Assembly: GCF_006442795.2 (NCBI RefSeq)
Contig: NZ_CP083956.1
Span: forward strand, 496,001 to 560,000
Length of the DNA stretch: 64,000 bases
Reading direction: 5' to 3'
DNA from: Mesorhizobium sp. B1-1-8
GTDB lineage: Bacteria > Pseudomonadota > Alphaproteobacteria > Rhizobiales > Rhizobiaceae
This document shows positions 1 through 64,000 of this stretch, one piece after another. The notes beneath the pieces are model-generated. The model saw only the letters and a program-made list of their open reading frames with translations, was not told the origin of the DNA and did not search any database. A program made the translations under genes and the position numbers. Numbering within the stretch: the first letter of the stretch is position 1; each line of letters opens with the position of its first letter.

Positions 1-252
1 ATCCAGCATCGCCTTCGCGACCGCGGAAGGATAGCTGCCGCACACAGCCTTTCCCTGCTGCGAGACCGTCGCGGTCAAGGCCTCGGCCTCCGACTCGGAC
101 CGGCTGAAGACCGAGCGAATCAGATCGGCGACAAACGCCCATGGAGTCTGGTCGTCATTGTGGATGACAAGTTGTAGTGCCTCGTCGGGTGTATGGCGCA
201 CTGTAACGGCTCGCTTTCTTAGGCTGCTGTGGGCCGACAATATCTGCGTCAT
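1..252 (-). CDS. ClpS-family Clp protease adaptor (partial)
   Basis: The gene runs off the left edge, so only its first 84 codons are visible, starting at the ATG at 252. The protein carries the ClpS fold signature: VIHNDDQTPWAFV at residues 29-41 (the HNDD-TP loop that binds N-degrons in the family) and GKAVCGSYP at 67-75. ClpS proteins deliver N-end-rule substrates to ClpA for degradation by ClpAP. The stretch that usually reads TVHHEG reads TVSQQG here, so ClpA contact may differ. No partner gene is visible on this side. The family call is fairly sure; assignment to a particular ClpS paralogue is not possible from a fragment. Confidence 0.75.
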   Translation of the reverse strand, partial: MTQILSAHSSLRKRAVTVRHTPDEALQLVIHNDDQTPWAFVADLIRSVFSRSESEAEALTATVSQQGKAVCGSYPSAVAKAMLD

Positions 253-586
253 ATTGCATGATTTGTTAACAGATCAACGACCGACAGCTTGGGAACTATT
301 CGGCTGGCAGTCGGGCGAGCGGAACTGCACGCCGCTGATCGTATCGCGCCCGTTGGCCGACTGCGGCTCGGCGCCCGTCGCGCTGACCGTCTGAGCTGGC
401 GTCGCACTGCCAACAAGCGGCTACCGCGCCACAGTCAGCGCTGCAACCCCGGCAATCTCACAGATCAACCCCACGGATCGAGACTTCCATAAGGAGGTTG
501 GTGAGCCGACGAAGTTCCTGTCCAGATAGCGTCTCATCTGCGCAGACGCTGGTGAACTGAGCCGCAAGTCTGCTGGCACCGCGCGC
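253..586. other. 335-base gap without a clear gene
   Basis: No well-supported gene lies between the ClpS-like start and the sigma-factor stop. The only coding-like signal is a minus-strand reading frame at 274-474 broken by a TAG codon, listed separately as a possible remnant. The ClpS-like promoter should lie just right of 252, where the sequence is AT-rich. Confidence 0.4.
274..474 (-). pseudogene. Possible remnant of a small exported protein
   Basis: Read from a GTG at 474, the frame gives a short hydrophobic stretch (GVAALTVA) that looks like the end of a signal peptide. A TAG at 421-423 interrupts it, after which the frame continues in a hydrophilic segment (SATPAQTVSATGAEPQ) to a TGA at 274. 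This could be a small secreted protein inactivated by one nonsense codon, or chance. Nothing homologous is recognised and the support is weak. Confidence 0.2.
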
Positions 587-1474
587 CTAATCGCCAATCG
601 GTCGGATATCGGCATCGGCCACGCAATAGGGCGCGTAGCGGAAATCGCGGATGCCGGCGACCTGGTCGCCGCGCCATTCGAGCAGCATGAAGCCGCGCAC
701 GTCCCCATCCCCGTGCGGATCGCGGATCAGGATAGCCGGCTGGTTCTCGACGAAGCCGAGCGACAATGCCCAGTCGCTGATGCGGTCGTAGTTGCCGAAA
801 TAGGTCGAGGCCTGCTTCTTGCCGCTGAGGCGGATGCGGTTGACGACCTCGAGCTGGATGTCCTCGGCAATCAGCGCCCTGACCGCATCGAAATCGCGCG
901 CGTTGAACAGGTCGACATAGCGGCGCAGGCGGCGTTCCTCGTCGGCTTCGAGTTTCGGCATGGGGGCTTCGTCCGGCACCGATGCCAGCGTTCTCAATTC
1001 CGCCCGGCCGCGATGCAGCGCCGCCTTGGTGGCGGCGAGCGTGGCGCTCGTCACCTCGCAGGCTTCCTGCAGGCTGAGGCCGAGCACGTCAACCAGGATC
1101 ACGGCGCTGCGCTGCGCCGGCGAGAGCCGCATGAAGCTGCGCAGGCTGGTGGCCGCGGCAATCCGCGCGTCCGCGCTTTCTGCGGGGTCCTCTATTGTCG
1201 TCATGTCGGTCTCGATCATGCGCGAGCGCTCCCGCTGGCGGCGGCGCAGATGATCCTGCGCCGCGTTGTGAGCGATGCGAAAAAGCCATTGCTGCGGACG
1301 GTCGACCACCGCGCCGCCGTCGAGGGCCTGCAGCGCCTTCAGTACCGTCTCCTGCACGATATCCTCGCCGTCGATGACCGAACCGGCCATGCGGGCCGCG
1401 TAGCGGTGCAGTTTCGGCCGCAGGCCGGCCAGCATCGCTTCCAGCGCCGCGCGGTCTAGTTTTGCTGCGCTCAT
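587..1474 (-). CDS. ECF-type sigma-70 factor with SnoaL-like C-terminal domain
   Basis: A 295-residue RNA polymerase sigma factor. Region 2 is visible in the first 90 residues (EDIVQETVLKALQAL, then PQQWLFRIAHNAAQDHLR) and region 4 at about 120-170 (LSPAQRSAVILVDVLGLSLQEA). The remaining 120 residues form a SnoaL/NTF2-like domain (YVDLFNARDFDAVRALIAED), which in related ECF groups modulates activity in place of an anti-sigma factor. The second methionine at 1474 is chosen as start because GGAGAGGG sits seven bases before it; an upstream ATG at 1504 has no such site. It follows a small ABM-like gene on the same strand with a 59-base gap. Target genes are unknown; the divergent VOC gene is a candidate. 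Confidence 0.85.
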   Translation of the reverse strand: MSAAKLDRAALEAMLAGLRPKLHRYAARMAGSVIDGEDIVQETVLKALQALDGGAVVDRPQQWLFRIAHNAAQDHLRRRQRERSRMIETDMTTIEDPAESADARIAAATSLRSFMRLSPAQRSAVILVDVLGLSLQEACEVTSATLAATKAALHRGRAELRTLASVPDEAPMPKLEADEERRLRRYVDLFNARDFDAVRALIAEDIQLEVVNRIRLSGKKQASTYFGNYDRISDWALSLGFVENQPAILIRDPHGDGDVRGFMLLEWRGDQVAGIRDFRYAPYCVADADIRPIGD

Positions 1475-1533
1475 CGGTTTCCCTCTCCGCACGCGATCCG
1501 GCACGGCGCAAGGGCCGTGCCGGATATCGCTGG

Positions 1534-1854
1534 TCAGGCCGGCACGGTTTCGGCGGCGCCGGCCAGCATACGATAGTCGCCGACGATCTTCGCCGCCGAT
1601 CTGGCAAGCGGCGTCGAGCGCCTTTCGCTATGATCGGCGCCGAAGGCCTTGAAGGCGTCAAGCTCTGTGATCGCCGAACTATCCTTGTCGAAGCCGACGA
1701 GATGGACGAATTCGCCATTCTCCAGTTCCAGCACGAGATAACGCACCGATTGCGGCTGCTTTTCGTTCAGCGCTTCGAACACCTTTGCCACCAGCGCGCG
1801 ATTCTGCGCGATGCTGGCATCTTTCACGCCGTAGCGAATGAGGTTGTAGGCCAT
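1534..1854 (-). CDS. Small ABM/dimeric alpha-beta barrel-like protein
   Basis: A 106-residue protein beginning MAYNLIRYGVKD, with the pattern of stand-alone ferredoxin-like (antibiotic-biosynthesis-monooxygenase type) barrels: an N-terminal strand RYGVK, a helix over residues 14-30, then RYLVLEL and FVHLVGF strands and the acidic helix ELDAFKAFG. No catalytic residue can be assigned. The start at 1854 is preceded by AGGAGA seven bases upstream; the longer reading frame to 1944 lacks a ribosome site. It lies directly upstream of the ECF sigma gene, so the two are probably cotranscribed. A sensory or detoxification role alongside the sigma factor is inference from position only. Confidence 0.7.
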   Translation of the reverse strand: MAYNLIRYGVKDASIAQNRALVAKVFEALNEKQPQSVRYLVLELENGEFVHLVGFDKDSSAITELDAFKAFGADHSERRSTPLARSAAKIVGDYRMLAGAAETVPA

Positions 1855-1927
1855 GGTTGGTCTCCTGTCTGGCAAGTCTGCACGAAGAAGACGTTCCATG
1901 TAGCCGAAAGGATTCTCTGCACCCGTC

Positions 1928-1983
1928 GGAATCTTTTTGGCCACCTCGATCGTCTTTCACCGTTGAGACCGCGTCGCGGTCTC
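1928..1983 (+). promoter_or_regulatory. Candidate ECF-type promoter and palindrome before VOC gene
   Basis: GGAATC at 1928-1933 and CGTCTT at 1951-1956 are separated by 17 bases, resembling the general layout of ECF promoters. A perfect 9-base palindrome (GAGACCGCG / CGCGGTCTC, one-base centre) follows at 1965-1983, about 20 bases before the VOC start. It could be an operator or leader hairpin. The match to an ECF promoter is by eye only. Confidence 0.3.
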
Positions 1984-2002
1984 CGCGATGAGGAGAGACA
2001 TC

Positions 2003-2368
2003 ATGCATATCCAGTTTGCCGAACTGCCGGTCTTCGACCAGGACCGCGCCAAAGCGTTCTACACCGGTCACCTTGCTTGCCAAGTCATAACCGACCAGCC
2101 GATGGGCGACGGCGGTTGGCGCTGGATCGAGCTGGCGTTTCCGCATGCGGTTACCAATCTGCATTTCATCAGGCGGCCCGACAATGCACCAGGCGCGGAG
2201 CCGGTGCTGGTTCTGGTCGATGAGGATGTCGAAGGGACGGTCGCGGCGCTGAAGGAGCGCGGCGTCGAGATCGTCACCGAGCCGCAGCAAGCGCCCTGGC
2301 AGCCGGGCCGCACCGTCGCCGAGTTCCGCGACAGCGAAGGCAACCGCATGATGCTGGCCAACCGTTAG
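2003..2368 (+). CDS. VOC-superfamily (glyoxalase/bleomycin-resistance-like) protein
   Basis: A 121-residue single-domain VOC protein. It opens with the strand MHIQFAELPVFDQDRAKAFY typical of the first beta-alpha-beta module, has ALKERGVEIVTEP in the second module, and ends with the FRDSEGNRMMLA signature that carries a metal-ligand acid in many members. Substrate cannot be told; the family includes glyoxalase I, dioxygenases and drug-binding proteins. The start at 2003 follows a GAGGAGAG ribosome site; the ATG at 1988 lies inside that site. It is divergent from the ABM-like/sigma pair, with the candidate promoter between, so coregulation with them is plausible but unproved. Confidence 0.8.
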   Translation: MHIQFAELPVFDQDRAKAFYTGHLACQVITDQPMGDGGWRWIELAFPHAVTNLHFIRRPDNAPGAEPVLVLVDEDVEGTVAALKERGVEIVTEPQQAPWQPGRTVAEFRDSEGNRMMLANR

Positions 2369-2373
2369 AGCAC

Positions 2374-2405
2374 GGCTCCCGAAAGTGTGCAGCGGTTTCG
2401 GGACT
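2374..2405. repeat. Dispersed palindromic repeat, copy A1
   Basis: TCCCGAAA at 2377-2384 and TTTCGGGA at 2396-2403 form an inverted repeat around a GTG-CAGCGG centre. Seven further related copies lie in the window (A2-A8). The shared core is a run like AAAGTG, then CGGTTT or CCGGTTTT, and a complementary right arm. Typical of rhizobial extragenic palindromes. Confidence 0.6.
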
Positions 2406-2427
2406 TAAAATCAAGGACCTGAAGCAG

Positions 2428-2453
2428 GTCGCGTGAATCCTTTTTCACGCGAC
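2428..2453. repeat. Ten-base-stem inverted repeat, possible terminator
   Basis: GTCGCGTGAA and TTCACGCGAC are perfect complements around a six-base loop. The hairpin sits between the convergent ends of the VOC gene (2368) and the PPTase gene (2523), where it could end transcription from either side, although no long U-tract follows it. The same motif is common in rhizobial intergenic mosaics. Confidence 0.5.
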
Positions 2454-2522
2454 ATGTCAGGCGACCGCCTTGGCCATCGCCCGCCTGGCGCTGCGGCAAG
2501 CGCAGCGGTCGGATCAACGAGT

Positions 2523-3170
2523 TTAGGGCGTATAGGCCAGTGCCAAAATTCGTGGACGGGCGGTACAACGCACCAGCAAACGTCGGCCGGATGACGTGGC
2601 CGCTTCGCCTGATTTCAAATCCACGGAAATGTCATCGAATTCCAGCATTCGGCCGTCGAGCGGAAACGACGCCTTGTAAACTGCCTCTTTCGCCGCGAAC
2701 AGCAGGCGGCCGCCTATTCCCTGATCGAGGTTGCCCAACCTGTCATGTGACGTGATCACAACAGCTCGGAGGTCGGGAGGCAATGGCAACATTGGCTCGA
2801 CGTCGACGCCGACGCTTCTCACCGACGGACTTCGCATAGCGACCGCCGCGACTGCCAGCTCTTCGTCATGTGCGATGGAACCGACGATCCCCGGCGGCCA
2901 CATGGGACTGCCCAAGGGGCCCCGGAGTACGGCTACATCCTCACATCGCAGGCGTCGCAGCAATTCATGCACGATCCTGCGACCCGCTCCACTCGCGGCA
3001 CGAGCCTTGCGGTCGCGCGTGGCCATGGAATCGCGCTCCGCCGGCAGCAGGAACTGTTCGTCGCCGCCGCGAATGCGACGGCAACCGGTCAACAGGCCGG
3101 GCGGGCCAAGGGCTTTCAGTGCCTCGGCGACGGCTAGCTCGGATGGTGCACTGTCCGGCTGGATGGCCAA
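2523..3170 (-). CDS. 4'-phosphopantetheinyl transferase (EntD/Sfp superfamily)
   Basis: A 215-residue PPTase that should transfer the phosphopantetheine arm of CoA to a carrier-protein serine. The hallmark motifs are in order: GSIAHD at 97-102, the metal-binding GVDVEP at 121-126 (Asp123, Glu125) and FAAKEAVYKA at 158-167 (Glu162, Lys166). LLPAERDSMATRDRKA near residue 41 matches the EntD-type N-terminal half. The start is a TTG at 3170; a downstream ATG would remove part of the domain. It is the last gene of an operon with the NRPS-like synthetase and a GNAT gene, starting four bases after the GNAT stop. The natural substrate is therefore probably the carrier domain of the synthetase at 3648-7718. 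Confidence 0.85.
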   Translation of the reverse strand: MAIQPDSAPSELAVAEALKALGPPGLLTGCRRIRGGDEQFLLPAERDSMATRDRKARAASGAGRRIVHELLRRLRCEDVAVLRGPLGSPMWPPGIVGSIAHDEELAVAAVAMRSPSVRSVGVDVEPMLPLPPDLRAVVITSHDRLGNLDQGIGGRLLFAAKEAVYKASFPLDGRMLEFDDISVDLKSGEAATSSGRRLLVRCTARPRILALAYTP

Positions 3171-3174
3171 CCCG

Positions 3175-3651
3175 TTATGGCCCCAGTTCGCGTACGGCGA
3201 TCATCTCGTTCTCCTCGTCCAGCCCCTTCTCGACGAATCCGAAACTTGCATAAAGACGGCGCGCGGCCAGGTTTGCCGGCTCATAGCAGATCGAAATGCG
3301 GCGTACATGCTCCAAGCGCCCAATCTCTTCCAGCAGCCTCGTGATCGCGGCGCGGCCAAGTCCCTTGCCCTGTTCGCGGCGATCGATCATGAAACGGTAA
3401 ATGGTTGCCTCATCGTCGTCTTCGGGCGCGCTGTACATCAAAAAACCGACGACGCGGCCGGTTGCGACTACGGCGCGAGCTATGGCTTCGTCGTCCTGCC
3501 GAGCCTCTTCCAGCGATTCGGCATTGGAGGCGACAAAGCCCTGTTGTTCAGGCATCAGTTCGAGATCGAGGACCGCGGATCGATTGCCTTCGCCGACAGG
3601 TTCAAGCAGAACCGGCTGTTCAGTGTTGCGCATTTCGGCGGAGCGCGTCAC
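3175..3651 (-). CDS. GNAT acetyltransferase, polyamine-acetyltransferase-like
   Basis: A 158-residue GNAT enzyme expected to move acetyl from acetyl-CoA to an amine. The CoA-binding motif A is clear: YRFMIDRREQGKGLGR at 85-100, followed by RISICYEPANLAARRLYASFGF at about 118-139, cited here only as a region. The FMID-QGKG pattern resembles diamine/spermidine acetyltransferases such as BltD more than ribosomal-protein acetyltransferases, but this is recollection rather than a search. The start is GTG at 3651, overlapping the synthetase TGA by four bases (3648-3651), so translation is coupled. In context it may acetylate a cationic product or precursor of the synthetase, giving tailoring or self-protection; that is inference. 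Confidence 0.8.
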   Translation of the reverse strand: MTRSAEMRNTEQPVLLEPVGEGNRSAVLDLELMPEQQGFVASNAESLEEARQDDEAIARAVVATGRVVGFLMYSAPEDDDEATIYRFMIDRREQGKGLGRAAITRLLEEIGRLEHVRRISICYEPANLAARRLYASFGFVEKGLDEENEMIAVRELGP

Positions 3652-6600
3652 GGCGCCTGGCCGATTTTGATCGCGCGGGCATCTATCGGCGTCACGACGC
3701 TATAGAGCTTGGCCGGATTGCCGCGCCAAACAGTGTTGGGCTCGAGGACTTCGCCTTTCATCACGAAGCAGTCGACGTCAGCGACCGATCCTTCCCCCAT
3801 GACTACCGCATAGTGGATGAAAGAGGAGGGGGCGAGGGTGCAGCCGTCGCCGATACGGATATAGTCGGACTTGAACGCACCTTCCTCCAGCGAATGCGCC
3901 TGGATGACGCAGCCCTCGTTGAGGGTCGCGTCGTTGCCGATCTCGACCAGCGACCGTTCGGTAATGATGCTTCCACCGTCATAGACGCGCCGCCCGACCT
4001 TCACGCCCAGCATGCGCAGGATGAGCGGCCTGAACGGGGTGCCGGTGAACAGGCCCATGATCGGCGAATCCGACAATTTCCAATGGCGTTCGTGCCGCCA
4101 GAAGACAGGGTCGTAGATTGTGGCCATGCGCGGCTTCAGCCGGCGGAACCCGAGGCTGGCGCGTTCGAGGAAGATGTAGAACGGAATACCAATCGCCGTG
4201 GTCAGCACCACCGCCACGAACAGAGCCGTCTGCCCCCATTCGGTATAGTAATTGAGCCCCCGGTCCCAAATGGCGAGCGTCAGGAACAGGATCAGCCATT
4301 GCGCTGCGACGAACAGCAACGCTGTGACGAGATTGTGGAGGTTCTTCAGCGGCAGGCGGCGATGCTTCTCCTTGTCGGAAATCAACCCGAGCAGTTCTTT
4401 GTCGCGGTTGACCATGCGCGGGATCTCGAACGGTGGCGAGCCCAGCAGGCCGACGTTCTCGCGGACAGGGCCATCCACCGGGACATGGACCTTGGTTCCG
4501 AGCAGGCAGTTGTCGCCGGTACGGGAATCCGGTGAATAGATGATGTTGTTGCCGAAGAAATTGCGATCGCCGACCCGCGTGTGCTCGAGGCGGAAGGAGT
4601 TGGCCGACTTTTGCATGTTGACCATGAACAGGCCGTCGGACACCATCGTATGCGAGCCGATTTCGCTCAGCTGCGGATTCTCGTGCCTCTGGTTGGTGCC
4701 GAAATTCGAGCCGGTCTGATCCACCTTGTTCAGTCGCCAGCCGATGGCGCGCAGATAGTAGACGACGGCCGAGCTGTCGCCGAACAGCACGTTCAGCAGG
4801 CGTACATTGCTGACCAGTTCCAGCATCGATTGCAGCCAATAGTGGAAGCCGTAAAGCGAATAGTCTCGGCCGGGTTTGAGCAAGAGGTTGAAGAGCCGCG
4901 GCACGATGGCGGCCAAGAGCACCCCGCCGACAATGAATCCGGCGACGGTGACCGTGGTGCCGATCGCTACGATGCCGATGGTCTCCTGATAGTCGTCGCC
5001 GACATTTTCCCAATAGGTGTGGAAGAGCAGCGGGAACGGCGTGACGATGGCGAAGAGGATGACGAGCTGGATCGTCTCATAGATGACCCGGCGCACTCGC
5101 GACAGCGGCATGTTGGGGACGGTGCAGTAGTTCGCGTCGGTCGGGATCGCCGGCGAACCGTGCCAACGCTCGCCGGCGGGGATAACCTGTCCGCGATGCA
5201 GCGAGGAGGCGTGGCCGAGTTGCGCGCCATCGCCCATCCTTGTGTCGATGTCCAGGGTCGAGCCGACGCCGACGAAAGCATTGTTGCCGATGTCGAGCGG
5301 CCCGGTGTGGATGTAGCCCGCCTGCGCGCGGAAGCCGAGGATCATCGAATCCTTGCGCAGGATCGAGTTGTCGCCGATCGTAATCAGGTCCGTGCAGACG
5401 GGAACGGAGCGGCACTCGATGACCGTGCGGTTGCCGAGCCGCGCACCGAGCAGGCGCAGATAGAGGCTGTAGAGCGGGCTGCCGCGAAACAGCACCACCG
5501 GCGCGCTGCGGACCAGCGTCTTTACGACCCAGAAGCGATAGTATCGCCAGCCCCAGATCGGGAACGTCTCGGCCTTCCAGCGGCCAACCAGCAGCCATTT
5601 GGCGACGATGGCAACGCCGCTGAGCCCGAAGAACACGGCGGCGGACAGAAGAACGCAGCGCAGATAGAGGCTCGGCGCGTCGTCCAGGGCATCATAGACC
5701 CAGTTGAGGCCGTCATTGATCGCCCACAGCGAAAGATAGCTGTAGACCGCGTAGAACATCAGCTGGCCGAAGCCCGTCCTCCAATAGGCAAGATTGGAGG
5801 CCCGATGTGTCAGCATCGGCTCGCTTGCGGCCACCGCGGTCATCTGCGGCGCGCGCAGGTGATCGGCGAGCTTCGCAACAGTGGGATACAGGTAGATGTC
5901 GCGCATCGAGGTTGTCGCCCAGGCCTTGCGGGAACGGATGCGCGCGCAGAACCGGGCCATGAGCAGCGAATTCGCGCCGAGATCGTCGAAGAAGTGATCC
6001 TCGATGGAGATGTCCTCGAATTTCAGCACGTCCGCGAGCGTGTCCACGAGAAACTTCTCGTCCTCGTTGCGCGGATCGATCATCGCGTGTCCGGCCGCGA
6101 CGCGCGCGCTTGTCGGCTTCGGCAGTTTCCTGAGATCGACCTTGTTGGAAACCGTCATCGGGATGGCGGGCAGCTGCTCCAGATACGCCGGCACCATGTA
6201 GTCGGGCAGCCGTCGCTTCAGCTCCTGCACGAGCATGGTGCGGTCCACGCCTTCGCCGCCGCTTTTGGGCGCATAGTAGCCGACCAGCTCCGTGCGTTCG
6301 GGCTCGATCTCCCACGTCGTGACTGCCGCCTGCGCGACGCCCGGCTGATCCAGCAGCACGGCCTCGATCTCGCCGAGCTCGATGCGATAGCCGCGGATCT
6401 TGACCTGTGTGTCGATGCGGCCGTGATATTCGATGTCGCCCTGGTCGTTGATGCGGCCAAGATCGCCCGTTCGATAGATACGTCCGCTTGGATTATTCGG
6501 CAGACCGATGAAATCGTGAATAAATTTCTCGTCCGTCAATTCCGGCCGGTTGAGATAGCCGACCGCCACGCCCATGCCGCCGATGCAGATCTCGCCCAGC

Positions 6601-7718
6601 TCGTCGCCAGTCAGCACCTTCGGGTTTTTCGGGTCGAGAATGGCTATCGAATAAGTGGGCAGCGGGCTGCCGATGGTCACCGGCTTGTCCGGCGTCAGCA
6701 ACGCCATCGTGGCGGTTACCGTGGCCTCGGTCGGGCCATAGGTGTTCAGGATCTGGCGGCCGGGCTTTGCCCAGCGCGTCACGAGCTTCTGCGAGCAGGC
6801 CTCGCCGCCGACCAGGATGGCGCGCAGACTGGCCGCGTCGCTCTCGATCGAAGAGAGCAGTGTCGGGCTGCAGGCCATGCATGTGATCTGGTGTTCACGC
6901 AGGAAGCTGGCCAGCTCCTCGCCCACGAGAGGCTGCTGGCCGGGTGCCGGCACGACGGTGGCGCCTGCGGCAAAGGGCACCCAGATCTCCTCCGAGGAGA
7001 AGTCGAAGGCGATCGTCATGCCCTGGTACACGCGGTCGCCCGGCTGATAGCCGTAGGATGCCGTGGCCACCCGAATGAAGTTGCAAAAGCTCTGATGGGT
7101 GATGACCACGCCCTTCGGCTTGCCCGTGGTGCCCGACGTGTAGAGGATGTAGCAGGTCTGGTCCTGACTGCCGTCCGGCAAGGGCGCAGTTTCCGGCTTG
7201 AGCGCGATTTCGGACTCCGCGGAGTCGATCGAGATGTGCGGAACCGGCAGGCGCGCCACGCGGGCCGCATAGCCGGAGACGCTGATCACCATCGTGACAT
7301 TGGCGTCCTCGATGATCATCACCATGCGATCTTCGGGGAACGCGGTGGCCAGAGGGACGAAAGCCGCCCCAGCCTTCATCACCGCAAGGATGGCGATATA
7401 GGTCTCTGCCGATCGGTCCAACAGAAGGCCGATCCTGTCGCCCGGCTTCACTCCGCGCTCGATCAGCAGATGCGCGAACTGGTTGGCACGGTTGTTCAGC
7501 TCTCGGTAAGACCAGGGCCGGCCGTGAGAAATGACTGCCGGCGCGGCATCGAAGCGGCTCGCCAGATCGCTGAAGAACCGGTCGAGTCTCTCATGCGGCT
7601 CACCCTTCTGGATGAAATCTGGGCCGATGAGGATCTGCTCGCGGGCGGGCGGTCCTGCCGTTACTTTCGCATGGCGGGAGTTTTGCCCGGCGGGCTTGGT
7701 TGCTTCATTGAGAGACAT
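3648..7718 (-). CDS. Pls/PosA-family NRPS-like membrane synthetase (poly-amino-acid type)
   Basis: A 1356-residue protein built like the epsilon-poly-L-lysine synthetase Pls (about 1320 residues). An adenylation domain spans about 45-535, with LYTSGTTGKPKG at 192-203, NTYGPTEAT at 325-333, YRTGDLGR at 415-422 and NKVDLRKLP at 525-533. A carrier domain follows with LGANSLL and Ser584 as the pantetheine site. Next come about six membrane segments separating three hexapeptide (left-handed beta-helix) domains, the arrangement of the NRPS terminal domain in this family. There is no condensation or thioesterase domain, as in Pls, where the tandem membrane-linked domains join the monomers. Asp239 lies at the usual amino-group position and Glu243 nearby in the pocket. 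Downstream GNAT and PPTase genes complete an operon. A cationic isopeptide product is inferred; the monomer is unknown. Confidence 0.88.
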   Translation of the reverse strand: MSLNEATKPAGQNSRHAKVTAGPPAREQILIGPDFIQKGEPHERLDRFFSDLASRFDAAPAVISHGRPWSYRELNNRANQFAHLLIERGVKPGDRIGLLLDRSAETYIAILAVMKAGAAFVPLATAFPEDRMVMIIEDANVTMVISVSGYAARVARLPVPHISIDSAESEIALKPETAPLPDGSQDQTCYILYTSGTTGKPKGVVITHQSFCNFIRVATASYGYQPGDRVYQGMTIAFDFSSEEIWVPFAAGATVVPAPGQQPLVGEELASFLREHQITCMACSPTLLSSIESDAASLRAILVGGEACSQKLVTRWAKPGRQILNTYGPTEATVTATMALLTPDKPVTIGSPLPTYSIAILDPKNPKVLTGDELGEICIGGMGVAVGYLNRPELTDEKFIHDFIGLPNNPSGRIYRTGDLGRINDQGDIEYHGRIDTQVKIRGYRIELGEIEAVLLDQPGVAQAAVTTWEIEPERTELVGYYAPKSGGEGVDRTMLVQELKRRLPDYMVPAYLEQLPAIPMTVSNKVDLRKLPKPTSARVAAGHAMIDPRNEDEKFLVDTLADVLKFEDISIEDHFFDDLGANSLLMARFCARIRSRKAWATTSMRDIYLYPTVAKLADHLRAPQMTAVAASEPMLTHRASNLAYWRTGFGQLMFYAVYSYLSLWAINDGLNWVYDALDDAPSLYLRCVLLSAAVFFGLSGVAIVAKWLLVGRWKAETFPIWGWRYYRFWVVKTLVRSAPVVLFRGSPLYSLYLRLLGARLGNRTVIECRSVPVCTDLITIGDNSILRKDSMILGFRAQAGYIHTGPLDIGNNAFVGVGSTLDIDTRMGDGAQLGHASSLHRGQVIPAGERWHGSPAIPTDANYCTVPNMPLSRVRRVIYETIQLVILFAIVTPFPLLFHTYWENVGDDYQETIGIVAIGTTVTVAGFIVGGVLLAAIVPRLFNLLLKPGRDYSLYGFHYWLQSMLELVSNVRLLNVLFGDSSAVVYYLRAIGWRLNKVDQTGSNFGTNQRHENPQLSEIGSHTMVSDGLFMVNMQKSANSFRLEHTRVGDRNFFGNNIIYSPDSRTGDNCLLGTKVHVPVDGPVRENVGLLGSPPFEIPRMVNRDKELLGLISDKEKHRRLPLKNLHNLVTALLFVAAQWLILFLTLAIWDRGLNYYTEWGQTALFVAVVLTTAIGIPFYIFLERASLGFRRLKPRMATIYDPVFWRHERHWKLSDSPIMGLFTGTPFRPLILRMLGVKVGRRVYDGGSIITERSLVEIGNDATLNEGCVIQAHSLEEGAFKSDYIRIGDGCTLAPSSFIHYAVVMGEGSVADVDCFVMKGEVLEPNTVWRGNPAKLYSVVTPIDARAIKIGQAP

Positions 7719-7788
7719 TGGGAACCCCGCGAGCTCGTGTTCGCTCGCACATGCCGGGATTGGCGAAAAGACGATAAGTTGGTGATGT

Positions 7789-7812
7789 CGGGTCAGTTGT
7801 CCCCCTGACCCG
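7789..7812 (-). promoter_or_regulatory. Hairpin in the synthetase leader
   Basis: CGGGTCAG and CTGACCCG pair perfectly around an eight-base loop, about 70 bases before the synthetase start at 7718 on the minus strand. No U-tract follows, so a simple terminator for the upstream FAD dehydrogenase is unlikely; an operator or leader structure is possible. The rest of the 245-base gap holds nothing recognised. Confidence 0.35.
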
Positions 7813-7963
7813 ACCGACTTGGCCGGGCGTGTCGGAACGGAGCTGGACCGATTTCCGCCAGCCCTATGGTGCTGCTCTGATGGCCGATCCGTGACGATCA
7901 GGCGACCTCACGATTATTTGATCAGGTCGTGCCTTATGCGGCGATCAATCGCCGGACTCGTCG

Positions 7964-9622
<1,659 letters not shown>

Positions 9623-9647
9623 TCTTCCTCCCCATTAGCCGGCTAAA

Positions 9648-9690
9648 GCAATTTCAGGAAAAGTGTGAAACGGTTTCCGTCCGGAATTGC
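9648..9690. repeat. Dispersed palindromic repeat, copy A2
   Basis: The outer arms GCAATTTC and GGAATTGC enclose a GGAAAAGTG / CGGTTTCCG core. It fills most of the short gap between the FAD dehydrogenase start and the Gfo/Idh/MocA stop. Same family as copies A3 and A6, which share the GCAATT arms. Confidence 0.65.
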
Positions 9691-9704
9691 GTTAAGACAA
9701 AGGG

Positions 9705-10691
9705 TCAAACGGTCTCCCAGCCGTCCTTGCCGCCGGCGCGGAAGATGGCGTCGATGACCTTCTGGTTGAGCACCGATTCCTCCAGCGTGAAGACGCGCTC
9801 GCTACCGCCCTGGGCGGCGCGCGCAAAAGTCTCGACCTCCAGCCGGTACTGTTGCGTGCCGGGAAAGCGGAACACCTGCGCCTCGGTATGGTTCTGGTTG
9901 TGCAGCTCGATGCGATGGTGGTCGTAGAGCCCGGCGTTGAACGGGGAAAAGACCTCGATGAAACCCTTCTCGCCGTGGAACACCATCACCTGGCGTGCCG
10001 CCATCTGCGTCGACAAATAGAAGGACAGCTCGAAGTCGCCGAAATCGGCTCGGATCGAGGAGTAGATGTCGGTGCCGAAAGTCTTGTCGCGCTCGATGCT
10101 CGCCTGTACGCGCAGCGGCTCCTTGCCGGTCGAGAACCGCGTCGACACCGTCGGATAGACGCCGATATCGGGCAGCGCGCCGCCGCCGAGATCGAGCTGG
10201 TTGCGCATGTTCCTGGGGTCGACATTGTAATAGGAAAACGCGCCCTGCACGTGGCGCAGCCGGCCGATGGCGCCGCCGGCGATCAGGTCGCGCACCTTGA
10301 TCCATTGCGGATGGTAGACGACCATGAAGGCTTCGCAGACCAGCACCTTCTTCTCGTCGCGCAGCTTGATCAGCGGCGGGATGTGCTTGGCGTCGAGCGC
10401 CAGAGGCTTTTCGACCAGCACATGCTTTCCCGCCTCGATGGCCTTGGCCGTCCATTCGACGTGCTGCGATGTCGGCAGCGGGATATAGACGCCGTCGATG
10501 TCGGGAGAGGCGAGCAGTTCCTCATAGGAACCGAAGGCATGCGGCGCGCCGAAGCGGTCGGCCAGCGCGCGGGCCTTCGACAGATCGCGGCTGGCGATCG
10601 CCGACAGCACGCCGTTCTCCGCATCGACGATTGCCGGCAAAAGCTGCTCGCGGCCGATCTTGGCCGTCGACAGAACACCCCATCGGAACAT
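9705..10691 (-). CDS. Gfo/Idh/MocA-family oxidoreductase
   Basis: A 328-residue NAD(P)-dependent dehydrogenase of the sugar/inositol type. The N-terminal Rossmann domain begins [14 protein letters not shown], and the conserved EKPLALD motif (its lysine is the usual catalytic base region) is at about residues 94-100. The C-terminal alpha-beta domain continues to the end at normal family length. GGAGAAG five to six bases before the ATG at 10691 supports the start. Substrates of the family are sugars, polyols and their derivatives; which one applies here cannot be read from sequence. It sits alone between two repeat-bearing gaps. Confidence 0.85.
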
Positions 10692-10780
10692 CGCGCTTCT
10701 CCATGTCGATTTACATCGATGGAGGTGTGCCTCAATTCAGGAGAAAAGCCAATTGGGTACTGGCGCATCGACCGCACCGT

Positions 10781-10937
10781 CGTCATCCTCGGGCTTGACC
10801 CGAGGATCCATTCCGTGACCTATGACCTAAAGTGCGACGGTGCAGAATTCTGTAACCGTTGCAATGCCTTAGCGTCACGGAATGGATCCTAGGGTCTGCG
10901 CGCGTCGCTTCGCTCCTTGCTTCGCCCTAGGATGACG
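10781..10937. repeat. Long mosaic inverted repeat, family B copy 1
   Basis: The outer arms CGTCATCCT and AGGATGACG face each other at 10781 and 10937. A second pair, AGGATCCATTCCGTGAC (10803-10819) and GTCACGGAATGGATCCT (10874-10890), is a perfect 17-base inverted repeat. Copy 2 at 24928-25142 has the same outer and inner arms. The element accounts for most of the 270-base gap before the yceI-like gene; the rest holds only the Gfo/Idh/MocA promoter region. Confidence 0.7.
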
Positions 10938-10961
10938 AACCCGAGGAGGCGGGGCTTAGAA

Positions 10962-11537
10962 CTAACCCCTCTTCCCCGTCAGCGTCATGTTGAAGTCGAC
11001 GACGTTGGAATAAAGCGGCGTGCCGACATCCATGCCGTAGCGCGACCGCAGCACCTTTCCGGTGACGTGGAACTGGATCGTACCGGCTTTCAGGCCGCCG
11101 AGCTCGGCGGTGAATTTTTCCGGAAACGTCTTGCCGCGCGCCGTCAGCCGGCCGGTGACGGTCGCCGTCGTGTCGCTGGTGCGGGTTACACTGGTCGAGT
11201 GGAACTGGATCTCCGGGCTGTTGGCGGCGTCGAACACCGCGTCGGAGCGCAGGAAGGCGTCGATGCGGCTCTGGCCGGTGCCGACGCTTTCGGGATAGAT
11301 GGTAAGGTCGACCTTCGAGCGTCCGACATCGCTGTTGTCGATGCGGATGGTGCCCTTGAAGCGGGCGAAGGCGCCATCGAAACCGCCGCCGCCGGCCTTG
11401 CCAATGGTGAAGCGGACGGAGGAGCCCGCCGCGCTGATCGTATAGCTGCCGGCGGCGTCGTTGAGCGCCACCGCCGCAACCGCGGGCACGGCAAGGCATG
11501 CGGCAAAGGCCGCGAATCCAAGGATGCGCGCATACAT
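10962..11537 (-). CDS. YceI-family periplasmic protein
   Basis: A 191-residue exported lipocalin-like protein. MYARILGFAAFAACLAVPAVAA is a signal peptide of about 22 residues, and the YceI domain follows: AGSSVRFTIGKAGGGGFDGAF, SKVDLTIYPESVGTG and the closing YSNVVDFNMTLTG. Family members bind isoprenoid or amphiphilic ligands in the periplasm. The start at 11537 is chosen because AAGAAGGA lies nine bases upstream and the signal peptide begins there; a longer frame to 11564 adds charged residues without a ribosome site. The upstream cytochrome b561 gene makes the pair resemble the yceJ-yceI arrangement of enterobacteria, suggesting a shared redox or lipid function. Confidence 0.85.
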   Translation of the reverse strand: MYARILGFAAFAACLAVPAVAAVALNDAAGSYTISAAGSSVRFTIGKAGGGGFDGAFARFKGTIRIDNSDVGRSKVDLTIYPESVGTGQSRIDAFLRSDAVFDAANSPEIQFHSTSVTRTSDTTATVTGRLTARGKTFPEKFTAELGGLKAGTIQFHVTGKVLRSRYGMDVGTPLYSNVVDFNMTLTGKRG

Positions 11538-11614
11538 GGGTTTTTTCCTTCTTGAGACACGCAAAAACTTGCGTTCGTGGGTATGAACGAATGAGCCCTC
11601 CGCTCTATTCCCGG

Positions 11615-12172
11615 CTACGAAGGCGTGATCATGCGCGTCAGCACGCTGTCGCGCAGCAGGAAATGATGGCGCAGCGCCGCCACGGCATGCGCGGCGACCA
11701 GCGCAATGCCGGCATAGGCGAGATACCAGTGCGCCGACGTCCAGAAACTTTCGGCGGCATCGGATTCGGCCAGCGGCAGGTTCGGCATCACGAACAGATT
11801 GAACGGCATGCTCGGGATTTCCAGCGTCGAGACCGAGACCAGCGCCCAGCCCGAGAGCGGCAGGGCGATCTGAAACGCATAAAGCGCCAGATGCGCCAGG
11901 GGTGCCGCCCGCCGCTCCAGGGTTCCGACGGAGGGCGGCAAGGCCGGCGCCGCATTGCCGATCCGCCAGGCGATGCGCAGGATGACCAGCCCAAGCAGCA
12001 GGAAGCCGAAGGATTTGTGCAGCTGGATCAACTCAAATGATGTACGCTGGCTTGCCGCCCGCACCATGGCGAAGCCGAGCACGAACTGGCCGATGAAGAT
12101 GATGCCGATCAGCCAGTGGAGGGCGATCATCGCCCAGCCATAGCGGGTTGCGGTGTTGGTGAGGGATTGCAT
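11615..12172 (-). CDS. Cytochrome b561 family membrane protein
   Basis: A 185-residue four-helix membrane cytochrome. Hydrophobic segments are visible at about 12-32 (MIALHWLIGIIFIGQFVLGF), 50-70 (KSFGFLLLGLVILRIAWR), 90-115 and 150-170, with histidines in WALHWL-type context, in QLHKSFG and in SAHWYLAY and AAHAVAALRHH that could bind two b hemes. It would carry electrons from the quinone pool towards periplasmic partners. The ATG at 12172 lies inside the 3' end of the LysR gene, so the two overlap by 46 bases. It is followed by the yceI-type gene, a known pairing. Confidence 0.85.
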   Translation of the reverse strand: MQSLTNTATRYGWAMIALHWLIGIIFIGQFVLGFAMVRAASQRTSFELIQLHKSFGFLLLGLVILRIAWRIGNAAPALPPSVGTLERRAAPLAHLALYAFQIALPLSGWALVSVSTLEIPSMPFNLFVMPNLPLAESDAAESFWTSAHWYLAYAGIALVAAHAVAALRHHFLLRDSVLTRMITPS

Positions 12173-12882
12173 GCGAGGCGAACGAAGCCGGCGATCAGAT
12201 GGTCCTCGTCGAGGATCAGCGGCCCTTGCGCGGCGATTTCTATTTCCTCGCCGTCCCTTTCGAATTCCCAGCGGTAGAGGATGCCGCTGGAGAAACGAAA
12301 GCGGATGCAGCGGTGATCGGCAAGCTCGCGCGGATGGCGTGGCTTCGGCATCGCCTCGAAATAGGACGGCGCGCCGACGACGGCGCCGCGAAGGTCGGGC
12401 CCGATGCGCACCGCGATCATGTCGCGCTGCAGGCTTTCGCCGAGCCGCACGCCGGCGTCGAAGCCGCCTTCGACGACGTCGGTGAAGCGGTCCTCGATGA
12501 CGATCTCCAGCACGATGTCGGGATAGGCCGCGGCAAAGGCGCCGAGCCGCGGCGTCAGCACCAGATGTGCGGCGGTGCGCGGCACGCTGAGCCGCAGACT
12601 GCCCGCCGGCCGGTCGCGCGCCTCCACCGCTGTCTCCAGCGCCAGGTCGATCTCTGAAAGCGCCGGCCGCAGCCGTTCCAACAGCTGCGCGCCTTCCTCG
12701 GTCGGCGCGACGCTGCGGGTGCTGCGCGCCAGCAGCCGCACGCCTAGCCTCGCCTCGAGGCTCGACACCGCATGGCTGACCGCGGACGGGGCGATGCCAA
12801 GCTCGCGCGCGGCGCCGCGGAAGCTGGCGCATTGGGCGACCGTGGCGAGCACGGCCAGTTGGGAAAGGTTGGTGCGGTTCAT
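12127..12882 (-). CDS. LysR-family regulator, C-terminally truncated
   Basis: The N-terminal winged helix-turn-helix is complete (LAVLATVAQCASFRGAARELG, then AVSHAVSSLEARLGVRLLARSTR) and the effector domain is typical through about residue 235 (LRLSVPRTAAHLVLTPRLGAF; GPLILDEDHLIAGF). The protein then ends after 251 residues, about 45 short of the usual 295-300, with a tail read out of frame across the start of the cytochrome b561 gene. A deletion joining the two genes would explain this. It is divergent from the aldo/keto reductase gene, the classic layout for a LysR protein and its target, separated by 96 bases. Whether the shortened effector domain still folds is unclear. Confidence 0.8.
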   Translation of the reverse strand: MNRTNLSQLAVLATVAQCASFRGAARELGIAPSAVSHAVSSLEARLGVRLLARSTRSVAPTEEGAQLLERLRPALSEIDLALETAVEARDRPAGSLRLSVPRTAAHLVLTPRLGAFAAAYPDIVLEIVIEDRFTDVVEGGFDAGVRLGESLQRDMIAVRIGPDLRGAVVGAPSYFEAMPKPRHPRELADHRCIRFRFSSGILYRWEFERDGEEIEIAAQGPLILDEDHLIAGFVRLACNPSPTPQPAMAGR

Positions 12883-12978
12883 TGATCTATATTACAGAAC
12901 AAGCTGTGCAAAAGCGACATGGTTATCGAACGATTGGCAAGCCGCTATCTCCCTGGCATCGCAACAAGGAGAGCGACG

Positions 12979-13974
<996 letters not shown>

Positions 13975-14019
13975 GCAAAAGGGGCGCTTCGGGTTTTGTT
14001 GAAAGGTCGGCGCTTGAAC

Positions 14020-14196
14020 CCCCCTCTCTGTCCTGCCGGACATCTCCCCCTCAAGGGGGGAGATTGGCTGTCATCGCCGCTTTCGCCAACTGCCAACGTT
14101 GCTTTCGCCAATTACCAACGTTGAAGGAAGGGTGGAGCGCCAAAACTGCTGATCTCCCCCCTTGAGGGGGAGATGGCCGGCAGGCCAGAGAGGGGG
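14020..14196. repeat. Family C mosaic inverted repeat with 22-base tandem repeat inside
   Basis: Arms of about 45 bases at 14020-14064 and 14152-14196 are near-perfect reverse complements (CCCCCTCTCTG start, AGAGAGGGGG end; each contains CTCCCCCTCAAGGGGG-like sub-palindromes). Between them GCTTTCGCCAACTGCCAACG at 14079 is repeated in tandem at 14101 with a few changes, a 22-base period. The element fills the 242-base gap between two convergent genes and may serve as their terminator. Confidence 0.7.
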
Positions 14197-14216
14197 CCTC
14201 GCGCCGACGTATCTCC

Positions 14217-14819
14217 CTACCAAGGCACCACGCTGATCTCCGGCCAGCACTCCCTCGCCCTCGTTCCCTTCGCCTCATGCGTCCGCCGATTATCCATCAC
14301 CCGGTTCGGCGTGATCCGAAACGAAAACACATCATCCAGCCCAAACGGCGCCACCAGCTCCAGCTGCCCGTCTCCACCGAACCGCACCCCGACCGCATGT
14401 GTCTTCGAGGCAAAATAGCCGACGGATTCGCTTGAGCTCATGTAGCGCGGGCACTCCTGACCGAACTTCTGCGGATACCACAGATGCACCCGCGCCTGGT
14501 TGCGCACCTCGACCGGCAGCGGCAGCCTTTCGAAATGCGGCGCCGCCCGGCGGATGACCGTGTCCTCGGCCTCGTAAGAGAGATCGGCATCGTCGAAATA
14601 GAACAGGTCGACGTCCTTGATGCCGTAACCCGAAGGCTTGCCGGTCAGATGGTTCCAGATGCTGTTGTAGAGCGCGCCGGACACCACGAGCCAATCCGGG
14701 AGAGCGAGCGCGCGCACCCGCGCCAGCGTTTTTACAAGCAGCGGGTCAGTGGCGACGATGTCGAGAAACGCCGCGCGCTGCTCTTCGAAGGGGAGTCCGG
14801 AATAGCGGAGATGGTCCAT
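14217..14819 (-). CDS. Nucleotidyltransferase-fold family protein (COG3575 type)
   Basis: A 200-residue protein of the uncharacterised nucleotidyltransferase family that includes E. coli YiaM-unrelated DUF925 proteins. VVSGALYNSIWNHLTG at about 46-61 is the GS-like loop, and GIKDVDLFYFDDADLSYE at about 66-83 holds the acidic D-x-D metal residues. VEVRNQARVHLWYPQKFG carries the third acid context. Transfer of a nucleotide to an unknown acceptor is expected from the fold; no substrate is known to me. It ends against the family C repeat and starts 39 bases after pheT stops, on the same strand as pheT, so read-through from the pheST operon is possible. Confidence 0.75.
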   Translation of the reverse strand: MDHLRYSGLPFEEQRAAFLDIVATDPLLVKTLARVRALALPDWLVVSGALYNSIWNHLTGKPSGYGIKDVDLFYFDDADLSYEAEDTVIRRAAPHFERLPLPVEVRNQARVHLWYPQKFGQECPRYMSSSESVGYFASKTHAVGVRFGGDGQLELVAPFGLDDVFSFRITPNRVMDNRRTHEAKGTRARECWPEISVVPW

Positions 14820-14858
14820 CGCCCTTTGGAGGGCGATTCGCCATCGTTCCGCAATGCC

Positions 14859-17267
14859 TTACGCTCTGAGCACGCCGCCGGTCTGCTTGTTGACATTCTC
14901 GACAATGCGCCTGGCCAGCGCTTCGAAATCCTCGTCGGTCAGCGTTTTCTCGACCGGCTGGATCGACACTTCTATCGCGATCGACTTCTTGGCCGCGCCC
15001 AGCGAAGCACCTTCGAAGACGTCGAACACCGAGACGCCGGTGACCAGCTTCTTGTCGGCGGCGAGTGCGGCTCGCACCAGCGTGCCGGCCTCGACCGACC
15101 TGTCGACGACGAAGGCGAAGTCGCGCTTCACCGCCTGGAAGGGCGAAAGCTCCAGCTTCGGCTTGGTGCGCGTCGGCTTGGCCTTGGGTTCCGGCACCGC
15201 GTCGACAAAGACCTCGAAGCCGCAGAGGGGCCCGGAGACGTCGAGCGCTTCAAGCGTCTTCGGATGGAATTCGCCGAACGTGCCGAGCACGGTCTTCGGC
15301 CCGAGCTTGATCGTGCCGGAGCGGCCTGGATGGTACCAGGCCGGACCACCGGGCTCGATCTGCAGCCGGTCGACCGGCGCGCCGCAGGCTTCCAGTGCTG
15401 CGATGGCATCCGCCTTGGCGTCGAAGACGCCGACGGAGCCGGCATTGCCGGCCCAGCTGCGGCCGGAGCCGTCGAGCTTGGCCGTGCCGCGCCGCACGCC
15501 GGCGGCGACGCGCCGCTGCTGGTCGGCGCCGTCGCCCTCATAAGTGCCGGAGACCTCGAACAGCGCCACGTCGCCGATGCCCCGGTCGGCGTTACGCTGT
15601 GCGGCCGCGATCAGACCGGGCAGCAGCGAGGGCCGCATGTCCGACATGTCGGCGGCGATCGGGTTGGCGAGCTTCAGCGCCTGCTGGCCGCCGCCGAACA
15701 ATTCGGCGTGTCTGGCCGGGATGAACGACCATGTGACGGCCTCCATCATGCCGCGCACGGCCAGCGCGCGCTTGGCCGCGCGGGTGCACACCTGCAGCGT
15801 GGTCAGGATCTTGCCGTTGACCGCATCGTGCGCGGTCAGCGGTTGCGGCGCGATGTTGTCGACGCCATGGATGCGCATAATTTCCTCGACCAGATCGGCC
15901 TTGCCGTCGACATCCGGCCGCCACGACGGCACCTCCACCTTGACGACGTCGCCCAATCCCTTCGGCTCGAAGCCGAGGCGCGTCAGGATGTCGAGGCTCT
16001 CCGCCTTCGGCACTTCGATGCCGGTCAGCCGCTTAACCTCCGATAGCGGGAAGGCAACGATCTTCGGTTTGTGGCCGGCATAGCCGGCCACCTCGATCTC
16101 GCTCGGCGTGCCGCCGCAGAAATCGAGCACCAGCCTGGTCGCGAGCTCGATGCCCGGCACCATGAATTCGGGATCGACGCCGCGCTCGAAGCGGTAGCGC
16201 GCATCCGAGATGATGCCGAGCGTACGGCCGGTGCGGGCCGTGGTGATCGGGTCCCAGAGCGCGGATTCGATCAGCACGTCGGTGGTGTTCTCGTCGCAGC
16301 CGGAATGCTCGCCGCCCATGATGCCGGCGATCGATTCGACGCCATTGTCGTCGGCAATCACGCACATCTCCGGCGTCAGCGAGTATTCGCGCCCGTCGAG
16401 CGCCAGCACCTTCTCGCCCTCCTTCGCGCGGCGCACCACGAGGTTGCCGGCGACCTTGGCGGCATCGAAGACATGCAGCGGCCGGCCGCGGTCGAAGGTG
16501 ACGTAGTTGGTGATGTCGACCAGCGCGCTGATCGGGCGCAAGCCGATGGCGATCAGCCGCTGCTGCAGCCATTTCGGCGACGGGCCGTTCTTGACGCCCC
16601 TTACCAGAGTCAGCGCGAAGCCGGGGCAGAGTTCCGGCGCTTCGATCGTCACCTTCACCGGGCACATGCCATCGCCGACATGCGGCATGATCGCGCCGCC
16701 GGTAAGCCGGCCGAGCCCGCTCGCGGCGAGGTCGCGGGCGATGCCGTAGACGCTGGTGGCGTCCGGCCGGTTCGGCGTCAGGTTGATCTCGATCACCGGG
16801 TCGTCGAGATGCGCGTAAGCGGCGAAGCTGGTGCCGACCGGTGCGTCTTCGGGCAGGTCGATGATGCCGTTGTGCTCGTCGGAGATTTCCAGCTCGCGCT
16901 CGGAACACATCATGCCATGGCTCTCGACGCCGCGGATCTTGCCGACCGAGAGCGTCACGTCGATGCCCGGGATGTAGGTGCCGGGCGCGGCGAAGGCGCC
17001 GATCAGGCCGGCGCGGGCGTTCGGTGCGCCGCACACGACCTGGACGGGCGCCTTGCCGTCGCCGGTGTCGACGGTCAGCACGCGCAGCCGGTCGGCGTCG
17101 GGATGCTGCGCCGCCGTCAGCACCTTGGCGATGACGAAGGGCTTCAGGCTCGCCTTGTCGTCGACATATTCGACCTCGAGGCCGATCGCCGTCAGCCGCT
17201 CGACGATCTCGCTGAGCGATGCGTCGGTCTCGAGATGGTCCTTGAGCCAGGAGAGGGTGAATTTCAT
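14859..17267 (-). CDS. pheT: Phenylalanine--tRNA ligase beta subunit
   Basis: An 802-residue subunit, normal for bacterial Phe[14 protein letters not shown] opens the N-terminal domain, followed by the EMAP-type tRNA-binding fold (about 45-150), the B3/B4 editing domain ([17 protein letters not shown]), the B5 domain and the C-terminal anticodon-binding FDX-ACB domain ([16 protein letters not shown]). With PheS it forms the alpha2-beta2 enzyme charging tRNA-Phe. The ATG at 17267 overlaps the TGA of the preceding GFA-type gene by four bases. A longer frame upstream belongs to that gene's shadow. PheT thus depends on translation through the GFA gene. Confidence 0.97.
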
Positions 17268-17716
17268 GACTGTGTTCCGTCTGGTCTTTGCCCGTCCGGG
17301 CTTCGCATGTCTGGTCTGGGCACGCTGGTTCGCAGATGGCGCGGCAAGTCGTCCGGCATGTGCAGGAAGGGCAACTGCTCGCGCACATAGGCGTGCAGCG
17401 TCGGCTTGAAGTAGGCCGGCATGTCCATGGCGCCGAGCATGAAATAGATATGGCCGTTGAGCCGCTGATCGACATAGGCGATCGGCGAGCCGCAAATGCC
17501 GCAGAAGGAGCGCGTCACCGGGCCGTTCTCGAACGTCTTCAGCGCCTTGCCCTCAAGCGCGATCTGGTCGGCCATGAAGCCGACAAAGGCCGACACCGGC
17601 GCGCCTGTGGCGCGGCGGCAGTCGCTGCAATGGCAATAGGAGATGTGGTGCGGCTCGGCCGAAGCCTCGAACCGCACCGCGCCGCAGCGGCAGCCGCCCG
17701 TGTGCGGGGCGGTCAT
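17264..17716 (-). CDS. GFA/CENP-V family zinc protein between pheS and pheT
   Basis: A 150-residue protein of the glutathione-dependent formaldehyde-activating (GFA) family. The zinc-ligand cysteines are in the expected places: [11 protein letters not shown] near the start, [14 protein letters not shown] at about 27-40 and [11 protein letters not shown] at about 71-81. The true Gfa enzyme catalyses S-hydroxymethylglutathione formation in vitro, but most single-domain members are uncharacterised, so a carbon-sulfur lyase or glutathione-related role is only a family guess. It overlaps pheS (17713-17716) and pheT (17264-17267) by four bases each, so it is translationally coupled to both. No link to tRNA charging is known. 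The start ATG at 17716 is fixed by these overlaps. Confidence 0.88.
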
Positions 17717-18810
17717 GTCGAAAGCCCCCCGAACAGCGTCGGCAGGTCGAGCGGCCGAAAACCGTAGTGCGACAGCCAGCGCACGTCGGCATCGAAGAAG
17801 GCGCGCAGATCCGGCATGCCGTATTTCAGCATGGCGATGCGGTCGATGCCCATGCCCCAGGCAAAGCCCTGATATTCGTCGGGATCGAGCCCGCCGGCCT
17901 TGAGCACGTTGGGGTGCACCATGCCGCAGCCAAGGATCTCCATCCAGTCGGAGCCTTCGCCGAAGCGCACTTCGCCGGGCCGCGAGCGGTCGCACTGGAT
18001 GTCGACCTCCAGGCTTGGCTCGGTGAACGGGAAGAAGGACGGCCGGAAGCGCATCTTGACGCTAGGCACCTCGAAGAAGGCCTTGCAGAACTCCTCCAGC
18101 ACCCACTTCATGTTGGCGACATTGGCAGACTTGTCGACCACCAGCCCCTCGACCTGATGGAACATCGGCGAGTGGGTGGCGTCGGAATCCTGCCGGTAGG
18201 TCTTGCCGGGGATGACGATGCGGATCGGCGGCTTCTGCCGCTTCATGGTGTGGATCTGCACCGGCGAGGTGTGGGTGCGCAAAAGCTTGCGCTCGCCATT
18301 CTCGTCCGGGTGGAAGAAGAAGGTGTCGTGCATCTCGCGCGCCGGATGGCCTTCGGGGAAATTCAGCGCGGTGAAATTGTAATAGTCGGTCTCGATGTCC
18401 GGACCTTCGGCAATGGCGAAGCCGAGATCGCCGAAGATCGCCGCGATCTCGTCGATGACCTGACTGATCGGATGGATGCGGCCGCGCTCGGCCGGCGACT
18501 GCCGCACCGGCAGCGTCACGTCGACCGTCTCAGCGGCGAGCCGTGCGGCGATCGCCACGTCCTTCAATTCGGCCTTGCGGGCCGTCAGCGCCTCGCTGAC
18601 GCGATTCTTAAGGCCGTTGATCGCCGGACCCTTCACCTGCCGCTCCTCGGCGCTCATGGCGCCGAGCGTCTTCAGCATTTCGGAGACCGAGCCCTTCTTG
18701 CCCAGCGCCGAGACGCGCACCGCCTCGATCGCCTGCTCGTCGGCAGCCGATGCGATCTCGGCAAGCAGCGAGGTTTCCAGGGCTTCAAGATTTCCAGCAG
18801 TGGCGTTCAC
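17713..18810 (-). CDS. pheS: Phenylalanine--tRNA ligase alpha subunit
   Basis: A 365-residue catalytic subunit of class II PheRS. An N-terminal coiled coil ([17 protein letters not shown] to about residue 90) binds tRNA. The catalytic core contains the class II motifs, including [12 protein letters not shown] (motif 2 region), [15 protein letters not shown] sequence MFHQVEGL, and [13 protein letters not shown] near the end (motif 3). PheS activates phenylalanine and loads it on tRNA-Phe together with PheT. The start codon is GTG at 18810, with AAGAGAG upstream. It follows rplT by 140 bases, across a terminator, so pheS probably has its own promoter in 18811-18875. Confidence 0.97.
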
Positions 18811-18875
18811 GGCGAAACTCTCTTGATCAGGCGACCGCCGGCACCGGGCGTGTCACCAATTAGGTTGCATCAGAC

Positions 18876-18916
18876 ATAAAAGAACCCGCGCCAGCCGTGC
18901 CAGCGCGGGTTCCCTA
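18876..18916 (-). terminator. Rho-independent terminator of rplT
   Basis: GAACCCGCGC (18882-18891) pairs perfectly with GCGCGGGTTC (18903-18912). Read on the minus strand the stem is followed by TTTTATG, so it should end transcription from rpmI-rplT before pheS. Confidence 0.85.
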
Positions 18917-18950
18917 AAATCAGAATTGCGAATGCTTGGGAAGCGCTGGC

Positions 18951-19352
18951 TTAGGCGACAGCGCTTTCAAAAGCGTTCGGCGTGGTGTTCTTCAGATATT
19001 CGAGCGCGACCTTGGCCTTGGCGACCAGCGCGGCGAAAGCCTGCGGCTCGTGGATGGCCATGTCCGAAAGCACCTTGCGGTCGATCTCGATGCCGGCCTT
19101 GTTGAGGCCGTCGATGAAGCGGCCATAGGTCAGGCCGTGCTCATGCGTCGCGGCGTTGATGCGCTGGATCCACAGCGCGCGGAACGACCGCTTGCGGTTC
19201 TTGCGGTCGCGGTAGGCGTATTGCAGCGACTTCTCCACCGCCTGCTTGGCGATGCGGATGGTGTTCTTGCGGCGGCCGTAGAAACCCTTGGCGGCTTTCA
19301 GGACCTTCTTGTGCTTGGCGTGGGCGGTGACGCCTCTCTTTACGCGTGCCAT
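18951..19352 (-). CDS. rplT: 50S ribosomal protein L20
   Basis: A 133-residue basic protein matching L20 throughout: [16 protein letters not shown] at the start, [20 protein letters not shown] and [20 protein letters not shown] in the middle. L20 is an early 23S rRNA-binding assembly protein of the large subunit and, in several bacteria, represses its own operon. It follows rpmI with a 91-base gap that contains palindromic repeat copy A3. AAGGAGATC precedes the ATG at 19352. A strong terminator follows. Unusually compared with enterobacteria, infC is not directly joined; a membrane methyltransferase gene lies between infC and rpmI. Confidence 0.97.
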
Positions 19353-19370
19353 GTCATGATCTCCTTAAAA

Positions 19371-19413
19371 GCAATTCCGGAAAAGTGGCGTGCGGTTTTC
19401 CGTTCGGAATTGC
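19371..19413. repeat. Dispersed palindromic repeat, copy A3, between rpmI and rplT
   Basis: GCAATTCCGG (19371-19380) and CGGAATTGC (19405-19413) form the arms around the AAAAGTG / CGGTTTTCCG core. It lies within the rpmI-rplT transcript, where the hairpin could affect the relative output of the two genes. Confidence 0.7.
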
Positions 19414-19443
19414 GTAAAAACAAATGCGTTCCAGACCGAATGC

Positions 19444-19647
19444 TCAGAGGCCGTTCGGCAGAAAATTCTTGATGACCTTCTTGCCGTCCGGTTCAGCCAG
19501 AACCATCGTGCCGCGGGCATTTCGAATGAACTTGTTGGACCGCTTGATCATGCCGTGACGCTTGCCGGCCGCAGCCGACAGCACTTTACCCGTACCAGTG
19601 ACTTTGAACCGCTTCTTGGCGGCCGATTTGGTCTTCATCTTGGGCAT
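19444..19647 (-). CDS. rpmI: 50S ribosomal protein L35
   Basis: A 67-residue protein with the full L35 signature: [20 protein letters not shown], then [13 protein letters not shown] and the C-terminal KNFLPNGL. It is a late-assembling protein of the large ribosomal subunit. The ATG at 19647 is preceded by GGAAAGGAAG and gives exactly the family length; the reading frame extends further but without homology. It begins the rpmI-rplT pair, and its leader contains two hairpins (listed separately) that may mediate feedback by ribosomal proteins. Confidence 0.97.
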
Positions 19648-19689
19648 TTTGCTTCCTTTCCTGGAGGCCCACGATCGGGCCGTTGTTCG

Positions 19690-19754
19690 CTTCGGGCCGA
19701 CCAGAGCCCGAAAAGCAAATGAAACCGCCACGGCATGCCCTGCCGGGCGGTTTT
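19690..19754 (-). promoter_or_regulatory. Structured 5' leader of rpmI-rplT
   Basis: Two hairpins lie upstream of rpmI on its coding strand. The stronger joins AAACCGCC and GGCGGTTT (19722-19729 with 19746-19753) and continues inward with CGGCA/TGCCG past one bulged base. The second pairs TTCGGG with CCCGAA (19691-19712). Ribosomal-protein leaders of this operon are autoregulated by L20 in other bacteria; that this one is, is inference. Confidence 0.35.
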
Positions 19755-19840
19755 CTTGAACGGCGGTGCTATAGATCAAAGATGGCTTGTGCGCAACACC
19801 TCAAGCTCTGCGACGCTCTGTCCCGATCAGCGCCCCCGAA

Positions 19841-20488
19841 TCATGGCAGCGTGAACCACACCGGCAGCATGCCCGACTGCTGCGCGCCGTCGATCAGCTC
19901 GAACGCCGGCAGCGCCACCAGGAACACCAGCCCATCGAGCAGCGTGGTGAGAAGCAGGCGCGGCTTGAAGCTGCCGGTATCGCCTTCCTGGTAGAGCGAG
20001 AGATTGGGAAAGAAGCGCGGCACGCGCGCCAGGTAGGCTTCGTAGGGGGCGCCGAGCGCCTGCCTGAGGAATTTCTCCTCGCGCAGGATGACGATGTGGA
20101 ACGCCCCGGCGCACAAAAGCGCAAAGAGAATGATGCCGCTGAACGAGCCGATCTGGGCGCCGACGCCGGCGGCCGCCACGGTCGAGAACACGTAGAGCGG
20201 GTTGCGGGTGATCGAATAAGGCCCGCCGGTTACAACTTCGGAGGATTTGCGCCCGCCTATATAGAGCGTCGACCACAGCCGCCCGACAATGCCGAGGAAG
20301 ATCAACAGCACGCCGAACATCTCGATCGATTCATGCATCCATGTCTCGGGCGCAAAGCTGGACTGGCCGAACAGCAGCGCCGCGAACAGCACCACGATGA
20401 GCGCCGCCAGCACCATCCTGCGTATGTACTGGTAACCGCCCAACCCTTTTATTTGGTCTGCAGGCGGGACGTTCACGTCATCGGCCAT
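19841..20488 (-). CDS. Isoprenylcysteine/phospholipid methyltransferase-like membrane protein
   Basis: A 215-residue membrane protein with about five hydrophobic segments (VLAALIVVLFAALLFG; MFGVLLIFLGIVGRLW; IILFALLCAGAFHIVIL among them). GPYSITRNPLYVFST at about 104-118 and EEKFLRQALGAPYEAYLARVP are the two halves of the SAM-binding site in ICMT/PEMT-type methyltransferases, so it should methylate a lipid or prenylated or sulfur-containing substrate at the membrane. The ATG at 20488 has no ordinary ribosome site because a terminator-like hairpin ends four bases before it. A downstream GTG or a leaderless transcript are alternatives. It sits between infC and rpmI on the same strand. Confidence 0.75.
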   Translation of the reverse strand: MADDVNVPPADQIKGLGGYQYIRRMVLAALIVVLFAALLFGQSSFAPETWMHESIEMFGVLLIFLGIVGRLWSTLYIGGRKSSEVVTGGPYSITRNPLYVFSTVAAAGVGAQIGSFSGIILFALLCAGAFHIVILREEKFLRQALGAPYEAYLARVPRFFPNLSLYQEGDTGSFKPRLLLTTLLDGLVFLVALPAFELIDGAQQSGMLPVWFTLP

Positions 20489-20489
20489 A

Positions 20490-20528
20490 AGAAAAATCCG
20501 ATCGTCGAGGTTTGCCGGCGATCGGATA
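20490..20528 (-). terminator. Terminator-like hairpin abutting the methyltransferase start
   Basis: ATCCGATCG (20496-20504) and CGATCGGAT (20519-20527) are perfect arms; on the minus strand a TTTTT run follows at 20496-20492. It looks like the terminator of infC, yet the next gene's ATG is only four bases beyond the U-tract. Confidence 0.75.
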
Positions 20529-20703
20529 GAAAACAGGCGCCCCGCCGATCGTCGGGACGCCCTGCTCCGCAATTCAGGCAGATTTTAGAGCACGATACGG
20601 TGGCGGCTGGTCAATTCTGCTTGTAGTGGCCGTGATCCCGCGAACGCTTTGGTGGTCGCGCCGGCACGGATCGAAACAAGCTGGAAAGGACGGGCGCCCG
20701 CTG

Positions 20704-21240
20704 TCAGCGGGGCGCCAGCACCATCATCATCTGGCGGCCTTCGAGCTTCGGCTCGGCTTCGACCTTGGCGATCGGCGCCACTTCCTCGCGCACCTTGTTC
20801 AGAAGCTGCATGCCGAGCTCCATATGCGCCATCTCGCGGCCGCGGAAGCGCAGCGTCAGCTTGACCTTGTCGCCTTCCTCGAAGAAGCGCCGCACGGCCT
20901 TCATCTTGGTCTCGTAGTCGTGGCTGTCGATGTTCGGGCGCATCTTGATCTCCTTGATCTCGATGACCTTCTGGTTCTTGCGCGCTTCGGCCGCCTTCTT
21001 CTGGTTGGCGTATTTCAGCTTGCCGAGATCGAGGATTTTGACGACGGGCGGCTGGGCGTTGGGCGATATCTCGACAAGGTCGAGCCCCGCCTCTTCGGCG
21101 AGCAGCAATGCGTCGTTGATGGAAACGTCGCCGCGATTTTGGCCTTCGGCGTCGATGAGCTGGACTCGGGGAACCCGGATGTCTCGGTTGGAGCGCGGGC
21201 CATCCTTGGTGGGCGCCGCTGCTTTGAAAGGTCTGCGAAT
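20704..21240 (-). CDS. infC: Translation initiation factor IF-3 with ATT start codon
   Basis: IF-3 binds the 30S subunit, keeps it free of 50S and proofreads the start codon. The sequence reads [20 protein letters not shown] from an ATT at 21240, then the N-domain ([19 protein letters not shown]), the linker helix ([20 protein letters not shown]) and the C-domain ([30 protein letters not shown]). The first in-frame ATG is 44 codons inside the N-domain, and no ATG, GTG or TTG lies between the ribosome site GAGGAGA and the homology. ATT gives 178 residues, the normal length. Rare AUU/AUC starts are the known basis of IF-3 feedback control in E. coli. The gene is divergent from a hydrolase gene. 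Confidence 0.95.
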
Positions 21241-21476
21241 GGTCGTGGTCTCCTCGGCCGTTTCGTTAAGGGTTCTTTAGATCAAATACGTGGACGCGCC
21301 TATGTGGTGAGCGCGCGGCCGGAGTCAATAGCACAGCCTCGCCAGGAAATCACCTGCCCGCATGCCATTGCGTGCACCAAGCAAAGCCATTTGCCTGCAC
21401 TAAGCAAAGAAAGCGCGCGAGCACTTTCCGTTGAACCACCGGCTGTGCCAAAAGACCGGCTGGAAGGACAAGGGTC

Positions 21477-22247
21477 ATGACCGCCAGCGCGCCAGTTTTC
21501 CTCGACGTCGACGGATCGGGCATCGCCGTCAGGCAGGTGCCGGGCAGCGCACCCGGCATCGTCTGGCTCGGCGGCTACAAGTCCGACATGCTGGGCACCA
21601 AGGCCGAGGCGCTCTCGGCCTGGACCGCAAGCCAAGGCCGCGCCTATCTGCGCCACGATTATTCCGGCCACGGCGAATCGGGCGGCGCCTTCGCCGACGG
21701 CACCATCTCGAAATGGCTGGCGCAAAGCCTCGCCGTCTTTCGCCGCTTCAGCAAGGGCAAGCAGATCCTGGTCGGCTCCTCGATGGGCGCGTGGATTGCG
21801 CTGCGCATGGTGCAGGAATTGCGCAAGGCCGGCGACGGCCGCGTCGCCGGGCTGGTGCTTCTGGCGCCGGCGCCGGATTTCACCGTCGAGCTGGTCGAGC
21901 CTATGCTGACCGACGCGCAGCGGCAGGACCTCGAGGAAAAAGGTTTCTTTGCCGAGCCGTCCGACTATTCGGACGAGCCTTACATCTATACGCGCGCGCT
22001 GATCGAGGACGGTCGTGCGAACCGGGTGATGACCGGACCGATCGACACCCACTGCCCGGTGCATATCCTGCAAGGCCTTGCCGATCCGGATGTGCCGTCG
22101 GGCCATGCGCTGAAGCTCGCCGCCCTGCTGCCGGCCGACGACGTCACGCTGTCGCTCATTCCCGATGGGGACCATCGTCTGTCGCGTCCCGAGGATCTCG
22201 ACCTGCTGTTGCGCGCGGCGGGCGATATGGTCCAGCGGGTCGCCTGA
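21477..22247 (+). CDS. Alpha/beta hydrolase
   Basis: A 256-residue serine hydrolase. The nucleophile elbow is GSSMG with Ser102, the oxyanion region HDYSGHGESGG lies at about 60-70, and the catalytic histidine is in PDGDHRLSR near residue 235; an aspartate in LQGLADPDVP precedes it. The layout resembles the ABHD10/palmitoyl-thioesterase branch of the superfamily, but the substrate is unknown. No signal peptide is seen. The stop at 22245-22247 is two bases before the BenE start at 22250, so the two genes are cotranscribed. The 236-base gap from infC contains divergent promoters. Confidence 0.82.
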   Translation: MTASAPVFLDVDGSGIAVRQVPGSAPGIVWLGGYKSDMLGTKAEALSAWTASQGRAYLRHDYSGHGESGGAFADGTISKWLAQSLAVFRRFSKGKQILVGSSMGAWIALRMVQELRKAGDGRVAGLVLLAPAPDFTVELVEPMLTDAQRQDLEEKGFFAEPSDYSDEPYIYTRALIEDGRANRVMTGPIDTHCPVHILQGLADPDVPSGHALKLAALLPADDVTLSLIPDGDHRLSRPEDLDLLLRAAGDMVQRVA

Positions 22248-22249
22248 GA

Positions 22250-23392
22250 ATGCGCCTTTCCATTCCGATATCGGCGTTTGTCGCCGCGATCGTCGGCTTC
22301 GGCGGCACGCTCGCCCTTGTCATTGCCGCCGCCAAGGCGGTCGGCGCCACGCAGGTCGAAACCGCCAGCGGCGTGACGGCGATCTGCCTGGCGATGGTGA
22401 TCGAATGCCTGTGGCTGTCCTGGCGCACGAAGATGCCGATCATCACCGCCTGGTCGACCCCCGGCCTGGCGCTGGTCGCCGCCTCCAGCGGCTTCACCAT
22501 GGCGCAAGCCGTCGGCGCCTTCATCGTCACCGGCGTCCTCTTGGTCGCCACCGGCCTGTTCAAGCCATTGACCCGGCTGATCGCGCAGATACCGCCTTCG
22601 GTCGCTTCAGGCATGCTGGCCGGCATCCTGCTGAGCTTCGCCGTCAATGCGGTCAAGACCATTCCTTCCGACCCCTGGCTGGTGCTGCCGCTGATTGCCG
22701 CCTTCTTCGTCATCCGGCTGTTCAATCCGGCGCTCTCGGTGCTGGTCGTGCTGATCGGCGGCGGTCTTGCTGCCTTCCTCACCGGCCGCGTCGGCGGCCT
22801 GCCGACGCCGGAACTGTCGACGCTGACGCTGATTGCGCCTGAGTTCAGCGCCGCGGCGATCATCGGCCTTGCGCTGCCGCTCTACCTCGTCACCATGGCC
22901 TCGCAGAACCTTTCCGGCATCGCCGTGCTCAGGGCCGCCGGCTACAATCCGGAGCCCGGCCCGCTGATCGGAGTCACCGGCCTGTTTTCGCTGCTCTCGG
23001 CGCCGTTTGGCGCCGCGACCACCAATCTGGCGGCGATCTCGGCGGCGATATGCACTGGACCGGACGTCCATCCCGATCCCGCCGAGCGCTGGAAGACCGG
23101 TCCGTTCTATGCGCTGGCCTACCTGATCTTCGCCATCTTCGGCGCCTCGCTGGTGGCGATCTTCGCCGTTCTGCCGCAGAGCCTGATCGTGCTGGTCGCC
23201 GGCCTGGCGCTGATGGCGCCGCTTGCCAACGCGCTGTCGATCGCGCTCAAGGACGAGGGCGAGCGCATGCCCGCTACCGTCACCTTTGCCGTCACCGCCT
23301 CGGGGCTGACGCTGCTCGGCGTCGGCGCGGCGTTTTGGGGCCTGGTTGCCGGCATGGTCGTGCTTTTCCTCGAAAAACTCAAAAAGCGATAA
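22250..23392 (+). CDS. benE: BenE-family benzoate/H+ symporter-like transporter
   Basis: A 380-residue integral membrane protein with about eleven hydrophobic segments across its length, starting FVAAIVGFGGTLALVIAA. It matches the BenE family: VETASGVTAICLAMVIECLWLS, ITAWSTPGLALVAAS, and MASQNLSGIAVLRAAGY mid-protein, followed by GVTGLFSLLSAPFGAATTN. The family includes benzoate-proton symporters, but many members have no known substrate and there are no benzoate-degradation genes in the window. The ATG at 22250 is two bases after the hydrolase stop. A joint uptake-and-hydrolysis role for the pair is only a positional guess. Confidence 0.85.
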   Translation: MRLSIPISAFVAAIVGFGGTLALVIAAAKAVGATQVETASGVTAICLAMVIECLWLSWRTKMPIITAWSTPGLALVAASSGFTMAQAVGAFIVTGVLLVATGLFKPLTRLIAQIPPSVASGMLAGILLSFAVNAVKTIPSDPWLVLPLIAAFFVIRLFNPALSVLVVLIGGGLAAFLTGRVGGLPTPELSTLTLIAPEFSAAAIIGLALPLYLVTMASQNLSGIAVLRAAGYNPEPGPLIGVTGLFSLLSAPFGAATTNLAAISAAICTGPDVHPDPAERWKTGPFYALAYLIFAIFGASLVAIFAVLPQSLIVLVAGLALMAPLANALSIALKDEGERMPATVTFAVTASGLTLLGVGAAFWGLVAGMVVLFLEKLKKR

Positions 23393-23507
23393 TCATTTCA
23401 GTTGCTTCGCCGGTTTTGGGCGAACTTGTCTTGAATCGCCGATTTCGCCATCCCATTTCGATTCCACGCAGCCGGTTTGGCTGTCTCCAACGGAAGGATT
23501 GGGAGAA

Positions 23508-23975
23508 ATGAATACGACCGCATTGATCCGTCCGGCGTGGACGCCGGCGACCATCGCGCTGATGGTGATCGGTTTCATGGTGTTCTGGCCGCTCGGCTTC
23601 GCCATGCTTGCCTATATCATCTGGGGCGATCGGCTCGAGGGCTTCAAGCGCGATGTCAATCGCGCCACGGACGGCATCTTCGCCGGCTGCCGCCGCCGCT
23701 CCGACAAGGCCGCCCGCTGGGGCCATGGCTCGGCCCGCACCGGCAACGTCGCTTTCGACGACTGGCGCGAGAAGGAGCTCGAGCGCCTCGCCGAAGAGCG
23801 CCGCAAGCTTGACGAGATGCTGACCGAGTTCGACGACTACGCTCGCGAACTGCGCCGCGCCAAGGACCAGGACGAGTTCGACCGCTTCATGGCGAACCGC
23901 AACAAGTCGACAGCGCCGACGACCAACGAGTCGGCACCGAAGGGCGACAAGGGCTCGAACCTGCTCGACGACTGA
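23508..23975 (+). CDS. DUF2852 membrane-anchored coiled-coil protein
   Basis: A 155-residue protein of a family found mainly in Rhizobiales. It has one N-terminal membrane segment (IALMVIGFMVFWPLGFAMLAY, residues about 15-36), a basic arginine-rich stretch and then a charged coiled coil (REKELERLAEERRKLDEMLT, about 86-105, continuing to 130). The low-complexity polar tail ends KGSNLLDD. Function is unknown; the layout suggests a cytoplasmic coiled coil anchored to the inner membrane. GGAAGGATTGGGAG precedes the ATG at 23508. A good terminator follows at 24005, so it forms a single-gene unit. Confidence 0.85.
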   Translation: MNTTALIRPAWTPATIALMVIGFMVFWPLGFAMLAYIIWGDRLEGFKRDVNRATDGIFAGCRRRSDKAARWGHGSARTGNVAFDDWREKELERLAEERRKLDEMLTEFDDYARELRRAKDQDEFDRFMANRNKSTAPTTNESAPKGDKGSNLLDD

Positions 23976-24004
23976 AGCCGCGCGACAGGCTTCGGCATGA
24001 TAAG

Positions 24005-24038
24005 GCGGCGTCGCGCAAGCGGCGCCGTTTCTTTTTTG
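24005..24038 (+). terminator. Rho-independent terminator of the DUF2852 gene
   Basis: GGCGTCGC and GCGGCGCC pair around a GCAA tetraloop (24007-24026), followed by GTTTCTTTTTT. It lies 30 bases after the DUF2852 stop on the same strand. Confidence 0.85.
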
Positions 24039-24095
24039 TTCTCTCTGTATCCTCACTCCACTAGTCGTTTTTCTCGAATCGCGTATCGTCCGGCC

Positions 24096-24854
24096 ATGAC
24101 CCTCGGCTTCTTCCGCACCCTGACCAAGCCCAAATCCAAGCCCGTGGTGGAGCGCGAGCATTGCGTCGCCGGCCGCACGCTGCCGCTCAAGATCGTCGAG
24201 AGCGCGCGCGCCCGCCGGCTGACGCTGCGCATCGATTCCGGCGGCCAGGGCCTGCGCATCACGGTGCCGCCGGGTCTGCGCCGCGGCGAGGTGGAGAAAT
24301 TTCTCGACCGTCATCAGGACTGGCTGGAGCAGCGTCTGGCCAAGGTGCCGACAAGGCCGCAGGTGCGGCCCGGCATCAAGATCCCGATCCGCGGCGTGCC
24401 GCACCGCATCGTCCATGAGCCGGCAAAGCGCGGCACCGTCACCATCTTGCGCGACGAGCGCGGCCCGCTTCTGGTCGTGCATGGCGAGCGCATCCACCTG
24501 CCGCGCCGCATCGCCGACTATCTGAAGCGCGAGGCCAAGCGCGAGATCGAGAAGCTGGTGGTCAAGCACACCGAAGCGATCGGCAAGCGCGCCAAGGCGA
24601 TCCGCTTCAAGGACACTTCCAGCCGCTGGGGGTCCTGCACGTCGGAAGGCAATCTGTCCTTCTCCTGGCGCATCATGATGGCGCCGGCACCGGTGATAAA
24701 CTACCTCGTCGCGCATGAGGTGGCGCATCTGAAAGAGATGAACCATGGCCCGAAATTCTGGAAACTGTGCGAAAAGCTCTGTCCCGACACCGAGCGCTGC
24801 AAGGACTGGCTGAAGCGCAACGGCGGCGCGCTACAGGCGATTGTGTTTGAGTAG
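24096..24854 (+). CDS. YgjP-type M48-like metallopeptidase (SprT-like domain)
   Basis: A 252-residue protein of the YgjP/DUF45 family. The zinc site is HEVAH at 207-211 with a third histidine (His217) in KEMNHGPKFW, and SSRWGSCTSEGNLSFSWR at about 175-192 is the characteristic family block. Members are predicted metal-dependent proteases, and their substrates are unknown. GLRITVPPG and KFLDRHQDWLEQRL fit the N-terminal half. The start at 24096 is the first ATG giving homology and has little ribosome-site support, so it could lie a few codons off. It is preceded by a terminator and followed by repeat family B. Confidence 0.85.
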   Translation: MTLGFFRTLTKPKSKPVVEREHCVAGRTLPLKIVESARARRLTLRIDSGGQGLRITVPPGLRRGEVEKFLDRHQDWLEQRLAKVPTRPQVRPGIKIPIRGVPHRIVHEPAKRGTVTILRDERGPLLVVHGERIHLPRRIADYLKREAKREIEKLVVKHTEAIGKRAKAIRFKDTSSRWGSCTSEGNLSFSWRIMMAPAPVINYLVAHEVAHLKEMNHGPKFWKLCEKLCPDTERCKDWLKRNGGALQAIVFE

Positions 24855-24927
24855 GGTGGGTTGGGCAGCGGCTGAGAGCCATCGAGTGCCAGCGCAAACG
24901 CTGGAGATTGGCCGAAGCCATCTCAGG

Positions 24928-25142
24928 TTCGTCATCCTAGGGCGAAGCAAGGAGCGAAGCGACGCGGCGCAGACCCTAGGATCCATTCCGTTACGCGCGA
25001 GCGCTGCAACGGTGCAGACCCTTGGGTGCCCGCAAGAACGATCGTTGCAGCACACTATCCCATTCTCCGCGGCAGCATTCTTCGGCAAAGGTAACGGAAT
25101 GGATCCTAGGGTCTCCGCTTCGCTCCGCCCTAGGATGACGAA
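24928..25142. repeat. Long mosaic inverted repeat, family B copy 2
   Basis: TTCGTCATCCTAGGGCG at the left and its complement CGCCCTAGGATGACGAA at the right enclose a second pair CCTAGGATCCATTCCGTTAC (from 24981) and GTAACGGAATGGATCCTAGG (25091-25110). Left and right arms also share an AGCGAAGCG stretch. The unique centre of about 90 bases differs from copy 1 at 10781-10937. The element occupies most of the 314-base gap between the metallopeptidase and a small leftward gene; nothing else is seen there. Confidence 0.7.
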
Positions 25143-25168
25143 GGCGTGACTAGCGCCAGCATAGCCTC

Positions 25169-25387
25169 TCAATCGTCATTCGCCGCATTCAGCTCCTCCG
25201 GCCGCAGCCCCTCTTCGCCATGATGCGGCCACGGCAGGAAATTCCGGTCGAAATCATCGCTGCCGAAATAGTCGAGCGCCCGGTGCGCTTCGGCGCCGTT
25301 GAAGGCTGCCTTGTCCATCAGATGCGCGATCACCTCGCGCGCCTGCGCGATCTTGAGCCTGAGTTCGGCGATGGTCTGGTCGGCCAT
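25169..25387 (-). CDS. Small conserved-looking hypothetical protein
   Basis: A 72-residue acidic protein: MADQTIAELRLKIAQAREVI begins an amphipathic helix, followed by a variable half containing FGSDDFDRNFLPWPHHGEEG. I do not recognise a family. Codon composition is like that of neighbouring genes, and GGGAG stands nine bases before the ATG at 25387, which supports a real gene. The longer frame to 25435 would run into the trpF leader. It is divergent from trpF, with a 108-base intergenic region that must hold both promoters. Confidence 0.55.
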   Translation of the reverse strand: MADQTIAELRLKIAQAREVIAHLMDKAAFNGAEAHRALDYFGSDDFDRNFLPWPHHGEEGLRPEELNAANDD

Positions 25388-25495
25388 GGTTGCTGCTCCC
25401 GCCTCTATGCCTGATTGAAAGGTAGCGCTTTCCACTGCGTCGGCAACAGCATGCTTTTTCTCGACTCTTCAGCCGTTTCGTGCCAATCCCGCCCG

Positions 25496-26155
25496 ATGGC
25501 GCTCGACATCAAGATCTGCGGTTTGAAGACCGACGCTGCAATGGCAGCTGCCCTTGCCGGCGGCGCCAGCCATGTCGGCTTTATCTTTTTCGCCAAGAGC
25601 CCTCGCTATATCGACCCCGCCGATGCTGGCCGTCTGCGCGAAGCGGCGCGCGGCAAGGCCTTGGCGGTCGCCGTCACCGTCGATGCCACTAATACATTTC
25701 TGGAGGAGATCGTCGCAAAGTCGCAGCCGGACATGCTGCAACTGCACGGCTCCGAAACGCCTGAGCGGGTAGCGGAGCTTAAGGCGCGCTACGGCCTGCC
25801 GGTGATGAAGGTGTTTTCCATCAGCGAGCCAGCCGATATCGAGCGGATAAAGCCATTCGTCGGTGTCGCCGATCGTTTCATGTTCGACGCCAAGCCGCCG
25901 AAAGGCTCGGTATTGCCGGGCGGCAACGGCGTCGCCTTCGACTGGCGCATCCTTGCCGGCCTTGACGCCGGCGTCGATTACATGCTTTCCGGGGGGGTCA
26001 ACGCCGCCAATATCGGCGACGCCTTGAGATTGGCAAACCCGCCCGGAATAGACGTCTCGTCCGGTGTGGAAAGCGCTCCCGGCGTCAAGGATCCGGCGCT
26101 GATCGAGCAGTTTTTCCGGGCCGTCAGGGCCGCGCGCGACGACCGCGCCGCCTGA
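25496..26155 (+). CDS. trpF: Phosphoribosylanthranilate isomerase
   Basis: A 219-residue TIM-barrel enzyme of tryptophan synthesis that converts phosphoribosylanthranilate to CdRP by an Amadori rearrangement. The catalytic cysteine is in DIKICGLKT at the start, the general acid aspartate in FMFDAKPPKG, and the phosphate-binding loops are MLSGGVNAANIGDA and GIDVSSGVESAPGVKD. The start at 25496 is chosen because the homology begins at MALDIKICG; upstream ATGs have no family match. It heads the trpF-trpB-trpA-accD-folC cluster, but two palindromic repeats (A4, A5) separate it from trpB. Confidence 0.95.
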   Translation: MALDIKICGLKTDAAMAAALAGGASHVGFIFFAKSPRYIDPADAGRLREAARGKALAVAVTVDATNTFLEEIVAKSQPDMLQLHGSETPERVAELKARYGLPVMKVFSISEPADIERIKPFVGVADRFMFDAKPPKGSVLPGGNGVAFDWRILAGLDAGVDYMLSGGVNAANIGDALRLANPPGIDVSSGVESAPGVKDPALIEQFFRAVRAARDDRAA

Positions 26156-26166
26156 GGACCTAACCC

Positions 26167-26214
26167 GAGCATGTCCCGGAAAGTGGAATCCGGTTTTCCG
26201 AAAAGGACATGCTC
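26167..26214. repeat. Dispersed palindromic repeat, copy A4
   Basis: GAGCATGTCC (26167) and GGACATGCTC (to 26214) are perfect outer arms around CGGAAAGTG / CCGGTTTTCCG. It starts 12 bases after trpF stops. Confidence 0.75.
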
Positions 26215-26227
26215 AAGAACTAAAAAC

Positions 26228-26274
26228 AGCATGTCCCGGAAAAGTGGGAACCGGTTTTCCGACATGGACATGCT
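26228..26274. repeat. Dispersed palindromic repeat, copy A5
   Basis: AGCATGTCC and GGACATGCT form the arms; the core AAAAGTGGGAACCGGTTTTC is nearly identical to copy A4, which lies 13 bases to the left in the same orientation, making a tandem pair in the trpF-trpB gap. Confidence 0.75.
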
Positions 26275-26298
26275 CACTAAGTCAAGGAGCGATCGGCG

Positions 26299-27549
26299 AT
26301 GAACAAGCCGGCTATGCCCAATTCCTTCCGCACCGGGCCCGACGAGCAGGGCATGTTCGGCATTTTCGGCGGCCGTTTCGTTGCCGAAACGCTGATGCCG
26401 CTGATCCTCGATCTTGAGCGGCACTGGAACGAGGTCAAAAACGATCCGGACTTCAAGGCTGAATTGCAGAACCTTTCCACCCACTATGCCGGCCGGCCCT
26501 CAAAACTCTATTTCGCCGAAGGCCTGACGAAGCATCTTCGTGAGATTTCCGCGGCGAAGGGCCTCGGCGGCGGCGCCAAGGTCTATTTCAAGCGCGAGGA
26601 CCTCAACCACACCGGCTCGCACAAGATCAACAACTGCCTCGGCCAGATCCTGCTCGCCAAGCGCATGGGCAAGAAGCGCATCATCGCTGAGACCGGCGCC
26701 GGCCAGCACGGCGTCGCCGCCGCTACCGTCGCGGCACGCTTTGGCTATCCCTGCGTTGTCTACATGGGCGCCACCGATGTCGCCCGCCAGAGCCCGAACG
26801 TCTTCCGCATGAAGCTGCTCGGCGCCGAGGTGCGGCCGGTCACCGCCGGCCACGGCACCCTCAAGGACGCCATGAACGAAGCCCTGCGGGACTGGGTCAC
26901 CAATGTCGAGGACACCTACTACCTGATCGGCACCGCCGCCGGCCCGCATCCCTATCCGGAGCTGGTGCGCGACTTCCAGTCGGTGATCGGCACCGAGGCG
27001 CGCGCCCAGATCCTCGAACAGGAAGGCCGGCTGCCGGATGTCATCATCGCCGCTGTCGGCGGCGGCTCCAACGCCATCGGCCTGTTCCATCCTTTCCTCG
27101 ACGACAAGGATGTGCGCATCATCGGCATCGAGGCCGGCGGGCGCGGCCTCGATGGCGTCGAGCATTGTGCCTCGATGAATGCCGGCGCGCCGGGCGTGCT
27201 GCACGGCAACCGCACCTATCTCTTGCAGAATGCCGACGGCCAGATCCTCGACGGCCACTCCATCTCGGCCGGCCTGGACTATCCCGGCGTCGGCCCGGAG
27301 CATTCCTGGTTGCGTGACAGCGGTCGCGTCGACTATGAGCCGATCCTCGACGACGAGGCGCTGGATGCCTTCCAGTTGACCACCCGCGTCGAGGGCATCA
27401 TCCCGGCGCTGGAATCGGCGCACGCCATCGCGCATGCGATGAAGATCGTGCCTGCCATGGACAAGGATCAGCTCGTCATCGTCAATTTGTCCGGCCGCGG
27501 CGACAAGGACGTGCACACGGTGGCCAAGATGCTGGGCATGGAGATCTGA
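26299..27549 (+). CDS. trpB: Tryptophan synthase beta chain
   Basis: A 416-residue PLP enzyme that condenses indole and serine to tryptophan. The PLP-binding lysine is Lys109 in [22 protein letters not shown] and the phosphate loop GGGSNAIG (in [14 protein letters not shown]) are intact, as is the SGRGDKD motif near the end. [12 protein letters not shown] at 19-30 is the usual N-terminal element. The ATG at 26299 follows AAGGAGCGAT. It forms the alpha2-beta2 complex with TrpA, whose gene starts one base after the trpB stop. Length is normal. Confidence 0.98.
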
Positions 27550-27550
27550 G

Positions 27551-28390
27551 ATGACCACCCGCATCGACCGCCGCATGGCGAAGCTCAAGTCCGAAGGCCG
27601 CCCGGCCTTGGTCACCTATTTCATGGGCGGCGACCCGGACTACGGCACCTCGCTGTCGATCATGAAGGCGCTGCCGATCGCCGGCGCCGACATCATCGAG
27701 ATGGGAATGCCGTTCTCCGACCCGATGGCCGACGGCCCGGCGATCCAGGCCGCCGGCCTGCGCGCGCTGAGGGGCGGCCAGACCCTGGTCAAGACACTGA
27801 AGCTGGCGGCCGACTTCCGCGCCGCCGACAACGAAACGCCGATCGTGCTGATGGGCTACTACAACCCGATCTACATCTACGGCGTCGACCGTTTCCTCAA
27901 GGATGCGATTGCCAGCGGCATCGACGGGCTGATCGTGGTCGACCTGCCGCCGGAGATGGACGAGGAACTCTGCATCCCGGCGCTGAAGGCCGGCGTCAAC
28001 TTCATCCGACTGGCGACGCCGACCACCGACGACAAGCGCCTGCCCAAGGTTCTGGAGAACACCTCCGGCTTCGTCTACTACGTCTCGATGACCGGCATTA
28101 CCGGCTCCGCGCTTGCCGACACCGCCAAGATTGCGGCGGCGGTCAAGCGCATCAAGGGCCATACCGACCTGCCGGTCTGCGTCGGCTTCGGTGTCAAGAC
28201 CGCCGAGCAGGCGCGTGTGATCGGCGCCTCGGCCGACGGCGTCGTCGTCGGAACCGCGATCGTCAACGCGGTCGCCAATGTGCTTGGCCCCAAGGGTGAA
28301 AAGACCGCCGATCCGGCCGAGGCCGTCGCTACGCTGGTCAGCGGTCTTGCCCAGGGCGTCCGCTCGGCCCGCCTTGCTGCCGCCGAATAG
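27551..28390 (+). CDS. trpA: Tryptophan synthase alpha chain
   Basis: A 279-residue TIM barrel that cleaves indole-3-glycerol phosphate and channels indole to TrpB. The catalytic glutamate and aspartate are in [19 protein letters not shown], a family signature. [24 protein letters not shown] and [13 protein letters not shown] mark barrel strands and the phosphate site. It starts one base after the trpB stop, so the two are coupled. accD follows after an 89-base gap holding repeat copy A6. Confidence 0.98.
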
Positions 28391-28410
28391 TTTTCCTATT
28401 TGTTGCCAAC

Positions 28411-28452
28411 GCAATTCCCGACGGAAGACCGCCACACTTTTCTTGGAATTGC
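28411..28452. repeat. Dispersed palindromic repeat, copy A6
   Basis: GCAATTCC (28411) and GGAATTGC (to 28452) are the outer arms, the same as in copies A2 and A3 but with the core in the opposite orientation (ACCGCCACACTTTTC). It occupies the trpA-accD gap. Confidence 0.7.
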
Positions 28453-28479
28453 TCTCGGTCAGGACAGGAGCCGAAGCGA

Positions 28480-29406
28480 ATGAACTGGATCACCAACTAC
28501 GTCCGCCCGAAGATCAATTCGATGCTCGGCCGGCGCACCGACATGCCGGAAAATTTGTGGATCAAGGATCCCGAGACCGGCGAGATGGTGTTCCACAAGG
28601 ACCTCGAATCCAACCAGTTCGTCATCCCGTCCTCCGGCCATCACATGAAGATTTCGGCCAGGGAGCGGCTGAAATATTTCTTCGACGACGGCAAATACGA
28701 GACGCTGGAAAACCCCAAGGTCGTCCAGGACCCGCTGAAGTTTCGCGACGAGAAGCGCTATATTGATCGGCTGAAAGAGGCCAAGACCAAGACCGGCCTG
28801 GAGGACGCGATCCTTAATGCCGTCGGCACCATCGACGGCCTGCCGGTGGTGGTCACGGTGCAGGATTTCGCCTTCATGGGCGGCTCGCTCGGCATGGCCG
28901 CCGGCGATGCCATCGTGCACGCCTTCGAGGTCGCCCTGCAGCGCAAGCGGCCGCTGATCCTGTTCGCCGCCTCCGGCGGCGCCCGCATGCAGGAGGGCAT
29001 CCTGTCGCTGATGCAATTGCCGCGCACCACGATCGGCGTCGACCGGCTGAAGGAAGCCGGTATTCCCTACATTGTCGTGCTGACCAACCCGACCACCGGC
29101 GGCGTCACCGCGTCTTATGCCATGCTGGGCGACGTCCATATTGCCGAGCCCGGCGCGCTGATCGGCTTTGCCGGCCCGCGCGTCATCGAGCAGACCATCC
29201 GCGAAAAACTGCCCGACGGCTTCCAGCGCGCTGAATATCTGATGCAGCACGGCATGGTCGACATGGTCGTCTCCCGGCTGCAGATGCGCGAGACGATCGC
29301 GCGCTTGCTGAAGATGCTGCTCAAGGTGCCGCAAGAGGAACAGCCGCTCGAGCAGGAGATCCTGCCGCCGGCGATCATCCCCGCGGAAGCGCGGCCGCAG
29401 GCCTGA
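28480..29406 (+). CDS. accD: Acetyl-CoA carboxylase carboxyltransferase subunit beta
   Basis: A 308-residue subunit that, with AccA, transfers the carboxyl group from carboxybiotin-BCCP to acetyl-CoA to make malonyl-Co[14 protein letters not shown] and [16 protein letters not shown] are the crotonase-fold CoA-binding motifs; [16 protein letters not shown] and [12 protein letters not shown] follow as expected. Oddly, the N-terminal segment that in E. coli holds a four-cysteine zinc finger reads [18 protein letters not shown] and [12 protein letters not shown], with no cysteine at all. AGGACAGGAG precedes the ATG at 28480. The trpFBA-accD-folC order is common in alphaproteobacteria. Confidence 0.97.
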
Positions 29407-29468
29407 CGCGACACGCTTCGCCGCGAACCGCGATTGCGCCAACCTTCTTGCGCGCCTAGGATTCGGCT

Positions 29469-30794
29469 ATGACCACACTCGCCGCCGACCGCGAAATCGA
29501 ACATTTGATGACGCTCCACCCGAAAGGTTTCGACCTTTCGCTGGACCGCATCACCCGGCTGCTCGAGCGCCTCGGCAATCCGCAGGACCGGCTGCCGCCG
29601 GTCATCCATATCGCCGGCACCAATGGCAAGGGCTCCTGCGCCGCCTTCGCGCGGGCGTTGCTCGAAGCGGCGGGCCACCTCGTCCACGTGCATACGTCCC
29701 CGCACCTGGTGAACTGGCACGAGCGCTACCGGCTGGCGGCCGAGGGTGGCGGCAGGCTGGTCGACGACCAGGTTTTTGCCGACGCCATCGCGCGCGTTGC
29801 CGCCGCCAATCAGGGCCAGAAGATCACCGTTTTCGAGATCCTCACCGCCGTCACCTTCCTGCTGTTTTCCGAGCATCCGGCCGAGGCCGCGATCATCGAG
29901 GTCGGCCTCGGCGGCCGTTTCGATGCCACCAATGTCATCGCCCGCCCGGCGGTTTCGGTGATCATGCCGGTATCGATGGACCACGAAGCCTATCTCGGCG
30001 ACCGTGTCGAGCTGATCGCCGCCGAGAAGGCCGGCATCATGAAGCGCGGCTGCCCGGTGATCATCGGCGCCCAGGAAGGCGAAACAACGCTGCAGGTGCT
30101 GATCGACACGGCCGAGCGGCTGGAATGCCCGACCTTTGTTTACGGCCAGGATTTCCTGGCCTTCGGGGAAAACGGCCGCATGGTCTATCAGGACGAGGAC
30201 GGGCTGATGGATTTGCCGCCGCCGCGCCTGCCCGGGCGCCACCAGTTCGCCAACGCCGCCGCGGCGATCGCCGCGGTCAAGGCGGCTGGCTTCGAGATCG
30301 GCCACCGCGCCGCCGAAAAGGCGATGGTCAACGTCGCCTGGCCGGCCCGCATGCAGAAGTTGACGCAGGGCCGGCTGGTCGAGCTGGCGCCGAAGGGCGC
30401 CGAGATCTGGCTCGACGGGGGTCACAATCCCGGCGCCGGCATCGTTGTCGCCGAGGCGCTGGCCGAGCAGGAAGAGAAGAATCCGCGGCCGCTTATCCTC
30501 ATCTCCGGCATGATCAACACCAAGGACCAGACCGGTTATTTCAGCGCCTTCAAGGGCCTCGCCCGCCATGTCTACACGGTGCCGGTGAGCACCAGCGACG
30601 CCGGCGTGCCCAATGACGAATTGGCGCTGCGCGCCGCCGAGGCCGGCCTGTCGGCCGAGCCGGTCAGTTCCGTCGCCAATGCGCTGATGCTTTTGCGCGA
30701 CACATGGGACGGCCCGGCGCCGCGCATCCTGATCGGCGGCTCGCTCTATTTCGCCGGCGCCGTGCTCGCCGAAAACGGCACGCCGCCGACTTGA
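29469..30794 (+). CDS. folC: Folylpolyglutamate synthase / dihydrofolate synthase
   Basis: A 441-residue Mur-ligase-fold enzyme that adds glutamate to dihydropteroate and folates using ATP. The P-loop is IAGTNGKGSCAAF at about 45-57; PHLVNWHERYRL is the folate-binding loop; EVGLGGRFDATNVI and VSMDHEAYLGD bind ATP and metal; and LDGGHNPGAG marks the C-terminal domain. All are intact. It ends the trp-acc-fol cluster, 62 bases after accD. No terminator with a clear U-tract is seen behind it, and it runs convergently into two small leftward ORFs. Confidence 0.96.
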   Translation: MTTLAADREIEHLMTLHPKGFDLSLDRITRLLERLGNPQDRLPPVIHIAGTNGKGSCAAFARALLEAAGHLVHVHTSPHLVNWHERYRLAAEGGGRLVDDQVFADAIARVAAANQGQKITVFEILTAVTFLLFSEHPAEAAIIEVGLGGRFDATNVIARPAVSVIMPVSMDHEAYLGDRVELIAAEKAGIMKRGCPVIIGAQEGETTLQVLIDTAERLECPTFVYGQDFLAFGENGRMVYQDEDGLMDLPPPRLPGRHQFANAAAAIAAVKAAGFEIGHRAAEKAMVNVAWPARMQKLTQGRLVELAPKGAEIWLDGGHNPGAGIVVAEALAEQEEKNPRPLILISGMINTKDQTGYFSAFKGLARHVYTVPVSTSDAGVPNDELALRAAEAGLSAEPVSSVANALMLLRDTWDGPAPRILIGGSLYFAGAVLAENGTPPT

Positions 30795-30796
30795 TT

Positions 30797-31078
30797 CTAT
30801 GATCTACTTGGTTTCGACGGGTGTCGAAAAAACTGCGCCGGTTCAGATTCCGCTTCGTTCGATTCTAGCGGCAACTCAGGTCCCAAATGAATTTGGCGGC
30901 CTTCGCCGATAATTCTCTCCAGATTGATGTTGGCGCTACTCATTGCCGTGAGGCGAGCGTAAAAGGTTGATGCGGGTTCGCGCCTCGCTCCACGTTTCGA
31001 TTTGGTCATTTCAAAACGCCCTTGAAGAATAATTGACAATCGGCGCCTGCCATCAAGATAGCAGCGATAGCTAGCCAT
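30797..31078 (-). CDS. Hypothetical small basic protein, uncertain
   Basis: A 93-residue frame in AT-richer DNA, starting immediately after the stop of the next ORF (ATG at 31078, TAG at 31079-31081). The sequence is basic early (TKSKRGARREPAS), with ANINLERIIGEGRQIHLG in the middle, and matches no family I know. A shorter version from the internal methionine MTKSKRGA is possible. It ends two bases from the folC stop. The adjacency to its neighbour suggests a real two-gene unit, but base composition differs from surrounding genes. Confidence 0.4.
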   Translation of the reverse strand: MASYRCYLDGRRRLSIILQGRFEMTKSKRGARREPASTFYARLTAMSSANINLERIIGEGRQIHLGPELPLESNEAESEPAQFFRHPSKPSRS

Positions 31079-31342
31079 CTAGGGCCTGATCTCGTCGCCG
31101 CCCGCATATCTCGGCATGTCTGCTACGGCGGCCTCGAAAGCTTCGCGTATTTCTGTTTGGCTAAAGTAGCGATCCCATAATTCGGTCATCAGGTAATTCA
31201 TGGCATGAGGTAGCAAGGGCAGGTCAGGCCAAGGATTGCTGTCGTGCAGCTCACGTAAAGCGACACCAAAATTGTAGACGGTCGCCGAAAACCGCAACTG
31301 CCATGCGTCGTTTGGGTCATTGGGATCTAATGGAGTGCTCAT
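31079..31342 (-). CDS. Hypothetical small acidic protein
   Basis: An 87-residue protein: LDPNDPNDAWQLRFSATVYN, then NPWPDLPLLPHAMNYLMTEL and a last helix QTEIREAFEAAVADMPRYAG. Sequence complexity looks like a folded, mostly helical protein, and no family is recognised. DNA here is clearly lower in GC than the flanking folC and thioredoxin genes, suggesting separate acquisition. It directly precedes the basic ORF at 30797-31078, so the two form an acidic-basic pair with no spacing, an arrangement seen among toxin-antitoxin or effector-immunity genes, although nothing else supports that here. Confidence 0.5.
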   Translation of the reverse strand: MSTPLDPNDPNDAWQLRFSATVYNFGVALRELHDSNPWPDLPLLPHAMNYLMTELWDRYFSQTEIREAFEAAVADMPRYAGGDEIRP

Positions 31343-31443
31343 GCCGCATATTCAGCAGCATTTCTCGTTTCCGCGCAATCGGGCCTTAGGCAATCGGTCT
31401 AAATTTCAACTGGCCCACTACAGTGGCCGCCCTGCCTTGACGA

Positions 31444-31725
31444 CTACTTCAGCTCGATCTCGATAAAAGCATATTCGCCGTCATTGGCGTTGATAACGTC
31501 GTGCTCGACACCCTCTTTGCGGAAATAGGGCGCGCCCTGCTTCATCTCGGCGAAGGATTCGCCGTCCTTGGTCAGCAGCTTCAGCCTGCCGTCCATCAGC
31601 GGCACGACGACATAGTCGTGGCCATGGCGGTGCCAGCCTGTGTTGGCGCCCGGCGCGAAACGGTATTCGGTGACGATGACGCGCTCATTGTCGACGTGAA
31701 CTGTGGCCTTGGCGGTTCCGGTCAT
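31444..31725 (-). CDS. Small single-domain cupin
   Basis: A 93-residue cupin. GANTGWHRHGHDYVVVPLMDG at about 25-45 holds the motif 1 metal histidines (HRHGHDY), and VEHDVINANDGEYAFIEIEL at the end corresponds to motif 2, with one histidine. Such small cupins bind a metal and act as isomerases, dioxygenases or simple binding proteins; no substrate can be assigned. GGGAAAGGGAG stands before the ATG at 31725. It follows trxA across a terminator, so it is probably expressed separately. Confidence 0.8.
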   Translation of the reverse strand: MTGTAKATVHVDNERVIVTEYRFAPGANTGWHRHGHDYVVVPLMDGRLKLLTKDGESFAEMKQGAPYFRKEGVEHDVINANDGEYAFIEIELK

Positions 31726-31798
31726 GGCGCTCTCCCTTTCCCTGAACAGAGGACATGGAGTGCCCGCAGGCGAGGGCCACAGCGCCACAAGCCATGGC

Positions 31799-31833
31799 GC
31801 CAAAGAAAAGCCCGGCGCGACGGCCGGGCTTCT
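31799..31833 (-). terminator. Rho-independent terminator of trxA
   Basis: AAGCCCGGC (31808-31816) pairs with GCCGGGCTT (31823-31831) around a six-base loop. On the minus strand TTCTTTG follows. It lies about 25 bases after the trxA stop. Confidence 0.85.
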
Positions 31834-31854
31834 CGTTCAAATTTTGCGATTGGC

Positions 31855-32178
31855 TCAGGCGAGGCTGCCATTGATCCAGTGCGATAGCGCGGTCTTCGGC
31901 GCCGCACCGATCTTGATATCGGCCATTTCGCCTCCCTTGAAGATCATCAGCGTCGGGATCGAGCGTACGCCATACTGCACGGCAAGCTCCGGATTCTCGT
32001 CGATGTTGAGCTTGGCGATCTTGACCTTGCCGTCGAGTTCCTTGGCGATGTCTTCCAGCGCCGGGCCGATCATCTTGCACGGGCCGCACCATTCGGCCCA
32101 GAAATCCACCACGACCGGCTCCTTGGCGTTGAGCACATCGGCCTGGAAATTGCTCTTGTCGACCTTGACGGTGGCCAT
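31855..32178 (-). CDS. trxA: Thioredoxin 1
   Basis: A 107-residue thioredoxin, the general cytoplasmic disulfide reductant. The active site [10 protein letters not shown] has Cys31 and Cys34, followed by the cis-proline loop [28 protein letters not shown] is also characteristic. The ATG at 32178 follows AAAGGATT, while the longer frame to 32256 has no homology and overlaps the addA end. trxA lies 74 bases downstream of addA, an association widely conserved in alphaproteobacteria, and ends at a strong terminator. Confidence 0.97.
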
Positions 32179-32252
32179 GCTGAAATCCTTTCGAAAACTC
32201 GGGTTGCACCAAATGTGGTGGTCGTGGCGGCGATCTTCAAGCAGTTCTTGTG

Positions 32253-35200
32253 TCACGCCCTCGTGAGTCGGGCAAGGGCGTCATCCATGGCCGCGGCCGG
32301 CAGCTCGATCAGCCGCGGCGCCTCGGTGAACAGCAGCGCCGCCGAAACCTCGCGGCCTGGATAGAGCGGCTTGAGCAGCGCGCGGTAGAACGCAAGCTGC
32401 AGGACATAGGCCTGCGGCACTTCCGTCAGGCTTTTGGGCGCCGGCCGGTTGGTCTTGTAGTCGATGATCGAAACCTTTTCAGGAGTGACCGCCAGCCGGT
32501 CGATCTTGCCGGAGATCGAGCGTAGTTTTCCCTTCACTTCGAGGCTGCCCATGATGGCGACCTCGGCCCGCGACGAGGGCGAGAACAGCGCGCTGAAACG
32601 ACTGTCGGCAAGGATCGAAAGCACCGCCGCCAAGGCCTTCTCCCGCTCGGCCTCGGGCCAGTCCGCGCCGGCGCGCGCCAGATAGCGCTCCGCTGCAGCC
32701 TCACACTCGCCTTCGCCGACCGAAGGCAGCATCTGCAGCAGCTTGTGCAGCGCCAGTCCGCGTTTTACGGCAAAGCCTGGCTCGGCCTCGGCGTCGAGCA
32801 CCGGTGAGCGCGTGTCGGGCAAGGCTTGCGTCGTCTCGTCGATCAAGGCCGATGCGCCGGAGGGCGACAGCGGTCGCGGCAGCTCCTCATAAGGCGGCAG
32901 CGGCCGGAACAGGGTTTCCGGCAACGGCGCTACAGGCTCGGCCGTGCTCTCCGCCTCGCCCGCCGTCAGGGCGACAGGCGGCAGCCTGGTCGTATGGAAG
33001 CGATGCACCGCGACCTCGCTTGTCGCCGGGTGCAGCCGCTCGGCGCTTTCCGGCGCACCCAGCAGCGCCCGGCTGACGATCGAATGCCAGGTGCCGGGGC
33101 TCGGCGCCCGCTTGCCGTGATAGCCGCAGACGATCAGCCGGTCCTCGGCGCGCGTCATGCCGACATAGAGCAGCCGCCGGTATTCGTCGTCGGCAAGTTC
33201 GCGCGCCCGCACTGACGCCGACCGCGAAACGCCATTGGCGATGTCGCTGGCCGAACGCCACAGATAGCCCTTGCCCTTCCAGTGCCGGCCGGAGCTCTCA
33301 AAGGCCATCAATCGCGGCAGATGCTGATCGCTGAACGGTGCCGAGCCGCCATCGACCAGGAACACGACTGGCGCTTCCAGGCCCTTGGCGGCGTGCACGG
33401 TCATCACCCGGACCTCGTCGCGGGTCTGATCCATTTCTCGCTTGATCTCTGGACCGCTGTCTTCCAGCGTCGAAAGAAACGATTCCAGCCCCGGCAGGCC
33501 GGTCCGTTCCTCGGCCAGGCAAAAACTCAGGAATTCGTCGAGGATGTCGCCCGCTTCCGGCCCTAGCCGCGCCGTCATCTTGCGGCGCAGGCCGTCGCGC
33601 GCCAGCGCGGCGGCATAGAATTCGAACACCGGCTCGAACGCCGCCTCGGTCGCCCAGGTGTCGAGTCGGCTAACGATGGCGGCCAACGCCTCGTCGCCAA
33701 TTGCATGCTGTCGAAGCGAGGCGATCAGCGATTGACCGGTTGGCCGATCGCCGGCGAGCGCCAGCAATGTCTCTTCGGAAACATCGAAGATCGGGCTGCG
33801 CAGCACGGCGGCCAGCGACAGGTCGTCTTCCGGCTGGATCAAAAAGTGACCGAGCGCGATCAGGTCCTGCACCGCGATATGGCCGGGCAGGCTGAGCCTG
33901 TCGGCGCCGGCGACCGGGATCTGACGGTTCTTCAGGCTACGCGACAGCGCGTGAACAAAACGGTCGCGCTTGCGCACCAGCACCAGGATGTCGCCGGCCG
34001 TCACCTTGCGGCCCTTGCCTTCGATCATCTCGCCATTCTTTAGCCAGCCCTGAATGGTCGCGGCAACATGCTCGGCGACGCGCACCGCCGGCGCGCTGGC
34101 ATGGTTGACCGGCAAGGTCCAGTCGTCGGGCTCCTCGACCATTTCGGCGCCGATCGAAGGCCACACTTCGACATAGCCCGGCGCATCGATGCGGATCGCC
34201 TTATGGGTCAGCGGATCGGGATCGTGGCTGATGCCGCGCCGCACCCCCGGTTCGGCAAAGACGCGGTCGACGGCGGCAAGCACGTCGTCGCTGGAGCGGA
34301 ACGACCAGGTGAGCTTCAGATCGGCGAACGAGGCTTCCGCGTCGCGCACGCGCGCGGCAAACAGAAGCCGGCTTTCGGCAAAGGAATCCGGCGCCGCGCC
34401 CTGGAAGGAATAGATCGACTGTTTCTCATCGCCGACGGCAAACACCGTGCGCCGGACCGCCTCCCGCTGGCCGAGCCCGGCAAAGAACTCTTCCGTCAGC
34501 TTCTTCACCACCTCCCACTGGTCGGGGCTGGTGTCCTGCGCCTCGTCGAGCAGGATATGGTCGATGCCCTGGTCGAGCTTGTACTGCACCCACGGCCCGG
34601 CATCCGGCCGCGACAACAGGCTGACGGTGCGGGTGATCAGGTCGTTGAAGTCGAGAAAGCCCCGCCCGCGCTTCAGCTGCTCGTAGCGGGCGATCAGCCA
34701 GCCGGCGACATTCAACGCCGCCGCCGTGCCTTCGAGCATCCGGAACAGCGCCAGCCGGTCCGACACATCAAGGATCGCCTTGGCCGCCGCCAGATAGCGC
34801 TCCGGCAGGTCGGGCAGGCGGTCGACCAGCGCCTTCCTGAAGATCTTGGGCGGATCGTACGGGTCGCCGTCCGAGCGCAGGAACGCCTTGGCGAGCAGCC
34901 GCAGCCGCCGGATCGGATCGGCTTCGGCAAAGGCGCTTTGTGCGTAAGGCAGCACGTTGTTCAAAACCTGCTTCGCGTCGGCGGCCTCCGCGGCGCGGGC
35001 GAATTCGGCAAACTGGCCAGGCGAAAAACCGGGCAGGGGCCAGATGGAAGCGGCAATATCGTCGGCATTCTGTCCGGGCCGGAAGTCGAATTCGGCGAAC
35101 AGCGGCTGGAAATCCCGGTCCTTGCCGAATTTGGCGATGAAGGCGCGCAGGTCGTCGCGCTTGCCGACGATCTCGGCAAGCAGCGTGTCGAGGCCGAATT

Positions 35201-35765
35201 CGCCGCCGCGCTCCAGCACCATGGCGAAGGCCTCCGCCAGGCCTTCGACACCGGCGCCGGCGCCCGAGATCATGTCGCGGCGGGCGTCGGCGAACAGCGA
35301 GGCTTCCATCTGCGGGTCGAGCATCTCGAAATGCGCTGGGATGTTGGCTTCGAGCGGGAACTGGTGCAGCACCGATTCGCAGAAAGCGTGGATGGTCTGG
35401 ATTTTTAAGCCGCCCGGCGTCTCCAGTGCTTCGGCAAACAATCGCCGGGCGCGGCGCATGGTATCGCGGTCGGCACTGCGGCCGTCGAGCGCCGCAATCT
35501 TCACTGCAAGTTCGGCATCAGGCAGGACTGTCCATTCCGACAGGGTCGAAAACACCCGGTTCGACATGTTGGCGGCGGCCGCTCGCGTATAGGTCAGGCA
35601 TAGGATTCTCGACGGATCGGTGCCGTTGAGCAAAAGCCGGATGACGCGCTGCGCCAGCACATGCGTCTTGCCCGATCCGGCATTGGCCGAGACCCAGGCG
35701 GAATTTTGCGGATCGGAGGCGCGCCCCTGGCTGGCCGCGGTGTCGGCGGGGATCGGATATCTCAT
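32253..35765 (-). CDS. addA: AddA helicase-nuclease subunit of the double-strand break repair enzyme
   Basis: An 1170-residue UvrD/Rep-type helicase with a C-terminal RecB-like nuclease. Walker A is [14 protein letters not shown] at about 28-41; [37 protein letters not shown] and [15 protein letters not shown] follow as superfamily 1 motifs. The nuclease domain holds [12 protein letters not shown], where the aspartate and lysine are catalytic. With AddB it resects DNA ends and loads RecA. The ATG at 35765 overlaps the addB stop by four bases (35762-35765), fixing the start; a longer frame is unsupported. Confidence 0.95.
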
Positions 35766-38700
35766 CCCTCCGCCTCGTCCTCGCTGGCGCCGCCGGCCGA
35801 CCATTCGAGCACGCGGGCGAGATGATCGTAGTCGCCATCGGCATCGCCTTCGCGGAACGGCAGCGCCCGCGACAGATAGCCGGTCGTCGGATCGGCATAG
35901 TAAAGCAGCAGCTTTTCGAGCCTTGCCCAGGCCTCTTCGGCCAGGTCGTTGGCCGTCCTTTGTTTGCGGTTGTATTCGAGGATCGATTCCTCAAAAACCT
36001 CGCCATTCGCCTTCAGCCGCACGAAGGCCAGCTGTGAAGGCTCGCGTATGCCGAGGTCCTTGAAGGCGCCGCGCCGCAGCAGCGCGCCTTCAAGCGCCAG
36101 CTGCGGTGCCAGCAGCGTGTGTGCCTGCGCCTTCGACGGCGAGGAGCCGGTCTTGTAGTCGAGAATGTCGGCCATGCCGCCGGCCAGCAGGTCGACGCGG
36201 TCGGCATAGCCGGAAAGCGTCACGCCGGTGCGGCCGACGACGGTCTTTTCGGCGCGTTCCTCCGCATGGCGCCTGGCGACCGCCTCGGCGCGGGTAAGCT
36301 CCCATTCGATGATGCTGGCGGCGAGCTTTTCGAAGCGCGGCCACCACACCGCCTCTATGTCGGGCGGCAGTGCCGCCTCTGCGAAACAGGCCCGGCCGGC
36401 GTCGATAAGGCTGGCCAGGGCCCCGGGCGCGCGCGGATCCTCCACCCGCCGCGAGAACAGGTGCAGGATGGCGTGGAACAGCGTGCCGCGCTCGGCCGCA
36501 CCGGGATCGCGGATCACCGGATCGAGCGGCACCAGGCCAAGGATGCGCCTGGCATAGACCGCATAGGGGTCGCGGCGCAGCGTCTCGATCTCCGTCACCG
36601 AGAAATGCTGTGGCCTGAGCCGCAGCGGCGGCTTGGGCTGCGGCCGCGCCGCGAAGGCCTGCCTGTCACCGGCATCGAGTGCGCGCGCCCAGGCAAGCAG
36701 CTTATCGCCGCGCCGGCGGGATGCCGCCATCTGGTCCTTGCCGATGAAGGTGAGGATGCGCTGCAGCCAGCGCGACGGCACCGCCGGCGCATCACCGGAG
36801 CGGGCCGCGCGCGTCAGCACCACCTCTTTCGTGCCCATCGCCATCTGGAAATCATGTGCGGCAAGGCCGATGCGGCGTTCCGGCGGCTCAAGGTCGATGC
36901 CGGTCTTCATCAGCCGCGACATGAACCGGTCGCTCTCGGGCTTTCGCGGCCACACGCCCTCGTTGAGACCGCCGATGACCAGCGTGTCGACGCTTTGCAG
37001 CCGCGCTTCCAGCGCGCCCCAGATGGCGATGTTGCGATCGGTGCCTTGCGCCGGCTTGACCGTTTCCGGCGTGATCATCGCCTCCATGACGTCGGGCCAT
37101 TCGTCGGCGGCGAAGGTGAAGGGCGAGGAGGCGGCGACCAGCCCGCGCAACAGCTCGGCAAGCTTTTCGCCGGCATCGCCCGCATAGATGTCCGTGACGC
37201 TGCCATCCGCCGCGCAGCCGAGATTTTCGAGCATCATGACGCTGGCGCGCGTCAGCGTCGCGATATCGGCGTCCGCCTCGCCGCGCATGGTGGTGAGCGG
37301 GAAGAGCGCGGTGGATAGACGGCTAAGCAAATCCCGCGCCTGTTCGATACCGCGCACGCTGAGGCGCGGAAACCAGAACGGCTGACGCCTGTCGCCACTG
37401 AGACCGGAAAGGCGCGCCTCGAAGAGATCGCCGAGCGAGACGACGTCGGGCCGGCCGGTGCCGCCGCGCAGCGCTACCAGTTCGACCAGCTCGGCGGCCC
37501 TGCGCACCCTCGCCCGTTCGAGACCAAGGCTCAACAGCGGGTGCTTCAGAAGCGATAGAAGGCCGACCGGGTCGCCCGGCCGGAACGCCGCCTGCAGCCC
37601 CAGCCTCAGCAGGCCGGCCGCCGGCGTGTTGGCAAGCGGCGTACCGCCGGAATCGTCGGCGACGACCCCGAAGCGCAGCAGCTCGGCCGAAACACGCCGC
37701 GCCAGCGCACGGTCGCCGGTGACCAGCGCCGCCCGCTTGCCCGGCGCCTCGACCGCGCGCTTCAGCGCAATGGCGATCGCCACTGCTTCGTCACGCTCGT
37801 TGGCGGCCTCGACCAATGTCACCCCGGCCAGCGCCTGTTCCACCTCGGTTGCGGCGAAGCGCGACCGCGTCCCGGTCCACAGTTCGGTGGTTTCTGCAGG
37901 CCGCAGCGCCTCGCCGACGAGAGCCGCGCGGATCACAAGCGCCGGCGCTGCCGCGATGATCTCCTCGACGTCCCGACGCGGCACGCCGATGCCGCCGATC
38001 AGCTTCGCCAGGCCGTATTGCGGATGGCCGAGTGTCGCCGGCCGCGCGCCGGGCGCCGAGATTGCCGCGAAGGAGTGGTCGTCCAGCTCTCGGTCGAGAC
38101 CGGGCAGCACGACGGCGCCGTTGGGCAGGCCGGCGATCACCGCCAGCAGTTCGGCCGTAGCCGGAATGGAGCCGGTCGAGCCGGCGGCGATCACCGGGCC
38201 GGCGGGCGGGTTGCGCTTCAGCCGCGCCGCCTCCAGCCGGATCAGCGCGCTGCGATGCGCGGCGGGATTGGAGCGGTTGCGCTCCTTGAGCAGCTCCGGC
38301 CAATTGTCGGTGACGATGCCGAGGAAATCGAGCGTCACCTGCCACCAGCCGGCGAGGTTGCCGGTAACCAGCGTCGCGAGCTTGGCCCAATCGGTGCCTT
38401 CGGTCTCGATCTCATCCATCAGCCGGGCAAGGTCGCGCGCCAGCCAGATGGCATCGGCAGCCGAGGTCGGCACGACGAATTCTTCGTTGAACCGCTCCCT
38501 GACGTGCTGGGGGAGGGTTTCCTTCCAGGCGCGCACCAGCGGCGCCAGCAGCAGAAGACGCTCCTGTGCCGCGATCGGCGGCGCCAGGTCGATTGCCGGC
38601 GACGCCTCGGCATCGAAGGCCGCCTCGTCCTCGTCGAATTCGCCGAGCGGCCGCACTGTCGGCAGGATGGCCGAGCGTTTACCGAGGATGTCGACGAAGG

Positions 38701-38881
38701 CGCCGCGCAGCGCTTTTGCAGCGCGCCGTGTCGGCACGTAGATGGTGGCATCGGTGAGCGCCAGCGGGTCGCCATCGAAGCGGAAGCCGGGGATGAGCCG
38801 GCCGTCGAGCAAGGCCTCCGCCAGCGTCGGCAGGAACGGCGCTCCGGACGGGATGGAAAAGACGCGGCGCGAGCCGCTCAT
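35762..38881 (-). CDS. addB: AddB subunit of the double-strand break repair enzyme
   Basis: A 1039-residue partner of AddA, of the alphaproteobacterial AddB type. The N-terminal part has an inactive helicase fold (TIYVPTRRAAKALRGAF) and the C-terminal part a RecB-family nuclease with GTLFHAILHLFSRR and DILDYKTGSSPSKAQ, catalytic aspartate and lysine intact. In Bacillus AddB four cysteines around the nuclease hold an iron-sulfur cluster; only scattered cysteines are seen here, so the cluster is probably absent. It overlaps murU at the start (38878-38881) and addA at the end by four bases each. Confidence 0.93.
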   Translation of the reverse strand: MSGSRRVFSIPSGAPFLPTLAEALLDGRLIPGFRFDGDPLALTDATIYVPTRRAAKALRGAFVDILGKRSAILPTVRPLGEFDEDEAAFDAEASPAIDLAPPIAAQERLLLLAPLVRAWKETLPQHVRERFNEEFVVPTSAADAIWLARDLARLMDEIETEGTDWAKLATLVTGNLAGWWQVTLDFLGIVTDNWPELLKERNRSNPAAHRSALIRLEAARLKRNPPAGPVIAAGSTGSIPATAELLAVIAGLPNGAVVLPGLDRELDDHSFAAISAPGARPATLGHPQYGLAKLIGGIGVPRRDVEEIIAAAPALVIRAALVGEALRPAETTELWTGTRSRFAATEVEQALAGVTLVEAANERDEAVAIAIALKRAVEAPGKRAALVTGDRALARRVSAELLRFGVVADDSGGTPLANTPAAGLLRLGLQAAFRPGDPVGLLSLLKHPLLSLGLERARVRRAAELVELVALRGGTGRPDVVSLGDLFEARLSGLSGDRRQPFWFPRLSVRGIEQARDLLSRLSTALFPLTTMRGEADADIATLTRASVMMLENLGCAADGSVTDIYAGDAGEKLAELLRGLVAASSPFTFAADEWPDVMEAMITPETVKPAQGTDRNIAIWGALEARLQSVDTLVIGGLNEGVWPRKPESDRFMSRLMKTGIDLEPPERRIGLAAHDFQMAMGTKEVVLTRAARSGDAPAVPSRWLQRILTFIGKDQMAASRRRGDKLLAWARALDAGDRQAFAARPQPKPPLRLRPQHFSVTEIETLRRDPYAVYARRILGLVPLDPVIRDPGAAERGTLFHAILHLFSRRVEDPRAPGALASLIDAGRACFAEAALPPDIEAVWWPRFEKLAASIIEWELTRAEAVARRHAEERAEKTVVGRTGVTLSGYADRVDLLAGGMADILDYKTGSSPSKAQAHTLLAPQLALEGALLRRGAFKDLGIREPSQLAFVRLKANGEVFEESILEYNRKQRTANDLAEEAWARLEKLLLYYADPTTGYLSRALPFREGDADGDYDHLARVLEWSAGGASEDEAEG

Positions 38882-39600
38882 ACCGCTTTCGCAAGCGCGC
38901 CGGCGACTGCCGCTTCAGCCAGCGGAATGGCGTCCGGAGTGCCGACGGTGATCCAGCGGCCGTGCATCTTCATGCCGAACAGCCGACCGGCGGCGATCGC
39001 CTTGTCGAAATAGGCATTGAGCGAATGCGGGCCTTTAGGCGCGTCCTCGAAGATGCGCGGATGGATGATGGCGGCGCCGGCATAGATCAATCCCGTCGGA
39101 TCACCCTTTGAGCGCGTGAGCGCGCCGTCCGGCGCCGTCAGGAAATCGGTGCCGACGCAGTGCCCGGTGGCCGAGTCGAGATCGGTAAGCATCAGCAGAA
39201 TATCCATTTTCGCGCCGTCCCATGCAAGGGAAAGGCGCTGCAGGCTGGGCTGGCCGCTGTCGATCCAGAACGTGTCGGCGTTGATGATGTAGAAGGGCTC
39301 GCCACCCAGAAGCGGCAGCGCCTTGACGATACCGCCAGCCGATTCCAGCAGCGCCTCGCGCTCGTCGGAGATGACGATCTTCGGCGCCTTGCGGCCGGCG
39401 ACATGGGCGACGACCTGCTCGGGCAGATAGTGGACATTGACGACGGCCTTGGCGACGCCGGCGGCTTCCAGGCTGTCCAGCCCCCAGTCGAGCAAGGTCT
39501 TGCCGGCGACCGTCACTAGCGGCTTCGGCATCGTGTCGGTGATCGGCCGCATGCGCTTGCCGAGCCCCGCGGCCAGCACCATCGCGGTCTTCGGCTTCAT
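38878..39600 (-). CDS. murU: MurNAc-1-phosphate uridylyltransferase-like nucleotidyltransferase
   Basis: A 240-residue sugar-nucleotide pyrophosphorylase. AMVLAAGLGKRMRPIT at about 6-21 with MPKPL is the nucleotide-binding signature, ESAGGIVKAL and FYIINADTFWID (metal-binding aspartate) follow, and the protein ends after GRWITVGTPDAI. MurU activates MurNAc-1-phosphate to UDP-MurNAc in the cell-wall recycling bypass. The upstream gene carries an AmgK-like kinase that would supply the substrate, which favours MurU over a mannose-1-phosphate guanylyltransferase. It starts two bases after that gene stops and overlaps addB by four bases. Confidence 0.85.
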   Translation of the reverse strand: MKPKTAMVLAAGLGKRMRPITDTMPKPLVTVAGKTLLDWGLDSLEAAGVAKAVVNVHYLPEQVVAHVAGRKAPKIVISDEREALLESAGGIVKALPLLGGEPFYIINADTFWIDSGQPSLQRLSLAWDGAKMDILLMLTDLDSATGHCVGTDFLTAPDGALTRSKGDPTGLIYAGAAIIHPRIFEDAPKGPHSLNAYFDKAIAAGRLFGMKMHGRWITVGTPDAIPLAEAAVAGALAKAV

Positions 39601-39602
39601 GA

Positions 39603-41108
39603 TCAGCGTTCCTCCAGCAGGCCGTGGGCCATGTAGAAATCCCTCAACCCGGCAAGCGCCGGATGCGCCAGCGCCCGCCGCAGATAGTCGCGAATGCGCG
39701 GCAGATGTTTCAGATAGTAAGGCTTGCCGTCGCGCTTTTCGAGCCGCACGAAAATGCCGAGGATTTTTGAATTGCGCTGCGCCGCCATGATCGCATAGGC
39801 CTCTGCGAAGCCGGCTTCGTCGAACGCACCGGCGGCATGCCGCGCCGCGACATAGGCCGCGACCGTCCGCTGTTCGATCTCGGGCGAAATGCTCACACGC
39901 GCATCCATGGCGAGCGAGGCGACGTCATAGGCCGCCGGGCCGATCAACGCGTCTTGCACGTCGACGATGCCGAGCCGGTCATGCCCGGAGCGCTCGCCGC
40001 GCCAGATGATGTTGGGTGAGTGGAAATCGCGCAGCATCAGCGTGTATTCGCTGGCCTCGAGCCGGTCGAGCACCGCGTTCCATTCCTTGTGATAGCCTTC
40101 CCGCAACCCATCGCTTGCCGGCTTGCCGGTGACCATCGGTACATACCAGTCGACCAAAAGGTCGGCCTCGATCAGCATGGCGTCGCGGTCGAAGGGCGGC
40201 ACCTCGTGGACCACGCCGGGCGCGGCTTCCATGCGATCCAGCCAGGTCTTGCCATGCATCATGGCCAGCAGTTCCGCCGCCGCTTCGTAGCGTTCGGCGA
40301 TCGGCTGGCCGTCGCTGCTCAAAAATCCTTCCGAGCCGAGATGCTCCAGCAGCAGAAAACCCTGGTCGAGGTCCTGGGCGTGGATCGCCGGCACGCTGAC
40401 GCCGGCCGCAAGCAGCGCCTTGTCGATGGCGACGAAGGCGGTCATCGATTGCGCGGTATGGGCGATCACCGCATAGGGCTTGCCGTCGCGCACCGGCGGA
40501 CCGAGCACCAGCCGCGGCGAGTTCATCAGCACGCGCGGCGCCTGGCCGGGAAGCGAGACGATTTCATAGGAGCGCGCCGAGGCGTCGCCGACGAAATGGC
40601 GCCGGCTGGCATCGCCCCATCCGGCGGAAGCCAGGAAATCGCGCATCGCCAGCGATCGCGCTGCGCGCTCGAATGTGCCCGTCAGCCCGCTGAGCCTCGC
40701 CACCCGGCCTTCGTCCTGTTCGGCGAGCTCGATCCAGAGCGCGCTCTCCGGCAACCGGCCTCCGGCCCGTTCCGGCCATTCGATCAGCGCCGCGCCTTGC
40801 GCCAGCGCGTCATCGAGGCCGAGCTCGTCAAGCTCGTCCGGCGAGGACAGCCGGTAAAGATCGAAGTGATGGACCGGGATGCGCGTCTCGTAACTTTGCA
40901 CCAGCGTAAAAGTCGGGCTCGGCACTTCCAGGTCGGCATCCTCGGCCAGGGCCCGGATCAGGGCGCGGGCCAGCGTCGACTTGCCGGCGCCGAGATCGCC
41001 TTGGAGCGCAACCGCATCGCCGGCCCGCAACGCCATGGCGAGATCTTCGCCAAGCCTCGCCGTCGCAGCCTCGTCGGCAAGAAAACGCTCCAGCACCGCC
41101 TCTGTCAA
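39603..41108 (-). CDS. TsaE fused to AmgK-like sugar kinase
   Basis: A 501-residue fusion. Residues 1-150 are TsaE, the ATPase of the t6A tRNA-modification complex, with P-loop GDLGAGKSTLARAL at 37-50 and PSPTFTLVQSYE and HHFDLYRL nearby. Residues about 160-500 form an aminoglycoside-phosphotransferase-fold kinase like AmgK (anomeric MurNAc/GlcNAc kinase), with LLLEHLGSEGFL, the catalytic loop LRDFHSPNIIW and IVDVQDALIGP. Fusion of the two is known in Rhizobiales. The start is taken as TTG at 41108; a GTG four codons later is an alternative. It begins six bases after divL stops and is followed by murU. Confidence 0.9.
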   Translation of the reverse strand: MTEAVLERFLADEAATARLGEDLAMALRAGDAVALQGDLGAGKSTLARALIRALAEDADLEVPSPTFTLVQSYETRIPVHHFDLYRLSSPDELDELGLDDALAQGAALIEWPERAGGRLPESALWIELAEQDEGRVARLSGLTGTFERAARSLAMRDFLASAGWGDASRRHFVGDASARSYEIVSLPGQAPRVLMNSPRLVLGPPVRDGKPYAVIAHTAQSMTAFVAIDKALLAAGVSVPAIHAQDLDQGFLLLEHLGSEGFLSSDGQPIAERYEAAAELLAMMHGKTWLDRMEAAPGVVHEVPPFDRDAMLIEADLLVDWYVPMVTGKPASDGLREGYHKEWNAVLDRLEASEYTLMLRDFHSPNIIWRGERSGHDRLGIVDVQDALIGPAAYDVASLAMDARVSISPEIEQRTVAAYVAARHAAGAFDEAGFAEAYAIMAAQRNSKILGIFVRLEKRDGKPYYLKHLPRIRDYLRRALAHPALAGLRDFYMAHGLLEER

Positions 41109-41114
41109 AGCGCG

Positions 41115-43682
41115 TTACTCGGCCGCTTCCCGGATGCCGCCCGAAGGCGTGTCTGGGAAGGTGCAGATGACTGTCGTGCCCCGGTCCATGCCGGTCTCGA
41201 TGCGCACCGTTCCGCCATGCAATTCGACGAAGCTCTTGACGATCGACAGGCCCAGTCCGGCGCCGCGTCGGCGGCCGCCATTGGCGCGCGGCTCGAAGCG
41301 GCGGAACACCGATTCCAGCACATCGGGCGGCATGCCCGGCCCGTCGTCGTGGACCGAGAACTCGACCCCGTCGGCCAATTGACGGCAGGTGAGCGTGATC
41401 GTGCTCGCTTCCGGCGCGTAGTTGGCGGCGTTGCTGAGCAGGTTGTAGAGGATCTGGCGGACTCGGGTCTCGTCGCCATGAAAGCTCTTCGGCGCCGCCG
41501 CCGCATCGACCTCGAGCTTGATCGAATGCTCTTCCAGCCGGTCGGCGACAAGCTCGGCCGCCGCCGCAATCGTCCTGTCGATGTTCATCTCGGAAATGTC
41601 GAGCTGCATGATGCCGGCGTCAACCGTCGCTAAGTCCAGTATGTCGTTGACGATGGTCAGCAGCACCGAGGACGACGAGCCGACATGCTCGACATATTCG
41701 CGCTGCTTCGGCGTCAGCGGCCCGGTGGCGGGCAGCGACAGCAGTTCGGTGAAGCCGATGATGTTGGTCAGCGGCGAGCGCAATTCGTAGGAGACATGCT
41801 GCACGAACTCGTTCTTCAACTGATCCGACTTCTCCAGCGCCTCGTTCCGGTCCTTCAGCGCCCGCTCGACATTGACGGTGTCGGTGACGTCGACAAAGGT
41901 CATCATCACCTGCCCGTTGGGCAGGTGGATCACGGCATAGCTCAGCACCGTGCCGTTGACCAGCTGGGTCTGGCCGTGGCGGTCGCGGCGCTCGTCGTCG
42001 AAGCCGGTGATGGCGGCGACGAAGCCGGCCCACGGACTGTCTGCGGCGCGCTGGTCGCAAATGTCGCGGATCGCCGAGACATGCACATTGGGCTTGATCG
42101 CCTCCGCCGACAATCCCCACAGCGCGACGAAGGCCGGGTTGGAGAGACGAAGCCGGCCGTCCGGCCCGAACACGGCGACGCCTTCGGCCAGATTGTCCAG
42201 CGTCTCGCCCTGCACGCGCACGGCGGTCTGGTAGCGGCTTTCGAGGTCCATCTTCTCGGTCAGGTTCTCGAACACCCAGGTCACGCCGCCCTTGGGCTGC
42301 GGGTTGGCCACCACGCGGATCGTCTTGCCGTCCGGCAAATGCCACCAATGCTCCTGCGATTCGACGGCGCGATAGGCGCCAAGCAGGGTCTCCTTCCAGC
42401 GGCGCCATTCCGGTTGCTCGGCGATCTTGCCTTCGCTGCGCAACCGGTCGAGCAGCAGCGCATTGGAAGGGGCGCTGTGCAGGAAGCCGCTGTCGAGGTT
42501 CCACAATTTTTGGAATGCCTGGTTGAAGAAGCGCAGCTTCTCGTCGGTATCGAAGATCGCCACCGCGGTGTTGAGCTGGTCCAGCGTATCGGCGTGGCTT
42601 TGCACCGTCCGCTCGTATTCGGCGCGGATCGTCTCGGCGGCGCTGGTGTCGCAGGCAAGTCCGGCCGACCCCTCGGCGCCGGCGAAATCGGTCACCGCGA
42701 ACATGCGGCGGTCGCCTTCGATCACCGTCGACAGTGTCTGCTCGAAGACGGGACGCGATTTGTGCTGCTCTGCGATCTGCTCGCGCGCCTGGCCGCCGAG
42801 GAACTCCTTGGCCTCGCGCACCGCCGCTTCGGCGCTTGGCGCCTCCACCGCTTCGGCATAGGCGCGGTTGACCCATTTCAGCCGCCCGTCGGCCGAGCGC
42901 AGCCAGGTCGGCATCTTCAGCGCGTCGAGCAGGCCGAGCATGGTGTCGTAGTCGGCGCCGAGCCGCTGGTTCTCGATCTTCAGCCGGGCCTGGGTGCGCA
43001 AGGTCTCCGACAGCGAGATGAAACGCACCAGAACATGCGCCGCGCTCTTGCGGCCATGCACTTCGAGCGGCATGCCCGCCTGCGTCTCGATGACGAGGTC
43101 GAAGGCCTTGGTCCTCTCGCGCAGCGCGGCGACCGCATGCTCGAGCGCCGCCGCCGAGCGCGGCATCAGCCAGCGGCCGAAGGCGAGAAAGGCGGCCCGG
43201 TCGTCCGGCGCGCCGCTTTCGAGCGGCAGGCTGCCGATGAGCTCAGGCTTTTTGTTGTCAGAAGTCCAGACGATCAGGCGCTGGTCACGCAGATTGAGCA
43301 GCGCCTCGGAACGCTGTAGCGCCGCATTGACGTCGGCGATGCGGGCCCTGAGCTCGACGTTCTGCGCTGCCGTGCGCGTCCGCTCGCGGATCAGAAAGAT
43401 GGCGGAGACAAGGGCAGCACCCATGACGCCGACGAACATGGCAAGCTGCATCACCTCGACGGTGTTGACGGAAAGGCCTGCCTTCTCGGCGATGCCGGTA
43501 TCGGCATGCGCCGCAACGCCGAACAGCGGGCCAGCTAGCGCCGAGCCGGCAAGCAGCCTGCCGATGCCGGCGCCGGTGCGCCAAGCAAGACCGCCGCCTG
43601 TCGCGGCGGAGCCGCTCGTTGTCGAATCCTCATGGCCGCCGGAAACGGCCTGTCCCGCGCGTGGCGGGTTTTCCCCCGGCAT
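41115..43682 (-). CDS. divL: DivL-type PAS sensor kinase with tyrosine in the H-box
   Basis: An 855-residue membrane-associated kinase-like protein. One membrane segment (MQLAMFVGVMGAALVSAIFL) follows a Ser/Gly-rich start, then several PAS domains (MPTWLRSADGRLKWVNRAY; TAVAIFDTDEKLRFFNQAF; VAVFGPDGRLRLSN), a dimerisation helix and an HATPase domain (NLLSNAANYAPEA; DDGPGMPP; GAGLGLSIVKSFVELHGG). The phosphoacceptor site reads QHVSYELRSPL: Tyr632 (codon TAC at 41787-41789) replaces the histidine, the hallmark of DivL, which in Caulobacter regulates CckA through the response regulator DivK. The ATG at 43682 follows GAGGA. The tsaE-amgK-murU-addBA neighbourhood agrees with the usual divL locus. 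Confidence 0.9.
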   Translation of the reverse strand: MPGENPPRAGQAVSGGHEDSTTSGSAATGGGLAWRTGAGIGRLLAGSALAGPLFGVAAHADTGIAEKAGLSVNTVEVMQLAMFVGVMGAALVSAIFLIRERTRTAAQNVELRARIADVNAALQRSEALLNLRDQRLIVWTSDNKKPELIGSLPLESGAPDDRAAFLAFGRWLMPRSAAALEHAVAALRERTKAFDLVIETQAGMPLEVHGRKSAAHVLVRFISLSETLRTQARLKIENQRLGADYDTMLGLLDALKMPTWLRSADGRLKWVNRAYAEAVEAPSAEAAVREAKEFLGGQAREQIAEQHKSRPVFEQTLSTVIEGDRRMFAVTDFAGAEGSAGLACDTSAAETIRAEYERTVQSHADTLDQLNTAVAIFDTDEKLRFFNQAFQKLWNLDSGFLHSAPSNALLLDRLRSEGKIAEQPEWRRWKETLLGAYRAVESQEHWWHLPDGKTIRVVANPQPKGGVTWVFENLTEKMDLESRYQTAVRVQGETLDNLAEGVAVFGPDGRLRLSNPAFVALWGLSAEAIKPNVHVSAIRDICDQRAADSPWAGFVAAITGFDDERRDRHGQTQLVNGTVLSYAVIHLPNGQVMMTFVDVTDTVNVERALKDRNEALEKSDQLKNEFVQHVSYELRSPLTNIIGFTELLSLPATGPLTPKQREYVEHVGSSSSVLLTIVNDILDLATVDAGIMQLDISEMNIDRTIAAAAELVADRLEEHSIKLEVDAAAAPKSFHGDETRVRQILYNLLSNAANYAPEASTITLTCRQLADGVEFSVHDDGPGMPPDVLESVFRRFEPRANGGRRRGAGLGLSIVKSFVELHGGTVRIETGMDRGTTVICTFPDTPSGGIREAAE

Positions 43683-43798
43683 GTCTTGGTCCTCTTCGCC
43701 GCTTTGCAAGACCGCCCTGATGCGCCGCGGGCCTCTGTCCCCGGACCGCGAATCACAACAATAGCGCCTGCCGGAATCGGCGTGAAGAATCATTCGGC

Positions 43799-43838
43799 GC
43801 AAAAAAGAAGCCGGGCGGAAAGTCAACACCCGGCTTCA
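43799..43838 (-). terminator. Rho-independent terminator of ahcY
   Basis: GAAGCCGGG (43807-43815) pairs with CCCGGCTTC (43829-43837); on the minus strand a TTTTTT run follows at 43806-43801. It lies 27 bases after the ahcY stop and separates ahcY from divL. Confidence 0.9.
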
Positions 43839-43864
43839 ATATATGGTAGATATTTTCGCTTTGG

Positions 43865-45265
43865 TTAATAGCGGTAGTGTTCGGGCTTGAACGGTCCCTG
43901 CGGCGTCACGCCGATATAGGCGGCCTGTTCGCCCGACAGCTCAGTCAGCTTGGCGCCGAGCTTGTCGAGATGCAGCCGCGCCACCTTCTCATCGAGATGC
44001 TTGGGCAGCACGTAAACCTGGTTCTGGTACTGGCCGTGCTTGGTGAAAAGCTCGATCTGCGCCAGCACCTGGTTGGTGAACGAGGCCGACATGACGAAGC
44101 TCGGATGGCCGGTGGCGTTGCCGAGGTTGAGCAGCCGGCCTTCCGACAAAAGGATCATCCGTTTGCCGTCCGGGAAGGTGATCATATCGACCTGCGGCTT
44201 GACGTTGGTCCATTTCAGATTGCGCAGCGCCGCCACCTGGATCTCGTTGTCGAAGTGACCGATGTTGCCGACGATCACCATGTCCTTCATCGACCGCATA
44301 TGGTCGAGCGTGACGACATCCTTGTTGCCGGTGGTGGTGATGACGATGTCGGCGGTCGGCGCGGCGTCCTCCAGCGTGACCACCTCGAAACCGTCCATCG
44401 CCGCCTGCAGCGCGCAGATCGGGTCGACCTCGGTCACCTTGACGCGGGCGCCGGCGCCCTTCAGCGAGGCAGACGAGCCCTTGCCCACGTCGCCATAGCC
44501 GCAGACCACGGCGACCTTGCCGGCCATCATCGTATCGGTACCGCGACGGATGCCGTCGACCAGCGATTCCTTGCACCCATATTTGTTGTCGAACTTCGAC
44601 TTGGTGACGGAATCGTTGACGTTGATCGCCGGGAACGGCAGCAGGCCCTTCTTCTGCAGTTGGTAGAGCCGGTTGACGCCGGTCGTCGTCTCCTCGGTGA
44701 CGCCGCGGATCGCGTCCTTCTGCCGGGTGAAGAAGCCGGGCGAAGCCGACAGGCGCTTCTTGATCTGGGCGAACAGGATTTCTTCTTCCTCGCTGCCGGG
44801 GTTCGACAGCACATCCTCGCCGGCCTCGGCGCGGGCGCCGATCAGGATGTACATGGTGGCGTCGCCGCCATCGTCGAGGATCATGTTGGAGGTGCCGCCG
44901 TCAGCCCACTGGAAGATGCGGTCGGTGTAATCCCAATAGTCCTCCAGCGTCTCGCCCTTGACGGCGAACACCGGGATGCCGGCCTCGGCGATCGCCGCCG
45001 CGGCATGGTCCTGGGTCGAGAAGATGTTGCACGAGGCCCAGCGGATGTCGGCGCCCAGCGCCTTCAGCGTTTCGATCAGCACCGCCGTCTGGATCGTCAT
45101 GTGCAGCGAGCCGGTGATGCGCGCGCCCTTGAGCGGCTTCTTGTCGCCGAATTCCTCGCGGCAGGCCATCAGGCCCGGCATCTCGGTTTCGGCGATCTCG
45201 ATCTCCTTGCGGCCCCAGCCGGCAAGCGAGATGTCGGCGACCACATAGTCCTTGCTACCTGTCAT
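43865..45265 (-). CDS. ahcY: Adenosylhomocysteinase (S-adenosylhomocysteine hydrolase)
   Basis: A 466-residue NAD-dependent enzyme that hydrolyses SAH to adenosine and homocysteine, relieving inhibition of methyltransferases. [38 protein letters not shown] insertion and [17 protein letters not shown] (substrate site) are present; [20 protein letters not shown] is the NAD motif; the C-terminal KPEHYRY carries the lysine and tyrosine that complete the neighbouring active site. GGAG precedes the ATG at 45265 by eight bases. A symmetrical operator candidate lies about 110 bases upstream, and a terminator follows. It is probably monocistronic. Confidence 0.98.
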
Positions 45266-45376
45266 GGCAGTGCTCCGGTGTGATTTGTCCTATCAGCGCG
45301 CCGGCGCCGGGAGGCGCATGGAAGGGCGCGGATTGCCGGCCTGACTAGCAGATCGGTCTGAAAACGACAATGGGAT

Positions 45377-45392
45377 ATAAAGAAATCTTTAT
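45377..45392. promoter_or_regulatory. Candidate SahR-type operator of ahcY
   Basis: ATAAAGA-AA-TCTTTAT is a perfect 7-base inverted repeat, 112 bases upstream of the ahcY ATG in locally AT-rich DNA. ArsR-type SahR regulators responding to S-adenosylhomocysteine are known to control ahcY in Proteobacteria, and I recall similar ATAAAG/CTTTAT sites in Rhizobiales, but the match has not been tested. Confidence 0.5.
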
Positions 45393-45425
45393 TCGTGCAT
45401 GTCTTCGGAGCCAATTCATGTCGCT

Positions 45426-45477
45426 GTGACCCGAGGGTGCGCAGTGGTTTTGGGACAACGACATGGATAAAAACAGG
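45426..45477. repeat. Dispersed palindromic repeat, degenerate copy A7
   Basis: GTGACCCGAGGGTGCGCAGT and GGTTTTGGGACAACGACATG resemble the CCCGAAAGTGTGCAGCGGTT form of copy A1 with several changes and a weakened left arm. It lies between the HPr stop and the ahcY operator. Confidence 0.45.
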
Positions 45478-45479
45478 CC

Positions 45480-45776
45480 TTAGATTTCCTCGCCGAAGCG
45501 CGAGGCGATCAGCTGCTCCAACGCGTCCATGGCCGGTACGGCTTCCGGCCCGCTGGCGGTGACGCGGATCGAATAGCCGGGGCTTGCCGCCAGCATCATC
45601 AGGCCCATGATTGAGGTGCCGCCGACCTTCATGCCATCCTTCTCGACATGGATGGTGGCGTTGAAGCCGCTGGCGACCTGGACGAACTTGGCCGAGGCGC
45701 GGGCATGCAGGCCGCGCTGGTTGACGATCGGGAAGTCCCGCACGACGGCGTCCTTCTCCGGCGCATGCGCGTTCAT
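45480..45776 (-). CDS. HPr phosphocarrier protein
   Basis: A 98-residue HPr. The phosphorylatable histidine is His24 in NQRGLHARASAKF, and the regulatory serine is Ser55 in GGTSIMGLMML, the site phosphorylated by HprK. It relays phosphate from enzyme I to the EIIA protein encoded just upstream. No enzyme IIB or IIC is present, so this is a regulatory rather than sugar-transport PTS, as known in rhizobia. Its ATG overlaps the EIIA stop by four bases (45773-45776). Confidence 0.95.
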   Translation of the reverse strand: MNAHAPEKDAVVRDFPIVNQRGLHARASAKFVQVASGFNATIHVEKDGMKVGGTSIMGLMMLAASPGYSIRVTASGPEAVPAMDALEQLIASRFGEEI

Positions 45777-46174
45777 TTGCTGCTCAGGAGCTGACTGGCG
45801 ACATTGATGTATTTGCGTCCCGCCGCCTGGGCCTCGTCGAGCGCGGCGGCCATGTTGTCGCCCTTGCGGATCGAGGACAGCTTGATCAGCATCGGCAGGT
45901 TCATGCCGGCGATGACCTCGGTGCGGCCGGACTCCATCACCGAGATTGCGAGGTTCGAAGGGGTGCCGCCGAACATGTCGGTGAGCACGATGACACCGGC
46001 GCCGGTGTCGACGCGCGCGACCGCGTCGACGATATCGGCCCGGCGCTGCTCCATGTCGTCGTCGGCGCCGATCGCCACGGTCTCGAAATTGTCTTGTGGC
46101 CCGACGACATGTTCGACGGCATGCCGGAACTCGGTGGCCAGTTGACCGTGCGTTACGAGCACGAGTCCGATCAT
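45773..46174 (-). CDS. PTS mannose-type EIIA protein
   Basis: A 133-residue EIIA of the mannose family. The active histidine is His9 in LVLVTHGQLATEF; VIVLTDMFGGTPSNLA and VIAGMNLPMLIKL are family blocks. It would accept phosphate from HPr and, lacking a permease, probably acts as a signalling protein (ManX of rhizobial PTS). It follows hprK with a 164-base gap holding no strong terminator and overlaps the HPr gene by four bases. Confidence 0.93.
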   Translation of the reverse strand: MIGLVLVTHGQLATEFRHAVEHVVGPQDNFETVAIGADDDMEQRRADIVDAVARVDTGAGVIVLTDMFGGTPSNLAISVMESGRTEVIAGMNLPMLIKLSSIRKGDNMAAALDEAQAAGRKYINVASQLLSSK

Positions 46175-46338
46175 TCTCTGGTGGCTCCCGTCATCGCCGT
46201 TTCATGGGCGTATTTTATGTTCGCCAGCCATTCCAGGCGGCGGGAGCGCTATCTTGTCGACGCACGGCCGGTTGACAAGCCCAAAATTGCGCCGGTCCGA
46301 GCCATTTTGACGCATTGCAGCAAAAAACCCGGAGCCGA

Positions 46339-46800
46339 TCACAAAAAAGGCGCCATGCGCAGCCGCGCCATCACCACAGGCAACGCCACGGCGATGTTCT
46401 GCCGGGCGACATCGACGCGCGGCACCGGGCAGCCGGCGATCGTTTCGGTCGCCTCGTCCTGAAGTCGCGCCATCTCGCCACCTGGCACCAGCCGCACCGC
46501 AAGGTCGATCACGCCGGCAGGCTCGAAGGATAGCGGCCGCGGCCCGATCCCCGGCACTTCGGCGAGACCGGCGATGCTGGCGGGGGCATGGCACACCAGC
46601 CGGCCGCCATGATTGGTGGCAAAGAGCTGGTCGTCGCCGATCAGCCGGGAAAACTGGCCGCGCGCGCCGCAATGGTCGATCAGCGCCAGCGCCAGCGTGG
46701 TCTTGCCCGAGCCGGACGGCCCGGCGATGAGGATGCCGCGCTCGCCGATCAGGATGGCGGTCCCATGGATGTTCGGGAGCTTGGCGGCGGAATCGGGCAT
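46339..46800 (-). CDS. hprK: HPr kinase/phosphorylase, short alphaproteobacterial form
   Basis: A 153-residue protein holding only the kinase half of HprK. The P-loop is AGPSGSGKTTLALAL at about 26-40, with RLIGDDQLF (metal-binding aspartates) and PGIGPRPLSFEP after it. Full-length HprK of Firmicutes is about 310 residues with an extra N-terminal domain that is absent here, as is usual in rhizobia. It should phosphorylate HPr on Ser55. It starts 14 bases after chvG stops, placing it in the chvI-chvG operon and linking PTS signalling to the acid/envelope-stress pathway. Confidence 0.9.
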   Translation of the reverse strand: MPDSAAKLPNIHGTAILIGERGILIAGPSGSGKTTLALALIDHCGARGQFSRLIGDDQLFATNHGGRLVCHAPASIAGLAEVPGIGPRPLSFEPAGVIDLAVRLVPGGEMARLQDEATETIAGCPVPRVDVARQNIAVALPVVMARLRMAPFL

Positions 46801-46814
46801 GTTCCTGTCGGGAG

Positions 46815-48599
46815 TCAGCCTTCGGCGGGCAGCGTCACCACGAAACGCGCGCCCTTGATTTCGCCGGGCTTGGTGCCGGGGATGTTCTCGGCTGTCAGCG
46901 TGCCGCCATGCGCCTCGACGATCTGGCGGCTGATCGACAGGCCAAGTCCGGAATTCTGGCCGAACGCCTCGCTGGCCGGCCGGTCGGTGTAGAAGCGCTC
47001 GAAGATGCGGTCGATGTTGTCGGCCCTGATGCCCGGGCCATTGTCGTCGACGGTGATGATGTTGAGCTTGCCGGCGCGTGCCAGCGATATGGCGATATGG
47101 CCATGGTCCTCGGGAACGAAGGAGCGCGCGTTCTCGATCAGGTTCGTGATGACCTGGCCGATCCTGAGATCGTGGCCGGTGACGAAATAGCCTTTTGCGC
47201 CTTGCGGCAGCTTGGCGACCTTGAGCTCGATCTCGATCGCCTTCTTGTTGCGCGTCGCCTCGCGCGAGACGGCGATGAGATCGGTGATGAACTTCTTCAG
47301 GTCGACGGTTCCTGCGTCTTCCCGCGCGAGTTCGGCGTCGAGGCGGGAGGCGTCGGAAATGTCGGTGATCAGCCGGTCGAGCCGCCTGACGTCATGCTGG
47401 ATGATCTCCATCAGGCGCGCGCGCGATGCATCGTTTTTCGCCAAAGGCAGCGTTTCGACCGCGCTGCGCAGCGAGGTCAGCGGGTTCTTCAATTCATGCG
47501 ACACATCGGCGGCGAAACTTTCGATCGCCTCGATTCTCGCGTACAGCGCATTCGTCATGTCGCGCACGGCGATCGACAGATTGCCGATCTCGTCCTGGCG
47601 GTCGGAAAAGTCCGGGATCTCCTCGCGGCTCTTGACACCGCGCCGCACCCTGACGGCAGCAGCGGAAAGCCGCCGCAGCGGATTGGCGATGGTGGAGGCA
47701 AGCAGCATCGACAGGATGGCGGTGACCAGCGCGGCGATGCCGAACACGCGCAGGATCGCCTTGCGCTCGGCCGAGACGATCTTGTCGATGTCGCCGCCTT
47801 CGGTCGACAGCATCAGCACGCCGAGCACGGCGCGGAAGCGCTGGATCGGCACCGCCACCGAGACGATCTGCTCGCCCTGCTCGCTCACCCGCACGATGGT
47901 CGACGGGCCGCCGGTCAGCGCCTTGACCACTTCCGGGAAGGCCGCGCCGTTGCCGCCGGGCTGCTCGTGATAGACGGGCAGATCCTTGTTGCGGAAGAAG
48001 TCGAAGACGAATTTCTCGACCCGTTCGACGATGCCGGGCTGCTCGTCGTCGACCGGCGGCAGGTCGTAGCGCAGGATCTGGCCGCGCGAATAGAGATGGC
48101 GCGAATCGAGCAAGAGGTTGGCGTCGCGGTCATAGATGCGGGCGCGGGTGCGCGTCGGCGAGATCAGCCTGCGCAGCACCGGCGCCACGCGCTCCGGGTT
48201 GATCGGGAAATCGAGATTGTCGAGCTGGTCGGAGCCCGGACCGAGGCTTTCGCCGGCCTGCAGCTCGAGCAGCTTTTCCGGATCGATGCTGATCGAATCG
48301 GTCTCGACCGTCGCCGAGGCCGCGATCGCCCCGGCGATGATCTCGCCCTGCGTCATCAGGCTTTCGACGCGCGCGTCGATCAGCCCGTCGCGGAAGGTGT
48401 TGAGGTAGAGAATGCCGGTGACCAGCACGGCGAGGCCGGCCAGGTTGAGGAACAGGATGCGGCGCGTCAGGCTGGAGAAGATGTGATGGCCGAGAAACCG
48501 GCGCATCGGCACCGTGATCCTCGACACGAATGCGGGCACGATTCGTGGCGGACGCCTCGCCGCGCCCGCTCGCCTGCCTCGCTCTACGTCCACTGCCAT
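46815..48599 (-). CDS. chvG: ChvG sensor histidine kinase
   Basis: A 594-residue sensor kinase. Two membrane segments (LFLNLAGLAVLVTGILYL near 50-70 and VFGIAALVTAILSMLLAST near 295-315) bracket a periplasmic domain of about 220 residues. A HAMP domain, the H-box FAADVSHELKNPLTSL and HATPase motifs (NLIENARSF; DDNGPGI; SGLGLSISRQIVEAHGG) follow. ChvG (ExoS in Sinorhizobium) is held inactive by ExoR and responds to acidic or envelope conditions, activating ChvI for succinoglycan, symbiosis and virulence genes. The start at 48599 has weak ribosome-site support; a methionine 31 codons later is an alternative. Confidence 0.95.
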   Translation of the reverse strand: MAVDVERGRRAGAARRPPRIVPAFVSRITVPMRRFLGHHIFSSLTRRILFLNLAGLAVLVTGILYLNTFRDGLIDARVESLMTQGEIIAGAIAASATVETDSISIDPEKLLELQAGESLGPGSDQLDNLDFPINPERVAPVLRRLISPTRTRARIYDRDANLLLDSRHLYSRGQILRYDLPPVDDEQPGIVERVEKFVFDFFRNKDLPVYHEQPGGNGAAFPEVVKALTGGPSTIVRVSEQGEQIVSVAVPIQRFRAVLGVLMLSTEGGDIDKIVSAERKAILRVFGIAALVTAILSMLLASTIANPLRRLSAAAVRVRRGVKSREEIPDFSDRQDEIGNLSIAVRDMTNALYARIEAIESFAADVSHELKNPLTSLRSAVETLPLAKNDASRARLMEIIQHDVRRLDRLITDISDASRLDAELAREDAGTVDLKKFITDLIAVSREATRNKKAIEIELKVAKLPQGAKGYFVTGHDLRIGQVITNLIENARSFVPEDHGHIAISLARAGKLNIITVDDNGPGIRADNIDRIFERFYTDRPASEAFGQNSGLGLSISRQIVEAHGGTLTAENIPGTKPGEIKGARFVVTLPAEG

Positions 48600-48637
48600 C
48601 GAATAGCAGGCCCTGCTTAGTTAGTGAGTAGTGAGTG

Positions 48638-48732
48638 GGCAGTAGGGAATAGAGAAATGGTGGCTGACCGCGACTATGCTTGAGTGGCCGCTCGCATCGT
48701 TCGAAACCGACTACTGACTATTCCCTACTGCC
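48638..48732. repeat. 15-base inverted repeat in the chvI-chvG gap
   Basis: GGCAGTAGGGAATAG (48638-48652) and CTATTCCCTACTGCC (48718-48732) are perfect complements 65 bases apart. Each arm is bordered by simple AGTGAGT / CTACTGC near-repeats. The structure would form in the chvI-chvG transcript, between the chvI stop and the chvG start. Confidence 0.7.
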
Positions 48733-48743
48733 TACTGCCTATC

Positions 48744-49445
48744 TCATGCTTCGCGGAACCGGTACCCGACTCCGTAAAGGGTTTCGATCATCTCGAAGTC
48801 GTCGTCGACGGCTTTGAACTTCTTGCGCAGCCGCTTGATGTGGCTGTCGATGGTCCGGTCGTCGACATAGACCTGCTCATCATAGGCCGAATCCATCAGC
48901 GCATCACGGCTTTTTACCACACCGGGGCGCTGCGCCAGCGAATGCAGGATCAGGAATTCGGTTACCGTCAGCGTCACCGGTTCGCCTTTCCAGGTGCAGG
49001 TGTGGCGCTCCTGGTCCATCACCAGCTGGCCGCGCTCGAGCGAGCGGGCCTGTTGGCTTGGCGCCTTGGCAGCCGCCTCGCGGGCGCTGGTGCGGCGCAG
49101 CACCGCGCGCACCCGCTCGACCAGCAGGCGCTGCGAGAACGGTTTACGGATGAAGTCGTCGGCGCCCATTTTGAGGCCGAACAGCTCGTCGATCTCGTCG
49201 TCCTTCGAGGTCAGGAAGATCACCGGCAGGTCGGATTTCTGCCGCATCCGGCGCAACAGCTCCATCCCGTCCATGCGCGGCATCTTGATATCGAGGATTG
49301 CAAGGTTCGGCGGCCGCGCCGCGAGACCCTCCAGCGCCGACGCGCCATCCGTATAGGTCTCGACGCGGTAGCCCTCGGATTCGAGCGCGATCGACACCGA
49401 AGTCAGAATGTTGCGGTCGTCGTCGACAAGCGCGATTGTTGCCAT
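48744..49445 (-). CDS. chvI: ChvI response regulator
   Basis: A 233-residue OmpR-type regulator. The receiver domain begins [18 protein letters not shown] with the phosphorylated Asp52 in [16 protein letters not shown], and Lys in [16 protein letters not shown]. The winged-helix DNA-binding domain ends [18 protein letters not shown] and GVGYRF. ChvI is phosphorylated by ChvG. The start at 49445 is favoured because family members begin at this point; an ATG six codons upstream (49463) is also preceded by a purine-rich site. It heads the leftward chvI-chvG-hprK group and is divergent from pckA. Confidence 0.96.
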
Positions 49446-49787
49446 TTCAAGCGGCTCCCTCATGAGCTGTCCCTTCTGTCGTCGAGAAGGGGCTTTTGCA
49501 GGACAAATTGGGTACAAAATGTGGCATAGGCTCCGTCCCAAGTCACGGGCGGCCTGCCGCTACACACGATCGCACCTGTACCGGGATTGGACGAACCCAG
49601 CCTGCCAATCCTTTGGGCAATCTGTGCGATCTTTTGCACATATAAACGATTTAAACAACTTTCAAATTCTTTAAATCGATTAAAGATTTGATATCATTCG
49701 GCTTTTCTGGTTTTCAACTTGCTAGCTCCTTCCGCCGGCTCCGGAAATACCACCGGTTCGATGCGGCAAATCCAGAGAGGAAACTTG
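49446..49787. other. Divergent regulatory region chvI / pckA
   Basis: A 342-base gene-free region carrying both promoters. Its right half (49636-49700) is markedly AT-rich and contains overlapping symmetrical elements listed separately. The left half has no recognised motif. No small gene is seen. Confidence 0.6.
49647..49686. promoter_or_regulatory. Candidate LacI-type (PckR-like) operators upstream of pckA
   Basis: CGATTTAAA at 49647-49655 is the reverse complement of TTTAAATCG at 49670-49678. The right copy is also part of TCTTTAA-ATCGA-TTAAAGA (49668-49686), a perfect 7-base inverted repeat. LacI-family sites often have a central CG as here, and in Sinorhizobium pckA is controlled by the LacI-type PckR; assignment to PckR is inference. 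Confidence 0.45.
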
Positions 49788-51398
49788 ATGTCGGAAGCCG
49801 GCAAACGCAACCCCGACTGCGCTATCGACGCGATCGGCCTGAAGACAACCGGCACGGTGCGCTATAATTTCGGTGCCGCCGAACTCTATGAGGAGGCGCT
49901 CCGCCGCGGCGAGGCCAGGCTGACGGCGCATGGCGCGCTGCTTGCCGAAACCGGCCAGCACACCGGCCGCTCGCCGAAGGACAAGTTCGTCGTGCGCGAC
50001 GACGCGACCGACCGCCAGGTCTGGTGGGACAACAACAAGGCGATCTCGCCGGCGCAGTTCGAGGCGCTTTATGCCGATTTCCGCGCCCATGCGGTGGGCA
50101 GGGACCTTTACGTGCAGGACCTGATCGGCGGCGCCGACGCCGATCTGAAGCTGCCGACCCGGGTCGTCACCGAATTTGCCTGGCATTCGCTGTTCATCCG
50201 CAATCTCCTGATCCGCCCCGAAGCCGCGGAGCTCGAGCATTTCGTGCCGCAAATGACGATCATCGACCTGCCATCCTTCCGCGCCGATCCGACCCGCCAT
50301 GGCACCCGCACCGAAACGGTGATCGCCGTCGATCTCACGCGCAAGATCGTGCTGATCGGCGGCACCTCCTATGCCGGCGAGATGAAGAAGTCGGTGTTCA
50401 CCATGCTGAACTACCTGCTGCCGGAAAAGGGCGTGATGCCCATGCACTGCTCGGCCAATGAAGGACTGGCCGGCGATGCGGCCGTCTTCTTCGGCCTGTC
50501 GGGAACCGGCAAGACGACGCTGTCGGCCGACCCGTCGCGCACCCTGATCGGCGATGACGAGCATGGCTGGGGTCCGCACGGCATCTTCAATTTCGAAGGC
50601 GGGTGCTATGCCAAGACGATCAGGCTCTCGGCCGAGGCCGAGCCGGAGATATACGCCACCACCCAGCGCTTCGGCACGGTGCTGGAAAATGTCGTGCTCG
50701 ACGCCGACCGCATGCCGGATTTCAACGACGGCAGCCTCACCGAAAATACCCGTTGCGCCTATCCGCTGGATTACATTCCCAATGCCTCGAGGACCGGCCG
50801 CGCCGGCCATCCGAAGAACATCATCATGCTGACCGCCGATGCCTTCGGCGTCATGCCGCCGATCGCCAGGCTGACGCCGGCGCAGGCGATGTATCACTTC
50901 CTATCCGGCTATACGGCAAAGGTCGCCGGCACCGAGAAGGGCGTCACCGAACCGGAAGCGACGTTCTCGACCTGCTTCGGCGCGCCCTTCATGCCGCGCC
51001 ACCCGTCGGAATACGGCAATCTGCTGCGCCAGCTGATCGCCGGCCACCGCGTCGACTGCTGGCTGGTCAATACCGGCTGGACCGGCGGCGCCTACGGCAC
51101 CGGCCGCCGCATGCCGATCAAGGTGACGCGCGCTTTGCTTGGCGCCGCCCTCGACGGCTCGCTGAACGCGGCCGAATTCCGCACCGACGCCAATTTCGGC
51201 TTCGAGGTGCCGGTGGCGGTTGCGGGCGTCGACAGCGCCATCCTCGACCCGCGCTCGACCTGGGCCGACAAGCCGGCCTACGACCGGCAGGCCTCCAGGC
51301 TCGTCAACATGTTCACCGTCAACTTCGAGAAATTCGAGCGCCACGTCGACGCAGCCATCCTGGGAGCGGCTCCGCATTTGCAGGAGGCGGCCGAATAG
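49788..51398 (+). CDS. pckA: Phosphoenolpyruvate carboxykinase (ATP)
   Basis: A 536-residue enzyme that decarboxylates and phosphorylates oxaloacetate to PEP, the first step of gluconeogenesis from dicarboxylates. The kinase loop is GLSGTGKT at 236-243, with [10 protein letters not shown] (metal-binding acids) at about 254-263; [10 protein letters not shown] near residue 60 and NTGWTGG-type sequence [13 protein letters not shown] near 420 bind substrate. AGAGAGGAAAC precedes the ATG at 49788; upstream in-frame ATGs lack homology. Its divergence from chvI-chvG is conserved in rhizobia. Length and all key residues are normal. Confidence 0.98.
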
Positions 51399-51441
51399 CC
51401 GCGGCTCGATCGGGACGTCAGCCTTTGCCTAGGCCACCGCG

Positions 51442-51912
51442 TCAGCGCTTCCAGAAATCGCGGTGCGGTGCGAGCAGCTCGTCCGCGATTTCGGGGAAGG
51501 GGCCAAAAACCTCGATCTTTTTCTGACCGGAGTCGAGCACGCTGCGCGAAGAAAGGCTCATCGTCGGATTCTGTGCATGATCCCCGGTGAGCGCCAGAAG
51601 CTCAGTCTCCTCGAAGCCGTAGACCAGCCGGCCGATATTCGCCCAGTAGAGCGTCCCGGTGCACATCGCGCAGGGCTCGCCGGTTGAGACCAGCGTGCAT
51701 TGCCACAGGAACTCTGGCTCGTAGGCAGCCGCCGCGCGCCGGGCCAGTTCGGTCTCGGCATGGCGCACCGTGTCGAGATTGCCCTGCCGCATCAGCACGC
51801 GATCGTCCGGCCCGACCAGCACGCAGCCGAATGGATGATGCCCATGTGCCGCTGCCTCGCGCGCGATGGCGTCGGCAGATCGGAGATGGGCAAGCATTTG
51901 ATCGCGGGTCAT
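51442..51912 (-). CDS. Nucleoside/cytidine deaminase-family protein
   Basis: A 156-residue zinc deaminase. HAETELARRA at about 51-60 provides the zinc histidine and the catalytic glutamate, and GEPCAMCTGTLYWAN at about 78-92 the two zinc cysteines. The spacing and YWANIGRLVYGFEE fit the tRNA-adenosine/guanine deaminase branch of the family; tRNA deaminase TadA usually has a different C terminus, so a free-base or nucleoside substrate such as guanine is more likely. The last residues contain FPEIADELLAPHRDFWKR. It is convergent with pckA, 43 bases apart. Confidence 0.85.
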   Translation of the reverse strand: MTRDQMLAHLRSADAIAREAAAHGHHPFGCVLVGPDDRVLMRQGNLDTVRHAETELARRAAAAYEPEFLWQCTLVSTGEPCAMCTGTLYWANIGRLVYGFEETELLALTGDHAQNPTMSLSSRSVLDSGQKKIEVFGPFPEIADELLAPHRDFWKR

Positions 51913-52012
51913 GGCAAAATCCTATCACGCCGACGCACCTGTGTCCTCGCGTGTCCTTCTCGGCTTGCGTCCGGGCCTTTTCTTTTTGCCGTCGCCACGT
52001 CATGACTGACGC

Positions 52013-52447
52013 ATGAGTGCCGACGACATCATCATCGCCGACGAAGCGGTCATCCATCCGGGCGATCTGCATGAGGATTTCATCCGCTCCTCCGGCCCGG
52101 GCGGCCAGAACGTCAACAAGGTGGCCACCGCCGTGCAATTGCGCTTCGATGCCGCCAACGCGCAGGGCCTGTCGGAGCGCGTGCGCCAGCGCGCCATCAA
52201 GCTTGCCGGCCAGCGCGCCACCAAGGACGGCGTCATCGTCATCGAGGCGGGGCGCTTCCGCACTCAGGAGCAGAACCGCGCCGACGCCCGCGCCAGGCTG
52301 ACGGCGCTAGTCGCCAAGGCCGCCGAACCGCCGCCGCCGCCACGCAAGAAGACGAAGCCGTCGAAGGGCGCTATCGAGCGCCGCCTGAAGACCAAGGCCG
52401 GGCGTTCGACCGTCAAGCGGCTGCGCGGACGGGTCGAGGGCGATTGA
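52013..52447 (+). CDS. arfB: Alternative ribosome-rescue factor ArfB (release-factor-like hydrolase)
   Basis: A 144-residue peptidyl-tRNA hydrolase that frees ribosomes stalled without a stop codon. The catalytic GGQ is at 30-32 in SSGPGGQNVNK, and the C-terminal tail is rich in Lys/Arg (RKKTKPSKGAIERRLKTKAG), as needed to enter the empty mRNA channel. No stop-codon recognition domain is present, distinguishing it from RF1/RF2. The start is the first ATG at 52013. It is divergent from the deaminase gene and precedes alkB by 55 bases. Confidence 0.93.
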   Translation: MSADDIIIADEAVIHPGDLHEDFIRSSGPGGQNVNKVATAVQLRFDAANAQGLSERVRQRAIKLAGQRATKDGVIVIEAGRFRTQEQNRADARARLTALVAKAAEPPPPPRKKTKPSKGAIERRLKTKAGRSTVKRLRGRVEGD

Positions 52448-52502
52448 GGGGTCCATAGGCGGAACGACTGCTTTCGGGTCGCCGCATTTGCCGGTTGATG
52501 GC

Positions 52503-53162
52503 ATGCTTGGTGAGTCAATCGGATCGCATCCCATGCTCGTCTTGCCCAAGGGCGTCCGCCATATGCCGGGTTATCTTTCGCGCGCCGCCCAGGAGGCGCT
52601 GGTGGAAGAGGTGAGGAAAGTGGTGCAGGCGGCACCGCTCTACGTGCCGGCCATGCCGCGCACCGGCAAGGAAATGAGTGTGCGCATGACCAATTGCGGA
52701 ACGCTCGGCTGGGTCACCGACAGGGAGCGGGGCTATCGCTACCAGCCGACGCACCCGCTGACGGGTGAACCCTGGCCGCCGATCCCCGAGATGCTGATGC
52801 AATTGTGGCGCGAAGTCTCTGCCTATCAGCATCCGCCGGAGGCCTGCCTCGTCAATTTCTACTCGAGCGACGCAAAGATGGGCCTGCACCAGGATCGCGA
52901 CGAGGAGGATTTCGAGGCACCGGTGGTCTCGGTATCGCTGGGCGACGACTGCCAGTTCCGGGTCGGCCAGACGACGCGCGACGGCGCCACAAAATCGTTC
53001 AGGCTGAGAAGCGGCGATGTCGTGGTGCTGGGTGGCGAGGGCCGCCTCGCTTTTCACGGCGTCGACCGCATCTATCCCGCCACCTCGGCGCTGCTGAAGA
53101 ATGGCGGCCGGATCAACCTGACGCTGCGGCGGGTGACGGCGCCTGGCTCAGCGATAACATGA
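52503..53162 (+). CDS. alkB: AlkB-type Fe(II)/2-oxoglutarate DNA-repair dioxygenase
   Basis: A 219-residue dioxygenase that oxidatively removes methyl groups from N1-methyladenine and N3-methylcytosine. Iron ligands are His119 and Asp121 in LHQDRDE and His175 in AFHGVDR; the 2-oxoglutarate arginines are in RINLTLRR near residues 193-200. NFYSSDAKMGLHQ and VSVSLGDDCQFRVG are family blocks. Neither candidate start (ATG 52503 or 52533) has a strong ribosome site; 52503 is used here, and a TTG at 52488 is also open. No ada-type gene is adjacent. Confidence 0.9.
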   Translation: MLGESIGSHPMLVLPKGVRHMPGYLSRAAQEALVEEVRKVVQAAPLYVPAMPRTGKEMSVRMTNCGTLGWVTDRERGYRYQPTHPLTGEPWPPIPEMLMQLWREVSAYQHPPEACLVNFYSSDAKMGLHQDRDEEDFEAPVVSVSLGDDCQFRVGQTTRDGATKSFRLRSGDVVVLGGEGRLAFHGVDRIYPATSALLKNGGRINLTLRRVTAPGSAIT

Positions 53163-53210
53163 TCTTAAGGACAGAGGGACTACGAAGAAGCAGCAAAAGC
53201 CGAGATCGTC

Positions 53211-54425
53211 ATGGAATCCAGCCGGAACAGGAACCGAAGCCTCGCTGATGTGGCTATCGTGACCGTGACCGCGATTGTCGCCCTCTGGATGGCCAGGTAT
53301 TACTTGCGTACATTGTGGACCCTTGGTCCGAACGGCTTTTCAGAACTCTCGCGAACCCTTCCCTACTGGGATTTCAGCAATCTCTGGGCCGGCTCCCGGA
53401 TGGCCATCGAGGGTCATGTCGCCCTTCTGTTTGACGTGGATGCCTATCGGGCGGCATTGCGCGGTATTTTCTCGCCCCATCTGCCAAATCAGGAATGGAG
53501 CTATCCGCCGAGCATCCTTTTGCTTGGCGCGCCTCTCGCGACCTTGCCGATCCTGCCCGCTTATCTGATCTGGACCTTTGGCACAATTTTATGCCTCTGG
53601 CTGGCAATCCGGCCGCTGAAACTGGGTGGTTTCGCCGAACTGGTCGTCGTCTTCAGTCCCGCCGTCGTCATGAATGCGGTTTTTGGCCAGAACGGCGCGC
53701 TGACAACTGCCCTGCTGATCGCGGGCCTCGCCGCGGCGCCAAGGCGACCGCTGCTGGCGGGTGTCCTGTTCGGCTTGCTGACGATCAAGCCGCATCTTGG
53801 CATTCTCGTGCCTTTCTGCCTGCTCGCCAGCGGCAATTGGCGGGCCATTTTTGCTGCCGCAGCGACCACGGTCGCGATCATCGTCGCCACCGGCCTGTTT
53901 TTCGGCTTCGATGTCTGGTCGAATTTTCTCACTGAGACCAGGCCGTTGATGACCGGGATCATGGAGGCACCTTTTCCGCAGCCCTATCAGTCCAATGCGG
54001 TAACCGTGTTCTTCACGGCGCGAGCCGCCGGCCTTGGCCTTGCGGCCGCTTATGCAATACAGGCGATCGCGAGCGCTGCCGCCATCGCCGCCGTGATCTG
54101 GCTCTGGCGGCCGGGACAACAGGTCGAGCATCGTGAAAGGGTGGTGCTTACCGCCGTTCTTGCCATTCTTGCCACGCCCTACGGCTACACCTACGACACG
54201 GTCAGTGTCGCCGTCGCGGTTGCCCTGTTGTCCACAATGGTTTCGCGGCCTCCGGGACTTCTGCTCGCGATCTGTTGGCTCTACGCTTTTGTTTCGCACA
54301 TCTTGTACAGCGTCGGGTTTTGCCTCGGGGTTCTGGTGCCGCTGTTTCTCGCCGCGTGGATGCTGTTTTCGATATGGACGAGAGGCCGGAAGGCTGAAAT
54401 CTCCAGAGAGCCGTCGCTGGCGTAG
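53211..54425 (+). CDS. GT87-like polytopic membrane glycosyltransferase
   Basis: A 404-residue membrane protein with about ten hydrophobic segments. It resembles DUF2029/GT87 mannosyltransferase-like proteins: an early WDFSNLWAGSRMA with acidic residues after the first membrane helix, WSYPPSILLLGAPLA, NGALTTALLIAGLA, and GLLTIKPHLGILVPFCLL. Such enzymes use polyprenyl-phosphate sugars at the membrane face; donor and acceptor here are unknown. It begins 48 bases after alkB, with the ATG at 53211 poorly supported by any ribosome site, and converges with coaA. Confidence 0.75.
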   Translation: MESSRNRNRSLADVAIVTVTAIVALWMARYYLRTLWTLGPNGFSELSRTLPYWDFSNLWAGSRMAIEGHVALLFDVDAYRAALRGIFSPHLPNQEWSYPPSILLLGAPLATLPILPAYLIWTFGTILCLWLAIRPLKLGGFAELVVVFSPAVVMNAVFGQNGALTTALLIAGLAAAPRRPLLAGVLFGLLTIKPHLGILVPFCLLASGNWRAIFAAAATTVAIIVATGLFFGFDVWSNFLTETRPLMTGIMEAPFPQPYQSNAVTVFFTARAAGLGLAAAYAIQAIASAAAIAAVIWLWRPGQQVEHRERVVLTAVLAILATPYGYTYDTVSVAVAVALLSTMVSRPPGLLLAICWLYAFVSHILYSVGFCLGVLVPLFLAAWMLFSIWTRGRKAEISREPSLA

Positions 54426-54462
54426 CGGTTCAGGGCTGCAGCCGATCCACGGCGCGGCGGCC

Positions 54463-55422
54463 TCAAAGCTTTCTGAGCGCCACTTCCTCGACCAGATGGT
54501 TGGCGCCCTTGCGCAGGATGAGGTCGGCGCGCGCCCGTGTCGGCACGATGTTCTCGCGCAGGTTCTTCAGATTGATGTTGGCCCACAGGCCTTCGGCGAT
54601 GGCGCGCGCGGCATCTTCCGAGAGTTGCGAATAACGGTGGAAGAAAGAGTCCGGGTTGCGGAAGGCGGTCTCGCGCAGCCGCATGAAGCGCTGGATGTAC
54701 CACTGATGGATCAGCTTCTCGTCGGCATCGATATAGATGGCGAAGTCAAAGAAGTCGGACAGGAACGGCACGATCTTGCCGTCCTTCGGCAATTTGCCCG
54801 GCTGCAGCACGTTGATGCCTTCGAAGATCAGTATGTCCGGCCTGTCGATGGTGACGAACTCGCCGGGGATGACGTCATAGGTCAGGTGCGAATAGACCGG
54901 CGCGCGGACATCGCGTTGCGCCGACTTGATGCCGGACAGGAATCTCAGCAGCGCGCCGACGTCGTAGCTTTCCGGGAAGCCCTTGCGCTCCATCAGGTTC
55001 TCGCGGCGCAGGATCTCGTTTGGCAGGAGGAAACCGTCCGTGGTGATGAGATCGACTTTGGGGCTCGACGGCCAGCGCGCCAGAAGTTCCTTGAGCACGC
55101 GCGCCGTGGTCGATTTGCCGACCGCGACCGAGCCGGCGATGCCGATGATGAACGGCGTCTTCGCCGTTTCCCCGGCATTGAAGAAGGCCTGGCGCTGCCT
55201 GAACAGAAGCTGGCTCGCCTCGACATGCGCCGAGAGCAGCCGCGACAGCGACAGATAGATGCGCTTGACCTCTTCCAGGTCGACCGGGTCGTTGAGCGAC
55301 CGCAGCCGATCGATCTCCTCCTCGGTCAGGGTCAGCGGCGTGTCGGCGCGGAATTGCGACCATTGTTCGGCCGAGAAGAAGCGATAGGGGGAATATTTCT
55401 CGGTAGGAGCAAGCTGGTCCAT
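54463..55422 (-). CDS. coaA: Pantothenate kinase, type I
   Basis: A 319-residue enzyme that phosphorylates pantothenate, the first and controlled step of CoA synthesis. The P-loop is [12 protein letters not shown] at 97-108; [13 protein letters not shown] and [11 protein letters not shown] follow, and the acidic loop [11 protein letters not shown] and [14 protein letters not shown] complete the type I pattern. The ATG at 55422 is preceded by GGAG in CAGGAGACTCG. It lies 23 bases after hisE as the last gene of the his operon, a conserved rhizobial arrangement. Confidence 0.97.
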
Positions 55423-55445
55423 CGAGTCTCCTGCCCTCCTCGCCG

Positions 55446-55769
55446 TCAATCCCGTGGCCGGGATGCCTTTTCGGCGACACCCGAGCGGCTGGTGCGGCCC
55501 TCGAGCTCCTTCAGCACGTCGTCCAGCGCGATGCCGGCTATGCCGAGGACGACCAGCCAATGATATATAAGATCGGCGCTCTCCGAAACGAGGGCCTGTC
55601 TGTCGCCGCGAATAGCGGCGATCACCGCTTCGACCGCTTCCTCGCCGAGCTTCTGCGCCGCCTTGTCCATGCCCTTGGCGAACAGCTTCGCCGTCCACGA
55701 GTCCGGATCGCCGGAATGGGCGCGCTGATGGATGATGGTTTCCAGCTCGGCGAGCGAAAATTGAGCCAT
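55446..55769 (-). CDS. hisE: Phosphoribosyl-ATP diphosphatase
   Basis: A 107-residue all-helical hydrolase of the MazG-related fold that converts phosphoribosyl-ATP to phosphoribosyl-AMP in histidine synthesis. [17 protein letters not shown] holds the metal-binding glutamates and [12 protein letters not shown] the aspartate. A hisI domain is not fused and hisI is not in the window. It starts nine bases after hisF stops. Confidence 0.95.
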
Positions 55770-55778
55770 ATTAGCCGT

Positions 55779-56570
55779 TTAAGTCCGATGAACGGCCGAG
55801 TCCAGCCGCATCGGCAGCCCGGCCCTGGCCATGTGCGCCTTGGCCTCGGCGATCGTGTAGGTGCCGAAATGGAAGATCGATGCGGCAAGCACCGCGCCGG
55901 CATGGCCGTCGCGGATGCCCTCCACCAGATGATCGAGCGTGCCTACGCCGCCCGAGGCGATCACCGGAACGCGCACCGCGTCCGCTACCGCGCGGGTCAA
56001 CGCGATGTCGTAGCCGGCCTTGGTGCCGTCGCGGTCCATCGACGTCAAAAGGATTTCGCCGGCGCCGCGTTCGACCATGCGCCTGGCGAAGTCGACGGCA
56101 TCGATGCCCGTCCTCTCGCGCCCGCCATGGGTGAAGATCTCCCAGTGGTCGGCCGCGCCTTGCGCCGACACCTTCTTGGCGTCGATTGCCACGACAATGC
56201 ACTGGTTGCCGAACTTGTCGGCGGCTTCCGCGACGAAATCCGGGTTCTTCACCGCCGCCGTGTTGATCGACACCTTGTCGGCGCCGGCCAGAAGCAGCTT
56301 GCGGATATCGGCAACCTGGCGCACGCCGCCGCCGACGGTGAGCGGCATGAAGCACTGCTCGGCCGTGCGGGCGACGACGTCGAAGATCGTCTCGCGATTG
56401 TCCGAAGATGCGGTGATGTCGAGAAAGCAAAGCTCGTCGGCGCCGGCCGCGTCATAGGCCTTGGCGGCCTCGACCGGGTCGCCGGCATCGACCAGATCGA
56501 CGAAATTGACGCCCTTCACCACACGGCCGTTCTTGACGTCGAGGCAAGGAATGACGCGGGCCTTCAGCAT
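55779..56570 (-). CDS. hisF: Imidazole glycerol phosphate synthase subunit HisF
   Basis: A 263-residue TIM barrel that uses ammonia from HisH to make IGP and [21 protein letters not shown] carries catalytic Asp11 and [15 protein letters not shown] the second aspartate; the phosphate loops are [11 protein letters not shown] and [13 protein letters not shown]. The ATG at 56570-56568 shares one base with the arginase-family stop (TGATG), so translation is coupled. Family length is normal. Confidence 0.97.
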
Positions 56571-57409
56571 CACTTGCCTTCCATGGTCGAAAGCAGGTCG
56601 ACCACCAGCTCGCCGACCAGCGGCGGCACGTCGCCCTTCGGGTCGAAGGCCGGATCGTAGGCGGAGATGGTGAGACCGGCGACGGTTAGCGGACCGGCAA
56701 GGCCGCACATCGCCGAGCGCACCTGCTCGGGCGCCGGACCGCCGGGCGTGGTGTAGCGGTTGGCCTGCAGCTTTTCCGGGTCGTGCACGTCGAGGTCGAC
56801 ATGCATGTGGACCTGGCTTGCGCCGTCGGCCTTCAGTCTTTGCGCAGCCGCCGCCCAGTCCGGGCACTCGGTGCGGATGATGGGCAGCTTGTCCAGCAGC
56901 TCCTTCTCGGCCGTGTCGAGGTCGCGCGCGTTGACAAGCACGCAGCGCGCCGGATCGATCGGCTTGAACCCTGGGATCTGTGCTGCCATCGGCCGCCAGC
57001 ACAGGCCAAGCACGGTCGCCAGCGCCATGCCGTCGAGAAAACCCGAGGTGGAGGTCTCGGGTGTGTTGAGGTCGCCATGCTGGTCGGCCCAGATGATGGC
57101 GTCGGCGCCTTCTGCGGCCACCGCGCCGGCGCTGGTCAGGCAGTTTCCGGCCAGAACGATGGGAAACCGCCCCCTGTCCAGGGCAATACGAACCTCGCCC
57201 GACACGGCGTTGCAGACGGCAAATCCGGTCGCGATCTCACGCTCCTGGTCGTCCTCGATCACCCTGCCGATGTCGTGCACATCGACCTCGTGACCGGCGA
57301 GCTTCAGCGCCTCGGCCAGCCCGCCCGAGATCAGCGCGTCGGGGCCCTGGCCGCATCCGCCGTGATAGCGGCCGCTGTCGTAGGACGCCAGGATGATCGA
57401 GATGTTCAA
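56570..57409 (-). CDS. Arginase-fold protein inside the his operon
   Basis: A 279-residue protein of the arginase/agmatinase/formimidoylglutamase superfamily. Metal-ligand motifs are WADQHGDLN (Asp109, His111, Asp113) and HVDLDVHDP (Asp205, Asp207). The position of the usual GGDHS histidine reads AGNCL with Cys90, so one manganese site has a non-standard ligand. [14 protein letters not shown] at 10-23 fits the substrate-binding N terminus. Activity on arginine, agmatine or a formimino compound cannot be chosen; formiminoglutamate hydrolysis would concern histidine breakdown, not synthesis. It overlaps hisA by four bases and hisF by one, so it is a full member of the operon. Confidence 0.8.
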
Positions 57410-58152
57410 GATTTTGCCTCCGCGTGGTTGCCGCGCAGGATCGCCAATGCCTCGGCCGCATCGATGCGCCCATCATAGAGCGCGCGGCCAGAGATCGCGC
57501 CTTCCAGCTTCCTGGCGTCGGGCATGGTCATGCGCACGATGTCGGCGATCGATGCCAGCCCGCCGGAAGCGATCACGGGGATGGACACGGCCTCGGCAAG
57601 ATCGATCGTCGAATCCCAGTTGATGCCGGAGAGCACGCCATCGCGATCGATGTCGGTGTAGACGATCGCCGCCACGCCTGCGCCCTCGAATTTCTTCGCC
57701 AGTTCGATGACGCCCAGCTCCGAGGCTTCGGCCCAGCCCTCGACGGCGACCTTGCCGCCCTTGGCGTCGATGCCGACGGCGATCTTGCCGGGAAATTCTC
57801 TGCAGGCTTCCTTGACCAACTCAGGCTCGCGCACTGCCACGGTACCCAAGATAACGCGCGCCAGGCCGCGGTCCAGCCAGTCCTCGATCTGCGGCAGCGT
57901 GCGGATGCCGCCGCCGAGCTGGACGGGGTTCTTCGTCGCCTTGAGGATGGCGCCGACCGCCGCGGAATTGACGCTCTGGCCCTTGAAGGCGCCGTTGAGG
58001 TCGACGACATGCAGCCACTCGAAGCCCTGGTCCTCGAAGGCCTTGGCCTGGGCCGCCGGGTCATCGTTGTAAATGGTGGCGGTCGCCATGTCGCCGTGCT
58101 TCAGGCGCACGCATTTGCCGTCCTTGAGGTCGATGGCCGGAAACAGGATCAC
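57406..58152 (-). CDS. hisA: Phosphoribosylformimino-AICAR-phosphate isomerase HisA
   Basis: A 248-residue TIM barrel isomerase. The catalytic Asp8 is in [15 protein letters not shown] and the second aspartate in [25 protein letters not shown] and [13 protein letters not shown] hold the phosphate groups. The start is a GTG at 58152, two bases after the DUF1330 stop; this gives the family N terminus (V/M)ILFPAID, and no ATG lies close by. It overlaps the arginase-fold gene by four bases at its end. Confidence 0.96.
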
Positions 58153-58154
58153 GA

Positions 58155-58445
58155 TCAGCTGCCCTCGACGACGACGAAATGGCCGGTCGATGCCGCCAGC
58201 CGGAACTTCAAGGCTTCCTGGTATTCGGGCGATTCGTAGCAGGCAAGCGCGGTCTCGTAAGAATCGAACTCCACCACCACATGGCGGTTGCCCGTCGGCC
58301 CTTCCGGACTTGTGTAGCGGCCGGCGCGAACCGGGAATTTCGCGCCATACTTTGCGAAGGCCTTGGCATTGGCCTCGATATATTGCTTGTAGACATCCGT
58401 GTCGCGGACATCGATCAGCGCGATCCAGTAGCCTTTCTTGCTCAT
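58155..58445 (-). CDS. DUF1330 dimeric alpha-beta barrel protein
   Basis: A 96-residue protein of the DUF1330 family (ferredoxin-like barrel). [38 protein letters not shown] and [13 protein letters not shown] are characteristic. The function of the family is unknown. It sits between hisH (adjacent, no gap) and hisA (two-base gap), so it is produced with the histidine enzymes. A role as stabiliser or scavenger of a reactive intermediate would be speculation. Confidence 0.85.
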
Positions 58446-59096
58446 CTAGGGCCTCCAGCGCAGGAAATTGGTGATCAGCGCCAGCCCGAGCGCCTGGCTC
58501 TTTTCGGGATGGAACTGCGTGCCGGCAAGATTGTCGCGCGCAACCGCAGCCGTCACAGGCCCGCCGTAGTCGGCGACCGCCAGCACCTCCTCGGCCTTCC
58601 GGGCATCCAGATGATAGGAATGGACGAAATAGGCGTGCAATCCTTTGGCACCGGTCTCGATGCCGGAAAACAGTGGATGCTTGCGCTTGAGCTCGATCGT
58701 GTTCCAGCCGATCTGCGGGATCTTCAGCGTCGGATCGGCCGGCGTAATCTCCTTCACGTCGCCGGCGATCCAGCCAAAGCCCTTTGTAACGGTCTTTTCC
58801 AGGCCGCGTTCGGACATCAGCTGCATGCCGACGCAGATGCCGAGAAACGGCCGTCCACGGACGATCGCAACCTCCTCCACCGCTTCCCACATGCCGGCGA
58901 CGGCGTGCAGACCGGCGGCGCAATCGGCATAGGCGCCGACGCCGGGCAGCACGATGCGGTCGGCGCTGCGCACCCGCTCGGCATCGGCGGTCAGCTCGAT
59001 CGCCGCGGCAATGCCCGCCTCATGCGCGGCGCGCTCGAAGGCCTTGGTGGCCGAGCGCAGATTGCCCGAGCCGTAGTCGATGATCGCAACCCGCAT
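58446..59096 (-). CDS. hisH: Imidazole glycerol phosphate synthase glutaminase subunit HisH
   Basis: A 216-residue class I glutamine amidotransferase that feeds ammonia to HisF. The nucleophile Cys88 is in [11 protein letters not shown], and the histidine-glutamate pair is in [26 protein letters not shown] and [11 protein letters not shown] open the domain normally. The stop is directly followed by the DUF1330 start, and the ATG at 59096 is five bases after the DUF2628 stop. Confidence 0.97.
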
Positions 59097-59101
59097 CGCT
59101 C

Positions 59102-59572
59102 TCAGGACCTTCCCGGCGTGTGGGTCAGTCCCAGCGCCATGCCCGTCTGCGCCGGACGCGCCAGGTTGCTGTCGGGGACGATGCGCGGCATCGGCGGAGG
59201 CTCATCGACGCCATCGGTTTCCAGCGCGTGGCGCATTTCGGCGTCGCCGAGATTGTTGGCCTCGACCACCCCCCATTCACGCCAGCCGCGGCGGCGAAGC
59301 GCAGCCATCCGCAGGCCCTGTCCCTCGAACCCGACATAGAGCGAGACAAGCAGCGACAGAGCCGAGCCAGCCCATTCGAGGCCAAGTTTCTCGCCGAGCA
59401 CCGACAGCATCGCCATGACCGCGAAGGCGAGAACAGCCTCGATCCACAGCCGGCGCCAGGCGAGCCATAGCGGCGGGACGAGAAAACCGAGCCAGGTGAA
59501 GCTGTCGCGCACCAGGCTCGCGTCGGCCCTGTTGCTGCCGGCTGGCGGCTCCATGACGACATAGGTGGCCAT
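59102..59572 (-). CDS. DUF2628 membrane protein
   Basis: A 156-residue protein with the DUF2628 pattern: [20 protein letters not shown] (re-entrant or first membrane segment, about 22-41), a second segment [14 protein letters not shown] and a third [16 protein letters not shown], then a basic [18 protein letters not shown]. The C-terminal 50 residues are proline-rich and hydrophilic. Function is unknown. It lies between hisB (four-base gap) and hisH (five-base gap), an arrangement I believe is conserved in Rhizobiales. Confidence 0.82.
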
Positions 59573-59576
59573 CGGG

Positions 59577-60173
59577 TTATCCTTTCAGGGACCCTTTGGT
59601 GGACGGCACCGCGTTCGGCTGGCGCGGATCGGGTTCCAGCGCCGCGCGCAAGGCCCGCGCCACCGCCTTGAAGCAGGTTTCGGCGATATGGTGACTGTTG
59701 GCGCCGTAATGGTTGGTCACATGCAGCGTTATGCCGGCATTCTGCGCCAGCGCCTGGAAGAATTCGCGCACCAGTTCGGTATCGAAGGTGCCGACCTTCG
59801 GCGACGAGAAGGCGACGTTCCAGACCAGGAACGGCCGGCCCGAAACATCGATCGCGGCCCTGGTCAGCGTTTCGTCCATGGCAAGCTCGATCGAGGCATA
59901 GCGTATGATGCCGCGCCGCTCGCCCAGCGCCTTGCCCAGCGCCTGGCCGAGCGCGATGCCGGTATCCTCGACCGTGTGGTGGTCGTCGATATGGAGGTCG
60001 CCCTTGGCCTTCACCGTCATGTCGATCAGCGAATGGCGCGACAGCTGGTCGAGCATATGGTCGAAGAAGCCGACGCCGGTCGAAATGTCCGACTTGCCGG
60101 TGCCGTCGACATGAACCGAAACGGAAATCTCGGTTTCCCTGGTCTTGCGGCTGACTTCGGCCGAACGCGTCAT
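59577..60173 (-). CDS. hisB: Imidazoleglycerol-phosphate dehydratase
   Basis: A 198-residue manganese enzyme that converts IGP to imidazole acetol phosphate. The metal-binding repeats are [17 protein letters not shown] with [15 protein letters not shown], and in the second half [15 protein letters not shown] with [12 protein letters not shown]. It is the stand-alone form, without the phosphatase domain of enterobacterial HisB. The ATG at 60173 gives the usual N terminus; a longer frame to 60317 runs through the promoter region. It is the first gene of the leftward operon that ends at coaA. Confidence 0.97.
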
Positions 60174-60294
60174 CGCTCTGTCCTTTTTGCCCGCGCACGG
60201 AGGCTCCGGGGCTTGAAAACGAAAGCCTTCTATCAGCATGATCCGGCGATTGCCAGTTGCCATTCCGGGCGGTATCGGCCCTGCCGGCGGCAGT

Positions 60295-60323
60295 TTGCAA
60301 TCACCTGCCTCATGCATACATAT
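60295..60323 (+). promoter_or_regulatory. Candidate heat-shock-type promoter of hslV
   Basis: TTGCAA at 60295-60300 and ATACATAT at 60316-60323 are about 16 bases apart, ending 68 bases before the hslV ATG. hslVU is RpoH-dependent in many Proteobacteria; the match to the alphaproteobacterial consensus is loose. The hisB promoter must lie on the other strand of the same 218-base gap. Confidence 0.25.
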
Positions 60324-60391
60324 GGCCGATCAAACTCACTCGTACCGCGCCAATCGCCTTTTTAAAGGGATAGCGCGAATCGGAGCCGGAA

Positions 60392-60943
60392 ATGTCGAAT
60401 GAACTCACCATGCACGCCACGACCATCGTCACCGTGCGCAAGGGCAACAAGGTCGTGATCGCCGGCGACGGCCAGGTCAGCCTTGGCCAGACCATCATGA
60501 AAGGCAATGCCCGCAAGGTCCGCCGCATTGGCAAGGGCGGCAATGTCATTGCCGGTTTTGCCGGCGCCACGGCGGACGCCTTCACCCTTCTCGAGCGGCT
60601 CGAGGCCAAGCTTGAGCAATATCCCGACCAGCTGACCCGCGCCTGTGTCGAGCTTGCCAAGGACTGGCGCACCGACCGTTATCTGCGCCGCCTGGAAGCG
60701 ATGATGCTGGTCGCCGACAAGTCGGTCTCGCTGGCGCTCACCGGCACCGGCGACGTGCTGGAGCCCGAACATGGCGTCATGGCCATCGGCTCCGGCGGCA
60801 ACTATGCGCTGGCCGCGGCCCGCGCGCTGATGGACACCGACAAGGATGCCGAGGAGATCGCCCGCAAGGCGATGCAGATCGCCTCCGACATCTGCGTCTA
60901 CACCAACAACAATTTCGTCGTCGAAACGCTCGATGCGGGTTGA
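60392..60943 (+). CDS. hslV: HslV peptidase subunit of the HslUV protease
   Basis: A 183-residue proteasome-related peptidase. Maturation would expose Thr10 in [13 protein letters not shown], the nucleophile; [17 protein letters not shown] holds the conserved lysine, and [14 protein letters not shown] is characteristic. HslV dodecamers are gated by the HslU ATPase, encoded about 1.2 kb downstream. Two genes of unrelated families (GNAT and DUF2585) lie between, unlike the tight hslVU of enterobacteria. Start ATG 60392; an internal ATG at residue 7 would also give the mature protein. Confidence 0.97.
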
Positions 60944-60953
60944 GGCAGCCGGC

Positions 60954-60996
60954 CATGATCCCAAAAAGCGGGAACCGGTTTTTGGAAAAGATCATG
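60954..60996. repeat. Dispersed palindromic repeat, copy A8, forming the GNAT start
   Basis: CATGATC (60954-60960) and GATCATG (60990-60996) are perfect arms around AAAAAGCGGGAACCGGTTTT. The last three bases of the right arm are the ATG of the GNAT gene, and GGAAAAG just before them is its only ribosome-site candidate. Confidence 0.75.
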
Positions 60997-61518
60997 GTCG
61001 AACAGGAAGATAGCTACGATTTTCGGCCGGTCACCGAAAAGGACCTGCCGATGATCGCCGGCTGGCTGGCCGCACCGCATATCGCCGAATGGTGGGACGA
61101 TCCGGATAAGGAAATCGCCGAGATCCGCGAGCACATCGACTCGGTTTCGGTCGAGCCGCTGATCGTCGAGCTCGACGGCAGGCCGATCGCCTATCTGCAA
61201 AGCTACGATCCGCATCTGGAAGACGACCATCCCTATGCCGACCAGCCCTTCGGCACGCTGGGCATCGATCTGTCGATCGGCCCGGCGGAGCTGGTCGGCA
61301 TCGGCCATGGCTCGGCGATCGTGCGCCAGTTCGTCGAAGCGCTTTTCGAGGAAGGCGCGCCGCGCGTCATCATCGATCCGCATCCCGACAACGGTCGCGC
61401 CATCCGCGCCTATCAAAAGGCCGGCTTCAGGCCGATCGGCCGCCGGCATTCGGAATATGGGGACGTCGTGCTGATGGCCGTCGACGCGGCCGAAGCCGAC
61501 ACGCAAGAGGGGAACTGA
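60994..61518 (+). CDS. GNAT acetyltransferase, aminoglycoside 6'-acetyltransferase-like
   Basis: A 174-residue GNAT protein of the AAC(6')/IucB-like group: [20 protein letters not shown] and HIAEWWDD open it, [19 protein letters not shown] and [10 protein letters not shown] lie mid-protein, and [17 protein letters not shown] closes the CoA site. Acetylation of an amine is expected; drug resistance cannot be inferred from resemblance alone. The ATG at 60994 is the final triplet of palindromic repeat A8. It lies between hslV and DUF2585, with the next gene starting five bases after its stop. Confidence 0.82.
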
Positions 61519-61523
61519 CGACA

Positions 61524-62123
61524 ATGACCGCATCCGGGGAAGGCAGGACGCTTTCCGCCTATGAAGACAGCTGGCGCATGGGCCTGCTGCTGGTGCTGGC
61601 GCTGGTCATTTTCCAGGCCGGCGCCCTTTACGGCATGGGCCATCCGCCGATCTGCACCTGCGGCTACGTCAAGCTCTGGCACGGCGTGGTCAACAGCTCG
61701 GAGAACTCCCAGCACATCGCCGACTGGTACACTTTCTCGCATATCATCCACGGCTTCCTGTTCTATGCGCTGGCCACATTCGTGTTTCCGCGCTCGCCGG
61801 TCGGGCTGAGGCTCGCCTTCGCCGTGCTCATCGAAGGCGGCTGGGAGCTGCTGGAAAACAGCCCCTTCATCATTGACCGCTACCGCGCCGGCACCATTTC
61901 GCTCAACTATTACGGCGACTCAATCATCAACTCCGTGTCCGACACGCTGGCCATGGTGCTGGGATTTGTGATGGCGCGAAAGCTTCCTATATGGATGGTC
62001 GTTGCCCTGGCGCTCATTTTCGAGTTCGGCACGGGCTACATCATCCGGGACAATCTGACGCTCAACGTGATCATGCTGCTGCATCCGTTCGAGTCCATCA
62101 AGCAGTGGCAAAGTGGAATTTGA
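61524..62123 (+). CDS. DUF2585 (UPF0314) membrane protein
   Basis: A 199-residue membrane protein with about five hydrophobic segments ([54 protein letters not shown]). The family blocks [15 protein letters not shown] and [14 protein letters not shown] are present. UPF0314 proteins occur mainly in alphaproteobacteria, and their function is unknown. It starts five bases after the GNAT stop and is followed by hslU after five bases, so all three are cotranscribed. Confidence 0.88.
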
Positions 62124-62128
62124 GTATT

Positions 62129-63442
62129 ATGAGCACCTTCTCCCCCCGCGAAATCGTTTCGGAACTCGACCGCTTCATCATCGGCCAGAAGGACGCCAAG
62201 CGCGCCGTGGCCATCGCCTTGCGCAACCGCTGGCGCCGCCAGCAGCTGGAAGGCCAGATGCGCGAAGAAGTGATGCCGAAGAACATCCTGATGATCGGCC
62301 CGACCGGCGTCGGCAAGACCGAGATCTCGCGCCGCCTGGCGCGGCTCGCCGGCGCGCCCTTCGTCAAGGTCGAGGCGACCAAGTTCACCGAGGTCGGCTA
62401 TGTCGGCCGCGACGTCGAGCAGATCGTGCGCGACCTGGTCGAGGTCGCCATCGGCTTGGTGCGCGAGAAGATGCGCGAGGACGTCAAGGCGCGCGCCCAC
62501 ATCAATGCCGAGGAGCGCGTCTTGGAAGCGCTGGTCGGCAAGACGGCGAGCCCGGCCACGCGCGATAGTTTCCGCAAGAAGCTGCGTGACGGCGAGCTCG
62601 ACGACAAGGAGATCGAGATCGAGGTGGCCGACACCGGCACCGGCGGCATGCCCGGTTTCGAAATCCCCGGCATGCCGGGCGCCAATATCGGCGTGCTCAA
62701 CATCAACGACATGCTGTCGAAGGCGATGGGCGGCCGCAAGACCAAGAGCCGCAAGACGACGGTGAAGGAATCCTACGCGCTTCTGATAAACGACGAATCC
62801 GACAAGCTGCTCGACCAGGACGAGGTGGTGCGCCGCGCGCTGGAATCGGCCGAGAATGACGGCATCGTCTTCATCGACGAGATCGACAAGATCGCCTCGC
62901 GCGAAGGCGGCATCGGCGCCGGCGTTTCACGTGAAGGCGTGCAGCGCGACCTGCTGCCGCTGGTCGAAGGCACGACGGTTGCGACCAAATACGGGCCGAT
63001 CAAGACGGACCACGTGCTGTTCATCGCCTCGGGCGCCTTCCATGTCTCCAAGCCGTCGGACCTTTTGCCGGAACTGCAGGGCCGCCTGCCGATCCGCGTC
63101 GAACTGCGCGCGCTGGAGAAGGAGGATTTCGTCCGTATCCTGACCGAGACCGAGGCGAGCCTGATCAAGCAGTATATCGCGCTGATGAAGACGGAAGGTG
63201 TCGACCTGACCTTCACCGACGACGCCATCGATTCGCTCGCCGGCATCGCCGTCGATCTCAACGCCAGCGTCGAGAACATCGGCGCCAGGCGCCTGCAGAC
63301 GGTGATGGAGCGGGTGCTGGACGAGATCTCCTATGACGCGCCGGACCGCAACGGCACGACGGTCACCATCGATGCCGACTATGTGCAGAAGCATGTCGGC
63401 GACCTGTCGCGCAACACCGACCTGTCGCGGTTTATTCTTTAG
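62129..63442 (+). CDS. hslU: HslU ATPase subunit of the HslUV protease
   Basis: A 437-residue AAA+ unfoldase. [17 protein letters not shown] opens it, Walker A is GPTGVGKT at 57-64, the pore loop GYVGRDV follows, Walker B is [11 protein letters not shown] and the C terminus DLSRFIL is the tail that inserts into HslV to open it. The I-domain between about 110 and 230 is glycine-rich in its middle. The ATG at 62129 is five bases after the DUF2585 stop. A hairpin follows the gene. Confidence 0.98.
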
Positions 63443-63450
63443 CCAGGGTC

Positions 63451-63480
63451 TTTCGGGCCGGTCATCATGCCGGCCCGAAA
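63451..63480 (+). terminator. Hairpin behind hslU, likely terminator
   Basis: TTTCGGGCCGG and CCGGCCCGAAA are perfect 11-base arms around an eight-base loop, nine bases after the hslU stop. No U-tract follows, so termination may be weak or Rho-assisted. Confidence 0.55.
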
Positions 63481-63598
63481 TGCAAAGTGTGGCCAAATGG
63501 AAGCAATCGGCCACCATTCTTGGCGACAGAATTGCTGCCGTCTCTCGACTCTCCAGGGCGCTTTACCTAGTTTGCGGCCGATTCAGAGGCGGCGGCGC

Positions 63599-64000
63599 AT
63601 GAAACGCATATTTCTTTTTCTCGGCCTGGCATTGGCGGCGGCTGTGGCAACGGCCGATGCCGCGACCATGGTTCCGCCCGGCAACCGCAACGCCGTCCAA
63701 CCCGACATACCGGGCGCCTCCAGCCGGCGTACCCAGGCCACCAACACCACTTTCCAGGCCAAGTACCGCAAGGTCTACGCGCTGTTGCAGAACGACGCCG
63801 ATCTGCGTGCCAAGATCAGGAAGGCAGCCGCGACCTATGGCATCGATCCGATGCATATCGTCGGCGCCATCGTCGGCGAGCACACCTACAATGTCGACGC
63901 CTATGACCGGCTGCAGACCTATTACGTCAAGGCGATCTCCTATCTGGGAAGCAAGCTCTCCTTTGCCTATGATGGCGAAGACGTCAGCGAATTCGTGCAG
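63599..64000 (+). CDS. DUF1402 family exported protein (partial)
   Basis: The first 134 codons of a gene that continues past the right edge. MKRIFLFLGLALAAAVATADA is a signal peptide of about 21 residues. The visible mature part matches DUF1402: FQAKYRKVYALLQNDADL, then YGIDPMHIVGAIVGEHTYN, which has the glutamate and context of lysozyme-like or transglycosylase-like helices, and YVKAISYLGSKL. Function is unknown in the family; a role on peptidoglycan is a guess. The ATG at 63599 is preceded by GGCGGCG, not a typical ribosome site. It lies 156 bases after hslU, beyond a hairpin. Confidence 0.8.
   Translation, partial: MKRIFLFLGLALAAAVATADAATMVPPGNRNAVQPDIPGASSRRTQATNTTFQAKYRKVYALLQNDADLRAKIRKAAATYGIDPMHIVGAIVGEHTYNVDAYDRLQTYYVKAISYLGSKLSFAYDGEDVSEFVQ

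What the first reader, a model, noticed from the sequence alone, without database searches (positions are those of the whole stretch)
2523..7718. Three-gene operon for a Pls/PosA-type membrane NRPS with its own PPTase and GNAT
The synthetase has the exact layout of epsilon-poly-lysine synthetases: adenylation, one carrier domain with Ser584, six membrane segments and three beta-helix domains, with no condensation or thioesterase domain. A GNAT gene overlaps it by four bases and a PPTase gene follows four bases later. A self-contained, coupled set in a rhizobial chromosome suggests a dedicated cationic isopeptide or related amide polymer, possibly for envelope, root colonisation or competition. 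The product is not known to me for this genus.
Basis: partly seen in the sequence, partly recalled or inferred. Interest (0 to 1): 0.85.

Follow-up and report, generated by a model that had tools for sequence, protein, structure and literature searches.

The report
Rhizobial membrane maker of cationic polymers
A soil bacterium carries a conserved three-gene unit that most likely builds a short chain of small, positively charged amino acids at the cell membrane; it belongs to a known enzyme family, but its partner genes and its substrate pocket form a variant whose product is unknown.

Summary
The 1356-aa protein at 3648-7718(-) is a Pls/PosA-family synthetase (TIGR02353, 848 bits, cut-off 423) with an A domain, one carrier domain (Ser584) and three membrane-helix pairs, each followed by a beta-helix. 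An active-looking GNAT overlaps it by 4 nt and a PPTase follows.

New here: the trio is a conserved unit of one Hyphomicrobiales clade. Of 28 genomes found with this synthetase type, 26 have the PPTase and 21 the GNAT beside it. The clade is nested among relatives that instead carry a diaminobutyrate transaminase beside, or fused to, the synthetase (15 of 15 fetched from the order). At its base that linkage disappears, GNAT and PPTase appear, and pocket positions 6-7 change from S[VA] to G[TS]. Only 4 of 28 such genomes encode a transaminase over the cut-off.

Best reading: a membrane-bound polymerase for a short diamino acid, with its own PPTase, and a polyamine-acetyltransferase-like GNAT that probably protects against or tailors the product. 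Whether the product is still a diaminobutyrate polymer is unsolved. New variant of a known kind.

The parts
3648..7718 (-). Pls/PosA-family membrane synthetase, 1356 aa (A - carrier - three x [membrane helix pair + beta-helix])
   Evidence: TIGR02353 847.7 bits; Pfam domains; model of the C-terminal 730 aa
6141..7562 (-). adenylation domain (residues 53-526), pocket DFEALGTVTK (residues 239, 240, 243, 282, 302, 304, 326, 334, 335, 526)
   Evidence: the same extraction returns the published PosA code DMEHNGTVSK in PosA-type relatives
5856..6053 (-). peptidyl carrier domain (residues 556-621)
   Evidence: PF00550
5967..5969 (-). codon of Ser584, expected phosphopantetheine attachment site (motif DLGANSLLM)
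   Evidence: conserved in at least 95% of 79 family members
3711..5765 (-). polymerisation region TIGR02353 (residues 652-1336); beta-helices at about 746-861, 990-1101, 1229-1341
3894..3896 (-). codon of His1275 in the third beta-helix, centre of a conserved cluster E1254, Q1273, H1275, E1278, K1283, Y1303; candidate catalytic site (inference)
   Evidence: each at least 0.99 conserved in 79 rows
3175..3651 (-). GNAT acetyltransferase, closest by sequence to spermine/spermidine acetyltransferase 2fl4/9dsb
2523..3170 (-). Sfp/PptT-type phosphopantetheinyl transferase with motifs GSIAHD, GVDVEP, KEAVYK
2416..2430 (-). terminator-like hairpin 93 nt after the PPTase stop (weak; such sites are expected by chance here)
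   Evidence: 6 sites found, 3.8 +/- 2.0 in shuffles

Best explanation
The operon encodes a membrane-bound, iterative homopolymer synthetase. The PPTase loads phosphopantetheine on Ser584; the A domain adenylates a small diamino acid (by analogy with PosA, Asp239 holds the alpha-amine, Glu243, Thr326 and Thr335 the side-chain amine, and Phe240 limits chain length) and loads it on the carrier; the membrane-seated triple beta-helix domain then joins carboxyl to side-chain amine repeatedly, giving a short cationic isopeptide that leaves through or at the membrane. The GNAT acetylates amino groups of the product or monomer, as self-protection or as tailoring. Shown: domain make-up, intact motifs, conserved linkage, placement within transaminase-linked synthetases, pocket difference. 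Inferred from family knowledge: homopolymerisation, isopeptide link. Guess: GNAT target; monomer (2,4-diaminobutyrate or 2,3-diaminopropionate more likely than ornithine or lysine).
For: TIGR02353 match and intact family-invariant residues; model with three helix-pair plus beta-helix repeats, as described for the PosA model (PMC10522769, section 13). Pocket D-F-E...G-T-V-T-K keeps positions equivalent to the four polar contacts of PosA (PMC10522769, passages; code). PPTase and GNAT beside the synthetase in 26 and 21 of 28 genomes of this type. In the family search the 21 PPTase matches of 250 bits or more and the 19 GNAT matches of 200 bits or more all lie in the 23 genomes with the synthetase, one of the GNATs on another contig. 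A start that overlaps the synthetase stop by 4 nt is possible in 23 of 38 loci. GNAT nearest by sequence to a polyamine acetyltransferase, with EctA far behind. Precedent: acetylation of the beta-lysine amine as resistance in a streptothricin producer (PMC11702664, passages).
Confidence: 0.6

Rival explanations
1. It is simply a gamma-poly-2,4-diaminobutyrate synthetase like its sister enzymes; the transaminase gene was lost because diaminobutyrate comes from a less specific aminotransferase or from outside.
For: Nested within the transaminase-linked lineage; same D-F-E...V-T-K frame; 4 of 28 genomes hold an unlinked transaminase over the cut-off. A protein of S. celluloflavus, a species named in PMC8117764 and PMC4668381 (titles in reference lists) as producer of poly-gamma-diaminobutyrate, reads DFEYVGTVTK; if it is that synthetase, G-T-V-T suits diaminobutyrate too.
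Against: 24 of 28 genomes have no transaminase over the cut-off, against 14 of 15 linked relatives that do; pocket positions 6-7 are G[TS] in 121 of 121 rows (the 120 listed homologues and the window) but S[VA] in 24 of 24 transaminase-linked loci. No transaminase was found in the flanks of the DFEY-type loci.
Confidence: 0.35
2. The substrate is a diamino acid of central metabolism (ornithine or lysine), so no dedicated supply gene is needed.
For: Positions 6-9 G-T-V-T resemble PosA (G-T-V-S) and Pls-type pockets; PosA is a single-gene operon and uses ornithine (PMC10522769, section 6); no supply gene found here.
Against: Phe at position 2, where ornithine and lysine enzymes have Met and Ala and where a larger residue is proposed to shorten the substrate (PMC10522769, discussion).
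Confidence: 0.2
3. No polymer: the enzyme makes a single amide, for instance an aminoacylated small amine or lipid, later acetylated by the GNAT.
For: Beta-helix acyltransferases (maltose O-acetyltransferase and others) are the nearest folds listed for the C-terminal part; no product is known in this clade.
Against: All columns conserved across the family sample are kept, and the characterised members named in the papers seen make homopolymers (PMC10522769; PMC8117764).
Confidence: 0.1
4. The GNAT is a housekeeping polyamine or N-terminal acetyltransferase that merely sits in the operon.
For: Fold and profile matches are generic; related GNATs of 70-126 bits occur in genomes without the synthetase; missing beside 7 of 28.
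Against: The operon subtype (200 bits or more) occurs in 19 of 23 synthetase genomes and in none of the 371 others; one copy on another contig groups with operon copies.
Confidence: 0.25

Closest known systems
gamma-poly-diaminobutyrate synthetases (PldA, PddA; the dat and ask context of pldA from PMC8117764)
   Same: A-carrier-TIGR02353 layout; Phe at code position 2 according to PMC10522769; dat-linked relatives form the nearest branch
   Different: No dat beside the synthetase, rarely in the genome; GNAT and PPTase instead; pocket G[TS] not S[VA] at positions 6-7. No sequence of PldA or PddA known to me as such was at hand
PosA, delta-poly-ornithine synthetase of Acinetobacter (PMC10522769)
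   Same: Layout; polar pocket contacts; G-T-V at positions 6-8
   Different: PosA is a single-gene operon with Met at position 2; 28-30% identity to loci with the PosA code, 27% for one near-variant
Pls, epsilon-poly-lysine synthetase (A domain 7wew)
   Same: Layout; A domain homologous
   Different: Pls has Ala at position 2 (PMC10522769) and a peptidase neighbour (PMC8117764)
PDAPs, poly-diaminopropionate synthetase of Streptomyces albulus (PMC4668381)
   Same: Layout; Phe at position 2 according to PMC10522769; monomer genes not beside it (passages)
   Different: No GNAT or PPTase neighbour mentioned in the passages seen; its sequence was not at hand
Spermine/spermidine acetyltransferase 2fl4/9dsb (Enterococcus faecalis)
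   Same: Closest solved relative of the GNAT by sequence, E 2e-16 over 135 residues
   Different: 33% identity; an enzyme of polyamine metabolism (recalled)
PptT/Sfp-type phosphopantetheinyl transferases
   Same: Fold family and catalytic motifs
   Different: Below the cut-offs of the three named PPTase models matched; tied to this synthetase

Membership tests
Pls/PosA family (TIGR02353) | terminal domain over curated cut-off, full length | tested here: met
   847.7 bits against 423.1, positions 6-695 of 695
Pls/PosA family (TIGR02353) | one A domain and one carrier domain, no condensation or thioesterase domain | tested here: met
   Pfam scan
Pls/PosA family (TIGR02353) | three helix pairs with three beta-helix domains | tested here: met
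   AlphaFold2 model, pTM 0.92
Pls/PosA family (TIGR02353) | carrier serine modified by phosphopantetheine | not testable with these tools
   Ser584 conserved; PPTase motifs intact
Pls/PosA family (TIGR02353) | makes an isopeptide homopolymer of a diamino acid | not testable with these tools
   needs mass spectrometry
epsilon-poly-lysine synthetase (Pls proper) | Ala at code position 2, lysine pocket | tested here: not met
   Phe; code DFEALGTVTK
delta-poly-ornithine synthetase (PosA proper) | code DMEHNGTVSK | tested here: not met
   DFEALGTVTK; working like it is not excluded
gamma-poly-diaminobutyrate synthetase (dat-linked) | diaminobutyrate transaminase beside it or in the genome | tested here: not met
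   none in the operon; best TIGR00709 match 263.6 bits (cut-off 401.6) is a GABA transaminase
gamma-poly-diaminobutyrate synthetase (dat-linked) | activates 2,4-diaminobutyrate | not testable with these tools
   needs A-domain assay
poly-diaminopropionate synthetase | Phe at code position 2 | tested here: met
   Phe240; shared with the diaminobutyrate group, so not decisive
poly-diaminopropionate synthetase | 2,3-diaminopropionate synthases SbnA/SbnB in the genome | tested here: inconclusive
   none over cut-off; one SbnA-like PLP enzyme, 191 bits of 350, on the second contig
GNAT acetyltransferase | acetyl-CoA motif and fold | tested here: met
   PF00583 54.8 bits; QGxGxG motif; model pLDDT 90
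Sfp-type PPTase | 4PPT_N plus ACPS domains with catalytic motifs | tested here: met

The most novel reading that the evidence does not exclude
In one Hyphomicrobiales ancestor a diaminobutyrate-polymer operon was rebuilt: its transaminase went, pocket positions 6-7 were retuned, and a polyamine-type GNAT plus a private PPTase came in. The result is a new natural polymer, neither poly-lysine, -ornithine nor -diaminobutyrate, made by many soil and plant-associated alphaproteobacteria and partly N-acetylated by the GNAT, which sets its charge or keeps it harmless inside the cell: the first acetylated member of the cationic isopeptides.
Probability: 0.27. Interest if true: 0.75.

Novelty: new variant of a known kind. 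Interest (0 to 1): 0.55.

Why it matters
Few natural cationic amino-acid homopolymers are known; before PosA they had been identified from actinomycetes (PMC10522769, abstract), and their biological significance is called unclear (PMC9606270, passages). This clade offers a compact three-gene system in tractable soil bacteria, with an evolutionary before-and-after (transaminase-linked S[VA] pocket against GNAT/PPTase-linked G[TS] pocket). That makes two open questions testable: how the pocket chooses the diamino acid, and how a cell handles a polycation that it makes itself. The tie between S[VA] and an adjacent transaminase (24 of the 27 S[VA] loci seen) may also help to predict diaminobutyrate polymers from genomes.

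Tried and rejected
Poly-lysine reading: rejected, since the pocket has Phe, not Ala, at position 2. Known monomer genes: diaminobutyrate transaminase, SbnA and SbnB were sought in the genome and none passed its cut-off; the best transaminase match is a GABA transaminase and the best SbnA match is nearest to cystathionine beta-synthase. An SbnA-like PLP enzyme beside a GHMP-type kinase on contig C2 was followed and left: similar partial matches (profile 37-304) were printed for only 3 of the 43 genomes. A wider conserved neighbourhood: only the three genes recur in all 11 loci compared; the fourth shared group is a frame antisense to the synthetase, and the rest occur in fewer loci. Assigning PldA, PddA or PDAPs by sequence: not achieved; code strings gave no paper, and the best 120 names of 4287 were generic, though one protein is from S. 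celluloflavus (see rival 1). PDB fold searches: no Pls-type polymerisation domain among the rows listed for the C-terminal model, which is no proof of absence. Promoters: chance level.

In print: searches listed no paper on this operon (listings only, apart from the papers cited). Supplements could not be opened, so the code table of PMC10522769 was not seen. Papers: PMC10522769 outline, passages and sections 6, 10, 13, 14; PMC8117764 passages and results section; PMC4668381, PMC9606270, PMC11702664 and PMC8949500 passages.

Rows dropped or chosen: L054 and L024 (partial) left out; one search took 15 of the 30 loci; L158, L171 and L175 left out of the tree, which is a chosen set of 53 rows with SH-aLRT support only; partial matches G600, G404 and G545 were not followed; L114 (G066) lies on a 5.7-kb contig, so missing neighbours mean little. 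In one search three more aminotransferase matches (L046, L077, L082) lie about 7 kb from synthetases of another pocket type and were not tested further. Score gaps for GNAT (200 bits) and PPTase (250 bits) were set after seeing the lists, both profiles were built from synthetase-linked genes, the search scored only the best candidates per genome, and the Fisher values ignore kinship. At looser thresholds 36 (GNAT) and 56 (PPTase) of 394 genomes match.
Full report
OBSERVATION. On the minus strand three ORFs lie head to tail: synthetase 3648-7718 (1356 aa), GNAT 3175-3651 (158 aa, sharing 4 nt with the synthetase) and PPTase 2523-3170 (215 aa, 4 nt later). The synthetase matches TIGR02353, 'Pls/PosA family non-ribosomal peptide synthetase', with 847.7 bits (cut-off 423.1) over positions 6-695 of 695, plus AMP-binding, AMP-binding_C and PP-binding in Pfam. 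The genome holds one such enzyme over the cut-off. Sequence and fold searches of that part listed hexapeptide acyltransferases and other beta-helix proteins such as gamma carbonic anhydrases.

INTEGRITY. Of 109 alignment columns conserved in at least 95% of 79 family members the window keeps all, including Ser584 and, in the third beta-helix, E1254, Q1273, H1275, E1278, K1283 and Y1303. I propose that last cluster as the condensing site; this is inference. The PPTase has its three motifs and the GNAT its QGxGxG motif. Besides AcpS it is the only PPTase found in the genome, and no NRPS condensation domain was found.

POCKET. The ten code positions were read from an alignment, using GrsA numbering from memory; the same reading returns the published PosA code DMEHNGTVSK in PosA-type loci (published code in PMC10522769, passages). 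The window reads DFEALGTVTK. In that paper Phe at position 2 goes with diaminopropionate and diaminobutyrate enzymes, Met with ornithine and Ala with lysine (discussion). The code that it reports for rhizobia among others, DLEDIGTV(T/V/I)K, resembles that of other, distant synthetases here.

COMPARATIVE EVIDENCE. (a) Among 80 loci from named genomes, the 10 with at least 56% identity all have GNAT and PPTase homologues downstream of the synthetase (in L011 the PPTase matches a short ORF); of the other 70 none has the GNAT, and one has a PPTase match about 3 kb upstream. (b) In 394 genomes of the same family, 34 have a related synthetase and 23 are of the window's type (2400 bits or more; the next has 1734); the GNAT is adjacent in 18 and the PPTase in 21 of the 23. 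(c) Profiles of the two partners were run over the same 394 genomes. The 19 GNAT matches of 200 bits or more and the 21 PPTase matches of 250 bits or more all fall in the 23 synthetase genomes and in none of the other 371; the next scores are 126 and 214 bits. In G204 the GNAT sits on another contig, yet its sequence groups with operon GNATs (support 98/86). (d) In 397 genomes of the order, five more genomes of this type appear (2332-2623 bits; the next has 1908): PPTase adjacent in 5 of 5, GNAT in 3 of 5. Totals: PPTase 26 of 28, GNAT 21 of 28. A start codon that overlaps the synthetase stop by 4 nt is possible for the next gene in 23 of 38 loci of this type (at least one contig is counted twice).

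THE SISTER GROUP. The nearest relatives outside the clade carry a class III aminotransferase instead: 15 of 15 order genomes fetched, and 9 of 80 named loci have one next to the synthetase or within about 1.6 kb; in Pseudonocardia sp. N23 it lies in the same ORF. Eight of these 24 proteins were tested: all eight pass the cut-off of the diaminobutyrate transaminase family TIGR00709, and six also that of EctB. This matches the dat and ask genes shown beside pldA, the gamma-poly-diaminobutyrate synthetase (PMC8117764, results section). All 24 linked loci read S then V or A at code positions 6-7; three more S[VA] loci (L015, L017, L114) showed no transaminase. The window's clade reads G then T or S in 121 of 121 rows, the best 120 of 5593 matches plus the window. 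In a tree of 53 chosen synthetases the clade is one group (support 100) nested inside the transaminase-linked group (nesting branches 97 and 91). Transaminase over the cut-off: 14 of 15 linked genomes, but 4 of 28 of the window's type, on other contigs than the synthetase; SbnA over its cut-off: 0 of 43. So one ancestor most simply lost the linked monomer gene, gained PPTase and GNAT, and changed its pocket; PPTase and GNAT each need three changes on the tree, which I read as one gain and two losses.

A CAUTION ON THE SUBSTRATE. A third group reads DFEY.GTVTK; none of its loci showed an aminotransferase in the flanks. That shows Phe with G-T-V-T and no linked transaminase elsewhere too. But one such protein is from S. 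celluloflavus, a species known to make poly-gamma-L-diaminobutyrate (title in the reference list of PMC4668381). If that protein is the polymer's synthetase, G-T-V-T would not speak against diaminobutyrate. I could not decide this.

GNAT ROLE. By sequence its closest solved relative is a spermine/spermidine acetyltransferase (E 2e-16); the next, with EctA among them, lie at 6e-5 or weaker. Database names include 'diamine N-acetyltransferase'. By fold it is a generic GNAT. Together with its close association with the synthetase this points to an amino group of the polymer or monomer. Streptothricin offers a precedent: acetylation of the beta-lysine amine was first found as resistance in a producer (PMC11702664, passages); in Pls operons a peptidase is thought to protect (PMC8117764). 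The GNAT's absence beside 7 of 28 synthetases says that it is not needed for polymerisation. Two transaminase-type loci (L166, L167) have a GNAT of 141-150 bits within about 2.5 kb of the transaminase, so the association may be older; the GNAT tree does not settle it.

VERDICT. A real, conserved and intact operon of a known enzyme family, in an arrangement for which no description was found, with an unassigned substrate. It is a member of TIGR02353 and probably works like the Pls/PosA enzymes; it is not Pls proper, PosA proper or a transaminase-linked diaminobutyrate synthetase by the tests made. The substrate remains the main unknown.

Noticed in passing
L018:9764-15910: In Pseudonocardia sp. 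N23 synthetase and diaminobutyrate transaminase profiles both match a single 2048-aa ORF, an apparent gene fusion.
   Followed up: partly
L173:3869-4630: In G204 the operon-type GNAT lies next to ORFs that look like panC and panB (recognised by eye), while its synthetase stands on another contig without either partner.
   Followed up: partly
L125:5756-7938 (G000:C2): SbnA-like PLP enzyme overlapping a GHMP-kinase-type gene on the second contig; possibly an amino-acid pathway.
   Followed up: partly
L171:5128-9841: In G327, which lacks this synthetase type, the next-best PPTase (214 bits) lies near a 1108-aa ORF with a 277-bit match to the synthetase profile.
   Followed up: no
L166:11812-12309 and L167:2-475: Transaminase-type synthetase loci with a GNAT of 141-150 bits nearby, so GNAT association may predate the window's clade.
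   Followed up: partly
window:587-1504: Sigma-70/ECF-type sigma factor gene just downstream of the operon, like PRK08241 and TIGR02960 but below their cut-offs.
   Followed up: no
P0112-P0119: Relatives at 58-59% identity read DFECLGSVTK or DFEVLGSVTK, possible intermediates of the pocket change.
   Followed up: no
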